40,604 bases of DNA from Burkholderiales bacterium (GTDB taxonomy: Bacteria; Pseudomonadota; Gammaproteobacteria; Burkholderiales; Burkholderiaceae_C). A program made the translations under genes and the position numbers. Below are positions 1 through 40,604 of this stretch, piece after piece. Below the pieces are notes generated by a model. The model was given only the letters and a program-made list of their open reading frames with translations, searched no databases and was not told the origin of the DNA. The stretch lies in the NCBI GenBank assembly GCA_018969975.1, contig JAGWXI010000017.1, positions 1 through 40,604 of the forward strand. Reading direction: 5' to 3'. The stretch's first letter is position 1. Each line of letters begins with the position of its first letter.

Positions 1-231
1 AAGTTAGGTTTGCCCGAAATCAATTTTGGTTTTGTCGCTGGAGGGCAGATCCTCAAAGCAGTAGGCGAGGTGATGTCACCACGCGGATTGGCGTATGCGA
101 CATTGACTGGGCGGCCCTTTAATGCTGAACAAGCCCAGCGGTGGGGCTTGGTTACGCAAGTGGTGGAGAGGGAACCTTTTGAACACGCCTTAGCAATAGC
201 CAAGGCGTCGTGTATCAAAGCCCCAAAGTAG
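1..231 (+). CDS. Enoyl-CoA hydratase/isomerase family protein, C-terminal part (5' end outside window)
   Basis: This is the tail of a crotonase-fold protein; the reading frame is open from the first base of the window, so the start lies upstream. The visible 76 residues contain the segment that follows the second catalytic glutamate region in crotonases (LPEINFGFVAGGQ) and the conserved stretch SPRGLAYATLTGRPF followed by A..WGLVTQVV. Family members act on a CoA thioester, usually adding water to a trans-2-enoyl-CoA. The protein stops at IKAPK, where most relatives continue for several tens of residues through a final helix. The stop codon lies inside the end of the convergent acyl-CoA dehydrogenase gene, a 17-base tail-to-tail overlap. 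The C terminus therefore seems shortened. Family assignment is safe; the exact substrate is unknown and the gene may or may not be active. Confidence 0.75.
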   Translation, partial: KLGLPEINFGFVAGGQILKAVGEVMSPRGLAYATLTGRPFNAEQAQRWGLVTQVVEREPFEHALAIAKASCIKAPK

Positions 232-1357
232 AAGCAATGATGTTCTTTTGAATCTCAGAAGTGCCGCCGCCAATGGTGGCCAAGCGCGAGTCGCGGAAGA
301 ATCGTTGCATCGGATATTCCATGCTGTAGCCGTATCCCCCAAGGATTTGCAGGCACATGTCCGAAATAGTTTTATAAGACTCAGCAATGTAGTACTTGAT
401 CACAGCCGTGTCAGCACGTTCGGCTTTGCCGTTTTCCATCAACCACGCGTAGCGACGCACCATGGTGAAGGATGTGTCGAGCATCACCTTCATATCGGCA
501 AACTTGTGCTGTGTGACTTGAAAGCTACCAATCGGCTTGCCAAACTGGTGGCGGGTCTTGGCATAGTCCAGCGCATATTCAAATGCTTGACGCGCAGCGC
601 CAATGCGCACAGCGGAGAGACACAGACGTTCATAACGCAAAGTGTCTTCGCAGACAGCCCAACCGTGGTCGAGTTGTCCGAGCAAAGCAGTGCGAGGCAC
701 GCGCACGTCGGTAAAGGTGACCTCGGTCGTTCCAATCGCGTGTTGGCCTAAAGTGGCAATCTTGCGCACTTCGATGCCTGGTAGTTTGGTATCGATCATG
801 AGGGTACTGATACCCAATTGCTTTTTGCCTAAGTCGTTGGTGCGCAGAGCTACCAAAGCGTAGTCGGCGATGTCCATACCGGATGTCCACTGCTTGCGTC
901 CGTTGACGATGAAATAGTCGCCATCGATCACGGCACGGGTTCTCAGTGATGCGGCGTCAGAACCCGAATCAGGCTCTGACAGCGCGAAAGCAAAAGACAA
1001 CTTTCCATTGGCCGCGCCTGGCACGAAGCGTTGCTTTTGCTCATCGGTGCCGTGCTGCAAGATGGCATAGCAACCGTAGGTGAAGCTGCGAAACAGCCAC
1101 AAGCCTAGCTCTTCAAAATGGTGTCCCGTTTCTTCCAAAACCAAGGCGAGGTCGGTGGGTGAACCGCCGGATCCACCAAAGGACTCAGGTGCAATCAAAC
1201 CCAGCCAGCCGTTTTGCGCCATCGCGTTGAAAGCTTCTCTGGGAGGGGTGTGGTTGATGTCGCATTTAGCGGCGTAGTCCATGCTGCAGACGTCGTCTAA
1301 CAAAGAGCGTACGGACTGGAGCATCAACTCCTGATCGCTGGTGTTTCCAAAATTCAT
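215..1357 (-). CDS. Acyl-CoA dehydrogenase family protein
   Basis: 380-residue FAD flavoprotein that oxidises an acyl-CoA to the 2,3-enoyl-CoA, passing electrons to electron-transfer flavoprotein. Visible signatures are the N-terminal helical domain, the middle beta domain with FALSEPDSGSDAASLRTRA (about 123-141) and NGRKQWTSG (152-160), and the C-terminal helical domain with GGYGYSMEYPMQRFFRD (about 340-356) and GGGTSEIQ (363-370). The medium-chain position of the catalytic base (EGTSQ) is glycine here, but Glu243 in RYERLCLSA aligns with the alternative base known from isovaleryl-CoA dehydrogenase, so the enzyme can still be active. I chose ATG at 1357; a TTG at 1372 is also in frame but would run into an inverted repeat. 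The gene is divergent from the hydratase-lyase-ligase operon, which suggests one shared acid degradation pathway. Substrate chain is not predictable; branched or aromatic acyl groups are possible. Confidence 0.9.
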   Translation of the reverse strand: MNFGNTSDQELMLQSVRSLLDDVCSMDYAAKCDINHTPPREAFNAMAQNGWLGLIAPESFGGSGGSPTDLALVLEETGHHFEELGLWLFRSFTYGCYAILQHGTDEQKQRFVPGAANGKLSFAFALSEPDSGSDAASLRTRAVIDGDYFIVNGRKQWTSGMDIADYALVALRTNDLGKKQLGISTLMIDTKLPGIEVRKIATLGQHAIGTTEVTFTDVRVPRTALLGQLDHGWAVCEDTLRYERLCLSAVRIGAARQAFEYALDYAKTRHQFGKPIGSFQVTQHKFADMKVMLDTSFTMVRRYAWLMENGKAERADTAVIKYYIAESYKTISDMCLQILGGYGYSMEYPMQRFFRDSRLATIGGGTSEIQKNIIASTLGL

Positions 1358-1369
1358 AGGTAGTGGTGA

Positions 1370-1400
1370 CAAACAGGCTACAGGTGTAATGACCTGTTTG
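1370..1400. promoter_or_regulatory. Nested inverted repeats in the divergent promoter region (possible operator)
   Basis: The 77-base gap between the divergent acyl-CoA dehydrogenase and enoyl-CoA hydratase genes holds two nested dyads. The outer arms are CAAACAGG (1370-1377) and CCTGTTTG (1393-1400), perfect over 8 bases. The inner arms are ACAGGT (1380-1385) and ACCTGT (1392-1397), separated by six bases. A dyad of this size between divergent genes is typical of a TetR-, GntR- or MarR-type operator, but no regulator gene is adjacent in the window, so the cognate protein is unknown. Confidence 0.45.
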
Positions 1401-1434
1401 GGGTATTCTATATTTGGACAACCAATTTGAGCCT

Positions 1435-2229
1435 ATGAACACTATCACCTTCGAGACCATTCAAGTCGAAAAACACGGACGCGTTGCTACGTTGACGCTC
1501 AACCGACCCGACGCTATGCACGCGATCAATATGCAAATGCGAAGTGAATTACGCCAAGCCTTGGACGCTTTGCGCCGTGACGCAGTAACCGGGGCTGTGG
1601 TATTGACAGGTAGCGGAGACAAAGCGTTTTCTGCCGGCATGGATTTGCGCGAATTTGCTAAAACAAATGCAGATATGCCTGTGGCAGAAATGAAGCGCTA
1701 CCGATGGGAAAACAACGAAGGCATTGCCGCGTTTGATAAGCCCATCATCGCGGCGGTCAATGGTTTGGCGATTGGTGGTGGTGTAGAACTCGCACTTTTG
1801 TGCGACCTGACTTTTGCGGCAGAAGAAGCGACATTTGCCTTTGGCGAAGTCAAGCGTGGATTGATGCCTGGCAATGGTGGTACACAGCGCCTTTCACGCC
1901 GTGTGGGAACTGCCCGCGCCTTGGACATGATTTTGACGGGACGCACTGTTTCAGCCCATGAAGCGCTTGCCATGGGTTTGGTTGAATACGTGGTGCCTGC
2001 TAATGATTTGTTAGCCAAAGCCACACAGCTCGCCGAGCAAATGGCCGCCAACGCACCCATTGCCGTGCGCAGCGCGAAAGCAGCGGTGCACAGAGGTGCA
2101 GACTTGACATTGGCGGACGGTCTTCGCTTGGAGCAAGATTTAGCATCATTTCTCTACACCACCGATGACGCAAAAGAAGGGCCTAAGGCATTTCTAGAAA
2201 AACGTGCGCCTGTTTGGAAAGGTCAATAA
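1435..2229 (+). CDS. Enoyl-CoA hydratase/isomerase family protein
   Basis: 264-residue crotonase-fold enzyme expected to hydrate an enoyl-CoA to a 3-hydroxyacyl-CoA. The oxyanion-hole segments are FSAGMDL (65-71) and IGGG (113-116). Both catalytic glutamates are in place: Glu118 in GGVELALLCD and Glu138 in FGEVKRGLMPGNGGTQRL, so this copy looks catalytically complete. The ATG at 1435 is preferred; a TTG at 1414 is in frame but adds residues not usual for the family. It is the first gene of a tight three-gene operon: only three bases separate its stop from the CitE-like lyase. With the divergent dehydrogenase and the downstream ligase it would supply steps two and three of a beta-oxidation-like route. 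The true substrate is not shown by the sequence. Confidence 0.9.
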   Translation: MNTITFETIQVEKHGRVATLTLNRPDAMHAINMQMRSELRQALDALRRDAVTGAVVLTGSGDKAFSAGMDLREFAKTNADMPVAEMKRYRWENNEGIAAFDKPIIAAVNGLAIGGGVELALLCDLTFAAEEATFAFGEVKRGLMPGNGGTQRLSRRVGTARALDMILTGRTVSAHEALAMGLVEYVVPANDLLAKATQLAEQMAANAPIAVRSAKAAVHRGADLTLADGLRLEQDLASFLYTTDDAKEGPKAFLEKRAPVWKGQ

Positions 2230-2232
2230 GTT

Positions 2233-3129
2233 ATGGATAGTCAGCCCATCAAGATGTATCGCACCCTGTTGTTCGCGCCTGGCAGTCGTCCAGAGTTGCT
2301 CGCTAAAGCACAACTCGGCGATGCAGACGCCATGATTTTTGACTTAGAAGACTCGGTCCCCTTAAACGCCAAAGACGAAGCCCGTAAAAATATCGCCGAT
2401 GCGCTGGCTGCAGGTTTAAAGAAGCCTATGTTTTTACGTATCAGCAATCCAAGAGCGGGTGACTCATTAGCTGATTTAAAAGTCTTGGCCAACGCAAGTA
2501 GTTTGCTAAATGTGGCTGGCATTGTGTTGCCCAAAGCCGATGACGCAGACGATATACAAATCGTGGCCAAAGCCCTGAAAGACGTTGAAGCCAAACACAA
2601 CATGCAAGAAGGCACTTTGTCGATATTGCCTTTGATAGAAACCTGCTTAGGTCTTCGCAATGGGTTTGATATTGCAAAAGCCTCACCGCGGGTCATTGGT
2701 TTAGCATTGGCCAGCGCGGAGCAAGGCGACTTCATGGTTGATTTAGGTGGACGTTGGACACCACGCAGTTTGGCCTTGGCTTATCCGCGCAGCAAACTGG
2801 TAGTTGACGCGCGTGCTGCTGGTGTGCAGTGGCTGGTCGATGGTGTGTTTATGAACCTCAAAGATACCGACATGCTGCGCGAAGAATGCTTGATTGCGCG
2901 CGAGTTGGGCTTTGTGGGCAAGATGGCTATCCATCCCACCCAAGTCGATGTTATGCACACTGTCTTTTCTCCTAGTGAGGCAGAGGTTGCCTATGCGCGT
3001 GGTTTGCTTGCGGCGTTTCGTGAAGGCGAGGCACGTGGTGTAGGCGCAGTGAAATTTGAGGGCATGATGGTTGATTACGCCAATGTGCGATTGGCAGAGC
3101 GCACCTTGTTACTGGCGGGGGCGCTATGA
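2233..3129 (+). CDS. HpcH/HpaI aldolase / citrate lyase beta-subunit (CitE-like) family protein
   Basis: 298-residue TIM-barrel lyase of the CitE-like family, which cleaves or hydrolyses CoA esters such as malyl-CoA or citramalyl-CoA using Mg2+. Diagnostic segments are RTLLFAPGSRPELL (10-23), IFDLEDSVP (35-43) carrying acidic residues, FLRISNPR (67-74) with a substrate-binding arginine, the LPLIET segment, SAEQGDFMVDLGG with the metal-ligand acidic residues, and KMAIHPTQV near the C terminus. A stand-alone CitE-like protein without citrate lyase alpha and gamma subunits is unlikely to be part of citrate lyase. It sits between the hydratase and the CoA ligase, and its stop overlaps the ligase start (ATGA), so the three are probably translationally coupled. 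A 3-hydroxyacyl-CoA made by the hydratase could be the substrate; this is inference. Confidence 0.85.
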   Translation: MDSQPIKMYRTLLFAPGSRPELLAKAQLGDADAMIFDLEDSVPLNAKDEARKNIADALAAGLKKPMFLRISNPRAGDSLADLKVLANASSLLNVAGIVLPKADDADDIQIVAKALKDVEAKHNMQEGTLSILPLIETCLGLRNGFDIAKASPRVIGLALASAEQGDFMVDLGGRWTPRSLALAYPRSKLVVDARAAGVQWLVDGVFMNLKDTDMLREECLIARELGFVGKMAIHPTQVDVMHTVFSPSEAEVAYARGLLAAFREGEARGVGAVKFEGMMVDYANVRLAERTLLLAGAL

Positions 3130-5015
3130 GTCAACACCTACTTGGAGCTGGTGTTTTAAAAGACCACTACGAGCCGCTGCGCAACATGGCTGATATCGAA
3201 GCCATTGAAAATATTCCTCTTGAGCAACGCATCACGCGGTGGGATTTCGCCTTGAACTTGCTAGATGGATGTCGATATGATCCGAATCGAGTTGCCTTGT
3301 ATGCCACGCACAACGGCAATGTCGATGGTGAAGTGCGAACTTGGACATTTGGCGAGCTAGAACATCGTGCTATTCAATGCGCCAATCTTTTACGTGCTAG
3401 AGGCCTTGGCTCTGATGATGTAGTAGCCGTTGTCTCACCCACAGTCCCAGGGCTCTTTGCCACCATGATTGGAGGCTTACTGGCAGTTCGGTTGTTTCCT
3501 ATTAACTGGATGCTGGATGCCAACGGCCTGGCAGACTTGATGCAACGCGCAGAAGTGAAGATGGTGATTGCATTAGGTCCGACCCCAGGCTTTTCTATTT
3601 GGGAAAACGTACGGTTAGCGGTTTCAAAGCAGCCGAACCCGCCTCAGGTATTGACTTTGCATGAGGCGTTTAGCAAGCCGTCCCAAGACGATTTGCTTGC
3701 TGCCGCATCTGAGCACCCCGGAGACCGACTGACATTCGAACGCCAAACAGCGCAACGTGATAGCGTCGCTTGTTATGTCCACTCAGGCGGCACTACGGGA
3801 CATCCCAAGATTGTCAAGATATTGCACGCAGGCATGGTGTTCAGGCATTGGGCTGCGAATAACGGTCTTGCCTTTACCCGTGACGATGTAGTGTTATCAG
3901 ACACCCCTCTCTTTCATATTGGGGGCTTGTTAGTGCGTGGGCTTGTCAACACTGCTAACGGTAACACTGCCGTGATCCCTAGTATTTTTGGAGCGCGAGA
4001 TAAAACCTATATCGCCAATTATTGGCGCTACATCGAACGATTCTCTATCACGCAAGTCTCGGGCGTACCTACTACCTTGTCGGTTCTTGCGAAAAATCCG
4101 CCAACCACGGAGAACATCTCTTCACTGCGTCCCTATTTCGCTACGGGTTCGACTGCCATGGCGCCAGCCGTGCAAGACCGCGTAGCCGAGGTGACGGGCG
4201 CTCAGGTGCTTCAAAGTTATGGCATGACTGAAAACACGAGTCATTGCACCCTCGATCCGCGTGACGGTGAAGTGAGAAGACGCTGTTCTGGGATTCGTAT
4301 TCCTTACGTCAAACTGCGTATCGTGAAGATGGGGGAGGGCGGAACAATATTGCGCGATTGTGCGATCGATGAGATCGGTATGGTGTTGGTGGGAGGGCCT
4401 GGTGTTGCAGGTGGGTACTTAGATTCCAGCCAAGACAAGGGCGCATTCTTACCAAATGGTTTTTTTGTCTCCGGCGATTTAGGCAGCATGGATGCTGATG
4501 GCTATTTACGAATCAGTGGCAGAGAAAAAGACCTGATTATTCGTGGTGGTCACAACATCGAACCTGGTCTGATTGAAGAAGCCTTGTTGCAGTCACCCTA
4601 CGTGGCATTAGCTGCCGCAGTTGGTAAACCAGATGCCCATGCTGGAGAGTTACCAATTGCCTATGTGGAACTTCATCCAGGCATGCACGTTTCCACGGAA
4701 GAACTACTCAGTTTTGCGAGTGAACGTATTCCAGAGAGACCTGCAGTACCTAAAGAAATCTTCATATTGGATAAGCTTCCGCTGACGTCGGTAGGCAAAC
4801 CTATGAAGCATGTTTTGCAAATGGACGCTGCTAAGCGGGTTTTTGAAAGCGAATTACAAAAATTGAAGTGTGCTTGGACCATAGACATGGTCAATACCGG
4901 AGGCAGTGGTTTGTTGACCAAGTTGCATTTGCGAGAAGCTTCGCAAGAAGATCGTCAAGCAGCTGAACAAATTTTGTCTACTTTTTCAGTGCCATATGAA
5001 ATTGCCATGCATTGA
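3126..5015 (+). CDS. AMP-forming acyl-CoA synthetase (ANL superfamily)
   Basis: 629-residue adenylate-forming ligase that activates a carboxylic acid to its CoA thioester in two steps through an acyl-AMP. The phosphate-binding motif SGGTTGHPK is at 220-228, the hinge motif GREKDLIIRGGHNIEPG starts at 465, and the catalytic lysine motif GKPMK starts at 557 (Lys558). About 70 further residues follow the catalytic lysine, longer than in many relatives, so there is a C-terminal extension of unknown role. It overlaps the upstream lyase by four bases. As the only acid-activating enzyme of this module, it probably supplies the CoA thioester used by the dehydrogenase and hydratase. The protein resembles fatty-acid or cyclohexanecarboxylate-type ligases, but the acid cannot be named. 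Confidence 0.9.
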   Translation: MSQHLLGAGVLKDHYEPLRNMADIEAIENIPLEQRITRWDFALNLLDGCRYDPNRVALYATHNGNVDGEVRTWTFGELEHRAIQCANLLRARGLGSDDVVAVVSPTVPGLFATMIGGLLAVRLFPINWMLDANGLADLMQRAEVKMVIALGPTPGFSIWENVRLAVSKQPNPPQVLTLHEAFSKPSQDDLLAAASEHPGDRLTFERQTAQRDSVACYVHSGGTTGHPKIVKILHAGMVFRHWAANNGLAFTRDDVVLSDTPLFHIGGLLVRGLVNTANGNTAVIPSIFGARDKTYIANYWRYIERFSITQVSGVPTTLSVLAKNPPTTENISSLRPYFATGSTAMAPAVQDRVAEVTGAQVLQSYGMTENTSHCTLDPRDGEVRRRCSGIRIPYVKLRIVKMGEGGTILRDCAIDEIGMVLVGGPGVAGGYLDSSQDKGAFLPNGFFVSGDLGSMDADGYLRISGREKDLIIRGGHNIEPGLIEEALLQSPYVALAAAVGKPDAHAGELPIAYVELHPGMHVSTEELLSFASERIPERPAVPKEIFILDKLPLTSVGKPMKHVLQMDAAKRVFESELQKLKCAWTIDMVNTGGSGLLTKLHLREASQEDRQAAEQILSTFSVPYEIAMH

Positions 5016-5116
5016 CACCACGACCGGTTGGCACGCACCCAATGCCCTGCATAATGAATCCCCAATTGTGTTGGCTTTATTTATTCATGTAACCCCTATA
5101 AAAGGAGATAGTATTT

Positions 5117-5497
5117 ATGAGCGATAACGATGTAATTCAAGAGATTGAATCTTTAGATGCCAAAAGGTGTCAAGCAACGCTTGCGCGAGACTTCAAAACT
5201 TTAGCAACCTTGATTGGCGAAGACCTACTCTATGTGCATTCCAGTGCAGTCCAAGAAGATAAAAAGCAGTACCTTGAAAAACTTGAAAGCGGGCATTACA
5301 TCTATCACGGTTTGCAAGTTTTACAACGCGCATTTAGAGTCATAGGAGACGTTGTTTTGGTCAACGGTGACCTTCGAATTGATGTTGAAGTCAGCGGAAC
5401 TAAAAAAGTAATTATGAGCCGTTACTTGCAAGTATGGGCTAAGAGAGCCTCAGGCTGGCAAATGGTTTCATGGTCTTCTGTTCCCATACCCCAGTAA
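5117..5497 (+). CDS. NTF2-like (SnoaL/DUF4440-type) small protein
   Basis: 126-residue protein with the pattern of the NTF2-like fold: an N-terminal helix (IQEIESLDAKRCQATLARDF), the segment LLYVHSSAVQEDKKQYLEKL, then beta strands ending in YLQVWAKRASGWQMVSWSS. That last segment is characteristic of DUF4440-type members. The ATG at 5117 is preceded by a clear AAGGAG ribosome site. Members are small ligand-binding or isomerase-like proteins with many roles, so no reaction is claimed. It lies about 100 bases after the acyl-CoA ligase on the same strand and could be read from the same transcript or from its own promoter. No signal peptide is seen. Confidence 0.75.
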   Translation: MSDNDVIQEIESLDAKRCQATLARDFKTLATLIGEDLLYVHSSAVQEDKKQYLEKLESGHYIYHGLQVLQRAFRVIGDVVLVNGDLRIDVEVSGTKKVIMSRYLQVWAKRASGWQMVSWSSVPIPQ

Positions 5498-5549
5498 GGC
5501 TTTATTGGCTCTAGCAGAGCAACTAGTTGTGCTTAACACGCTTTGAGTT

Positions 5550-6215
5550 TTGAGTCGGTTGAAGAAAAAAATCGCTCTTTTTTTGCACCACCCCACCTGT
5601 TCTACTGACTCGGTAAACGGTGTGATCGCCGCTTTGTCTCAGCTAGCAGATATCAAATTATTTACCCGCCATAAGGTGAGTGAGAGTTTTTTTGATGATG
5701 TTGATTTGGTGGTGTTTCCAGGAGGTGACGGGGACGCCACGACTTTTCGTGGCATTCTTAAACCTAATTTGCCAGATGTGCGCGCTTTTATGCAAAGAGG
5801 TGGAAAGTACCTTGGTATTTGTATGGGTGCTTACTGGGCTGATGCGTATTACTTTAATCTTTTAAAAAATACACGGTGTAAGCAATACATCAAGCAGCCC
5901 GGCGCTGATATTCGCTCTTCTTACGGAACTACTGCTGTGGTTGGGTGGCGAGGTCAACAACACAGGATGTATTTTTATGACGGTCCTACTTTTATCGGCG
6001 GAAATTTTGATACGGTCGCTACCTATGCAAACGGGGATCCCATGGCAATCGTGCAAGGATCTGTAGGTTTAGTGGGCTGTCATTTGGAGAGTCAGATAAA
6101 TTGGTACGCTAAGAAGTACATGCAACCCCATTGGCATGAAAATAGGCATCACGTATTGCTTGCGCAATTTGTTGCAGACTATTTATTGCATTCTCGTCAA
6201 ATGCCTTTGTTTTAG
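5550..6215 (+). CDS. BPL_N-type glutamine amidotransferase-like protein
   Basis: 221-residue protein with a class I glutamine-amidotransferase-like fold, as in the N-terminal domain of some biotin-protein ligases. The nucleophile elbow is YLGICMGAYWAD with Cys91, and a His-x-Glu pair follows in GCHLES (His178, Glu180), so a full Cys-His-Glu triad can be drawn. The earlier segment VVFPGGDGDA resembles the glycine-rich part of the oxyanion site. No biotin-ligase catalytic domain follows. An in-frame stop lies just upstream, and the first start candidates are TTG at 5550 and TTG at 5559; no ATG is available before the conserved region and no clear ribosome site is seen. It converges on the photolyase gene with an 11-base gap. 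The substrate is unknown. Confidence 0.7.
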   Translation: MSRLKKKIALFLHHPTCSTDSVNGVIAALSQLADIKLFTRHKVSESFFDDVDLVVFPGGDGDATTFRGILKPNLPDVRAFMQRGGKYLGICMGAYWADAYYFNLLKNTRCKQYIKQPGADIRSSYGTTAVVGWRGQQHRMYFYDGPTFIGGNFDTVATYANGDPMAIVQGSVGLVGCHLESQINWYAKKYMQPHWHENRHHVLLAQFVADYLLHSRQMPLF

Positions 6216-6226
6216 CTGCATAGCAA

Positions 6227-7771
6227 TTAAATCACCAGGGATTGCCTGTGTTTCTGGGCTTGCACTGTTATAGCCTCTTTATCTTTGTCAGTTAATCTGT
6301 TGAGATTCTTAAGTTGCATCAACATACGCGGGTTTTTGGATAAAACCTCTGCATGTTTATTTAGATAGTCCCAGTAAAGGGTAGTGAACGGGCATGCGCT
6401 TTCTCCTGTCGACTCAGAGGGATTGAACTTACATCCTTTGCAGTGGTTGCTCATACGATCGATGTACTTTCCACTGGCGATATAGGGCTTACTTGCCATC
6501 AGTCCGTTGTCCGCGTATTGACTCATACCTAGGGTGTTTGGTACCTCTACCCACTCAACGGCATCGACGTAAACACCAAGATACCAAGCATGCACCTCTT
6601 GGGGATTGACACCCAGCAATAGAGCGTAAAGACCGGTAACCATTAACCTTTGAATATGGTGCGCATAGCCATGATCGAGCGTCAAGTTAATGGCGTCGCG
6701 CAGACAGGCCATGTCTGTTTTACCAGTCCAAAAAAAATCAGGTAATCGCGCATGCGCATGCATGGCATTTCTATGCACATATTCGGGCATATGCGTCCAA
6801 TAGATGCCGCGTACATATTCACGCCAACCAAGAATCTGTCGGATAAAACCCTCGACAGCCTCAAGAGGCGCAAGCTGGCGATGGTAGGCATCTTGCGCGG
6901 CGTTCATCACTTCTGTGGGATGGATGAGTTTTAAATTCAGCGAAGAAGACAGGTGGGAATGGAAGAGCCATACCTCGCCTTCCCACATTGCATCTTGGTA
7001 TTTCCCAAAATTCGGTAGGCGGTGCGTTATAAAGTCATCTAGTGATTTTTTTGCTTGTTGTCGTGTAACGGGCCAGCGGAAAGTGCTGACAGAACCTGGA
7101 TGGTGTGAAAATTGGCGATCAACTAATTTAATAACGTCTTGGGTGATTTCGTCAGGGGCAAAGTGTGTTGGTTGAGGAAGGGACGGTGGCCCTCCTTTGC
7201 CAAAACTACCTCTGTTTTCGGTATCAAAGTTCCATTTGTCACCAATGGGTTTATTTCCATTCATCAATATATTTGCCTTATGTCGCATTTCACGGTAGAA
7301 GAACTCAAGTCGAATTTGTTTTCGGCCTTGGAGGTGCTGCGTGAATTCTTCTAAGGTATTGATAAAGTGGCGGTCTTGGCGAATGTCCAATGGCAGACCA
7401 AAATTTTTTGCAACTGCCTCCAAGCTATGAAGTACACGCCACTCTCCAGGCATGGTCATGATGAGTTGTTTGGGCTTTTGGTGCTTGATTGTTTTTTCTA
7501 ATTCACCCGCTAATGTTCCAGTATTTCCCTTACTTTCAAGCGCTGTGTAAATAATTGGCCATTTCTTACTTTTAAGTAACTCCGCGAAATGACGCATGGC
7601 ACTTAAAAACAAGGTAGTCCTCTGCTTAGAAGACATTACATGGGTAGATTCTTCGGAAACTTCCGCCATCCAAATAGCATCCTGCTGGGGATCGAAGTTG
7701 TCGAAGGCAGAGGAATCTTCGTTTAATTGATCACCTAGAACTAAGATCAGGTTTCTGACGGAGGACTTCAA
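6227..7771 (-). CDS. phrB: Iron-sulfur bacterial cryptochrome/photolyase (PhrB type, probable (6-4) photolyase)
   Basis: 514-residue member of the photolyase-related FeS-BCP group, which repairs UV-made (6-4) photoproducts with light, FAD, a ribolumazine antenna and a [4Fe-4S] cluster. The four cluster cysteines are Cys356, Cys444, Cys447 and Cys460. Their spacing (88, 3, 13) equals that which I recall for Agrobacterium PhrB (350, 438, 441, 454). The two histidines of the repair site are at 371-372 (YAHHIQR). The N-terminal antenna domain begins LILVLGDQLNEDSS. The start is TTG at 7771, supported by AAAGGA seven bases upstream; this TTG overlaps the TGA of the DUF2256 gene. It is the third gene of the MerR-DUF2256-photolyase operon, so its expression is probably controlled by that regulator. 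Confidence 0.93.
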   Translation of the reverse strand: MKSSVRNLILVLGDQLNEDSSAFDNFDPQQDAIWMAEVSEESTHVMSSKQRTTLFLSAMRHFAELLKSKKWPIIYTALESKGNTGTLAGELEKTIKHQKPKQLIMTMPGEWRVLHSLEAVAKNFGLPLDIRQDRHFINTLEEFTQHLQGRKQIRLEFFYREMRHKANILMNGNKPIGDKWNFDTENRGSFGKGGPPSLPQPTHFAPDEITQDVIKLVDRQFSHHPGSVSTFRWPVTRQQAKKSLDDFITHRLPNFGKYQDAMWEGEVWLFHSHLSSSLNLKLIHPTEVMNAAQDAYHRQLAPLEAVEGFIRQILGWREYVRGIYWTHMPEYVHRNAMHAHARLPDFFWTGKTDMACLRDAINLTLDHGYAHHIQRLMVTGLYALLLGVNPQEVHAWYLGVYVDAVEWVEVPNTLGMSQYADNGLMASKPYIASGKYIDRMSNHCKGCKFNPSESTGESACPFTTLYWDYLNKHAEVLSKNPRMLMQLKNLNRLTDKDKEAITVQAQKHRQSLVI

Positions 7772-7932
7772 ACTTTATCCTTTGGGGTAGTAGGTTTAGA
7801 TTTTCGGCATGCATCTGAGCAGTAGCGCACGTGCTCCCAATTTTTTGCCCAAGCTTTTCGCCAAGTCATGGTTTTGCCGCAAGCAAAGCACATTTTGCTG
7901 GGGAGAAAGCTTTTATTGCCTCGAAAAGTCAT
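7768..7932 (-). CDS. DUF2256 small zinc-finger-like protein
   Basis: 54-residue protein with the DUF2256 pattern: RGNKSFLPSKMCFACGK (4-20), the TWRKAW core (23-28), then WEHVRYCSDACRK (32-44). Cys15 and Cys18 with Cys38 and Cys42 form a likely four-cysteine zinc site. The start ATG at 7932 overlaps the TGA of the MerR gene (ATGA), and its own TGA overlaps the TTG start of the photolyase (TTGA), so it is locked between them by translational coupling. DUF2256 genes commonly sit beside photolyase or cryptochrome genes, but no function is established. Role in photolyase maturation or DNA handling would be inference. Confidence 0.88.
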   Translation of the reverse strand: MTFRGNKSFLPSKMCFACGKTMTWRKAWAKNWEHVRYCSDACRKSKPTTPKDKV

Positions 7933-8927
7933 TCTTGGGCAGCATCTGTGAGTTCAATGCCCTCGTGCTTAGCCACCATTTCTAAGGCATTTTCAAAAAG
8001 AGCCCTAGCAGAACCAGATACCGAACAGAGATAGGCATGGAGGTGGGCGTCTTGGGTTGACTTATTGAGACATTCATAGCTGTATTGTTCAAAGCTTGCT
8101 AATTGACTGATGATTTCAGCTACATGGCGCGGGCACTCACATAAAACATTTGAAGATATACCAGCTACCCGTGAAAGGGTTGCGTCACTGTATTTGCGTT
8201 GCGGTATCAATGTGCCGACCACTAGACCGCTGGACTTTCCTTGGGCACCTACCAATAAAACTGAATTAATTAAGTCAGCTAAATCAGAGTCAGAAATTGG
8301 TTCTCGACGAACAATCATCCCCGAGCGTTTCATCGAATCAATGATGTTTTGCTGACCATAGTTGTAGAGAACTATGACTTGAAGAGCCTGGCAATTTTTC
8401 GCTATTTTGTGGATATCAATTTCAAGGCCTGCATGGAGGGAGTTGGTTTTGATGAGCAATATTTGGCTTGGGTTTTCGAAAGAGCTTGCAAGCGCATCTG
8501 GCAAGTCATTAAAAATATGGTTGACTTTGATTTCATGGTTGTTAAAGCTCAAAGTGAATTTTTTCGACTCAATCCGTCCTGCTAGTGCCAAACCAACAAT
8601 TGCCATTGATATGGTTCGGTCCTCTGTTTGCCTTTGCACTTGAAATTGATTGGAGCTTTGCTGTTGCATCAGCAAATCGTTGAGCGCATGAGAAGATAGA
8701 TTAGCCAAGTTGCTAATTGCATGCCCTTGCTCTGTGAGTCGTTTCAGAAGCGTTGCTTTGAGTACGTCATCGTCAGAGTAGAGGCGGTGCTTGCCTTCGG
8801 TTTTCATGGGTTGGAAAGTGTTGTATCTCACTTCCCATATACGCAAGGTAGGACTAGGTACCCCGCTTAAATTCGATACTGCACCAATTTTGTGCATAGG
8901 TGTGTGGGGGTGGTATTTTTCATGCAT
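7929..8927 (-). CDS. MerR-family transcriptional regulator, LitR/CarH-like without a B12-binding motif
   Basis: 332-residue regulator. The N-terminal winged helix has the MerR pattern MHKIGAVSNLSGV (11-23), TLRIWEVRY and RLYSDDDV. The remaining ~220 residues have the size of the LitR/CarH cobalamin-binding and helical domains, but I find no DxHxxG motif, so adenosylcobalamin sensing is unlikely. Regulators of this general type control photolyase and related genes; class II LitR proteins in Pseudomonas lack cobalamin and work with a separate LOV photoreceptor (recalled from the literature). No LOV gene is in this window. The gene heads the operon with DUF2256 and photolyase, with a 4-base overlap, and is divergent from the Rrf2 gene. 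ATG at 8927 is used; an internal ATG at 8897 is an alternative because neither has a strong ribosome site. Confidence 0.82.
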   Translation of the reverse strand: MHEKYHPHTPMHKIGAVSNLSGVPSPTLRIWEVRYNTFQPMKTEGKHRLYSDDDVLKATLLKRLTEQGHAISNLANLSSHALNDLLMQQQSSNQFQVQRQTEDRTISMAIVGLALAGRIESKKFTLSFNNHEIKVNHIFNDLPDALASSFENPSQILLIKTNSLHAGLEIDIHKIAKNCQALQVIVLYNYGQQNIIDSMKRSGMIVRREPISDSDLADLINSVLLVGAQGKSSGLVVGTLIPQRKYSDATLSRVAGISSNVLCECPRHVAEIISQLASFEQYSYECLNKSTQDAHLHAYLCSVSGSARALFENALEMVAKHEGIELTDAAQE

Positions 8928-9042
8928 AGCTTTTTGAGTAAATAATGAGTAATTAAATACAAGAATTTATCCGCAATAATAGCATTAAATCTATTCGTGT
9001 GTTAAATTTACCTATGCAAATTCAATTCAATTAGGAGTTTAT
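8928..9042. promoter_or_regulatory. Divergent intergenic region between the MerR and Rrf2 regulator genes
   Basis: This 115-base AT-rich gap must hold the promoters of both the MerR-DUF2256-photolyase operon (minus strand) and the Rrf2-DCC pair (plus strand). A clear AGGAG ribosome site precedes the Rrf2 start at 9043. I could not pick an unambiguous -35/-10 pair or a strong dyad, so no individual operator is claimed. Position between two regulator genes makes it the likely control region of the island. Confidence 0.5.
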
Positions 9043-9567
9043 ATGCTCAATAGTCGTGCAATACATGGAATCAATGTTATCGGTTTGATCGCTTCTGCAC
9101 CAAGGCATCAGCCTATAACTACGTCAAGATTGGCTAGGCAACTCGGTCTTTCGGTGTCTTTTACGGAAAGTTTGATGAAAGACTTGAAGGAAGCGGATTT
9201 GCTGAGAGCGCATCGTGGGCCAGGAGGTGGTTATCAGCTGCAACAAGCTATCGCAAGCCTTTCCGTTTGGGATGTTGTGTCTTGCTTTACCAGTGAAGAG
9301 GTCGAACCAAATCACCACAACCACAGCGCAGAGTTTTTGGCGGCTTTTGAACTGCATGTTCAACTAGACAAAGCCAAGCGCATATTTTTGGAAACCTATC
9401 CCTTATCCGAGGTGGTTAAACATATGTCTGAGGTTTCCTTTGAAAACGATACGCAATCCTCATCGAGTTTGAGTTTTCACTTCAAGCCTTTGCAAAAGCC
9501 AGCTCTGCCCGTTGCCCCTAATTCGGTCTTTGATTTATCCAACTTCATGCAATTACGTGCTGCCTAA
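9043..9567 (+). CDS. Rrf2-family transcriptional regulator
   Basis: 174-residue protein. Residues 1-~85 form the Rrf2 winged helix: a first helix (RAIHGINVIGLIA), the helix-turn-helix ITTSRLARQLGLSVSFTESL, and the wing LLRAHRGPGGGYQL, which is diagnostic for the family. Iron-sulfur members carry three cysteines after this region; here only one cysteine (VVSCFTSEE) is seen, so [2Fe-2S] sensing as in IscR is unlikely. The start at 9043 has AGGAG at good spacing. It is followed after four bases by the DCC-family gene and is divergent from the MerR operon. The signal it senses is unknown. Confidence 0.85.
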   Translation: MLNSRAIHGINVIGLIASAPRHQPITTSRLARQLGLSVSFTESLMKDLKEADLLRAHRGPGGGYQLQQAIASLSVWDVVSCFTSEEVEPNHHNHSAEFLAAFELHVQLDKAKRIFLETYPLSEVVKHMSEVSFENDTQSSSSLSFHFKPLQKPALPVAPNSVFDLSNFMQLRAA

Positions 9568-9571
9568 ATCC

Positions 9572-9955
9572 ATGCAAGCTATTTCCTCAGCAACCACCGT
9601 TTTCTTTGACGGATCCTGTCCTCTTTGTCGGTTTGAAATTAACCAATACCAAAAAATTTCACCAGCGGAAAAAATAAAATGGGTTGACATTTCATTGCCT
9701 GATTTCATCCCCCCGCCAGGAACTGACAAAGACATTTTGATGAAAAGGCTCCATGTAATCAAGCCTGACGGAGGTTTGATCAGTGGGGCTGAGGCATTTG
9801 TGCACATTTGGCAGCAACTACCGCAATGGAGCCGACTCGCTGCAATTGCAAAAGTTCCAGGTGCTCTTGCTTTTATGGAATTTGGATACGAGAAATTTTT
9901 AAAAATTCGTCCAAGAATTCAAAACTTATTCAAAAAGAAGCTCTGTGATTGCTGA
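9572..9955 (+). CDS. DCC-family (DUF393) thiol-disulfide oxidoreductase-like protein
   Basis: 127-residue protein with the family-defining N-terminal motif FFDGSCPLCRFE, giving Cys16 and Cys19 of the DxxCxxC type. The central part contains a matching helix-strand pattern (ISGAEAFVHIWQQLP). It ends with a second cysteine pair, CDC, at the very C terminus. DUF393 members are thought to be thioredoxin-like, though their substrates are mostly unknown. I take ATG 9572, four bases after the Rrf2 stop, because the DCC motif lies at the usual distance; upstream in-frame codons overlap the Rrf2 gene. These genes often accompany photolyase islands, which fits the neighbours. Confidence 0.83.
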   Translation: MQAISSATTVFFDGSCPLCRFEINQYQKISPAEKIKWVDISLPDFIPPPGTDKDILMKRLHVIKPDGGLISGAEAFVHIWQQLPQWSRLAAIAKVPGALAFMEFGYEKFLKIRPRIQNLFKKKLCDC

Positions 9956-9975
9956 TGGTTAACCTGAATCAGAAT

Positions 9976-9989
9976 GCTTGCTAGCAAGC
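9976..9989. repeat. 14-base perfect palindrome between convergent genes
   Basis: GCTTGCTAGCAAGC is a perfect palindrome in the 35-base gap between the convergent DCC and pterin dehydratase genes, ending just before the dehydratase stop. It has no loop and no T-tract, so it is a poor intrinsic terminator. It could be a protein-binding dyad or a chance feature. Confidence 0.3.
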
Positions 9990-9990
9990 T

Positions 9991-10314
9991 TCAGCGGTTC
10001 TTCGCTACATTGCGAAAATCCCGTTCCACTAATTGGTCAATTTCTGTAGCCAGATTGAAATCTTTGTTTGTCAGTCCAGATGAGTCGTGTGTTGTTAACC
10101 GAATCTGCACTTTTGTGTAGACGGATACGAACTCTGGATGGTGGTTTAGTTTTTCTGCAATATCGCCAACACTGACTATAAAACGCATAGCCGTTTTGAA
10201 GCTTTCAAACTCCCACTCTTTGCATATGCTTTTGCTGATTGCTTCCAGCACCCAGTTGTCAAGACCTTGGAGTTTTTGTTCAATTTCTAACGAGCTGAGT
10301 TGTTTTTTATCCAT
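9991..10314 (-). CDS. phhB: Pterin-4a-carbinolamine dehydratase
   Basis: 107-residue dehydratase that converts 4a-hydroxytetrahydrobiopterin to the quinonoid dihydropterin, recycling the cofactor of phenylalanine hydroxylase; related bacterial proteins can have other pterin roles. The active-site segment is KLNHHPEF (55-62, His58 and His59) followed by VYTKVQIRLTTHDSSGLT (65-82, His76). Length equals that of known members. The start is the second of two close ATGs: AGGAG touches the first ATG (10320) but lies six bases before the second (10314). No phenylalanine hydroxylase gene is in the window. Next to a photolyase operon it could serve pterin or antenna-chromophore metabolism, which is only a suggestion. 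Confidence 0.92.
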   Translation of the reverse strand: MDKKQLSSLEIEQKLQGLDNWVLEAISKSICKEWEFESFKTAMRFIVSVGDIAEKLNHHPEFVSVYTKVQIRLTTHDSSGLTNKDFNLATEIDQLVERDFRNVAKNR

Positions 10315-10473
10315 TTGCATCTCCTAAGCTTGCACGTGATAGAACCAAGTTTTAGAGCTAGATAGTAACCCTCGTACAGACAATTGGGTAGGGCTTAGAG
10401 ATCAATTCGAGATCCAATTTGTTTAATAGCATAATCACAACAAAGTTGACTAAACCTTGTGGTGGGAGGTCTC

Positions 10474-11637
10474 ATGAAATCTCAAGAAGAAGCAGATCGC
10501 TTGTCTTTGTATCCATTACTTCAAATAAGAGGCATAGAGATCACAGGGGTGGATGCGAAGTCTAAAGATACCTTATCAAAAATCACTCAATTTTTAGAAG
10601 CACACCAAGTCAGTAACTTAATCGACTTGTCAACTCAATTTGCTAGCGATCAATTTAAAGCTACCATCAAACTTAAAAAAGAGATTGCAGATACGTGGTG
10701 TCCACAATTTAGTACGCTTGACATCAGGAGAATCATCTCCGGGAAATTTACTCTTTCTGCTGATGATTTGGATGAAATGGAGATACTGGTTTCGTTGTTG
10801 ATGTCCCCGTTTACTTTTGCATTTAAGTCGGTCGATTGTTTGAGTTCGCATATCAGGGTTAGAAAATACCTCATACAAAACGCAAGAAAGACAGCGGTTG
10901 CATTCAATACCGAGGCAGGAGAGAGGCCATTCGATTTCTGGAAGTATGAAGAAGAAACAGGCTACACATTAAAAGAAAGCGCCAACCTGATAACGGCACT
11001 TCTCGCGGCAACACAACCTGAAACTACTGGTGCGCTTTACGATTTTTCTTGCTATCGGGCTTCAGAGTACGTCATTCTTTTAGCGCTTGCGCAGGAGTCA
11101 CTCCATACTAATCCGGAGTTGCTGCATGAAATCGAGTCCGTCAATAGAAGATTTGCAATTAAATCCGAGCAATTCCACATGGTTTATTTACATGAATACG
11201 GTTCTATGGATATTCCCCTTCCAACTAAATACTATGTTCCAGGGGATCGCTTGTGGTTTAAGAACCCTGATGAAAAATCGTCGGACGTTAAGGGCTATGA
11301 GGGATCTTGGGTGCTTTATCTGGGGGAGGGACTTTTCAGTAACTTTTGGGATCGTGAAAAACCCTATAGCTTGCAACAGAAATGCTTGGAAATTTATTTC
11401 TGGAGAGATGGAGTTGTACTAGACGACAAAGGAAAAATGGTGATGGATGAAACGATAGTCAACCAAAAAGTTGATGAAACTCTCGCCGATCCTGCGCAGA
11501 CCTCTCGCATACTTGCTTTGATGACCAAGTACAGAGACCCCTCAGGCGTTTACCAAGATGGCGGATGTATTGACACTACCAGAGAGTATCCAAGAAGTGT
11601 TCACAAGGATAGTTGCGATGTGGTACTGCCACAATGA
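10474..11637 (+). CDS. Bacillus Tgl-like protein-glutamine gamma-glutamyltransferase candidate
   Basis: 387-residue protein. Its second half resembles the sporulation transglutaminase Tgl of Bacillus, which crosslinks glutamine and lysine side chains. The nucleophile region YDFSCYRASEYVILLALA (from 189, Cys193) matches the Tgl region around Cys116. PGDRLWFKNPDEK (256-268) and GSWVLYLGEGLF (277-288) match the Tgl GD.LYFKNP and GENV.LLGE segments. Two residues tied to Tgl catalysis appear replaced by serine (before Cys193, and Ser278 for Glu187), so activity is uncertain; Glu276 is close. The ~180-residue N-terminal part and ~90-residue tail are not in Tgl and are not recognised. ATG 10474 has GGGAGG upstream. 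It overlaps the acyltransferase gene by four bases. No signal peptide is seen. AT-rich composition suggests horizontal transfer. Confidence 0.62.
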   Translation: MKSQEEADRLSLYPLLQIRGIEITGVDAKSKDTLSKITQFLEAHQVSNLIDLSTQFASDQFKATIKLKKEIADTWCPQFSTLDIRRIISGKFTLSADDLDEMEILVSLLMSPFTFAFKSVDCLSSHIRVRKYLIQNARKTAVAFNTEAGERPFDFWKYEEETGYTLKESANLITALLAATQPETTGALYDFSCYRASEYVILLALAQESLHTNPELLHEIESVNRRFAIKSEQFHMVYLHEYGSMDIPLPTKYYVPGDRLWFKNPDEKSSDVKGYEGSWVLYLGEGLFSNFWDREKPYSLQQKCLEIYFWRDGVVLDDKGKMVMDETIVNQKVDETLADPAQTSRILALMTKYRDPSGVYQDGGCIDTTREYPRSVHKDSCDVVLPQ

Positions 11638-12656
11638 TTGCACACCGGTCTTTACCAATTGATTGTTTGAAAGTCTTTGGAGCGCAATTGATTTTTTTTC
11701 ACCATTTGGCGCTTTACTCGCCGATGGCTAAAGTTTTGGAAATTGAACTTCCTCAAGTCATAGATTTTTTATTTATCTACGCTAGGTTGCCGGTATCAAG
11801 TTTTTTGGTGGTGGGCGGATATTTGTGCGCACAACATTTATTTCATGAAAGATCCACATTTAGTTTGCCGCATTTAATTTACAAGCGCTGTGCACGATTA
11901 CTTCCCTTGTATTTTTTCTCACTTTTAGCGGTAATTGTCGTCACAGTTGCGTGGCAATCAGTTTTAAAAGACGAGCTTTGGGTCTCAGCAATTCCTTCGA
12001 TACACGTAATAGCGGCCCACCTGCTTTTGCTACAAGATGTATTTGGCGTTCCTGCGCTTTCTGCTGGAGCTTGGTATGTCTCAATAGATCTACAACTTTA
12101 TACCTTAGCTTTGACCGTATTTCTTTTATCGCGATTTACTGCTAGTTTCGATTTGGAAATTATGGGACTTGTGGTTTTCGTGGCATCCATCATTTCTTTG
12201 TTTATATGGAGTAAGGACAGTCGTTACGATATCTGCGCCCTGTATTTCATACAAGCCTATGGCGTAGGAGTACTTGCATATCTAGGTAGAAAAAACAGAT
12301 TGAACCTCTACTTTTTCTTGTCATTGCTTATTTTGTTAGGGATAGACGCTGTATCTCAAACTGCATTCAAATCTTATGTAATTTTTTCAACAGCATTTTT
12401 GATATTTTTTGTGCAAAAAAATTACTTCTTGCACACCTATTTTGCCCGGCTACTTTCTTTATCAAGCAATGCATCGTATGCTTTTTTTGTTTCACATTTT
12501 TTTGTAATCATCACATTCACTGGTATTTGGAAAATGCTTGAACTACAGGGATTTCACATGGCAGCATTGGTTTGTTTTGCTACGTGGCTGGCAGCTATTC
12601 AAATTTCCTTTGTTTTAAATTTTTTCTATTTAAGATACAGGCCAATTTCAATTTAG
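11634..12656 (+). CDS. Acyltransferase 3 family integral membrane protein
   Basis: 340-residue polytopic membrane protein of the OafA/YrhL type, which transfers acyl groups (often acetyl) to sugars or other envelope molecules. Signs are the early histidine pair in QLIFFHHLALYSP, the arginine-rich loop YKRCARLLPLYF (conserved RxxR), the AGAWYVSIDLQLYTL segment and about ten hydrophobic segments ending in YLRYRP. The ATG at 11634 overlaps the stop of the transglutaminase-like gene (ATGA), so the two are translationally coupled. The gene is strikingly rich in T and A. Its substrate is unknown; the coupling suggests a shared envelope-modification job. Confidence 0.85.
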   Translation: MIAHRSLPIDCLKVFGAQLIFFHHLALYSPMAKVLEIELPQVIDFLFIYARLPVSSFLVVGGYLCAQHLFHERSTFSLPHLIYKRCARLLPLYFFSLLAVIVVTVAWQSVLKDELWVSAIPSIHVIAAHLLLLQDVFGVPALSAGAWYVSIDLQLYTLALTVFLLSRFTASFDLEIMGLVVFVASIISLFIWSKDSRYDICALYFIQAYGVGVLAYLGRKNRLNLYFFLSLLILLGIDAVSQTAFKSYVIFSTAFLIFFVQKNYFLHTYFARLLSLSSNASYAFFVSHFFVIITFTGIWKMLELQGFHMAALVCFATWLAAIQISFVLNFFYLRYRPISI

Positions 12657-12668
12657 TTTCATTTTTCT

Positions 12669-13358
12669 ATGCATTATTGGGGTCTAGTCGCCTTTTTTGT
12701 CACTATTGCACAGGCACAAACTGCAGAGCGTGTTCGTGTAGATGATTTAGGTGGCTTCTTTATTGACAAAACGGAAGTAACCATTTCCCAATTTGAACGC
12801 TTTGTCAAAGATACTGGGTTGCTTACACAGGCCGAGCGTGAAGGTGGTGGCTTTGAGTTTGTGGGAGGATGGCAGCGCAGAGCGGGTTGGACTTGGCAAA
12901 GACCAGAAGGCAAGGAGCCTTCATCACGTGAACTTCCAGCCGTGCATTTAAATTTTTACGAAGCTCAAAAATATTGCAATTGGGCTAAAGGCCGTCTCCC
13001 AACTGCCAAAGAATGGCTAAGCGCTGGATTTACTGAATCGCGTCCCCAGCCGCCCCAACCGTGGATTAAAGGAAAAACCTATGAGTGGACAACAGGCAAT
13101 ACTCCTAATGGCGCAAATACGAGTCTTCCGGATCCATGGCCACGGGCTGCTCCAGCAATGCAAACCCAGTCCGGCGTTAATGGACTCTTTGACATGGGAG
13201 GTAATGTGTGGGAATGGTCTTCCGATGCGAGGGGTGATTTAAGACGCACTTTGGGTGGTTCATGGTGGTATCCACCTGAACAAATGCGTGCGGATGTTGA
13301 GGCCTGGAAATCAGCTGATTTTTATGCTGTCTACATAGGATTCAGGTGTGTCTACTAA
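12669..13358 (+). CDS. Exported FGE-sulfatase (SUMF1/EgtB/PvdO-type) domain protein without the FGE cysteines
   Basis: 229-residue protein with a signal peptide (hydrophobic GLVAFFVTIA, likely cleavage after AQA near residue 16). The formylglycine-enzyme fold is clear: GGFFIDKTEVTISQFERFV, AVHLNFYEAQKYCNWAKGRL, GLFDMGGNVWEWSSDA, LGGSWW and a final GFRCVY. True formylglycine-generating enzymes need two cysteines between GGS and GFR; here the stretch WYPPEQMRADVEAW has none, so sulfatase activation is unlikely. At ~230 residues it is short for the family. It follows the acyltransferase by 12 bases and probably ends that operon. It may bind or modify envelope material, as PvdO- or GldJ-like members do; no reaction is claimed. 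Confidence 0.8.
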   Translation: MHYWGLVAFFVTIAQAQTAERVRVDDLGGFFIDKTEVTISQFERFVKDTGLLTQAEREGGGFEFVGGWQRRAGWTWQRPEGKEPSSRELPAVHLNFYEAQKYCNWAKGRLPTAKEWLSAGFTESRPQPPQPWIKGKTYEWTTGNTPNGANTSLPDPWPRAAPAMQTQSGVNGLFDMGGNVWEWSSDARGDLRRTLGGSWWYPPEQMRADVEAWKSADFYAVYIGFRCVY

Positions 13359-13370
13359 ATTGTCGAAAGT

Positions 13371-13402
13371 CGCATGTTCATGCGAATTGAGATCATCTGA
13401 TC
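13371..13402. repeat. Two short dyads before the first Bug receptor gene
   Basis: In the 79-base gap before the Bug gene at 13438 lie CGCATG-tt-CATGCG (13371-13384) and GATCA-tc-TGATC (13391-13402). They are small and may be chance or weak operators; neither is followed by a T-tract, so they are not good terminators. Confidence 0.25.
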
Positions 13403-13437
13403 GTTGACGGTGGAACAAATTAAAACTAGGAGAAAAA

Positions 13438-14412
13438 ATGCGCTGTAAAAACTGGAAATCGATAACGTGTGCCTCGTTGGTAATGCTCCTCTTAGGCGCT
13501 TCATCTGCCATTGCACAAGCTTGGCCTGCAAGACCCATCAAATTGGTAGTGCCTTTCCCGCCTGGGGGATTGATTGACAACATGGCACGTTTGGTCGCAC
13601 CCAAATTAGCGCAAGAGCTGGGCCAAGCTTTAGTTATTGATAACAAGCCTGGCGCTGGTGGCAATTTAGGCGCGGCAGAGGTAGCCAGAGCCTCAGCAGA
13701 TGGATATACCTTGCTGATGGCATCCCCGCCGCTAACAATTAGTCCAGCCCTATACACAAAGTTGCCTTACAAACCTGAACAAATAATTCCAATCGGCTTG
13801 TTGGGACGTGTTCCTAACGTTCTAGTAGTCAATCCCGCTTCGGGTATTGCATCAGTAGCAGAATTGACAGCGCGCATAAAAGCCAAGCCTGGACAGTTCA
13901 ACTACGCGTCAAACGGGCAAGGCACCTCATTGCACCTCAGCGCTGAGCTGTATAAAAGCCAAGCTAGAATTTTCGTAACCCACATACCCTACAGAGGTGC
14001 GGCAGCTGGATTGACCGCTGTCATGGCTGATGAAGTCCACATGATGTTTGACAACCTACCTTCAGCTTTAGGGCTTATAAATGGCGGGAAGCTCAAGGCC
14101 CTGGCTGTCACCACGCCCCAGAGAAGCAGTGCATTGCCCAATGTGCCGACTATGGAGGAGGCTGGCTTGAAAGGCTTTCAGGTGTTTTCATGGTTTGGAG
14201 TTGCAGCCCCAGAGGGCTTGCCTGCACCCATTCAACTCAAAATAGAGCAAGCACTGGAGCGCGTCGCCAATCAGCCTGAAGTCAAAGCAGCAATGTTGAA
14301 AGCTGGTGCTGAACCGACATGGCTTAATGGGCAAAGCATGGGACTTTTTATGCAAGGCGACGTAGCGCAGTGGAAAAAAGTAGCAGCCTACGCCAAAATT
14401 TCTCTAGACTGA
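13438..14412 (+). CDS. Bug (TctC-type) periplasmic solute receptor 1
   Basis: 324-residue periplasmic receptor of the tripartite tricarboxylate family. A signal peptide with hydrophobic core SLVMLLLGASSAIA is followed by WPARPIKLVVPFPPGGLID, the typical first strand and ligand loop. Other family marks are ADGYTLLMASPP, FNYASNGQGTSLHLSAELY, VTHIPYRGAAAG and LPNVPTMEEAG. Bug proteins capture carboxylates, amino acids or other small polar compounds with the ligand carboxylate held by main-chain and water contacts. AGGAG lies before the ATG. It follows the FGE-like gene after 79 bases and converges with fbpA with only five bases between. No TctA or TctB membrane partner is in the window. The ligand is unknown. 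Confidence 0.93.
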   Translation: MRCKNWKSITCASLVMLLLGASSAIAQAWPARPIKLVVPFPPGGLIDNMARLVAPKLAQELGQALVIDNKPGAGGNLGAAEVARASADGYTLLMASPPLTISPALYTKLPYKPEQIIPIGLLGRVPNVLVVNPASGIASVAELTARIKAKPGQFNYASNGQGTSLHLSAELYKSQARIFVTHIPYRGAAAGLTAVMADEVHMMFDNLPSALGLINGGKLKALAVTTPQRSSALPNVPTMEEAGLKGFQVFSWFGVAAPEGLPAPIQLKIEQALERVANQPEVKAAMLKAGAEPTWLNGQSMGLFMQGDVAQWKKVAAYAKISLD

Positions 14413-14417
14413 TTTCC

Positions 14418-15491
14418 TCAACGCAACCCAACCCTGTCCAGCATTTGTTGCACCTTAACTTGGTTCATACCGATCACACTGGTGTCTAGTTTTTCACTTT
14501 TGAAAGATGTGCCACCCATTGCTTTGAGTGCCGGGTTATTGATATTGAGGCCTTTGACCACCGGCCATTCGTTGTTACCATCCGCGAAATATTTTTGTGC
14601 TTGCTCGCTTACCAGGTAGTTGAGAAAAGCAACAGCGTTTTGCGGGTGTTTAGCATGGCGTGCCATGGCGCCACCAGCGATATTGATGTGTGTACCCCAA
14701 CTTGACTGGTTCGGAAATACAACGCCGATGCGTTCCACTACCGTTTTATCCTGCGGGTTTTCGCTTCGGTATAGCCTTGCTAGGTAATATGAATTGGCCA
14801 AAGCGACGCCGCATTCACCACTGGCAACCCCCTTGATTTGGTCGGTATCACCACCTTTGGGTTGGCGAGCCAAATTAGCCACCAGGCCCTTGAGCCAGTT
14901 CTCTGTGGCGGCAGTGCCTAGGTGTTCGAGCATGGCGCTAAACAGGGATAGGTTGTAGGGGTGTGAGCCTGAACGAATGCATAAGCGCCCTAGAAATTTA
15001 GGATCTGCCAATTTTTCATAGGTATCGACATCACTTGGTTTGAATTTTTGTTTGTCATAAACGATGACCCTTGCGCGGGTGGACAAGCCAAACCAACTCG
15101 TTCCTTCAGCGCGCTGCTTGGCGCGCAAATGTTCTGGAATGGCCTTTAGCAATTCGGGGGATTGCACTGGTGCAAAAAGGTCATCGATTTCGCCCTTCCA
15201 CAACCTTGCTGCATCCACTAACAAGATCACGTCAGCAGGTGAGGCTGAGCCTTCAGCTTTGAGTCGCGCCAAGATACCCGCATCGTCAGCGTCAACGCGG
15301 TTGATTTTGATGCCGGTGGCACGGGTGAAGTTGCTGTAGAGCGCTTCGTCGGTAGCGTAATGACGCGCTGAATAAAGATTGAGAACCTGCTCCTGCGCTG
15401 CAAATCCTGGCAAACTGCCGATCAAAAAGCAACTAAGGACCCCAACTTTCCGGGCAGTAGCTAGCCAACGGGAGGGGTGAATTGAATGCAT
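14418..15491 (-). CDS. fbpA: Ferric iron ABC transporter, periplasmic binding protein
   Basis: 357-residue extracytoplasmic iron-binding protein of the FbpA/FutA type. A signal peptide (LSCFLIGSLPGFAA) is followed by LNLYSARHYATDEALY, the N-terminal domain start that carries an iron-ligand histidine in the family. The tandem tyrosines that bind Fe3+ are seen in ALANSYYLARLY. The segment LCIRSGSHPYNLSL is also typical. A ribosome site AAGGTG precedes the ATG. Its promoter contains a TATAAT box and a 19-base Fur box immediately upstream, inside the end of fbpB, so fbpA is iron-repressed and can be made in excess over the permease. FbpB lies 56 bases upstream and the ATPase fbpC is divergent further upstream. 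Confidence 0.93.
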   Translation of the reverse strand: MHSIHPSRWLATARKVGVLSCFLIGSLPGFAAQEQVLNLYSARHYATDEALYSNFTRATGIKINRVDADDAGILARLKAEGSASPADVILLVDAARLWKGEIDDLFAPVQSPELLKAIPEHLRAKQRAEGTSWFGLSTRARVIVYDKQKFKPSDVDTYEKLADPKFLGRLCIRSGSHPYNLSLFSAMLEHLGTAATENWLKGLVANLARQPKGGDTDQIKGVASGECGVALANSYYLARLYRSENPQDKTVVERIGVVFPNQSSWGTHINIAGGAMARHAKHPQNAVAFLNYLVSEQAQKYFADGNNEWPVVKGLNINNPALKAMGGTSFKSEKLDTSVIGMNQVKVQQMLDRVGLR

Positions 15492-15520
15492 AAAGGCACC
15501 TTTTTAGAAAACAAAATGCC

Positions 15521-15526
15521 ATTATA
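15521..15526 (-). promoter_or_regulatory. -10 box (TATAAT) of the fbpA promoter
   Basis: On the minus strand a perfect TATAAT lies 29 bases upstream of the fbpA start codon and directly downstream of the Fur box. A convincing -35 is not seen; TTAATG at 19-base spacing is the nearest. Binding of Fur would cover the spacer and block RNA polymerase. Confidence 0.6.
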
Positions 15527-15554
15527 ACTTAATGCGAATTATTCGCATTAAGTT
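15526..15554. promoter_or_regulatory. Fur box in front of fbpA
   Basis: AATGCGAATTATTCGCATT (15531-15549) is a perfect 9-1-9 palindrome of the Fur-box kind, close to the widely seen AATGAGAATTATTCTCATT. The symmetry extends further with AACTT and AAGTT on the two sides, making 29 bases in all. The right part overlaps the stop codon of fbpB. It implies repression of fbpA by Fe2+-Fur. Confidence 0.87.
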
Positions 15555-17173
15555 TGAGAAGGCTCTTCTATAGACTTTTTTTGAGCCCTGGCCATGAGCA
15601 GCACGGGCAGCAAGCCAGCGGCTACCAATGCAAGCGAGGGCAGTGCCGCCTCACCTAATCGTTCGTCGCGGGCGAGCTGGTAGGCCATAACTGCCAGTGT
15701 GTCCGTATTGAATGGGCGCAACACCAAAGTGGCTGGTAGCTCTTTCATCACATCGACCCATACGAGAAGTAGGGCTGAGGCTGCAGCCGGTCTTAATAAA
15801 GGCCAATGCACTCGCCAAAATACATCATGCCCACTAGAACCAAGCATGCGGGCACTTTCATCCGTACTGCGAGAAATGCGCGTATAGCCGCTTTGTATGC
15901 TTTGCAAAGCCACCGCAATAAAGCGCACCAAGTACGCCCACAACAGACCCAGTAGGGTAGCCGTCAGCCAATAACCAACACCACTGTCTGGCCAACGCTG
16001 TTGTAGCCATGCCAGCGGTAACAGCAAGCCCACCACTATGACCACGCCGGGTATGGCATAGCCCAGTCCAGCTAGCTGTGTGCTGAAGCGACGCCACCAT
16101 GTTGGGCGAGTGCGCAAACCGTGTGCCAGCAACAATGCCAAACCCACGGCAAGTAGTGCGCTCATGCCACCTAGTTGCAAACTGTTCCAAAACCAACCCA
16201 TGAATGCCTTCCATGGCAAAACTTGTTGCTGGTTACCCATCCACAGCGCATGGCCCATGATCAATAACGGGATGACAAAGCCCAGTAACACCGGTAACAC
16301 ACATAGAACAAATGCCAACATTGCGTGCCAACCATGCAGACGCAGTGCCTGTGATTCGTTGGTACGAGAGGCGCTGCGGCGGGTCACAAACCGTAGCCGT
16401 GATTGGGAACGATATTCCAGCCACAGCACCAAAGCTACCATCAACAATAAAAAAGTTGACAACTGAGCAGCTGCAACTCGGTTATCCATAACCAGCCAAG
16501 CTTTGTAGATCCCGGTGGAAAAAGTTTGCACGCCAAAGTAGCTGCTGACGCCGAAATCAGCCAAGGTCTCCATCATGGCCAGCGCCAGACCAGCGACTAT
16601 GGCAGGGCGGGCAAGTGGAAGTGCCACGCTAAAGATACGCCGAGTCAAATGGGCACCCAATAAACGCGCAGCCTCCATTAACTGCGGTGCATGCTCAGCC
16701 AATGCGCTGCGACAAAGCAGGTATACATAGGGATAAAGACTCAAGCTCAACACCACCGCGGCGCCCCATGTGCTTCTAACATCTGGCCACAAGGCGCCTT
16801 GCCAACCTGTTTGCAACCGCAACCAGTTTTGAAGTGGCCCGCTGTATTGCAAGAAATCGGTGTAAGCGTAGGCCACCACATACGCAGGCATGGCCAAGGG
16901 CAATAACAGCAACCAGCCTAGCGATTTGCGGCCCGGGAAATCAAACAAAGTGACAGCTGCAGCGGCCACAGTCCCTATGCTCACCACTCCAATTGCCACT
17001 AGCAGACATAAAAGCAGACTCGTTAGCGTGTACTCTGGCAAGACGGTTTCTAGTAAACCTTGCCAAACAACAGCGGAAGAGCTATCCCACTGAAACCACG
17101 CAGCCAGCACCATAAGGACCGGAGTGATGAGCAACCAAACGGTGAACCCGCGAAGAACAGTGGTCAGAGGCAT
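15548..17173 (-). CDS. fbpB: Ferric iron ABC transporter, fused permease
   Basis: 541-residue inner-membrane permease with two copies of the binding-protein-dependent permease domain in one chain, as in FbpB/SfuB, about twelve membrane segments. The two coupling (EAA) loops are visible: EAARLLGAHLTRRIFSVALP in the first half and DESARMLGSSGHDVFWRVHW in the second, each contacting the ATPase. It starts at ATG 17173, shares an 80-base divergent gap with fbpC and is followed by fbpA. Its stop codon lies in the Fur box of fbpA. Together the three proteins import Fe3+ from the periplasm. Confidence 0.93.
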   Translation of the reverse strand: MPLTTVLRGFTVWLLITPVLMVLAAWFQWDSSSAVVWQGLLETVLPEYTLTSLLLCLLVAIGVVSIGTVAAAAVTLFDFPGRKSLGWLLLLPLAMPAYVVAYAYTDFLQYSGPLQNWLRLQTGWQGALWPDVRSTWGAAVVLSLSLYPYVYLLCRSALAEHAPQLMEAARLLGAHLTRRIFSVALPLARPAIVAGLALAMMETLADFGVSSYFGVQTFSTGIYKAWLVMDNRVAAAQLSTFLLLMVALVLWLEYRSQSRLRFVTRRSASRTNESQALRLHGWHAMLAFVLCVLPVLLGFVIPLLIMGHALWMGNQQQVLPWKAFMGWFWNSLQLGGMSALLAVGLALLLAHGLRTRPTWWRRFSTQLAGLGYAIPGVVIVVGLLLPLAWLQQRWPDSGVGYWLTATLLGLLWAYLVRFIAVALQSIQSGYTRISRSTDESARMLGSSGHDVFWRVHWPLLRPAAASALLLVWVDVMKELPATLVLRPFNTDTLAVMAYQLARDERLGEAALPSLALVAAGLLPVLLMARAQKKSIEEPSQT

Positions 17174-17211
17174 GTCGTAAATCGGTGCTAAGGCGGGCTA
17201 GGGTAAGCCTT

Positions 17212-17247
17212 GATTGTAGGCAGTGGGTTTTATGCCTGCCTACAATC
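17212..17247. repeat. 12-base inverted repeat in the fbpB-fbpC gap
   Basis: GATTGTAGGCAG (17212-17223) and CTGCCTACAATC (17236-17247) are perfect reverse complements separated by 12 bases, ending six bases before the fbpC ATG. Transcribed from the plus strand it would fold as a 12-bp hairpin just ahead of the start codon; as DNA it could be an operator for either divergent gene. It does not resemble a Fur box. Confidence 0.6.
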
Positions 17248-17253
17248 GAGCCC

Positions 17254-18327
17254 ATGTTCTTAGATGTGTCTGAATTACAAGTACGTTACCCAGGCCGGGA
17301 CCAAGCAGCAGTCGAGCGTGTACGCTTTGGTTTGGAACAAGGACAAATGGGTGTTTTGATCGGTCCTTCGGGCTGTGGCAAGACTACTTTGCTCAGAGCC
17401 GTTGCAGGTTTGGAGCCGGTAAGTGGCGGCGCTATCTCCATGAACGGTGAAATTATCAGTAGCGCAGATGTGCACTTGGCAGCAGAAAAACGTCGTATAG
17501 GCATGGTTTTCCAAGACTACGCCCTGTTTCCACACCTCAATGTAGAAAAAAACATCGCTTTTGGCTTGTCCCAATTCAGCGCCACCGCGCGTCAAGCGCG
17601 TGTAGATGAAATGCTTTCATTGGTGGGGCTAACCTCCGCAGCACGGCGTTACCCGCATGAGTTATCCGGCGGGCAACAACAACGGGTGGCCTTGGCGCGC
17701 GCCTTAGCGCCCGAGCCTCTATTGCTATTGCTGGATGAGCCGTTTTCTAACCTCGATGAAGATTTGCGTGAAAGTCTGGCTTACGAACTTCGCGAGATAT
17801 TACAGCTGGCAAAAATTACTGCCTTGTTTGTCACACACGACCAAATGGAGGCATTTGCCTTGGGAGACGCCATTGGTGTCATGAATAAGGGAAAACTTGA
17901 GCAATGGGATGACGCCTACCAGCTCTACCACCGACCCAAGACCCGATTTGCCGCCGAATTTATTGGCCATGGTGTATTTGCTTCGGCTAAGGCACTTAGG
18001 CAAGGTCAGCACGTGGTGTTACAGACACCGTTGGGTGAATTGAAAGATGTAGAAGAAGATCTTGCCCACAATCCGATTGCTACAGATGGCAGTTGCGAAG
18101 TTCTGCTTCGCGCAGACGATATCGTGCATGACGATGAAGCCCCCGTAAAAGCTGAAATTCTTCGTAAAGCCTTTCGCGGTTCTGAGTTCCTCTACACACT
18201 AAGGTTAGCCAGTGGACAAACCGTCATGGCCCATGTCCCCAGCCACCATGACCACCATGTAGGAGAGTGGATTGGTATTCGCTTGCAAGCGGACCACGTA
18301 GTTGTGTTTGGTGTGACACCCCTTTGA
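17254..18327 (+). CDS. fbpC: Ferric iron ABC transporter, ATP-binding protein
   Basis: 357-residue ATPase that powers the FbpB permease. Walker A is GPSGCGKTT (37-45), the Q-loop is MVFQDYALFPHL, the signature is LSGGQQQRVALARAL, Walker B is LLLLLDEPFSNLDE, and the switch histidine is in FVTHDQMEAF. About 110 further residues form the C-terminal regulatory part found in FbpC-type subunits. The ATG at 17254 gives the usual family N terminus (MFLDVSELQVRYPG); upstream in-frame codons cross the inverted repeat and look non-coding. The gene is divergent from fbpB instead of following it, unlike the common fbpABC order. Confidence 0.92.
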   Translation: MFLDVSELQVRYPGRDQAAVERVRFGLEQGQMGVLIGPSGCGKTTLLRAVAGLEPVSGGAISMNGEIISSADVHLAAEKRRIGMVFQDYALFPHLNVEKNIAFGLSQFSATARQARVDEMLSLVGLTSAARRYPHELSGGQQQRVALARALAPEPLLLLLDEPFSNLDEDLRESLAYELREILQLAKITALFVTHDQMEAFALGDAIGVMNKGKLEQWDDAYQLYHRPKTRFAAEFIGHGVFASAKALRQGQHVVLQTPLGELKDVEEDLAHNPIATDGSCEVLLRADDIVHDDEAPVKAEILRKAFRGSEFLYTLRLASGQTVMAHVPSHHDHHVGEWIGIRLQADHVVVFGVTPL

Positions 18328-18537
18328 GTGAATTACTGCAAAAAACTTTCGCACTAATCGTGAAGGCGTTCCCTTTTTTCTCAGTTTGCATTGCACAGCG
18401 CCTCACTTGCCTTGGGAGAGTCGGATGCGCCATGCATGGGAGTTTTGGAATGACGCTATGCCACCCATTACGGCTGACGCTACGGTTAGTTTGGGCTACT
18501 CTAGTGCCGACATGCCACAACGTTGAGTAAATACGCG

Positions 18538-18560
18538 AAAGGGGGTTAGTAACCCCCTTT
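18538..18560. terminator. Probable bidirectional terminator between fbpC and a Bug gene
   Basis: AAAGGGGGTTA and TAACCCCCTTT are perfect 11-base arms around a single G. The stem is rich in G-C and flanked by T or A runs on each strand, so it can stop transcription of the convergent fbpC (plus) and Bug (minus) genes. The rest of the 258-base gap (18328-18585) shows no gene or other structure I can support. Confidence 0.7.
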
Positions 18561-18585
18561 CTTGCTAATCTGAAAGTGACTTAAT

Positions 18586-19554
18586 TTATTGAGGTTTAAA
18601 ACCTGATTCACGAATTGGAGGGCCCCATTTCTCTAAATCAGCTTTGAGAATTTGCCCTAATTTTTCAGGTCCAAAACCTGTTGGTTCTAACTCCATATCG
18701 ATGAGTTTTTTCTGAACCACTGGGTCATTGATAGAGTCCATTGCAGCTTTTGCGAGGTTATTGACTATTGCTGAGGGAGTGCCAGCAGGTGCAAACAAGG
18801 CATACCAAGGGTTTGCTACTAAGTCGTAACCTTGCTCTTTAAAAGTTGGCACATCTGGAAAACGAATACTGCGTTTTTCTCCGGCTACAGCTATGAGTTT
18901 CGCTTTCTTAGCATCCACCAAGGATTGAATATCTGCTGCGACAGTAGACAGCGCCGATATTTCTCCAGCCGCCAAAGCTTGCATGGCCGAGGCCGTACCT
19001 TTATAAGGAACATGCTCCAAGTTGATTCCCGCAGATTTTGCAAACATGACGGCCATAAAGTGCGGCAGAGAGCCTGAGGCCGCAGAACCATAAAAGCTGT
19101 TTTGCATAGGGTTGGATTTCACCCAAGCCACATAATCTTTCAGATTGTTTGCCGGCACCTTATTGGCTAGGCCAAGGCCGATTTGAAAATTACTTAAGTG
19201 GGCTATGGGTACAAAATCCTTGATGGGATCGTATTTGATTTGTCCTGCATAGCTGTGGGGAAATATGGACATGGTTGCCACGGGGGTCATCATTAACGTA
19301 TTTCCATCGGGAGCCGCAGCTTTTACAGCAAGGTTGCTTAACTGGCCTGCAGCACCGGGCTTGTTTTCCACTAAAACAGGCACATTTAACTGCTTAGACA
19401 TGGCCTCTGCCAGAATTCTGGTGAGTAAATCAGATGTGGCACCGGGAGGGTATCCAACGATTATTTTGATAGGCCCGGTTTGGGCCCCAATCAAGGGACT
19501 CTGTATGCCGATCAAGATGGTTGTTAGTAATTTGGACCAAAAACTTTTAACCAT
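18586..19554 (-). CDS. Bug (TctC-type) periplasmic solute receptor 2
   Basis: 322-residue receptor with a signal peptide (LLTTILIGIQSPLIGA) and the family strand PIKIIVGYPPGATSD, then PDGNTLMMTPVA, HVPYKGTASAM and FPDVPTFKEQGYD. GAGGGA precedes its ATG. It follows phoX after only 17 bases and is surely on the same transcript, so its ligand might be related to PhoX action or to phosphate supply; this is unproven. Compared with the other copies, the ligand loop has PPGATSD instead of PPGG. No membrane partner is nearby. Confidence 0.92.
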   Translation of the reverse strand: MVKSFWSKLLTTILIGIQSPLIGAQTGPIKIIVGYPPGATSDLLTRILAEAMSKQLNVPVLVENKPGAAGQLSNLAVKAAAPDGNTLMMTPVATMSIFPHSYAGQIKYDPIKDFVPIAHLSNFQIGLGLANKVPANNLKDYVAWVKSNPMQNSFYGSAASGSLPHFMAVMFAKSAGINLEHVPYKGTASAMQALAAGEISALSTVAADIQSLVDAKKAKLIAVAGEKRSIRFPDVPTFKEQGYDLVANPWYALFAPAGTPSAIVNNLAKAAMDSINDPVVQKKLIDMELEPTGFGPEKLGQILKADLEKWGPPIRESGFKPQ

Positions 19555-19571
19555 ATGAGTCCCTCTCTTTT

Positions 19572-21803
19572 TTATAAACCTATAACACCTCCATCTGCGC
19601 GTGTTATGACAATAGTCGCAGAGCGAGGCCTACCCGGAACACCGTAACCTTGATTGCCTGGCCAAAGACTTTGCGGTGCAGAGCCGGTGGCCAAAGGTTT
19701 TGATAGTTCTCCAGGATGCTGGATATTAACAAACAAGGTGCATCCATCGGGAGTTTCAGCCAAACCAGTTACTTCTGACCCAGCAGGAGCCACCAAGAAG
19801 CGGCGTAATTTCGATTCTCCTAATGTTGCACCCACAAAAGTTTCTTGGGTTCCAGTTTGTTCTGCGCCAGAGACCATCATTTTATTTTTGACTGTCACTT
19901 TTGACCCATCACCGACATGTCCAGGAATGGCCGCAAGCATCATGCAATTGGATTCGTCTGTAAAGGCGTTGTCGTCCGTCTGAATCCAGCATATGCCGGT
20001 GGCCTTGCTGAACCACAGCCCATCGGGTGATGAAAATTCATTTTTAGCGGTCAGGCCTGACAAGTTTGCGTCTCCAGAGTCAGCCTCTGCACCAAAGAGG
20101 AAGATATCCCATGCAAATGTTTTCGACGTAGATTGTTGACCTTGTTCCTTGAATCTAATGATGTGGCCATTGGGATTTCCAGAGCCTTTCACACCATCTA
20201 CATCCATATAAGCACGAGGATTAGCCGCATCCGTTTTTGTAGGCGTACGGTTACTTGCATTGTTGTTGGTTAATGCAAAGTAAACCTCACCATTTTTATA
20301 GTTCACGGCGCCCCATTCAGGACGATCCATCTTGGTCGCACCTAGTGCATCGGCGGCAAGGCGCGCATTAATTAAAACATCAGCTTGGTTGGCAAATTTA
20401 TAAGCACTGTTGTTAGCAATCCTAGGGTCATTGGTCGTCAATTCAAGCCACTCTCCCTGGCCTGTTGCATCAAAGCGCGCCACATAGAGCTTGCCTTCGC
20501 TTAAATATTTGTCTCCTGCTGATAAACCGAGACCCACATCTCTTGGATCCCATACTGCGGAAGTTACAAATTTATAAATATATTCGTTGCGAGCATCGCA
20601 ACCCATGTAAAAAGCTAATGGCTCACCTGCCTTGGGAATACTGCATACCGCAGCCTCATGCGCAAAACGGCCCATGGCGGTTCTTTTAGCTGGTGTTGAA
20701 TTTGGCGATAAAGGGTCTATCTCAACGTTGTAGCCAAAAGTATTTGCCTCATTTCTGAAATCTTTCTCGGCATTTGCACCTACAACAGCCAAATTCCAGC
20801 GTGCGAATCGGTCATCAGTTGCCGATACGGTATGCCAGCCTTGGCTTATGGATTTGGTAGTTCCAGCAGAAGGTGCGGTAAAAGCTACGCCATATCTTTT
20901 CCGGGAGGCCAACTCTTTGCTAGGCAGTGAGGAGCTCGCACCAGTGGATTGAAAATAAAAGGCCCAGTTTTCTTCGCAACCTAAATACGTACCCCAAGGC
21001 GTCTTGCCATGGCCGCAGTTGTTCAAGGTGCCTCGAGCCATTGAACCAGCAGTATCCCAGCGGGTGACCATGAAGCTTCTAATGTCTTCGATGATGGCTC
21101 TTGGCCCACTGATTCGTGTAGGTGTTTGGGCTGTAATGCGGCGGTTGAGAGGCGAGTTTTCCTTCATTTGCCAGCCTTGCGGGGTTTTGATGATCTCTAC
21201 CAGCGATACACCGTGTTGGTTGATCTCTTTGAGTACCTCATGTTCAGGGCGTGCACCCAAGTCCCAATCACCAAATTGGGTAAATTTTTTACCGCTGATG
21301 TTGTTGGAAGTTTGGCCATTGACATGCATGAAGTGGGCGTCAGCTGAACTTTCGTGGTTGACACACAGTACTGCTCTGGTTGTTTGTTTTTCTGTGTACT
21401 TGCCATTTTCATCCATGAAATAAATGTCCATACCATCGTGGTGATCCCCGATACGTTGGGACCAGTCGTCGCGCTCTACTCCCTTATTTGAGAAAGCGCT
21501 CAAAGCAGGATTGAGGGCATCACCAGTGGCATGTAAAACTTTGTATTGGTAGCCAGGCGGCAGTAAGACGTTGTCGAGCAGACTTTTTTCAACAGGCGGG
21601 AAATTTAAGCTCGTTGGTAGAGCAGTGCTAGCTGAATTCAATGTGGCGCAACCGGGGAGCATGGCAAGACCAGCCAAACCAATACCACCTCGCAACAAGT
21701 TGCGTCGTGATGGGTTTTTAAGTGACTGGGCTAGTACGCTTTCAAAGTGCGGGTTGTCAGAAGTATTAAGGACAAGATCATTATCAAAATTAGGGTGCGA
21801 CAT
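19572..21803 (-). CDS. phoX: PhoX-family alkaline phosphatase (DUF839)
   Basis: 743-residue exported phosphatase homolog that would release phosphate from organic phosphoesters, using iron and calcium as in Pseudomonas PhoX. A Tat signal is clear: SRRNLLRGGIGLAGLAMLPG with Arg33-Arg34, ending at Cys52, so a lipid anchor is possible. Family segments are CVNHESS, NNCGHGKTPWGTYLGCEENW with the cysteine that ligates iron in the known structure, FYMGCDARNEYIYKF, and SPDGLWF. GGAGAA is the ribosome site. The 5' leader carries a 10-base inverted repeat that includes the start codon. It is co-transcribed with a Bug receptor. A weak half Pho-box-like TGTCAC is seen upstream, not enough to call PhoB control. 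Confidence 0.88.
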   Translation of the reverse strand: MSHPNFDNDLVLNTSDNPHFESVLAQSLKNPSRRNLLRGGIGLAGLAMLPGCATLNSASTALPTSLNFPPVEKSLLDNVLLPPGYQYKVLHATGDALNPALSAFSNKGVERDDWSQRIGDHHDGMDIYFMDENGKYTEKQTTRAVLCVNHESSADAHFMHVNGQTSNNISGKKFTQFGDWDLGARPEHEVLKEINQHGVSLVEIIKTPQGWQMKENSPLNRRITAQTPTRISGPRAIIEDIRSFMVTRWDTAGSMARGTLNNCGHGKTPWGTYLGCEENWAFYFQSTGASSSLPSKELASRKRYGVAFTAPSAGTTKSISQGWHTVSATDDRFARWNLAVVGANAEKDFRNEANTFGYNVEIDPLSPNSTPAKRTAMGRFAHEAAVCSIPKAGEPLAFYMGCDARNEYIYKFVTSAVWDPRDVGLGLSAGDKYLSEGKLYVARFDATGQGEWLELTTNDPRIANNSAYKFANQADVLINARLAADALGATKMDRPEWGAVNYKNGEVYFALTNNNASNRTPTKTDAANPRAYMDVDGVKGSGNPNGHIIRFKEQGQQSTSKTFAWDIFLFGAEADSGDANLSGLTAKNEFSSPDGLWFSKATGICWIQTDDNAFTDESNCMMLAAIPGHVGDGSKVTVKNKMMVSGAEQTGTQETFVGATLGESKLRRFLVAPAGSEVTGLAETPDGCTLFVNIQHPGELSKPLATGSAPQSLWPGNQGYGVPGRPRSATIVITRADGGVIGL

Positions 21804-21835
21804 AAGGTTCTCCGAAAAGATTATTGAACCTTATG
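21801..21835 (-). promoter_or_regulatory. Hairpin containing the phoX start codon
   Basis: On the minus strand CATAAGGTTC and GAACCTTATG are perfect 10-base arms with a 15-base loop; the last three bases of the second arm are the phoX ATG, and the ribosome site lies at the loop-stem border. In mRNA this would hide the start codon in a stem. It may be a translational control element or, as DNA, an operator. Confidence 0.5.
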
Positions 21836-21901
21836 CTTGTGACATTTTGATGAATCGATAACGCCTTTTCTAAATAAGCAAGTGAGAATCTAAATTAGTT
21901 A

Positions 21902-22825
21902 CTAGCCAAGGTTTTGAATGCCTGCAACGAGCCAGCCACTGCCGCTTGTTTTGCTGAGCGACATATTCCAAACCTCTTTGAATGCCTCAGGTTGCGCACC
22001 AGCTTCTTCGCGAATCATTCCAGAGAATTCCACACTGGCAAGGTGGCCGTCAATAGACTCTTCAATGCCCAATAACTTGGCGTCTAAAGCTATTACTTCG
22101 GTCTTAGTCATTGGACCAACAGAACTGACAGCATCGCGTTCGGAAATTTGCGCTTTGATCTCTTCCAACATGTTGTCGGTCATCAGGTTGCGCAACATTT
22201 TGGTGTCTGAACGATCCCAAGCGTCTTGCATGGTCACAAAATTTTGTTTTGCTTGGTTGATAAAGCCATCAACATCGAAGCCGATAGGAATTGACCAATT
22301 AGGTTGAAACCCGCCTATGGCCGAGCCAATCATGCTGCCAGAAGAAGAAGCTGCATGCGGCTGCGAATCGAAGAGGGTGGATTGATTTTGCGGCTGCGCA
22401 GATGCTCCAGCACCTTGATATGCCAGAGGGCTTGCATTAACTTCTGGGTTATTGGCTGTTGCCCGGCGACGCATGAAGTAACCCACCAACATCATGATTC
22501 CTAGCGCAATAAGTCCGAACATCATGAATTGTCCAAACTCTTCACCAAACCCCATAGAACTTGCTAACCAAGCTAAGCCAAGGCCGGCAGCAAGACCGCC
22601 CAGCATTGCGCCCCAAGGGCGTCTTTGGGGGGCAGCCGCAGGTGGTGGAGCTGCGGGAGTGGCTGGTGTTGCATTAGGTGCAGGCTTGGCACCTTGGGTT
22701 TGGGAAACGTTGTTAGATTGTTGTCCTACAGATTTGCCAGAGCCTAGTCGCTTTGCCGCTTCAGCATGGATGCAAGCAAAACTTAAAACAACAGCCATGA
22801 CAAAAGAGAGAAATTTACTATTCAT
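21902..22825 (-). CDS. Tim44-like domain membrane protein
   Basis: 307-residue protein with a signal peptide (FLSFVMAVVLSFACIHAEA), a proline/alanine-rich linker (about 45-70), two hydrophobic segments (MLGGLAAGLGLAWLASSM; MMFGLIALGIMMLVGYFM) ending in RRR, and a C-terminal Tim44-like domain that starts near WDRSDTKMLRNLMTDNML and ends in GSGWLVAGIQNLG. Bacterial members are common in betaproteobacteria and of unknown role. ATG 22825 is chosen because GGAG lies six bases upstream and the signal peptide begins there; the longer frame from 22912 lacks both. It seems to be a single-gene unit. Confidence 0.83.
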   Translation of the reverse strand: MNSKFLSFVMAVVLSFACIHAEAAKRLGSGKSVGQQSNNVSQTQGAKPAPNATPATPAAPPPAAAPQRRPWGAMLGGLAAGLGLAWLASSMGFGEEFGQFMMFGLIALGIMMLVGYFMRRRATANNPEVNASPLAYQGAGASAQPQNQSTLFDSQPHAASSSGSMIGSAIGGFQPNWSIPIGFDVDGFINQAKQNFVTMQDAWDRSDTKMLRNLMTDNMLEEIKAQISERDAVSSVGPMTKTEVIALDAKLLGIEESIDGHLASVEFSGMIREEAGAQPEAFKEVWNMSLSKTSGSGWLVAGIQNLG

Positions 22826-22959
22826 CGTGAACTCCAAAAATTGATCATTGCAGTTTAGCTTTTTGTTATGCAGGATTTCGCATGACACTAATTCCTCTAA
22901 GGGATTAGACATTCAAAATGGAGTACGAAGGAATTAGATTTGCTCTACTCCGCGTTAAT

Positions 22960-23952
22960 CTACTCTGCCTTGATGTTGTTGTCGCGAATTGCCTTACCGT
23001 AGCGTGCTAGTTGATTGCCTACCAGTGAGGTTAATTGTTCTGGCGTGGTGCCGTTGGGTTTGAGTCCAAGAGAAGCAAAACGCTCTTTGATGGTTGGGTC
23101 GGATAAGGCCTTAACTACTTCTTTTTGCAAGAAGTCAACAATTTCTTTAGGCGTATTTTTGGGGGAGGTCAAAGCAAACCAAGTGCTGAATTCAAAGCCT
23201 TGGATTCCTTGTTCCTTAAGAGTCAAAGTGCCAGGATATTCAGCTTGCCGGCTATCAGTCATTACGCCAACTAATCGTAACTTGCCACCTTTTGCCAAAG
23301 CAGCAACAGTTGCGATGCCCTGAAAAGTCATGTCAACTTGATCGCCAGCAACGCCTTGTGCTGCTTGGCTTGCATCACGATAAGGTACATGTTTGATGTT
23401 TACACCGGTATGCGCGGCAAAAAGTGCGCCACCTAAATGTTGCGGACTGCCGTTACCACCCGAGGCGTAAGTGAGCATGCCTGGTGCTGCTTTAGCCGCA
23501 GCGACAATCTCAGCGGCAGTTTTATATTTCGAATTGGCGCCTACTGACACACTAAATTCGATAGTTGCAACTTGCGAAATATGCGCAAAATCGCTCACAG
23601 GATTAAAGGGAGTTTTGGAGTTGAGGTTCGGAACCATGGTGAGGACGCTATCGTTAAAACCTCCAATGGTGTAGCCGTCAGGTGCAGCTTTAGCCAAGCG
23701 ATCTGCACCGATGATTCCAGAGGCACCAGTAACGTTCTCGACCACTATGGATTGGCCAATGTTTTCTGACATCTTTTGCGCAAGCAAGCGTGCAGCAACA
23801 TCAACAGCACTACCAGCACCAAGAGGAACGATCATGCGAATAGGCTTGTTTGGGTAGTTACTCTGTGCTGATGCAGTTAGGGAAAAAACAAGAAAAATCG
23901 CTGAAGTCAAAGTTAATGCACAGCGCCTAGAAAAGATAAAAGATAGTTTCAA
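22960..23952 (-). CDS. Bug (TctC-type) periplasmic solute receptor 3
   Basis: 330-residue receptor with a signal peptide (ALTLTSAIFLVFSLTASA) and the family strands YPNKPIRMIVPLGAGSAVD, PDGYTIGGFNDS, LTYASGGNGSPQHLGGALF, HVPYRDASQAAQG. The ligand loop reads LGAGSAVD, different from the usual PGG. The start is TTG at 23952, supported by AAAGGA upstream; the TTG at 23991 would put extra residues before the signal peptide. It lies 45 bases after the amidohydrolase gene on the same strand, so the receptor may bind the substrate of that enzyme. No membrane partner is in the window. Confidence 0.91.
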   Translation of the reverse strand: MKLSFIFSRRCALTLTSAIFLVFSLTASAQSNYPNKPIRMIVPLGAGSAVDVAARLLAQKMSENIGQSIVVENVTGASGIIGADRLAKAAPDGYTIGGFNDSVLTMVPNLNSKTPFNPVSDFAHISQVATIEFSVSVGANSKYKTAAEIVAAAKAAPGMLTYASGGNGSPQHLGGALFAAHTGVNIKHVPYRDASQAAQGVAGDQVDMTFQGIATVAALAKGGKLRLVGVMTDSRQAEYPGTLTLKEQGIQGFEFSTWFALTSPKNTPKEIVDFLQKEVVKALSDPTIKERFASLGLKPNGTTPEQLTSLVGNQLARYGKAIRDNNIKAE

Positions 23953-23997
23953 TTTGTTTCCTTTGGGTAAAGAGTGAAAAACGTAAATCAATTGAAT

Positions 23998-25119
23998 TTA
24001 GACATCTAGCTTCAAAACGTCAATAGCGTTTTCGCCCAGTATGGCTAACCGGTCCTGGTCACTAAGTTCAGGGGTAGACATGATGTGGCCAACCGGATCA
24101 TCTACCCAAGGTATGGGGTGGTCTGTACCAATCATGATTTGGCTGGCTCCAACTTCTGCTACGAGGTGTCGCAGCGCCTCACCTGTAAAAACAAGCGAAT
24201 CAAAATAAATTTGTCGGATGTACTCGGTAGGTTTTTTCTTCAACACAATATCGGGATTACAGTTTTGTGGTGATACAAAACAGCTGCGGTCCATGCGTGG
24301 GGCATAGGAGCCTAAAAATCCGCCTCCATGTGCTCCCAAAATTTTGAGTTTTGGATATTTATCAAAGACACCTTCAAAAATGAGTTTTTGTAATGCAATA
24401 GTAGTGTCAAGCGGGTTACCAATCACGTTCGATAACCACCCGTTACCTTTTAAGCGAGCAGCAAGTTCAGGTGTGCTTTGCGGGTGAATGAATAACATCA
24501 CGTTTAATTCTTGCGCTTTGGCTAGAACTGGATGAAATTTAGGATGACTAAAGTCTTCGCCAGCGACACTTCCACCGATAGCAGCACCTTTTAAATTGTA
24601 TTTTTTTACAGCCTGCTCCAACATTTCAACTGCGAGCTCGGGAAATTGCATTGGTAATGATGCAAAGGCAGCTAAACGCTTAGGATGCTTTGCGCATAAC
24701 TCTGCAAAACTTTCGTTATGTATCTTGCAAATGGACTCTGCAATTTCACGCTCTTTTTTGTACCAGAACGGATTGATGCTTAGCACCTGTAGATCTATTC
24801 CCATCTTGTCCATTGCCGCAAAGCGCGCTGCTAGCTGATCGTCTTCTCGCAAAAAATGCTCTGGTACGCCTTTAACCGGTGGCAACACAGAACTTGCCTC
24901 TGAACCCATTAAATCGAGACCCGCCTGAAAATAACAATGGGCATGGGCGTCTACTGTGCGCGCGCGCTTGCCAGCAATTATCAAGGGCTTAAAGCCAGAC
25001 ATGGTGCTACTGCTAATTCCGCCGCCGCTGGGAACTATAGGCAGTCCCATGCAACTACAAAACCAAAATCCGTTACCACTGGGGGTACTTGATTGATGCG
25101 AAAACCATTTTGTGAACAT
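23998..25119 (-). CDS. Amidohydrolase family 2 protein (ACMSD/resorcylate decarboxylase-like)
   Basis: 373-residue metal-dependent TIM-barrel enzyme related to aminocarboxymuconate-semialdehyde decarboxylase and gamma-resorcylate decarboxylase; relatives decarboxylate or hydrolyse aromatic and small acids. Metal ligands visible are VDAHAHCYF (His59, His61), a histidine in LFIHPQSTPEL, a histidine in ILGAHGGGFLGS and an aspartate in IGTDHPIPWVDDP. Before the barrel there is an unusual ~50-residue N terminus with a Cys-x-Cys (FWFCSCMG, Cys21 and Cys23) and glycine/serine runs; its role is unknown, and no alternative start is obvious before TVDAHAH. The gene precedes a Bug receptor in the same operon, which suggests degradation of a compound caught in the periplasm. 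Confidence 0.85.
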   Translation of the reverse strand: MFTKWFSHQSSTPSGNGFWFCSCMGLPIVPSGGGISSSTMSGFKPLIIAGKRARTVDAHAHCYFQAGLDLMGSEASSVLPPVKGVPEHFLREDDQLAARFAAMDKMGIDLQVLSINPFWYKKEREIAESICKIHNESFAELCAKHPKRLAAFASLPMQFPELAVEMLEQAVKKYNLKGAAIGGSVAGEDFSHPKFHPVLAKAQELNVMLFIHPQSTPELAARLKGNGWLSNVIGNPLDTTIALQKLIFEGVFDKYPKLKILGAHGGGFLGSYAPRMDRSCFVSPQNCNPDIVLKKKPTEYIRQIYFDSLVFTGEALRHLVAEVGASQIMIGTDHPIPWVDDPVGHIMSTPELSDQDRLAILGENAIDVLKLDV

Positions 25120-25215
25120 AAATTTACAAATAAGAAAGTTGATGTATTGAGAATGAGGGTGGTCTTAGAATTGAAAAATTGAATAACCGCTGCGGGACGC
25201 ACTTTGACTAATCAC

Positions 25216-25491
25216 ATGCATCTGAACTACGTGGATTTTATTTTGGTATTTATTTTTTCAGAATGGGTATTTTTATGTTGGCGCCATAGCGTAAAAGGTG
25301 TAGGTCTTAACTGCCAGGATGTGACGTGGGGATTACTTCCCGGATTTTTTCTTATTCTTGGTATTCGATTCGCGGTTCCCCTTGAAGTTCCAGTGGAGGT
25401 ACTGCTTTGCCTTGCCTTATCCGGAATCGCGCACAGTGTCGATTTTTATAGAAGAAGCACATCTTCAACGGAAATAACTAAGGTGACGTGA
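25216..25491 (+). CDS. Small predicted membrane protein
   Basis: 91-residue hydrophobic protein with three membrane segments: FILVFIFSEWVFLCW, WGLLPGFFLILGIRFAV and VEVLLCLALSGIAHSV, then a charged tail. I do not recognise a family. ATG 25216 is used; a TTG at 25204 is in frame. It is alone on the plus strand among minus-strand genes, next to a convergent coiled-coil membrane protein with 16 bases between stops. The coding call rests on the open frame and the regular membrane pattern only. Confidence 0.5.
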   Translation: MHLNYVDFILVFIFSEWVFLCWRHSVKGVGLNCQDVTWGLLPGFFLILGIRFAVPLEVPVEVLLCLALSGIAHSVDFYRRSTSSTEITKVT

Positions 25492-25507
25492 TGCAAGTAA
25501 AAGTGAT

Positions 25508-25918
25508 TTAGTGAAAAAGTGGGCCAGTATTTCGAACATACAAAAACCACAGTACAAGATTTGCAAAAACTACAACAAGTGAAAAGAACAGTATCCATCG
25601 AACTGCTCTTTTTTGTGCCTTGATATCTTTTTGTAAAGCCTCTTGAAAATTTGCTAAATCTGCTAGCTTTTGCTCCTGAAGTTCATTTTTTCTTTGCAAT
25701 AAACGAATCTGGTGAAGGGCATCAACCAGTCGATTCTCAAGTTGCTCGTGGGTTGAGGGATCTTTTGAGTTGCTAGGAGCAAATTCTTCATGTTCTGTGG
25801 GTTGCGGTTTACGTTGCCGATCGAGCAGGTCCCTCGCTTTATCTAGGACATTGGGTGCGTGTTCAATCACATTCCCCCAGGGTATTGCTTTGAGTGCGCT
25901 GAGCCAAGAAATTGCCAT
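25508..25918 (-). CDS. Coiled-coil protein with a C-terminal membrane anchor
   Basis: 136-residue protein. The N terminus (MAISWLSALKAIPWGNVIEHA) is a conserved-looking amphipathic part, followed by a charged linker, a long heptad-like helix (about 58-100: LENRLVDALHQIRLLQRKNE and following) and one hydrophobic segment (WILFFSLVVVFANLVLWFLY) close to the C terminus. The layout is of a tail-anchored membrane protein. The N-terminal pattern resembles uncharacterised betaproteobacterial proteins that I recall only loosely. Function is unknown. Confidence 0.7.
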   Translation of the reverse strand: MAISWLSALKAIPWGNVIEHAPNVLDKARDLLDRQRKPQPTEHEEFAPSNSKDPSTHEQLENRLVDALHQIRLLQRKNELQEQKLADLANFQEALQKDIKAQKRAVRWILFFSLVVVFANLVLWFLYVRNTGPLFH

Positions 25919-26008
25919 AGTCTAGATAAGTGAAAGTGGGTATGTAAAACGACTGTGAAATGTAACAAAAATATAAATTCAATGCACCATCGCTGGGAGA
26001 ACATTGCC

Positions 26009-27022
26009 TCAAAAGTGAGACTTACTACCTAATCGCAACCAATTTTTCAAACGGATTAACCAAAGTCGCCGTTTTGGTGTGTTCAATTCAAGATGGTTCT
26101 TGCTGGTGTTTATAAAGGTATCCACAAACACAGGAGTTGAGGTATCAGGCGCTGGTACAACATCCAATGTGGGTAATTTCGCTGAATCGTTGGCAACATC
26201 AGCCTTATCTGAAGTTTTTATGGTCTTGGTCGCTAGCTTCAAAAATTGCCCAAGCTTATTGACTGTATTTTCCTCCCAATGCGCAGGATGGCCGTCACCC
26301 TCCAAGGTCCAAACAGTGAGAGCATCGAATTTGAACTTTGATTTATTTGCAATGGATAGTGGACAAATCGGGCTGTTGGCGTTGTGCAAAACAACAACCG
26401 GTCCGTTGAAGTTTTTTAGCAATGCATAAAACTGCATTCCAAGAAAATCAAATTCATAGGGCAGGTCAAAGTGCGATCGCTTATGCACATCCTCAATAGC
26501 TCTGTTATCAACATTTAATTTGCGGATATCTGTATCTGAATCTTGGATGTAGTGGTAGAGCGAAACCAATGCTGACCATTGGAGAAATAAACCAATGTCA
26601 TTGAGAAACAAGCTGGCAACTTTTTCGTGGTGGTGTTTGACAATGTGCATTGCCAAAATGCCACCCATGCTGGTACCAATTAAATGAAGCTTCTTGCCTG
26701 GATCAGACAATATTGGCAATATCAAAGCCTCCAACAGATGCTCAACATCTGCAAGGTATTTTGATGTTGAATATGTAGCATTTATCGGAAGTGGATCCGA
26801 AGAACCTCTTCCACAGTAATCGATACTCAGCCAACAACAGTTGTCAAAGCGTAGAGCAAGTTCAAGTAATGGGTGAAAGCTTTCACGCGTTTCTAAGAGG
26901 CCAGGTAAACAAATAAAAAAATCATTCGCATCGAATTGACCAATGCGTGTGTAGGCAATTTTTCGATAATGTTCACCTTCACGGATGGGGTGAAATTCCA
27001 AAAGAGCAGACTCAATTGTCAT
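26009..27022 (-). CDS. Alpha/beta hydrolase
   Basis: 337-residue hydrolase. The nucleophile elbow is LIGTSMGGILAMH with Ser118, the oxyanion region is FFICLPGLLETRESF, and the late histidine is in LEGDGHPAHWEE. WLSIDYCGRGSSD is a typical second-strand segment. About 80 C-terminal residues after the fold are low in complexity and end with a basic part (RRLWLIRLKNWLRLG), which might bind membrane or a partner. The start is ATG 27022; no strong ribosome site is seen. The ester or thioester substrate cannot be predicted. Confidence 0.83.
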   Translation of the reverse strand: MTIESALLEFHPIREGEHYRKIAYTRIGQFDANDFFICLPGLLETRESFHPLLELALRFDNCCWLSIDYCGRGSSDPLPINATYSTSKYLADVEHLLEALILPILSDPGKKLHLIGTSMGGILAMHIVKHHHEKVASLFLNDIGLFLQWSALVSLYHYIQDSDTDIRKLNVDNRAIEDVHKRSHFDLPYEFDFLGMQFYALLKNFNGPVVVLHNANSPICPLSIANKSKFKFDALTVWTLEGDGHPAHWEENTVNKLGQFLKLATKTIKTSDKADVANDSAKLPTLDVVPAPDTSTPVFVDTFINTSKNHLELNTPKRRLWLIRLKNWLRLGSKSHF

Positions 27023-27217
27023 CAAATTTCATTTCATAAAGCATTCTTGTATTTGAACGCTTGAATATGGCAGGCGTATGTCTTAGTTCAACTGGGGACA
27101 TTTGTAAATAAATCCATCACATATTTTTTGTAAGCTAAAGTGTAGGGAGAAAATGTTTCTTAACTATAGTAATTTGCCAAATCTAAAATATTCATCAATT
27201 TAGTGGAGTCTTTAAAT

Positions 27218-27670
27218 ATGCGTTACTCACTCTTACTGTTACTTTTTCTCTCTTTTTCAGCTGTAAAAGCTGCTGACACATCTGTGCCAACCTCTCGGTT
27301 AAATAGTGCCGTCAGCACCTTGTCACCTGCAAAGGATGCTATTGAGTCTGGAAACTTTAGCAAAGCTATTGAGTTACTTCTTGCAGTTGATCAAAAGCAA
27401 TCTGCTGATTGGAATAATCTCATGGGCTATAGCCTTAGAAAAAAATCAAATCCAGATTTGAACGAAGCCGAAAAATACTACCAAATTGCACTCAATATAG
27501 ATCCTAAACATCGAGGTGCCCTAGAGTATTACGGGGAACTACTGTTACTCAAAAATGACCTTAACGGCGCAGAAATTATGCTCAGTCGGCTTGACAAAGC
27601 ATGTGTTTTTAGTTGCGAAGAGTATCGAGATCTCAAGAAAAGCATCCAGCAATATAAAACGAAAAAATAA
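27218..27670 (+). CDS. Exported TPR-repeat protein
   Basis: 150-residue protein with a signal peptide (MRYSLLLLLFLSFSAVKA, cleaved after about residue 18) and two or three tetratricopeptide-like helical pairs (about 45-125), including NEAEKYYQIALNIDPKHRGA, a nearly canonical TPR second helix. Two cysteines (CVFSC) near the end could pair in the periplasm. The ATG at 27218 starts the signal peptide; GTGGAG lies upstream, whereas the GTG at 27203 adds five extra residues. TPR proteins act as scaffolds; the partner is unknown. The 177-base gap before it (27041-27217) is AT-rich and must hold its promoter; I cannot pick it. Confidence 0.75.
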   Translation: MRYSLLLLLFLSFSAVKAADTSVPTSRLNSAVSTLSPAKDAIESGNFSKAIELLLAVDQKQSADWNNLMGYSLRKKSNPDLNEAEKYYQIALNIDPKHRGALEYYGELLLLKNDLNGAEIMLSRLDKACVFSCEEYRDLKKSIQQYKTKK

Positions 27671-27790
27671 TCTTCTATTTGAAATTTCTTCTGGATCATA
27701 CGATGTTGATTTCATCCCCTCCCTGAGGACCCATGTTCATGGCTCAAAACCACTGTAATGGTAATCCTCAAACAAAAAATGCAACTTAAT

Positions 27791-28204
27791 TTAGTTGAAA
27801 ACCATCCGATTATTTTTAATTGCGATAGTTTCAAAATATCCTCTGAAGCCATCCTCTGTCATTCCAAATTGGTTCAGGGCTTTACTGAACGCTTGCTGCT
27901 CGGATAGATTTGCTCTGCCATCTGAGAGAAGAGAATCTGCCATGTTAATGAGTAGGCAAAGCTTTTGACTATCATTTAACAGGGTTGCAGCGTCCGTTAA
28001 AAATTTTTCATACTCAGTGTTGCGAAGATATTTGATTGCTGAGTTTATTAAATCTTGATCGCCACCAACAACAGATTGCAATTGACCAATCTCTTCCGAC
28101 TCAATTTCCCCATCGGAAGCCATCATGAATAGAAGGCCAACAGCCAAGGCCATTCGTGGCGACAATTTTGGTGGCTCACTTCTAAATGCATCAAACAATC
28201 CCAT
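27791..28204 (-). CDS. TerB-like domain protein
   Basis: 137-residue all-helical protein with the TerB pattern: MALAVGLLFMMASDGEIESEEIGQL, where the acidic cluster resembles the metal-binding part of TerB and the DjlA N-terminal domain, and the second half SLLSDGRANLSEQQAFSKAL repeating the layout. No other tellurite-resistance gene is near. A strong AAGGAG precedes the ATG. Function is unknown; stress-related membrane roles have been suggested for TerB domains. Confidence 0.72.
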   Translation of the reverse strand: MGLFDAFRSEPPKLSPRMALAVGLLFMMASDGEIESEEIGQLQSVVGGDQDLINSAIKYLRNTEYEKFLTDAATLLNDSQKLCLLINMADSLLSDGRANLSEQQAFSKALNQFGMTEDGFRGYFETIAIKNNRMVFN

Positions 28205-28328
28205 ATTGCTACTCCTTTACGTATTGAAGTAAAAATATTACATCATCTTTATTTCATTGATAAGACCCATTGTCATTCCATTAATAAATAAGGGGTAATT
28301 TTTAGTATTGAATCGAATAGCATGCGAT

Positions 28329-28808
28329 TCAGAAAATTAACTTAAAACTGCTTTCTTGTATTTCAATAGCGTCAAGCCGCTTACCGACCATGTCGGGCAC
28401 ATGGTAGACAGAAGTGCCATCTAGCAAGGTTAGCAAAGTACTATTTAAAGTACCAGATACTGCGCTAGACAACTCTCTACCGTCCGCGGTAGTGAGTTTG
28501 AGAATATGGACTTTAGAGATTTCAATATCTCCTTTTTCTTTATTCCACACAGGCTGAGTATCGACACAAAAATCACCTGTTCGCTGTGGTAATTTGCTGG
28601 TCCAAGTTCCGCAGAGTTCTATTTTTTGTCGTTCTTTGCTGAACTTAGTGACCGGCTGATCGAGCGTAATGGTTAGCTTTTCTTTAGGAAATTTTTTCGC
28701 AACGGCCAGATCAATTAATGACTTAGGAATGCTTAACGAAAGGGCTGCTGCAGTGTGCGTCAGTGAAAGAAAAGCAATTGCGAAAAAAAACTTATAGAAG
28801 CGGAACAT
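28329..28808 (-). CDS. DUF1439-like exported protein
   Basis: 159-residue protein with a signal peptide (FFFAIAFLSLTHTAAA) and a body of beta strands similar to DUF1439/YceB-type lipid-binding-like proteins (SIPKSLIDLAVAKKFPKEK at the start, then LTITLDQPVTKF). Two cysteines (ELCGTW and DFCVDT) are at a distance compatible with a disulfide. There is no lipobox cysteine, unlike YceB. GGAGA lies before the ATG. It follows the Bug receptor 4 gene by 21 bases on the minus strand and may be the last gene of that long run. Confidence 0.6.
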   Translation of the reverse strand: MFRFYKFFFAIAFLSLTHTAAALSLSIPKSLIDLAVAKKFPKEKLTITLDQPVTKFSKERQKIELCGTWTSKLPQRTGDFCVDTQPVWNKEKGDIEISKVHILKLTTADGRELSSAVSGTLNSTLLTLLDGTSVYHVPDMVGKRLDAIEIQESSFKLIF

Positions 28809-28829
28809 ACTTTTATCTCTCCAACAAAA

Positions 28830-29813
28830 TCATTCTGCCCGAATGCCTGCCGCTTTTACAACTGTTCCATATTTGCTTAGGTCTCTAGCTAATTCCGAGC
28901 CAAAGCTCTCAGGTGTACTCGCAGAGGGGGTGATGCCCATGCCCATCAGTCGCTCTCTAACCTCAGGGTCATTGAGTACCAAATTGAGTTCAGTATTGAT
29001 GCGTGTAATGATGTGTCGTGGTGTTTTAGTTGGTGCGAGTAGTCCAACCCAAGAACTGGCTTCAAAGTCAGCTATACCGTTTTCCATGAAAGTGGACACA
29101 TCTGGAAGAGAACTCGCGCGTTTGCTACTGGAGACTGCAATGGGTATTAATTTGCCTGATTTCACGTGCGCAATGGCACCGGCAATGGCTGTGTAGACCA
29201 AGGGAATATTGCCCCCGAGCACATCGGTCAAGGCTTGTCCGCCACCTTTGTAAGGAACATGAACAAGATTTGCGCCAGTTTTTTGGCGTAAGAGTTCACC
29301 AGCAATGTGTGGTGTGCCTCCTGTTCCAGAGGTGCCATACGAGAGCCCCCCTGTTTGAGTTTTGGAAAGTGCTATGACGTCCTTTAAAGTCTTTGCAGCA
29401 AAGTTGGGATGTGCAACCAAGATCAGGACAGCATCGCCAATTTTTCCAATTGGTGAAAAGTCTTTGAGGGTATCGAAACCTGTTTTTGAAAAAACATGTG
29501 GGTTAATGACTAAAGTACCGTCAAAACCTAGAAGCAGGGTGTAACCATCAGGTTCAGCAGTGGCAACCTGCTGTGTACCAATATTGCCCGAAGCTCCGGG
29601 CTTATTGTCAACAATAACTTGTTGCCCTAGTCGTTTGGATAACTGTTCAGCAATCAATCGACCACTTGTGTCGGTAACACCCCCTGGGGTAAATGGGACA
29701 ACTAAGCGAATAGGCTTAGTTGGATAGTTTTGTGCGATTGCATTTCCAAAGAATGCAAGTGTTAAGCCCATCAAAGCAGTTTTAATTGCAAGGGCATGCA
29801 AAGTTTTATGCAT
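28830..29813 (-). CDS. Bug (TctC-type) periplasmic solute receptor 4
   Basis: 327-residue receptor. The signal peptide (ALMGLTLAFFGNAIA) is followed by YPTKPIRLVVPFTPGGVTD, PDGYTLLLGFDG, LSYGTSGTGGTPHIAGELL and LVHVPYKGGGQALTD, all standard Bug segments. ATG 29813 is chosen because AGGAAA is just upstream and it starts the signal peptide; an upstream extension of 24 residues in frame is not plausible. It follows the PEP-mutase family gene by 25 bases, so the two are co-transcribed with the second receptor further upstream. Confidence 0.93.
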   Translation of the reverse strand: MHKTLHALAIKTALMGLTLAFFGNAIAQNYPTKPIRLVVPFTPGGVTDTSGRLIAEQLSKRLGQQVIVDNKPGASGNIGTQQVATAEPDGYTLLLGFDGTLVINPHVFSKTGFDTLKDFSPIGKIGDAVLILVAHPNFAAKTLKDVIALSKTQTGGLSYGTSGTGGTPHIAGELLRQKTGANLVHVPYKGGGQALTDVLGGNIPLVYTAIAGAIAHVKSGKLIPIAVSSSKRASSLPDVSTFMENGIADFEASSWVGLLAPTKTPRHIITRINTELNLVLNDPEVRERLMGMGITPSASTPESFGSELARDLSKYGTVVKAAGIRAE

Positions 29814-29838
29814 GATATTTCCTGTAAGGTGTGAAAAC

Positions 29839-30714
29839 TTAATTTCTCTCAATAAAACGTTTTTCAAATTCCCAAACATCCTCAAAGCCCATGAGCTTTG
29901 TTAAATCGGTAAAGTCGTAGAGTGGCGTTTCACCTCCAATCGACGAGCCATGGCTTCTAAATTGTCGGTAAACACCTTGCATGGCATGAACAGCGGAAAG
30001 TAAAGCGGTGACAGGAAAAATGGCTAACTTATAGCCTAAAGATTCCAATTCATCCTTGGACAAAACCGGAGTTCGCCCTTTCTCCACCATGTTAGCGACA
30101 AGGGGGGTCTTTAACGATTGACCAATAAGCCGCATTTCTTCTTCAGACTCCGGCGATTCAACGAACAAAATATCTGCACCAGCTGCTGCATAGGCTTGAG
30201 CGCGCCGTAAGGCTTCCTCTAAGCCTAAGGTAGTTCGGGCATCGGTGCGAGCGATTATTAAAAAATTTGGATCAGTACGCGAGTCCACAGCTACTTGAAT
30301 TTTTTGAACCATGTCTTCGGTGGAAATAACTCGGCGTCCGGGTGTATGGCCACACTTTTTTGGAAACTCTTGGTCTTCCAACTGAATGGCAGCTGCTCCA
30401 GCGGCCTCATAACCACGAATGGTGTGACGTATATTGAGAAGCCCGCCATAGCCCGTGTCAGCATCGGCAATCAATGGTGTTTGGGCCATTCCTGCCATTG
30501 CTGAGACTCGACTGACCATGTCACTGTAAGTTGCCAGTCCAGCATCGGGTAAGCCCATGTAAGAAGCCACAGTACCGAATCCAGTCATGTAGAGGGCATC
30601 AAACCCAAAGGTGTCTGCCAGACGCAAAGAAACCATGTCAAAAACTCCCGGTGCTAACACCAGACCTGGTTCAGTAAGGCGGCGCCTGAGCCTGGCGCGT
30701 TGTGTTTCACTCAT
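29839..30714 (-). CDS. Isocitrate lyase / PEP mutase family enzyme
   Basis: 291-residue TIM-barrel enzyme that cleaves or forms carbon-carbon or carbon-phosphorus bonds at a 2-oxoacid or dicarboxylate. Marks are APGVFDMVSLRLADTFGF, the metal site LIADADTGYGG (Asp84 and Asp86), QLEDQEFPKKCGH (Glu113, catalytic-loop Cys121 in KKCGH) and a VESPES turn. The KKCGH loop suggests a C-C lyase (methylisocitrate, dimethylmalate or oxaloacetate-type) rather than a PEP mutase. It lies between two Bug receptor genes in a single run, with the oxalate genes upstream. Exact substrate is unknown. Confidence 0.87.
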   Translation of the reverse strand: MSETQRARLRRRLTEPGLVLAPGVFDMVSLRLADTFGFDALYMTGFGTVASYMGLPDAGLATYSDMVSRVSAMAGMAQTPLIADADTGYGGLLNIRHTIRGYEAAGAAAIQLEDQEFPKKCGHTPGRRVISTEDMVQKIQVAVDSRTDPNFLIIARTDARTTLGLEEALRRAQAYAAAGADILFVESPESEEEMRLIGQSLKTPLVANMVEKGRTPVLSKDELESLGYKLAIFPVTALLSAVHAMQGVYRQFRSHGSSIGGETPLYDFTDLTKLMGFEDVWEFEKRFIERN

Positions 30715-30755
30715 GACAGCAATTGCGTTCTAGTTAGACAGAAAACAATTTAAAC

Positions 30756-31727
30756 CTAGTCAAACTTGGCACCAGATTCTTTAATCACTAGGGCCCAACG
30801 TGCTTTTTCGTTGGCTATAAAACTACCAAGAGTTTCTGGTTGTGCGGTGCGCACTTCAGTACCCAGAGAGCCCAATTTTTCGCGCATTTCCTGCGTTGCC
30901 AGAATTTTGCTTAATTCCGCATTCAGTTTACCGATCACATCGCGCGGTGTTCCAGCCGGTGCAAGCAAACCTTGGTAGGAACCTGTTTCAAAACCAGGCA
31001 GAGTTTCTGCAATCGTTGCTAATTCGGGCGCCGATCCGATTCTTTGCAAGCTTGAGATTGCTAAAGGTCGGATACGACCAGATTTCATGGTCGGGTAAGT
31101 CGCCAGCATGCCATTCATAATCACATTAGCTTGACCGCTTGCGACATCGGCGACTGCTTGTGAGCCACCTTTGTAGGGTATGTAGGTCCAACTAATTCCA
31201 GTGCGCTGGGCAAACGCAATGCCAGCCAAATGGGGCGCACCGCCAGTACCAGAGATTGCAAAATTGAGCTTGCTTGGATTAGCCTTGGCATAGTCAATCA
31301 ATTCCTTCACGCTTTGGACAGGAACAGAGGGATGGACACCCAAAACATGGGGCGAATAAGCCACCATACCAACGGGCGAAAAATCCCGAACTGGGTCATA
31401 GGGCATATTTGGATAAACGCTTGGGTTAATAGCTAACGCTCCTACATCTGAAAGTAGCAGGGTGTAGCCATCGGGGGCAGATTTAGCAACATGATCAGCG
31501 CCTACATTTCCATTGGCGCCAGCACGGTTTTCAACAAGCACTGGCTGGCCCCAAGATTCAGTCAATTTTTGTCCAAGAGTGCGCGCCAAAATATCAGAAG
31601 TGCCCCCAGGTGCGAAAGGCACAATGATGCGGATCGCTTTTGCCGGAAAAGCAGTTTGTGCATGAATGGCTGTCGCAGCTATGAGTGCCCATCCAACAAG
31701 ACTCAGAAAGCTTAGTTTTTTGAACAT
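30756..31727 (-). CDS. Bug (TctC-type) periplasmic solute receptor 5
   Basis: 323-residue receptor with a signal peptide (LVGWALIAATAIHA) and the strands FPAKAIRIIVPFAPGGTSD, PDGYTLLLSDVG, LNFAISGTGGAPHLAGIAF and YIPYKGGSQAVAD. It starts 23 bases after fdsA on the same strand and 41 bases before the PEP-mutase family gene. This makes it the receptor nearest the oxalate genes; binding of oxalate or a related short dicarboxylate is a reasonable guess, not shown by sequence. Confidence 0.93.
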   Translation of the reverse strand: MFKKLSFLSLVGWALIAATAIHAQTAFPAKAIRIIVPFAPGGTSDILARTLGQKLTESWGQPVLVENRAGANGNVGADHVAKSAPDGYTLLLSDVGALAINPSVYPNMPYDPVRDFSPVGMVAYSPHVLGVHPSVPVQSVKELIDYAKANPSKLNFAISGTGGAPHLAGIAFAQRTGISWTYIPYKGGSQAVADVASGQANVIMNGMLATYPTMKSGRIRPLAISSLQRIGSAPELATIAETLPGFETGSYQGLLAPAGTPRDVIGKLNAELSKILATQEMREKLGSLGTEVRTAQPETLGSFIANEKARWALVIKESGAKFD

Positions 31728-31750
31728 AAAAAAGTATCCAGTTAAGTTAA

Positions 31751-34540
31751 CTACAAATTAAAACTACAAATTTCAGGCGCCTCTCCCCCCGCTGTTACTT
31801 GTACTGCACAGTATTTAAATTCTGGAATTTTTGCAAAAGGGTCTAGTGCGGCATTGGTAAGTTTATTGATCGCAGCTTCAAAATAACAAAACGGAACAAA
31901 AACTGAACCCACAGGTGTGTTTTCATCGGCACGGGCATACAAAGAAACTGCGCCACGTCTTGAGGTGAGGGTGAGCACCTGACCAGCTTTGAAATTGTTA
32001 TCACGTAAATCTTGCGGATGAAACATGGCAACTGGATCAGGCTCAATGGCATCCAAAACGCTGGCACGACGCGTCATGCTTCCTGTATGCCAATGCTCAA
32101 GTTGGCGTCCGGTAATCAGCACCATAGGATATTGTTCATCAGGCTGCTCATTGGCAGGAATAATATCGGCAGGCACAAACAAACCTCGGCCTTTTTCGCG
32201 CGGAAAAACATCTTCAAACACCACAGATTGCCCAGGATCGCCTTCATTTTTACAAGGGTAGGTAACTGCATGATCGCGCTCCAAACGCTGCCATGTGATA
32301 CCAGCAATGCTAGGCATAGTTAGCCGCATTTCGTCAAATACCTCGCTCACGTGGCTGTAGTTCCAATCGAGCCCCATTTTTTGCGCCATTTGTTGGATGA
32401 TCCACAAATCCTGCTTAGCTTGCCCAGGTGGTTGCAATGCCTGTCGTCCCATTTGAACCATTCGATCGGTATTGGTGAAGCTGCCATTTTTTTCAGGAAA
32501 CGCAGAGGCTGGAAGAACCACATCTGCTAGGTAGGCTGTTTCTGTCAGGAAAATATCTTGAACTACCAAGTGCTCGAGTGCGGCCAAAGAAGCACGCGCA
32601 TGGTTAGCGTCAGGGTCAGACATGGCAGGGTTTTCGCCCATGATGTACATGCCTTTGATGCCACCAGCGTCGATCGCATGCATCACCTCCACCACAGTCA
32701 GTCCGGGTTTGTCGTCCAAACTTCCAGAAGGTAATTTCCAAGCTTTTTCAAATTTGCTTTTGGCTATGGGGTCTGTCACACGCTGGTAATCGGGGTACAT
32801 CATGGGGATTAATCCTGCATCTGATGCACCTTGCACATTGTTTTGGCCTCGCAATGGATGCAAACCAGTTCCGGGCCTTCCAATTTGACCCGTCATAAGC
32901 GCCAATGAAATCAAACAGCGCGCATTGTCCGTGCCATGCACGTGCTGTGAAACACCCATGCCCCATAAAATCATGGAAGCTGCTGAGGTCGCATATAAAC
33001 GGGCTACTTGGCGAATTACTTGGGCATCGATACCGCATACGGATGCCATTGCCTCAGGGCTGAACTTTTGAACATTGGTCTTTAAATCATCAAAACCAAT
33101 GGTCCGGCTTTCAATAAACGAAGCGTTGATCAAACCTTCGTTGACGATCACATGCATCATGGCATTGAGCAAGGCCACATCGGTATCGGGTTTGAATTGG
33201 AGGTGGTGCTTAGCCAATCTGGTGAGATCAGATTTTCTGGGGTCGCAAACAATCAATTGCGTCCCATTTTTAACAGCGTTTTTAATCCAGGTGGCCGCAA
33301 CTGGGTGGTTCACCGTAGGGTTGGCGCCAATTACTATCACAACTTCAGCCTTGAGCACATCCATCACGGGATTTGATACTGCGCCAGATCCAATACCTTC
33401 TAACAAAGCTACTACCGAAGAAGCATGACAAAGCCGCGTGCAATGATCCACATTGTTGCTACCAAAACCAGATCGAACTAATTTTTGAAACAAATAAGCT
33501 TCTTCATTACTTCCCTTGGCTGAACCAAAACCTGCAAGTGAGGCCCCACCGTGTTGGTCACGAATGTGCTTGAGCTTACCGCCCGCCAATTCCAATGCTT
33601 CTTCCCAAGAGGCTTCACGAAAATAATCCAGTACCTGACTTGGATCCATGACCATACTCGGATCTTTTGCAACGCCAGATTTTCTAATCAACGGCATAGT
33701 TAATCTATGGGGGTGATGGGCATAGTCAAAACCATAGCGGCCTTTGACGCATAAACGCCCATGATTGGCTGGTCCATCACGACCTTCCACAAACAAAATA
33801 ACGTTGTCTTTGATGTTGTAAGTAATTTGACACCCCACACCGCAGTAAGGGCATACGGAGGGAACTTGTTTATCTGGAACACTTAAACCCACCTCACGAG
33901 CAGGCATGAGTGCACCGGTGGGACATGCTTGTACACATTCACCACAGCCCACGCAAGTCGATGCACCCATGGGGTCATCCATGTCAAAAACTATCTTAGA
34001 TTGATCACCACGAAAGGCCAGTCCTATCACGTCATTGACTTGCTCATCTCGGCATGCACGCACACAGCGGGTGCATTGAATGCAGGCATCTAAATTAACC
34101 GCAATTGCCACATGTGAATTGTCAGATGGGCAAGGTTGACGCGCAGGAAAGCGTGGTTTGTCAAGAGCCATATTGTGGGCCCAATGATCTAGCTCGTTGT
34201 GCCGCGTATAGTCTTTTTCAGGCATATCGCTCAACAACAACTCGAGCACCATTTTTTGCGAATTGACGGCCCGTTCACTGTTTGAGTGAACCACCATATT
34301 GTTCGCAGGTAGACGACAACAAGACGGTGCTAGAACGCGTTCACCTTCAATTTCGACCATACACGCTCGACAATTACCAACTGCCTGCATGCCCTCTTGG
34401 TAACACAAATGAGGAATTTCAATACCTTGAGACTTTGCAATTTCGAGCAAAGATTGGTTGGGCGAACAAGAAACCGCCTTGCCATTGAATTGAAAATTGA
34501 TAGTTGTGGCTTCAACTGCGTTGCTGTTCAACGTGTTCAT
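31751..34540 (-). CDS. fdsA: NAD-dependent formate dehydrogenase, catalytic alpha subunit
   Basis: 929-residue soluble catalytic subunit that oxidises formate to CO2 at a bis-MGD molybdenum (or tungsten) centre. In order: a [2Fe-2S] ferredoxin domain with Cys46, Cys57, Cys60 and Cys74; two [4Fe-4S] sites with CIQCTRCVRAC (153-163) and CVGCGECVQAC (196-206); the FdhA-type cluster CPYCGVGC (230-237) with Cys264; then the molybdopterin domains. The metal ligand is a cysteine, not selenocysteine: HCTRLCHASS, Cys371 followed by His372. The start ATG 34540 lies 29 bases inside the end of the beta-subunit gene, with AAGG upstream, so the two are coupled. It supplies the last step of oxalate breakdown. 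No fdsC or fdsD assembly gene follows in the window. Confidence 0.95.
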   Translation of the reverse strand: MNTLNSNAVEATTINFQFNGKAVSCSPNQSLLEIAKSQGIEIPHLCYQEGMQAVGNCRACMVEIEGERVLAPSCCRLPANNMVVHSNSERAVNSQKMVLELLLSDMPEKDYTRHNELDHWAHNMALDKPRFPARQPCPSDNSHVAIAVNLDACIQCTRCVRACRDEQVNDVIGLAFRGDQSKIVFDMDDPMGASTCVGCGECVQACPTGALMPAREVGLSVPDKQVPSVCPYCGVGCQITYNIKDNVILFVEGRDGPANHGRLCVKGRYGFDYAHHPHRLTMPLIRKSGVAKDPSMVMDPSQVLDYFREASWEEALELAGGKLKHIRDQHGGASLAGFGSAKGSNEEAYLFQKLVRSGFGSNNVDHCTRLCHASSVVALLEGIGSGAVSNPVMDVLKAEVVIVIGANPTVNHPVAATWIKNAVKNGTQLIVCDPRKSDLTRLAKHHLQFKPDTDVALLNAMMHVIVNEGLINASFIESRTIGFDDLKTNVQKFSPEAMASVCGIDAQVIRQVARLYATSAASMILWGMGVSQHVHGTDNARCLISLALMTGQIGRPGTGLHPLRGQNNVQGASDAGLIPMMYPDYQRVTDPIAKSKFEKAWKLPSGSLDDKPGLTVVEVMHAIDAGGIKGMYIMGENPAMSDPDANHARASLAALEHLVVQDIFLTETAYLADVVLPASAFPEKNGSFTNTDRMVQMGRQALQPPGQAKQDLWIIQQMAQKMGLDWNYSHVSEVFDEMRLTMPSIAGITWQRLERDHAVTYPCKNEGDPGQSVVFEDVFPREKGRGLFVPADIIPANEQPDEQYPMVLITGRQLEHWHTGSMTRRASVLDAIEPDPVAMFHPQDLRDNNFKAGQVLTLTSRRGAVSLYARADENTPVGSVFVPFCYFEAAINKLTNAALDPFAKIPEFKYCAVQVTAGGEAPEICSFNL

Positions 34541-36245
34541 GCGCCGCCTTTGTTAATTCTTGAGGAAAATATTTCACAACGCATTCAACTGCATTGGGAG
34601 CAGCTTGGCCCAAGCCACAAATTGAGGCATCACGCATCACTTGCGAGAGCTCTGCCAATAGCGGCAAGTCCCACTTTGGTTTTTCAATCAGTGCAAGCGC
34701 TTTGGCAGTGCCAACCCGGCAAGGTGTGCATTGACCACAGGATTCATTTTTAAAAAAATTCATCAAATTGCGAGCTGCATTTGTGGCAGTGTCGTGGTCA
34801 GATAGAACCACGACAGCCGCTGAACCAATAAAACATCCATAGGCTTGGAGCGTATCAAAGTCCAAAGGAATTTGGTTCAGCGTTGCGGGCAATATGCCGC
34901 CTGAGGCACCGCCAGGCAAATAGGCATAAAAGCGATGTCCTTCGAGCATGCCACCACAATAGTCATCGATCAATTCTTGGATCGTGATTCCCGCTGGTGC
35001 TAGTTTGATACCGGCTTGCTTGACTCTTCCCGAGACTGAAAAGGTGCGTAATCCCTTACGCCCGTTTTTACCCTGCGATGAAAACCAATCAGCACCTTTT
35101 TCTAAGATTTCGCGAACCCAATACAGAGATTCAAAGTTGTGTTCTAAGGTAGGCCTGCCAAATAAACCGACCTGTGCGACAAAAGGGGGCCTGAGTCTAG
35201 GTATTCCACGCTTGCCTTCAATCGACTCAATCATGGCCGACTCTTCACCACAAATATAAGCGCCAGCCCCCCTGCGCAAAATAATCTCTGGCATATTGCT
35301 CATAGGAGGTTGATGTTGGAGCAGCTCGATTTGCTGCTTTAGCATGGCGCGACAACCATGGTATTCATCACGTAGGTAGATATAGATTTTTTCAATGCCA
35401 ACCGCCCAAGCAGCAATCAACATGCCTTCCAAAAACCGATGCGGATCGCGTTCCAACAAAACCCTGTCCTTGAAAGTTCCGGGTTCGCCTTCATCGATGT
35501 TGACGGCCATCAAGCGCGGACCTGGTTCTTGACTAACGATGCGCCATTTTCTGCCCAAAGGAAAGCCAGCTCCACCTAACCCGCGCAAACCCGATTGTTC
35601 TAAGACACTGATGATGTCATTACGACTGTGTTGACCCTTGACACAGGCATTGAGCAATGCATATCCGCCTGCTTGTTGGTACGCTTGCACAGACATGAAT
35701 TCGCTGTGCTCGTCAACGTAAATACCCCGATCTATACAAGCTTGGATTGATGTCTGGGTGGCTTGGTGAATAGGAACTTGCCCTACTACAGCCACTGGAG
35801 CTTTGTTGCAACGACCAACACAAGGTGCTGCAACAACACGAACGCGAGGTCCGAGTTGGTTAGAAATATTTTTCAGTAACTCGGTTGCACCCGCAATTTC
35901 ACATGAAAGCCCGTCGCAAACGCGCACAGTCAACTCTGCTGGCGAGGTATCGGATTCTTTGACCACGTCAAAGTGATGGTAAAAAGTGGCAACCTCGAAC
36001 ACTTGCGTGAGCGCTAACCCCATTTCTTTAGCCAAAGCTGTCAGGTAAGCAATGGGCAAATGGCCCAAGTGGTCTTGAATCACATGCAAATGCTCTATCA
36101 GCATGTCAGGGCTTCTGGATGCATCCCCTAACAGCTGCTGCAAGTGAATCAAAACCTCGGAGTCTGCTCTACGTCCTTTAGGAGCCTGACGCTTTCGCTC
36201 GCGACCCAGCATCGGCTCTTTGATCCGAGGCAATTTTTCAGTCAT
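34512..36245 (-). CDS. fdsB: Formate dehydrogenase diaphorase subunit, FdsG-FdsB fusion
   Basis: 577-residue fusion of a NuoE-like domain (about 30-170) and a NuoF-like domain (about 210-565). The NuoE part holds a [2Fe-2S] site with Cys110, Cys115, Cys142 and Cys146. The NuoF part has the FMN/NADH region RGLGGAGFPLGRKW (221-234), GAGAYICGEESAMIESIEG (326-344), and the [4Fe-4S] site ESCGQCTPCR (Cys503, 506, 509) with Cys543. It passes electrons from the alpha subunit to NAD+. A fused beta subunit of similar length is known from the two-subunit FDH1 of Methylobacterium; other betaproteobacteria keep fdsG and fdsB separate. It starts three bases after the acyl-CoA synthetase and overlaps fdsA by 29 bases. 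Confidence 0.93.
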   Translation of the reverse strand: MTEKLPRIKEPMLGRERKRQAPKGRRADSEVLIHLQQLLGDASRSPDMLIEHLHVIQDHLGHLPIAYLTALAKEMGLALTQVFEVATFYHHFDVVKESDTSPAELTVRVCDGLSCEIAGATELLKNISNQLGPRVRVVAAPCVGRCNKAPVAVVGQVPIHQATQTSIQACIDRGIYVDEHSEFMSVQAYQQAGGYALLNACVKGQHSRNDIISVLEQSGLRGLGGAGFPLGRKWRIVSQEPGPRLMAVNIDEGEPGTFKDRVLLERDPHRFLEGMLIAAWAVGIEKIYIYLRDEYHGCRAMLKQQIELLQHQPPMSNMPEIILRRGAGAYICGEESAMIESIEGKRGIPRLRPPFVAQVGLFGRPTLEHNFESLYWVREILEKGADWFSSQGKNGRKGLRTFSVSGRVKQAGIKLAPAGITIQELIDDYCGGMLEGHRFYAYLPGGASGGILPATLNQIPLDFDTLQAYGCFIGSAAVVVLSDHDTATNAARNLMNFFKNESCGQCTPCRVGTAKALALIEKPKWDLPLLAELSQVMRDASICGLGQAAPNAVECVVKYFPQELTKAAHEHVEQQRS

Positions 36246-36248
36246 AAA

Positions 36249-38378
36249 TTAAATCAATCCTGCTCCGCGTGCCCACTGGTATTTAGCACCTAAGACCGCA
36301 ACAGGAATTTCGGTTGAATAGGCATAGGCAGGAATGCCGTGCTCATACAAATACTGCGCGGCTTCTTCAACTTCTACGTCCCCTGCAAGAGAAGCAACAA
36401 TCGGCTTATCAATGCCTTTTACCCGCATTTCATCGCGTGCCTCGACCATGATCTTGGCAAAAACCATAGGCGGGGTCACGATGGTGTGCCAATAACCCAA
36501 GATCAATGCATGGATGCGTGGATCGCTGAGCCCCAATAAGACCGTGTTTTTATAAGTGATGGGTGGCTCCCCCCCCGTGATGTCGACGGGATTGCCTGCT
36601 GCGCCAAAGGGCGGTATGAATTTTCTGAAGGCTTTGTCTAAATCATCAGGCATTGGCATCAAACTGAGTTTGTTGTCAACGCATGCGTCAGACAGTAGTA
36701 CCCCAGAACCACCTGCACCAGTGATGATGACCACATTCTCACCTTTAGGCGTGGGCAATATGGGAACACCGCGCGCAAAGTCGAGCATGTCACGCAAACT
36801 GCGTGCACGAATAACACCAATTTGCTGAAACACGTCTTCGTAAATTTTGTCATTACCTGCCAAAGCGCCCGTGTGTGAACTAGCAGCTTTTGCCCCTGCG
36901 GAAGTGCGCCCAGCTTTCAAAACAATGACTGGTTTCTTTTTGGAAACACGTCTTGCAACTTCGGCAAATGCGCGGCCGTCTTTTAGATCTTCGCAATGTT
37001 GCGCTATTACCTTGGTGTTGGGGTCTTGTTCGAAAAATATCAGCAAGTCATCTTCGTCAATATCTGACTTGTTGCCCAAGCCAACAATCGCAGAGACTCC
37101 CATTTTGGCGGAACGGCTAAATCCAATAATAGCCATACCAATACCACCAGATTGGGAAGACAAAGCCACAGATCCTTTGACATCGTAGGCAGTGCAAAAA
37201 GTTGCGCACAAATTAGCTGGCGTGTAATAAAAACCGTAGATGTTGGGGCCCATCATGCGGATGTTGTATTTCTGGCCAATGGCGACCAACTCCTCTTGCA
37301 ACTCGTGGTTGCCAGTTTCGGCAAAACCAGAGGGAATCAGCACAGCACCGGCAATTTTTTTCTCACCACATTCAATAAGCGCACCGGCCACAAATTTGGC
37401 AGGTATCGCAAAAACTGCAGTGTCGATTTCGGAGGGAATATCTTTCACACTTTTGAAAGCCTTGTGCCCCATGATTTCATCGGCACTGGGATGTATTGGA
37501 TAAATGTGTCCTTTGTACCCGCCGTTAATCAAGTTTTTCATGACCGAGTTACCGATCTTGCCGGCTTCATTGGACGCGCCAATGACAGCCACAGACTTGG
37601 GTTGCATGATGCGATTCATGGAGGCCAACACTTGGTCTTCTGGTGGACGATATCGTGGTTTTTTGGCAGAAAAATCCACAACGATGCGCACATCAGCAGC
37701 AATCGCAGAATCTTTGCTGGCAAAAACTGGATTCAAATCAAGCTCGGATATTTCAGGAAAATCAGTAACTAAGTTGCTGACTTGAACAATCAAATTCGCC
37801 AAGGCTTGGCGGTTCACTGGATCACTGCCACGAACGCCTTTGAGCATGTCAGCGGCCTTGATGCCGTCGAGCATTGAAAGGGCGTCTTCCTGGCTAGCGG
37901 GTGCCAACCTAAAGGTAATGTCTTTCAAAACCTCGACTAAAACACCACCCAAACCAAAAGCCACTAGCTTGCCAAAGCTAGGATCAGTCACAGCGCCAAT
38001 GATGACTTCTTGTCCACCTTTGATCATCTGCTGTACTTGCACGCCAACAATTTGTGCGTCAGCTTTGTAAGCCTTGGCATTGGCAATGATCTTGTTATAG
38101 GCGTCTGCCGCTTCTTGCGCAGACTTGACACCAACAATCACACCGCCAGCTTCTGTTTTATGAAGGATATCTGGCGATACGATTTTCATCACCACAGGAA
38201 ATCCCATTTGTGCAGCAGCTTTTTCTGCTTGATCAGAACTGTTAGCCACGGTTTCTTGTGGCACCGTGATCCCATAAGCATCACAAACCAACTTGCCCTC
38301 TGGGGCGGTCAATGCATCTCTTCCTGCAGATTTCACCTCATCCAGAATTTTTCTCACTACAGACTTATTGTTATGCAT
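36249..38378 (-). CDS. ADP-forming acyl-CoA synthetase, beta-alpha fused
   Basis: 709-residue NDP-forming acyl-CoA synthetase that interconverts an acyl-CoA, ADP and phosphate with the acid, CoA and ATP. The ATP-grasp (beta) domain comes first (about 20-240), with SPDILHKTEAGGV (His73), LVAFGLGGVLVEVLKD and SELDLNPVFA. The CoA-binding and ligase (alpha) domains follow from about 258, with PKSVAVIGAS, LSSQSGGIGMAI and the phospho-histidine segment SSHTGALAGND (His502). Both relay histidines are present. The order is reversed compared with E. coli PatZ-type proteins. GPNIYGFYYTPAN replaces the usual GPNCLG. AAGGAA precedes the ATG. Placed between frc and fdsB, it could prime oxalate activation or recover ATP from formyl-CoA; its acid substrate is unknown. 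Confidence 0.88.
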   Translation of the reverse strand: MHNNKSVVRKILDEVKSAGRDALTAPEGKLVCDAYGITVPQETVANSSDQAEKAAAQMGFPVVMKIVSPDILHKTEAGGVIVGVKSAQEAADAYNKIIANAKAYKADAQIVGVQVQQMIKGGQEVIIGAVTDPSFGKLVAFGLGGVLVEVLKDITFRLAPASQEDALSMLDGIKAADMLKGVRGSDPVNRQALANLIVQVSNLVTDFPEISELDLNPVFASKDSAIAADVRIVVDFSAKKPRYRPPEDQVLASMNRIMQPKSVAVIGASNEAGKIGNSVMKNLINGGYKGHIYPIHPSADEIMGHKAFKSVKDIPSEIDTAVFAIPAKFVAGALIECGEKKIAGAVLIPSGFAETGNHELQEELVAIGQKYNIRMMGPNIYGFYYTPANLCATFCTAYDVKGSVALSSQSGGIGMAIIGFSRSAKMGVSAIVGLGNKSDIDEDDLLIFFEQDPNTKVIAQHCEDLKDGRAFAEVARRVSKKKPVIVLKAGRTSAGAKAASSHTGALAGNDKIYEDVFQQIGVIRARSLRDMLDFARGVPILPTPKGENVVIITGAGGSGVLLSDACVDNKLSLMPMPDDLDKAFRKFIPPFGAAGNPVDITGGEPPITYKNTVLLGLSDPRIHALILGYWHTIVTPPMVFAKIMVEARDEMRVKGIDKPIVASLAGDVEVEEAAQYLYEHGIPAYAYSTEIPVAVLGAKYQWARGAGLI

Positions 38379-38418
38379 TGTTGTTCCTTTAAATTATCAA
38401 AAAGCAAGTTGCTAAAAC

Positions 38419-39666
38419 CTAAATAACTTTAGCGGCACGAAGTTCATGTATCTGATCTTCACGGTAGCCAAGTTGCTTCAATACTTCTTCAGTGTGCTCT
38501 CCAAGCAATGGTGAGCGCAATACTTCCGTGGGACTGTCTGAGAGTTTGATAGGGTTGCCAACACTGAGGTATTTGCCACGCGTGGGGTGATCAACTTCAA
38601 CCACAGTACCAGTCTCGCGAAGCGATGGCTCCTGCGCAATTTCTTTCATCGACAAGATGGGTCCACAAGGAATGTCAAACTTATTCAGGATGTCCATGGC
38701 TTCAAACTTTGTCTTGCTCATAGTCCATTGTTCGATACGATCAAAAATGGCTTTGAGTCTAGGCAAGCGCGCTGTCGGAGAAGCGTAATCTGGATCGGTG
38801 ATCCAATCTTCCTGTCCAATCACTTTACAAATCGCACCCCATACCGGCGCTTGGGTGATGAAATAAATATAAGCATTAGGATCTGTTTCCCATCCCTTGC
38901 ATTTCAAAATCCAGCCCGGTTGCCCGCCGCCTGACGCATTGCCAGCCCGAGGCACAGCATCACCGAATTTGCCATCTGGGTATTGCGGGTACTCTTTAAG
39001 TACTTGGGTTCTGTCTAATCGTTGTTGATCGCGTAATTTCACACGGCACAAGTTAAGCACAGCGTCTTGCATGGAGGCCAAAACCTTTTGCCCACGCCCT
39101 GTGCTATTGCGCTGGTAGAGCGCTGAAACAATGCCCAGCGCCAAATGAACGCCTGTGCCACTGTCACCGATTTGTGCCCCAGTCACAACCGGGGGGCCGT
39201 CATCAAAACCGGTGGTCGATGCGGCGCCACCTGCGCATTGCGCCACATTTTCATAGACCTTGCAATCTTCATAGGGGCCAGGACCAAAGCCTTTAACAGA
39301 CGCCACAATCATCCGCGGATTGAGTTCTTGAATGCGCTCCCATGTATACCCCATGCGATCGAGCGCACCGGGCGCAAAATTCTCGACCAATACATCGCAA
39401 GTTTTGATCAGTGTGTTGAGCACCTCTTTGCCTTTTGGATTTTTGGTGTCGAGCGTGATGGAACGCTTGTTGTGGTTGAGCATGGTGAAGTACAAGCTGT
39501 CCACATCTGGAATGTCTCGGAGTTGTCCACGAGTGGCATCTCCTTCTCCAGCTTTTTCAACTTTGATTACATCTGCTCCAAACCAAGCCAACAACTGTGT
39601 GCATGTTGGACCTGATTGGACATGTGTGAAGTCCAGAATTCGAACTCCATCCAGCGCTTTGCTCAT
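38419..39666 (-). CDS. frc: Formyl-CoA:oxalate CoA-transferase
   Basis: 415-residue class III CoA-transferase that moves CoA from formyl-CoA to oxalate. The diagnostic residues agree with Oxalobacter Frc: Gln17 in THVQSGP, the catalytic aspartate Asp168 in [10 protein letters not shown] (Asp169 there), and the glycine loop [11 protein letters not shown] (242-252). The segments [10 protein letters not shown] and [11 protein letters not shown] are also characteristic. AGGGAG lies eight bases before the ATG. It is 25 bases after oxc, giving the classical oxc-frc pair in one transcript. Confidence 0.95.
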
Positions 39667-39691
39667 GCTAAAACTCCCTTTCTAGTTGATT

Positions 39692-40604
39692 TCATTTTTT
39701 CTTGTTTGCTTGTGGATTGAGCATGGTGATACGCCCGCTCTCAGTACCCGCAGTTTCGTCAATGACAGCATTGATCAAGGTGGGCTTACCTGACCCAATA
39801 GCCTCCTTAAGGGCAACGCTGAGTTGCTCAGAGGTCGTGGCATGCACCCCTACGCCACCGAATGCCTCGATAATTTTGTCGTAGCGAGCATCCTTCACAA
39901 ACACTGTTGGTGCCACATCACTGCCGCCAGAAGGATTGACATCGGTGCCTCGGTAGACGCCGTTGTTATTGAATACAACAACGCACACAGGCAGGTTGTA
40001 GCGGCAAATAGTTTCAACCTCCATGCCACTGAATCCAAATGCGCTGTCGCCTTCAATAGCAATTACCGGTTTACCGGTGGTCACAGCTGCAGCCACCGAA
40101 AAACCCATACCAATTCCCATAATGCCCCAAGTTCCAACATCTAAACGTTTACGTGGTTGGTACATATCCACAATGCTGCGAGCAAAATCGAGTGTGTTGG
40201 CGCCCTCATTAACGACCATGACATCAGGTCTAGATTTCACTACATCACGAATAACGGCCAAGGCACTATGAAAATTCATAGGTGATGGTGTCAATGCCAA
40301 GGTTTGCGCCATCTTGCTCAAGTTTTTTTCTTTTCTCTCTGCAATGGCATCTATCCAAGTTGCTGGGGGTTTGACCCAAGAAGCGTCAAGTCCTTTTAAC
40401 AGTGCGCTGACACAAGAGCCGATATCGCCAATAACAGGTGCAGCAATAGCAACATTGCTGTCAATTTCAGTCGGAGCAATGTCGATTTGAATAAATTTTT
40501 TGGGATGTGGCGCGCCCCATGTTTTACCCTTGCCGTGAGACAGCAACCAGTTCAGGCGCGCGCCTATCAACAACACCACGTCAGCTTCAGCCAAGACATA
40601 AGAG
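39692..40604 (-). CDS. oxc: Oxalyl-CoA decarboxylase, C-terminal part (5' end outside window)
   Basis: About 300 C-terminal residues of a thiamine-diphosphate enzyme that turns oxalyl-CoA into formyl-CoA and CO2. The visible part begins in the middle domain (LIGARLNWLLSHGKGKTWG) and contains the pyrophosphate-binding stretch GDSAFGFSGMEVETICRYN with the later NN of the ThDP motif, and the segments GTWGIMGIGMGF and LVNEGAN-like VVNEGANTLD. These match the Oxalobacter enzyme closely. The protein ends in KKK. The frame is open to the last base of the window, so the start is upstream on the minus strand. Confidence 0.95.
   Translation of the reverse strand, partial: SYVLAEADVVLLIGARLNWLLSHGKGKTWGAPHPKKFIQIDIAPTEIDSNVAIAAPVIGDIGSCVSALLKGLDASWVKPPATWIDAIAERKEKNLSKMAQTLALTPSPMNFHSALAVIRDVVKSRPDVMVVNEGANTLDFARSIVDMYQPRKRLDVGTWGIMGIGMGFSVAAAVTTGKPVIAIEGDSAFGFSGMEVETICRYNLPVCVVVFNNNGVYRGTDVNPSGGSDVAPTVFVKDARYDKIIEAFGGVGVHATTSEQLSVALKEAIGSGKPTLINAVIDETAGTESGRITMLNPQANKKK

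What the first reader, a model, noticed from the sequence alone, without database searches (positions are those of the whole stretch)
36249..38378. ADP-forming acyl-CoA synthetase built into an oxalate-degradation operon
The gene lies between frc and the formate dehydrogenase genes, three bases before fdsB, and both catalytic histidines (His73, His502) are intact. Oxalate breakdown by Oxc and Frc is a CoA relay that needs initial charging and normally loses the thioester energy of any formyl-CoA hydrolysed. An NDP-forming synthetase could charge oxalate or formate using ATP, or run in reverse to make ATP from formyl-CoA. The second idea would be substrate-level phosphorylation from oxalate. 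The beta-alpha domain order and the GPNIYG variant near the CoA site hint at a special subfamily.
Basis: partly seen in the sequence, partly recalled or inferred. Interest (0 to 1): 0.72.

Follow-up and report, generated by a model that had tools for sequence, protein, structure and literature searches.

The report
ATP-driven charging enzyme for oxalate breakdown
Next to the two textbook oxalate-breakdown genes sits a third, highly conserved gene for an ATP-using enzyme that probably attaches coenzyme A to oxalate (or formate), which would supply a missing starting step of a pathway that many soil and water bacteria carry.

Summary
The gene is real: 709 codons, minus strand, between frc and fdsB (3 bp gap), both catalytic histidines present. 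It belongs to a sharply bounded subfamily of ADP-forming acyl-CoA synthetases: 64-94% identity across Alpha- and Betaproteobacteria and Actinomycetota; in the plasmid collection the next listed relative is 39%. The subfamily tracks oxalate genes: of 80 genome loci 68 carry frc nearby and the other 12 genomes carry it elsewhere; 16 of 16 plasmid records with the gene hold frc. The reverse is not true: many frc genomes lack it. Charging (oxalate, less likely formate, plus ATP and CoA) fits, because thioester is lost when oxalyl-CoA is reduced to glyoxylate or formyl-CoA hydrolyses. Invariant pocket residues (Tyr381, Gly412, Trp630-His631) differ from the acetate enzyme in ways that may favour oxalate; suggestive only. 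The listings of my literature searches showed no such bacterial enzyme, and one study says the initial oxalate CoA-transferase has no known gene. Catalysis is untested.

The parts
36249..38378 (-). ADP-forming acyl-CoA synthetase of the oxalate-linked subfamily (709 aa; here 'acs')
38160..38162 (-). codon of His73, ATP-grasp phosphohistidine (aligns with Nmar_0206 His535)
36873..36875 (-). codon of His502, swinging-loop phosphohistidine (aligns with Nmar_0206 His256)
37233..37250 (-). GPNIYG (residues 377-382); Tyr381 is at the acyl-pocket position of Nmar_0206 L131
   Evidence: invariant 95/95 and 240/240; pocket position from PMC11494057 section 9
37137..37157 (-). SQSGGIG (residues 408-414); Gly412 at the pocket position of Nmar_0206 A164
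36483..36497 (-). GYWHT (residues 628-632), near the uncertainly aligned region of pocket residue S385'
   Evidence: invariant 95/95, 240/240; YCQT at this place in ACD1; numbering
38419..39666 (-). frc, formyl-CoA:oxalate CoA-transferase (TIGR03253 737 bits, cut-off 504)
39692..40604 (-). oxc, oxalyl-CoA decarboxylase, C-terminal 300 aa only; cut by the contig end
34512..36245 (-). fdsB-like NADH-side subunit of formate dehydrogenase (2Fe-2S thioredoxin-like + NuoF-like)
31751..34540 (-). fdsA, formate dehydrogenase alpha subunit (TIGR01591 755 bits, cut-off 666)

Best explanation
The gene encodes a dedicated ATP-dependent charging enzyme of the oxalate pathway. ATP phosphorylates His73, the phosphate passes to His502 on the swinging loop, an activated acyl intermediate forms at the acyl/CoA site and CoA displaces phosphate, giving ADP, Pi and an acyl-CoA. 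The acid is most likely oxalate (oxalyl-CoA, feeding Oxc directly), less likely formate (formyl-CoA, feeding Frc); either fills the CoA relay at start-up and replaces thioester lost when oxalyl-CoA is reduced to glyoxylate or formyl-CoA hydrolyses. Shown: gene, domains, catalytic histidines, predicted fold, subfamily limits in the sets searched, linkage to oxalate genes. Inferred: direction, substrate, physiological role. My odds: dedicated to the oxalate pathway 0.93; ATP-consuming charging as main role 0.75; substrate oxalate 0.5, formate 0.25.
For: Linkage: of 80 loci (<=6 kb each side, many contigs shorter) frc in 68, oxc 56, tppB 11, oxlT 12, fds 21 at >=55% identity; 73 have at least one of frc, oxc, tppB, oxlT. 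The 12 loci without frc all have frc elsewhere in the genome: 8 of 8, 4 of 4. Plasmids: 16 of 16 records with the subfamily hold frc; 41 frc records (E<=1e-130) among 72,556. Burkholderiales sample: 4 of 399 genomes have acs, all 4 among the 15 with frc >=80% identity. Clade of 95 with stem 0.56; largest within-distance 0.51 against 2.24 to the outgroup, on every sixth member. Assimilation genes nearby: glyoxylate carboligase (one representative scored, TIGR01504 1177 bits, cut-off 711; that cluster in 8 of 80 loci) and PanE/ApbA-type reductases (6 of 80 at >=40%), a class that includes enzymes linking oxalyl-CoA and glyoxylate (passages; direct relation not tested). Pocket: Tyr381, Gly412, Trp630-His631 invariant where acetate enzyme ACD1 has Phe, Ala, Cys-Gln. 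Formyl-CoA is the least stable of four acyl-CoAs measured in quenched assay mixtures, half-life 1.9 h (PMC3720670 figure legend). A priming enzyme has precedent in acetyl-CoA-using YfdE.
Against: No assay. In the window's own assembly no glyoxylate carboligase over cut-off (326.6 of 711 bits), no RuBisCO and only weak PanE matches, so the assimilatory drain is not shown here (assembly 89% complete). 11 of the 15 frc >=80% Burkholderiales genomes lack acs, so the pathway can run without it. In 35 of 68 loci with frc the nearest strong frc is on the opposite strand; it is directly upstream within 600 nt in 29. Genomes of L010 (MAG) and L018 have neither oxc nor tppB at E<=1e-60, and L010 and L041 show frc only as fragments. 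Pocket loops are the poorest part of the model (385-392, 491-505, 591-601 under pLDDT 50), so the substrate argument rests on sequence alone.
Confidence: 0.68

Rival explanations
1. Formate--CoA ligase: the enzyme makes formyl-CoA from formate, ATP and CoA, and Frc passes the CoA to oxalate. Same charging role, other substrate.
For: Found with frc in all 80 loci or their genomes, twice as fragments; formate is a product of the operon; fdsB directly downstream in 18 of 80 loci.
Against: Pocket changes relative to the acetate enzyme add room and polar or basic groups (Ala to Gly, Phe to Tyr, Gln to His), the opposite of what exclusion of acetate in favour of smaller formate would need. It would compete with formate dehydrogenase for formate.
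Confidence: 0.2
2. ATP-forming direction with thioester from glyoxylate: a PanE-type enzyme oxidises glyoxylate to oxalyl-CoA, Oxc makes formyl-CoA, and this enzyme turns oxalyl- or formyl-CoA into acid plus ATP.
For: ADP-forming enzymes are reversible in principle (recalled). In the four long loci without frc, oxc or tppB a PanE-like gene lies within 6 kb: adjacent in L052, 3-5 kb away at 46-51% identity in L049, L050 and L055 (a 90-residue piece in L055). Frc and Oxc of Bradyrhizobium diazoefficiens are listed among L-arabinose proteins, a sugar that yields glyoxylate (PMC5996035 passages); ATP from oxalyl-CoA via a CoA-transferase and succinyl-CoA synthetase is reported in Pseudomonas fluorescens (PMC2752808 passages).
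Against: The window operon has no PanE gene; most loci have frc or oxc, where oxalate is the expected substrate. Those four genomes also have frc and oxc elsewhere.
Confidence: 0.15
3. Substrate-level phosphorylation from oxalate.
For: Reversible enzyme class; the operon makes formyl-CoA.
Against: Mass balance: Frc + Oxc yield no net thioester, so each formyl-CoA drained must be paid back to activate the next oxalate. Follows from the established reactions.
Confidence: 0.02
4. A general acetate or small-acid activating enzyme that merely lives in the operon.
Against: Linkage to oxalate genes across classes and phyla with repeated change of the partner decarboxylase; NCBIfam acetate models not reached; invariant pocket substitutions.
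Confidence: 0.08

Closest known systems
ADP-forming acetyl-CoA synthetase ACD1 of Ca. Korarchaeum (PDB 4xyl, 4xym, 4yak and others)
   Different: Two chains instead of one; Phe, Ala and Cys-Gln where this subfamily has Tyr381, Gly412 and Trp630-His631; no oxalate link known to me
3-hydroxypropionate--CoA ligase (ADP-forming) of Nitrosopumilus maritimus (PDB 9y43)
   Different: About 30% identity; NF045492 470 bits against a cut-off of 1300
YfdE / UctC acetyl-CoA:oxalate CoA-transferase (PMC3720670, passages)
   Different: Class III CoA-transferase spending acetyl-CoA, not an ATP-grasp ligase; unrelated family
Oxalyl-CoA synthetase AAE3 (plants) and its fungal counterpart (AMP-forming type, recalled)
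   Same: Oxalate activation to oxalyl-CoA (abstracts in listings)
   Different: AMP-binding enzyme family; no such domain here
Type II oxalate degradation (Oxc, Frc, OxlT)
   Same: frc, oxc and formate dehydrogenase in the window; oxlT beside the gene in 12 of 80 relatives
   Different: The scheme in PMC10192776 (section 3) has no ATP-dependent enzyme; its first step, an oxalate CoA-transferase, is listed there as without a gene

Membership tests
ADP-forming (NDP-forming) acyl-CoA synthetases | ATP-grasp + CoA-binding + Succ_CoA_lig + Ligase-CoA domains | tested here: met
   all over Pfam cut-offs
ADP-forming (NDP-forming) acyl-CoA synthetases | two phosphorylatable histidines (swinging loop and ATP-grasp) | tested here: met
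   His502 and His73 aligned with Nmar_0206 His256 and His535
ADP-forming (NDP-forming) acyl-CoA synthetases | fold | tested here: met
ADP-forming (NDP-forming) acyl-CoA synthetases | acid + ATP + CoA gives acyl-CoA + ADP + Pi | not testable with these tools
   needs purified enzyme
Acetate--CoA ligase equivalogs (TIGR02717, NF045494) | curated score cut-off | tested here: not met
   474.9 of 567; 495 of 1200 bits
4-hydroxybutyrate / 3-hydroxypropionate--CoA ligases (NF045493, NF045492) | curated score cut-off | tested here: not met
   573.5 and 470.3 of 1300 bits
AMP-forming oxalate--CoA ligase (AAE3 type) | AMP-binding domain | tested here: not met
   absent from Pfam matches at E<=0.001
Oxc-Frc oxalate degradation operon | Frc over cut-off | tested here: met
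   TIGR03253 737 of 504 bits
Oxc-Frc oxalate degradation operon | Oxc over cut-off | tested here: inconclusive
   only the C-terminal 300 aa in the contig: TIGR03254 476 of 739 bits
Dedicated oxalate (or formate) CoA ligase | occurs with frc | tested here: met
   frc in 68 of 80 loci and in the genomes of the other 12; in L010 and L041 only fragments; 16 of 16 plasmid records
Dedicated oxalate (or formate) CoA ligase | occurs with a decarboxylase (oxc or tppB) | tested here: inconclusive
   67 of 80 loci locally and 7 of 7 of the genomes without local oxalate genes; L010 and L018 genomes have neither; L011, L031, L068, L071 not tested
Dedicated oxalate (or formate) CoA ligase | activity with oxalate or formate | not testable with these tools
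   needs assay

The most novel reading that the evidence does not exclude
This is a long-missing gene for ATP-driven oxalate activation in bacteria: a reversible ADP-forming oxalate--CoA ligase that charges the relay on oxalate and can return ATP when oxalyl-CoA comes from glyoxylate. It works with either of two decarboxylases: classical Oxc, or a second, 2-hydroxyacyl-CoA-lyase-like TPP enzyme (TppB) that has repeatedly replaced Oxc and would be a second kind of oxalyl-CoA decarboxylase.
Probability: 0.35. Interest if true: 0.78.

Novelty: new variant of a known kind. Interest (0 to 1): 0.62.

Why it matters
The CoA relay of oxalate breakdown cannot start itself and loses thioester whenever carbon is assimilated through oxalyl-CoA; a 2023 study states that no gene is known for the initial oxalate CoA-transferase described in 1961 nor for formyl-CoA hydrolase (PMC10192776 section 3). 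A third partner gene in many aerobic oxalate degraders would change the energy budget (one ATP per charging event), give a more specific marker than frc, which that study calls ubiquitous across metabolisms, and offer an ADP-forming oxalyl-CoA or formyl-CoA synthetase for one-carbon synthetic pathways.

Tried and rejected
Rejected: ATP gain from oxalate (mass balance). Rejected: beta-alpha order as a special sign (9y43 has it). Considered: acs as a strict alternative to a second Frc copy. In the Burkholderiales sample all 11 frc>=80% genomes without acs carry a second Frc copy of 66-70% identity and the 4 with acs do not, in several cases in oxc-frcA-frcB order; but L019's genome has both, L018's seems to (a 68% copy elsewhere), 7 of the 11 are one genus, and both copies pass the formyl-CoA transferase model, so I do not lean on it. 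Checked: a SucC/SucD-like pair beside acs (14 of 80); one representative passes the succinate models and misses the malate one; role left open. Foldseek and VIA-align gave nothing beyond the expected superfamily. Papers: 10.1128/JB.00288-12 (oxalyl-CoA reduction in Methylobacterium extorquens, title recalled) and PMC11461619 are not held, so prior mention of this gene there cannot be excluded. Literature searches were made; I saw listings only, except: whole text PMC9476978; passages of PMC7486775, PMC12927642, PMC11494057 plus its section 9, PMC8411744, PMC3720670, PMC10192776 plus its section 3, PMC2752808, PMC5116747, PMC6994688, PMC4926349, PMC5996035, PMC6759348.

Full report
What is there. 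The frame 36249-38378 lies on the minus strand and encodes 709 residues. On that strand the order is oxc (cut by the end of the contig), frc, acs, fdsB, fdsA, with gaps of 40 bp (frc-acs) and 3 bp (acs-fdsB). Frc and the formate dehydrogenase alpha subunit pass their NCBIfam cut-offs; Oxc is a 300-residue C-terminal piece and cannot be scored fairly. The window is one contig of a 2.72 Mb assembly, 89% complete. The nearest named relatives are a Betaproteobacteria MAG (94% identity) and a Limnohabitans MAG from Lake Baikal (92%).

A sharply bounded subfamily. In the plasmid collection 16 records carry a match of 63.8-81% identity; of the other 297 none reaches 60%, and among the 60 rows listed the next is 39%. 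This gap was measured in that collection only; the genome scan kept only its best 80 (79-94%) and the protein searches listed only the best 120 each. A tree of 95 subfamily sequences and 11 outgroups puts the 95 in one clade (support 0.905, midpoint root) with stem 0.56; the largest distance among every sixth member is 0.51 and the smallest to the outgroup 2.24. Four partial sequences were dropped. Members occur in Alpha- and Betaproteobacteria, in MAGs labelled Gammaproteobacteria and Acidobacteria, and in Actinomycetota: Nonomuraea, Streptomyces, Streptosporangium, Amycolatopsis and others. The motifs GPNIYG, SQSGGIG and GYWHT are present in 240 of 240 listed homologues, the window's own protein included.

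It tracks oxalate genes. I fetched 80 loci (of 379 found) with up to 6 kb on each side. At 55% identity or more, 68 carry frc, 56 oxc, 11 a different TPP enzyme (tppB), 12 oxlT, 21 formate dehydrogenase genes, 14 a sucC+sucD-like pair, and, at 40%, 6 a PanE-like gene; 73 of 80 have at least one of frc, oxc, tppB, oxlT. The 12 loci without frc all have it elsewhere in the genome: 8 of 8 and 4 of 4. Of all 23 genomes or records tested, chosen mainly because frc was missing locally or tppB was present, 21 have frc; the misses are the MAGs behind L010 and L041, whose loci carry only frc fragments. In the plasmid collection 16 of 16 records with acs are among the 41 records with frc, out of 72,556; a hypergeometric figure of 10^-53 ignores relatedness. 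In a Burkholderiales sample 4 of 399 genomes have acs and all four are among the 15 with frc at 80% or more (1.3e-6, but three of the four are one genus). A class-wide sample had acs in 2 of 276. The reverse does not hold: 11 of those 15 frc genomes lack acs, so it is a frequent but dispensable partner. Nor is it always one operon: of the 68 loci with frc, 29 have it directly upstream on the same strand and 35 have it on the other strand.

Decarboxylase partners. In 11 of 80 loci the place of oxc is taken by TppB, about 26% identical to Oxc and nearest in the PDB to 2-hydroxyacyl-CoA lyase 7pt3 (E 7e-78) ahead of oxalyl-CoA decarboxylases. No locus has both. Of the 11 tppB genomes one has a real oxc as well (L024's MAG, 68-79%); one other match is only 33%. 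Conversely the seven genomes without any local oxalate gene all have oxc (7 of 7) and none has a tppB above 31%. Against a tidy rule: the genomes of L010 (MAG) and L018 have neither oxc nor tppB at E<=1e-60; at L018 the contig ends inside frc. The order tppB-frc-acs is seen in Cupriavidus, Caballeronia, Nonomuraea and Streptomyces plasmids or chromosomes; in Phyllobacterium tppB-frc runs divergent from oxlT-acs. On the acs tree the partner switches at least 9 times among 84 labelled tips (shuffled labels: mean 15.7, minimum 12; 11 tips unlabelled, seven labels taken from genome searches; several branches are weak). The simplest reading is that TppB does Oxc's job. It lacks the C-terminal ESGRI stretch of Oxc, so this needs an assay.

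How it most likely works. Frc and Oxc conserve the thioester; their sum is oxalate to formate plus CO2. So the relay needs a first charge, and each oxalyl-CoA reduced to glyoxylate or each formyl-CoA hydrolysed must be replaced; in quenched assay mixtures formyl-CoA had the shortest half-life of four acyl-CoAs, 1.9 h. An ADP-forming ligase using oxalate or formate does exactly this. Genes for that drain lie near acs in several lineages: glyoxylate carboligase in Bradyrhizobium (one representative, TIGR01504 1177 bits; that cluster in 8 of 80 loci) and PanE-like genes (adjacent in L052, 3-5 kb away elsewhere). ApbA2 of Cupriavidus necator and PanE2 of Methylobacterium, of the same broad class, link oxalyl-CoA and glyoxylate (passages); I did not compare them directly. 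In Bradyrhizobium diazoefficiens the hypothetical gene blr3159, by gene order probably this acs (my inference, not checked), appears in one regulatory table with the glyoxylate genes blr3167-3168 (PMC6759348 passage). For the window's own organism the drain is not shown: no glyoxylate carboligase over cut-off, no RuBisCO, weak PanE matches. There the enzyme may simply keep the relay filled while formate is burnt for NADH.

Substrate. Of the residues within 5 A of the acetyl group in ACD1 (PMC11494057 section 9), the conserved Phe and Gly are kept (Phe394, Gly602), while Nmar L131 (Phe in ACD1) is Tyr381, Nmar A164 (Ala in ACD1) is Gly412, and near S385' ACD1's YCQT is YWHT; these are invariant in 95 of 95. 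More room plus a hydroxyl and an imidazole suit a second carboxylate, hence oxalate over formate. The alignment near S385' is uncertain, and the model is weak in the pocket loops.

The backward reaction. Substrate-level phosphorylation from oxalate is excluded by stoichiometry. With glyoxylate as source of oxalyl-CoA it is possible, and a related scheme using a CoA-transferase plus succinyl-CoA synthetase is reported (PMC2752808 passages).

Known or new. Known pieces: the superfamily, the Oxc-Frc pathway, oxalyl-CoA synthetases of plants (listings), the acetyl-CoA-dependent primer YfdE. I found no report of an ADP-forming oxalate or formate ligase in the rows listed, and one study states that the initial oxalate CoA-transferase has no known gene. 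The searched library lacks most subscription papers. I file it as a new variant of a known kind.

Noticed in passing
L030:1652-3403 (-) and 10 other loci; L082, L085, L088-L090, L092: TppB: a 2-hydroxyacyl-CoA-lyase-like TPP enzyme found in oxc's place beside frc and acs in Alpha- and Betaproteobacteria and Actinomycetota; possible second kind of oxalyl-CoA decarboxylase.
   Followed up: partly
L026:8211-10324, L092:9259-11375, L086:9210-11286, L089:1829-3855: A SucC/SucD-like pair near acs in 14 of 80 loci, in Phyllobacterium followed by PEP carboxylase; a second ADP-forming CoA ligase in the oxalate cluster, substrate unknown.
   Followed up: partly
L144, L147, L148, L153 (positions): These oxalate operons carry two tandem Frc paralogues (64-68% and 82-86% identical to the window's Frc). 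For the one pair tested (L144), the solved Oxalobacter and E. coli Frc score better with the first type; the window's Frc is of the second type.
   Followed up: partly
window 39692-40604 and G000 contig C139:3-359: oxc is cut by the contig end; a TPP-enzyme N-terminal piece at the edge of contig C139 may be its other part.
   Followed up: no
window 28830-31727: A PEP-mutase/isocitrate-lyase-family gene sits between two TctC-type solute-binding protein genes downstream of fdsA; tctC-like genes, with what look like tctB and tctA (by eye, not scored), also lie upstream of acs in some relatives such as L026, perhaps an uptake system.
   Followed up: no
Public annotation names most listed members 'acetate--CoA ligase family protein' or 'acetyl coenzyme A synthetase (ADP forming)-like protein' where a name is given, which hides the oxalate link.
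   Followed up: yes
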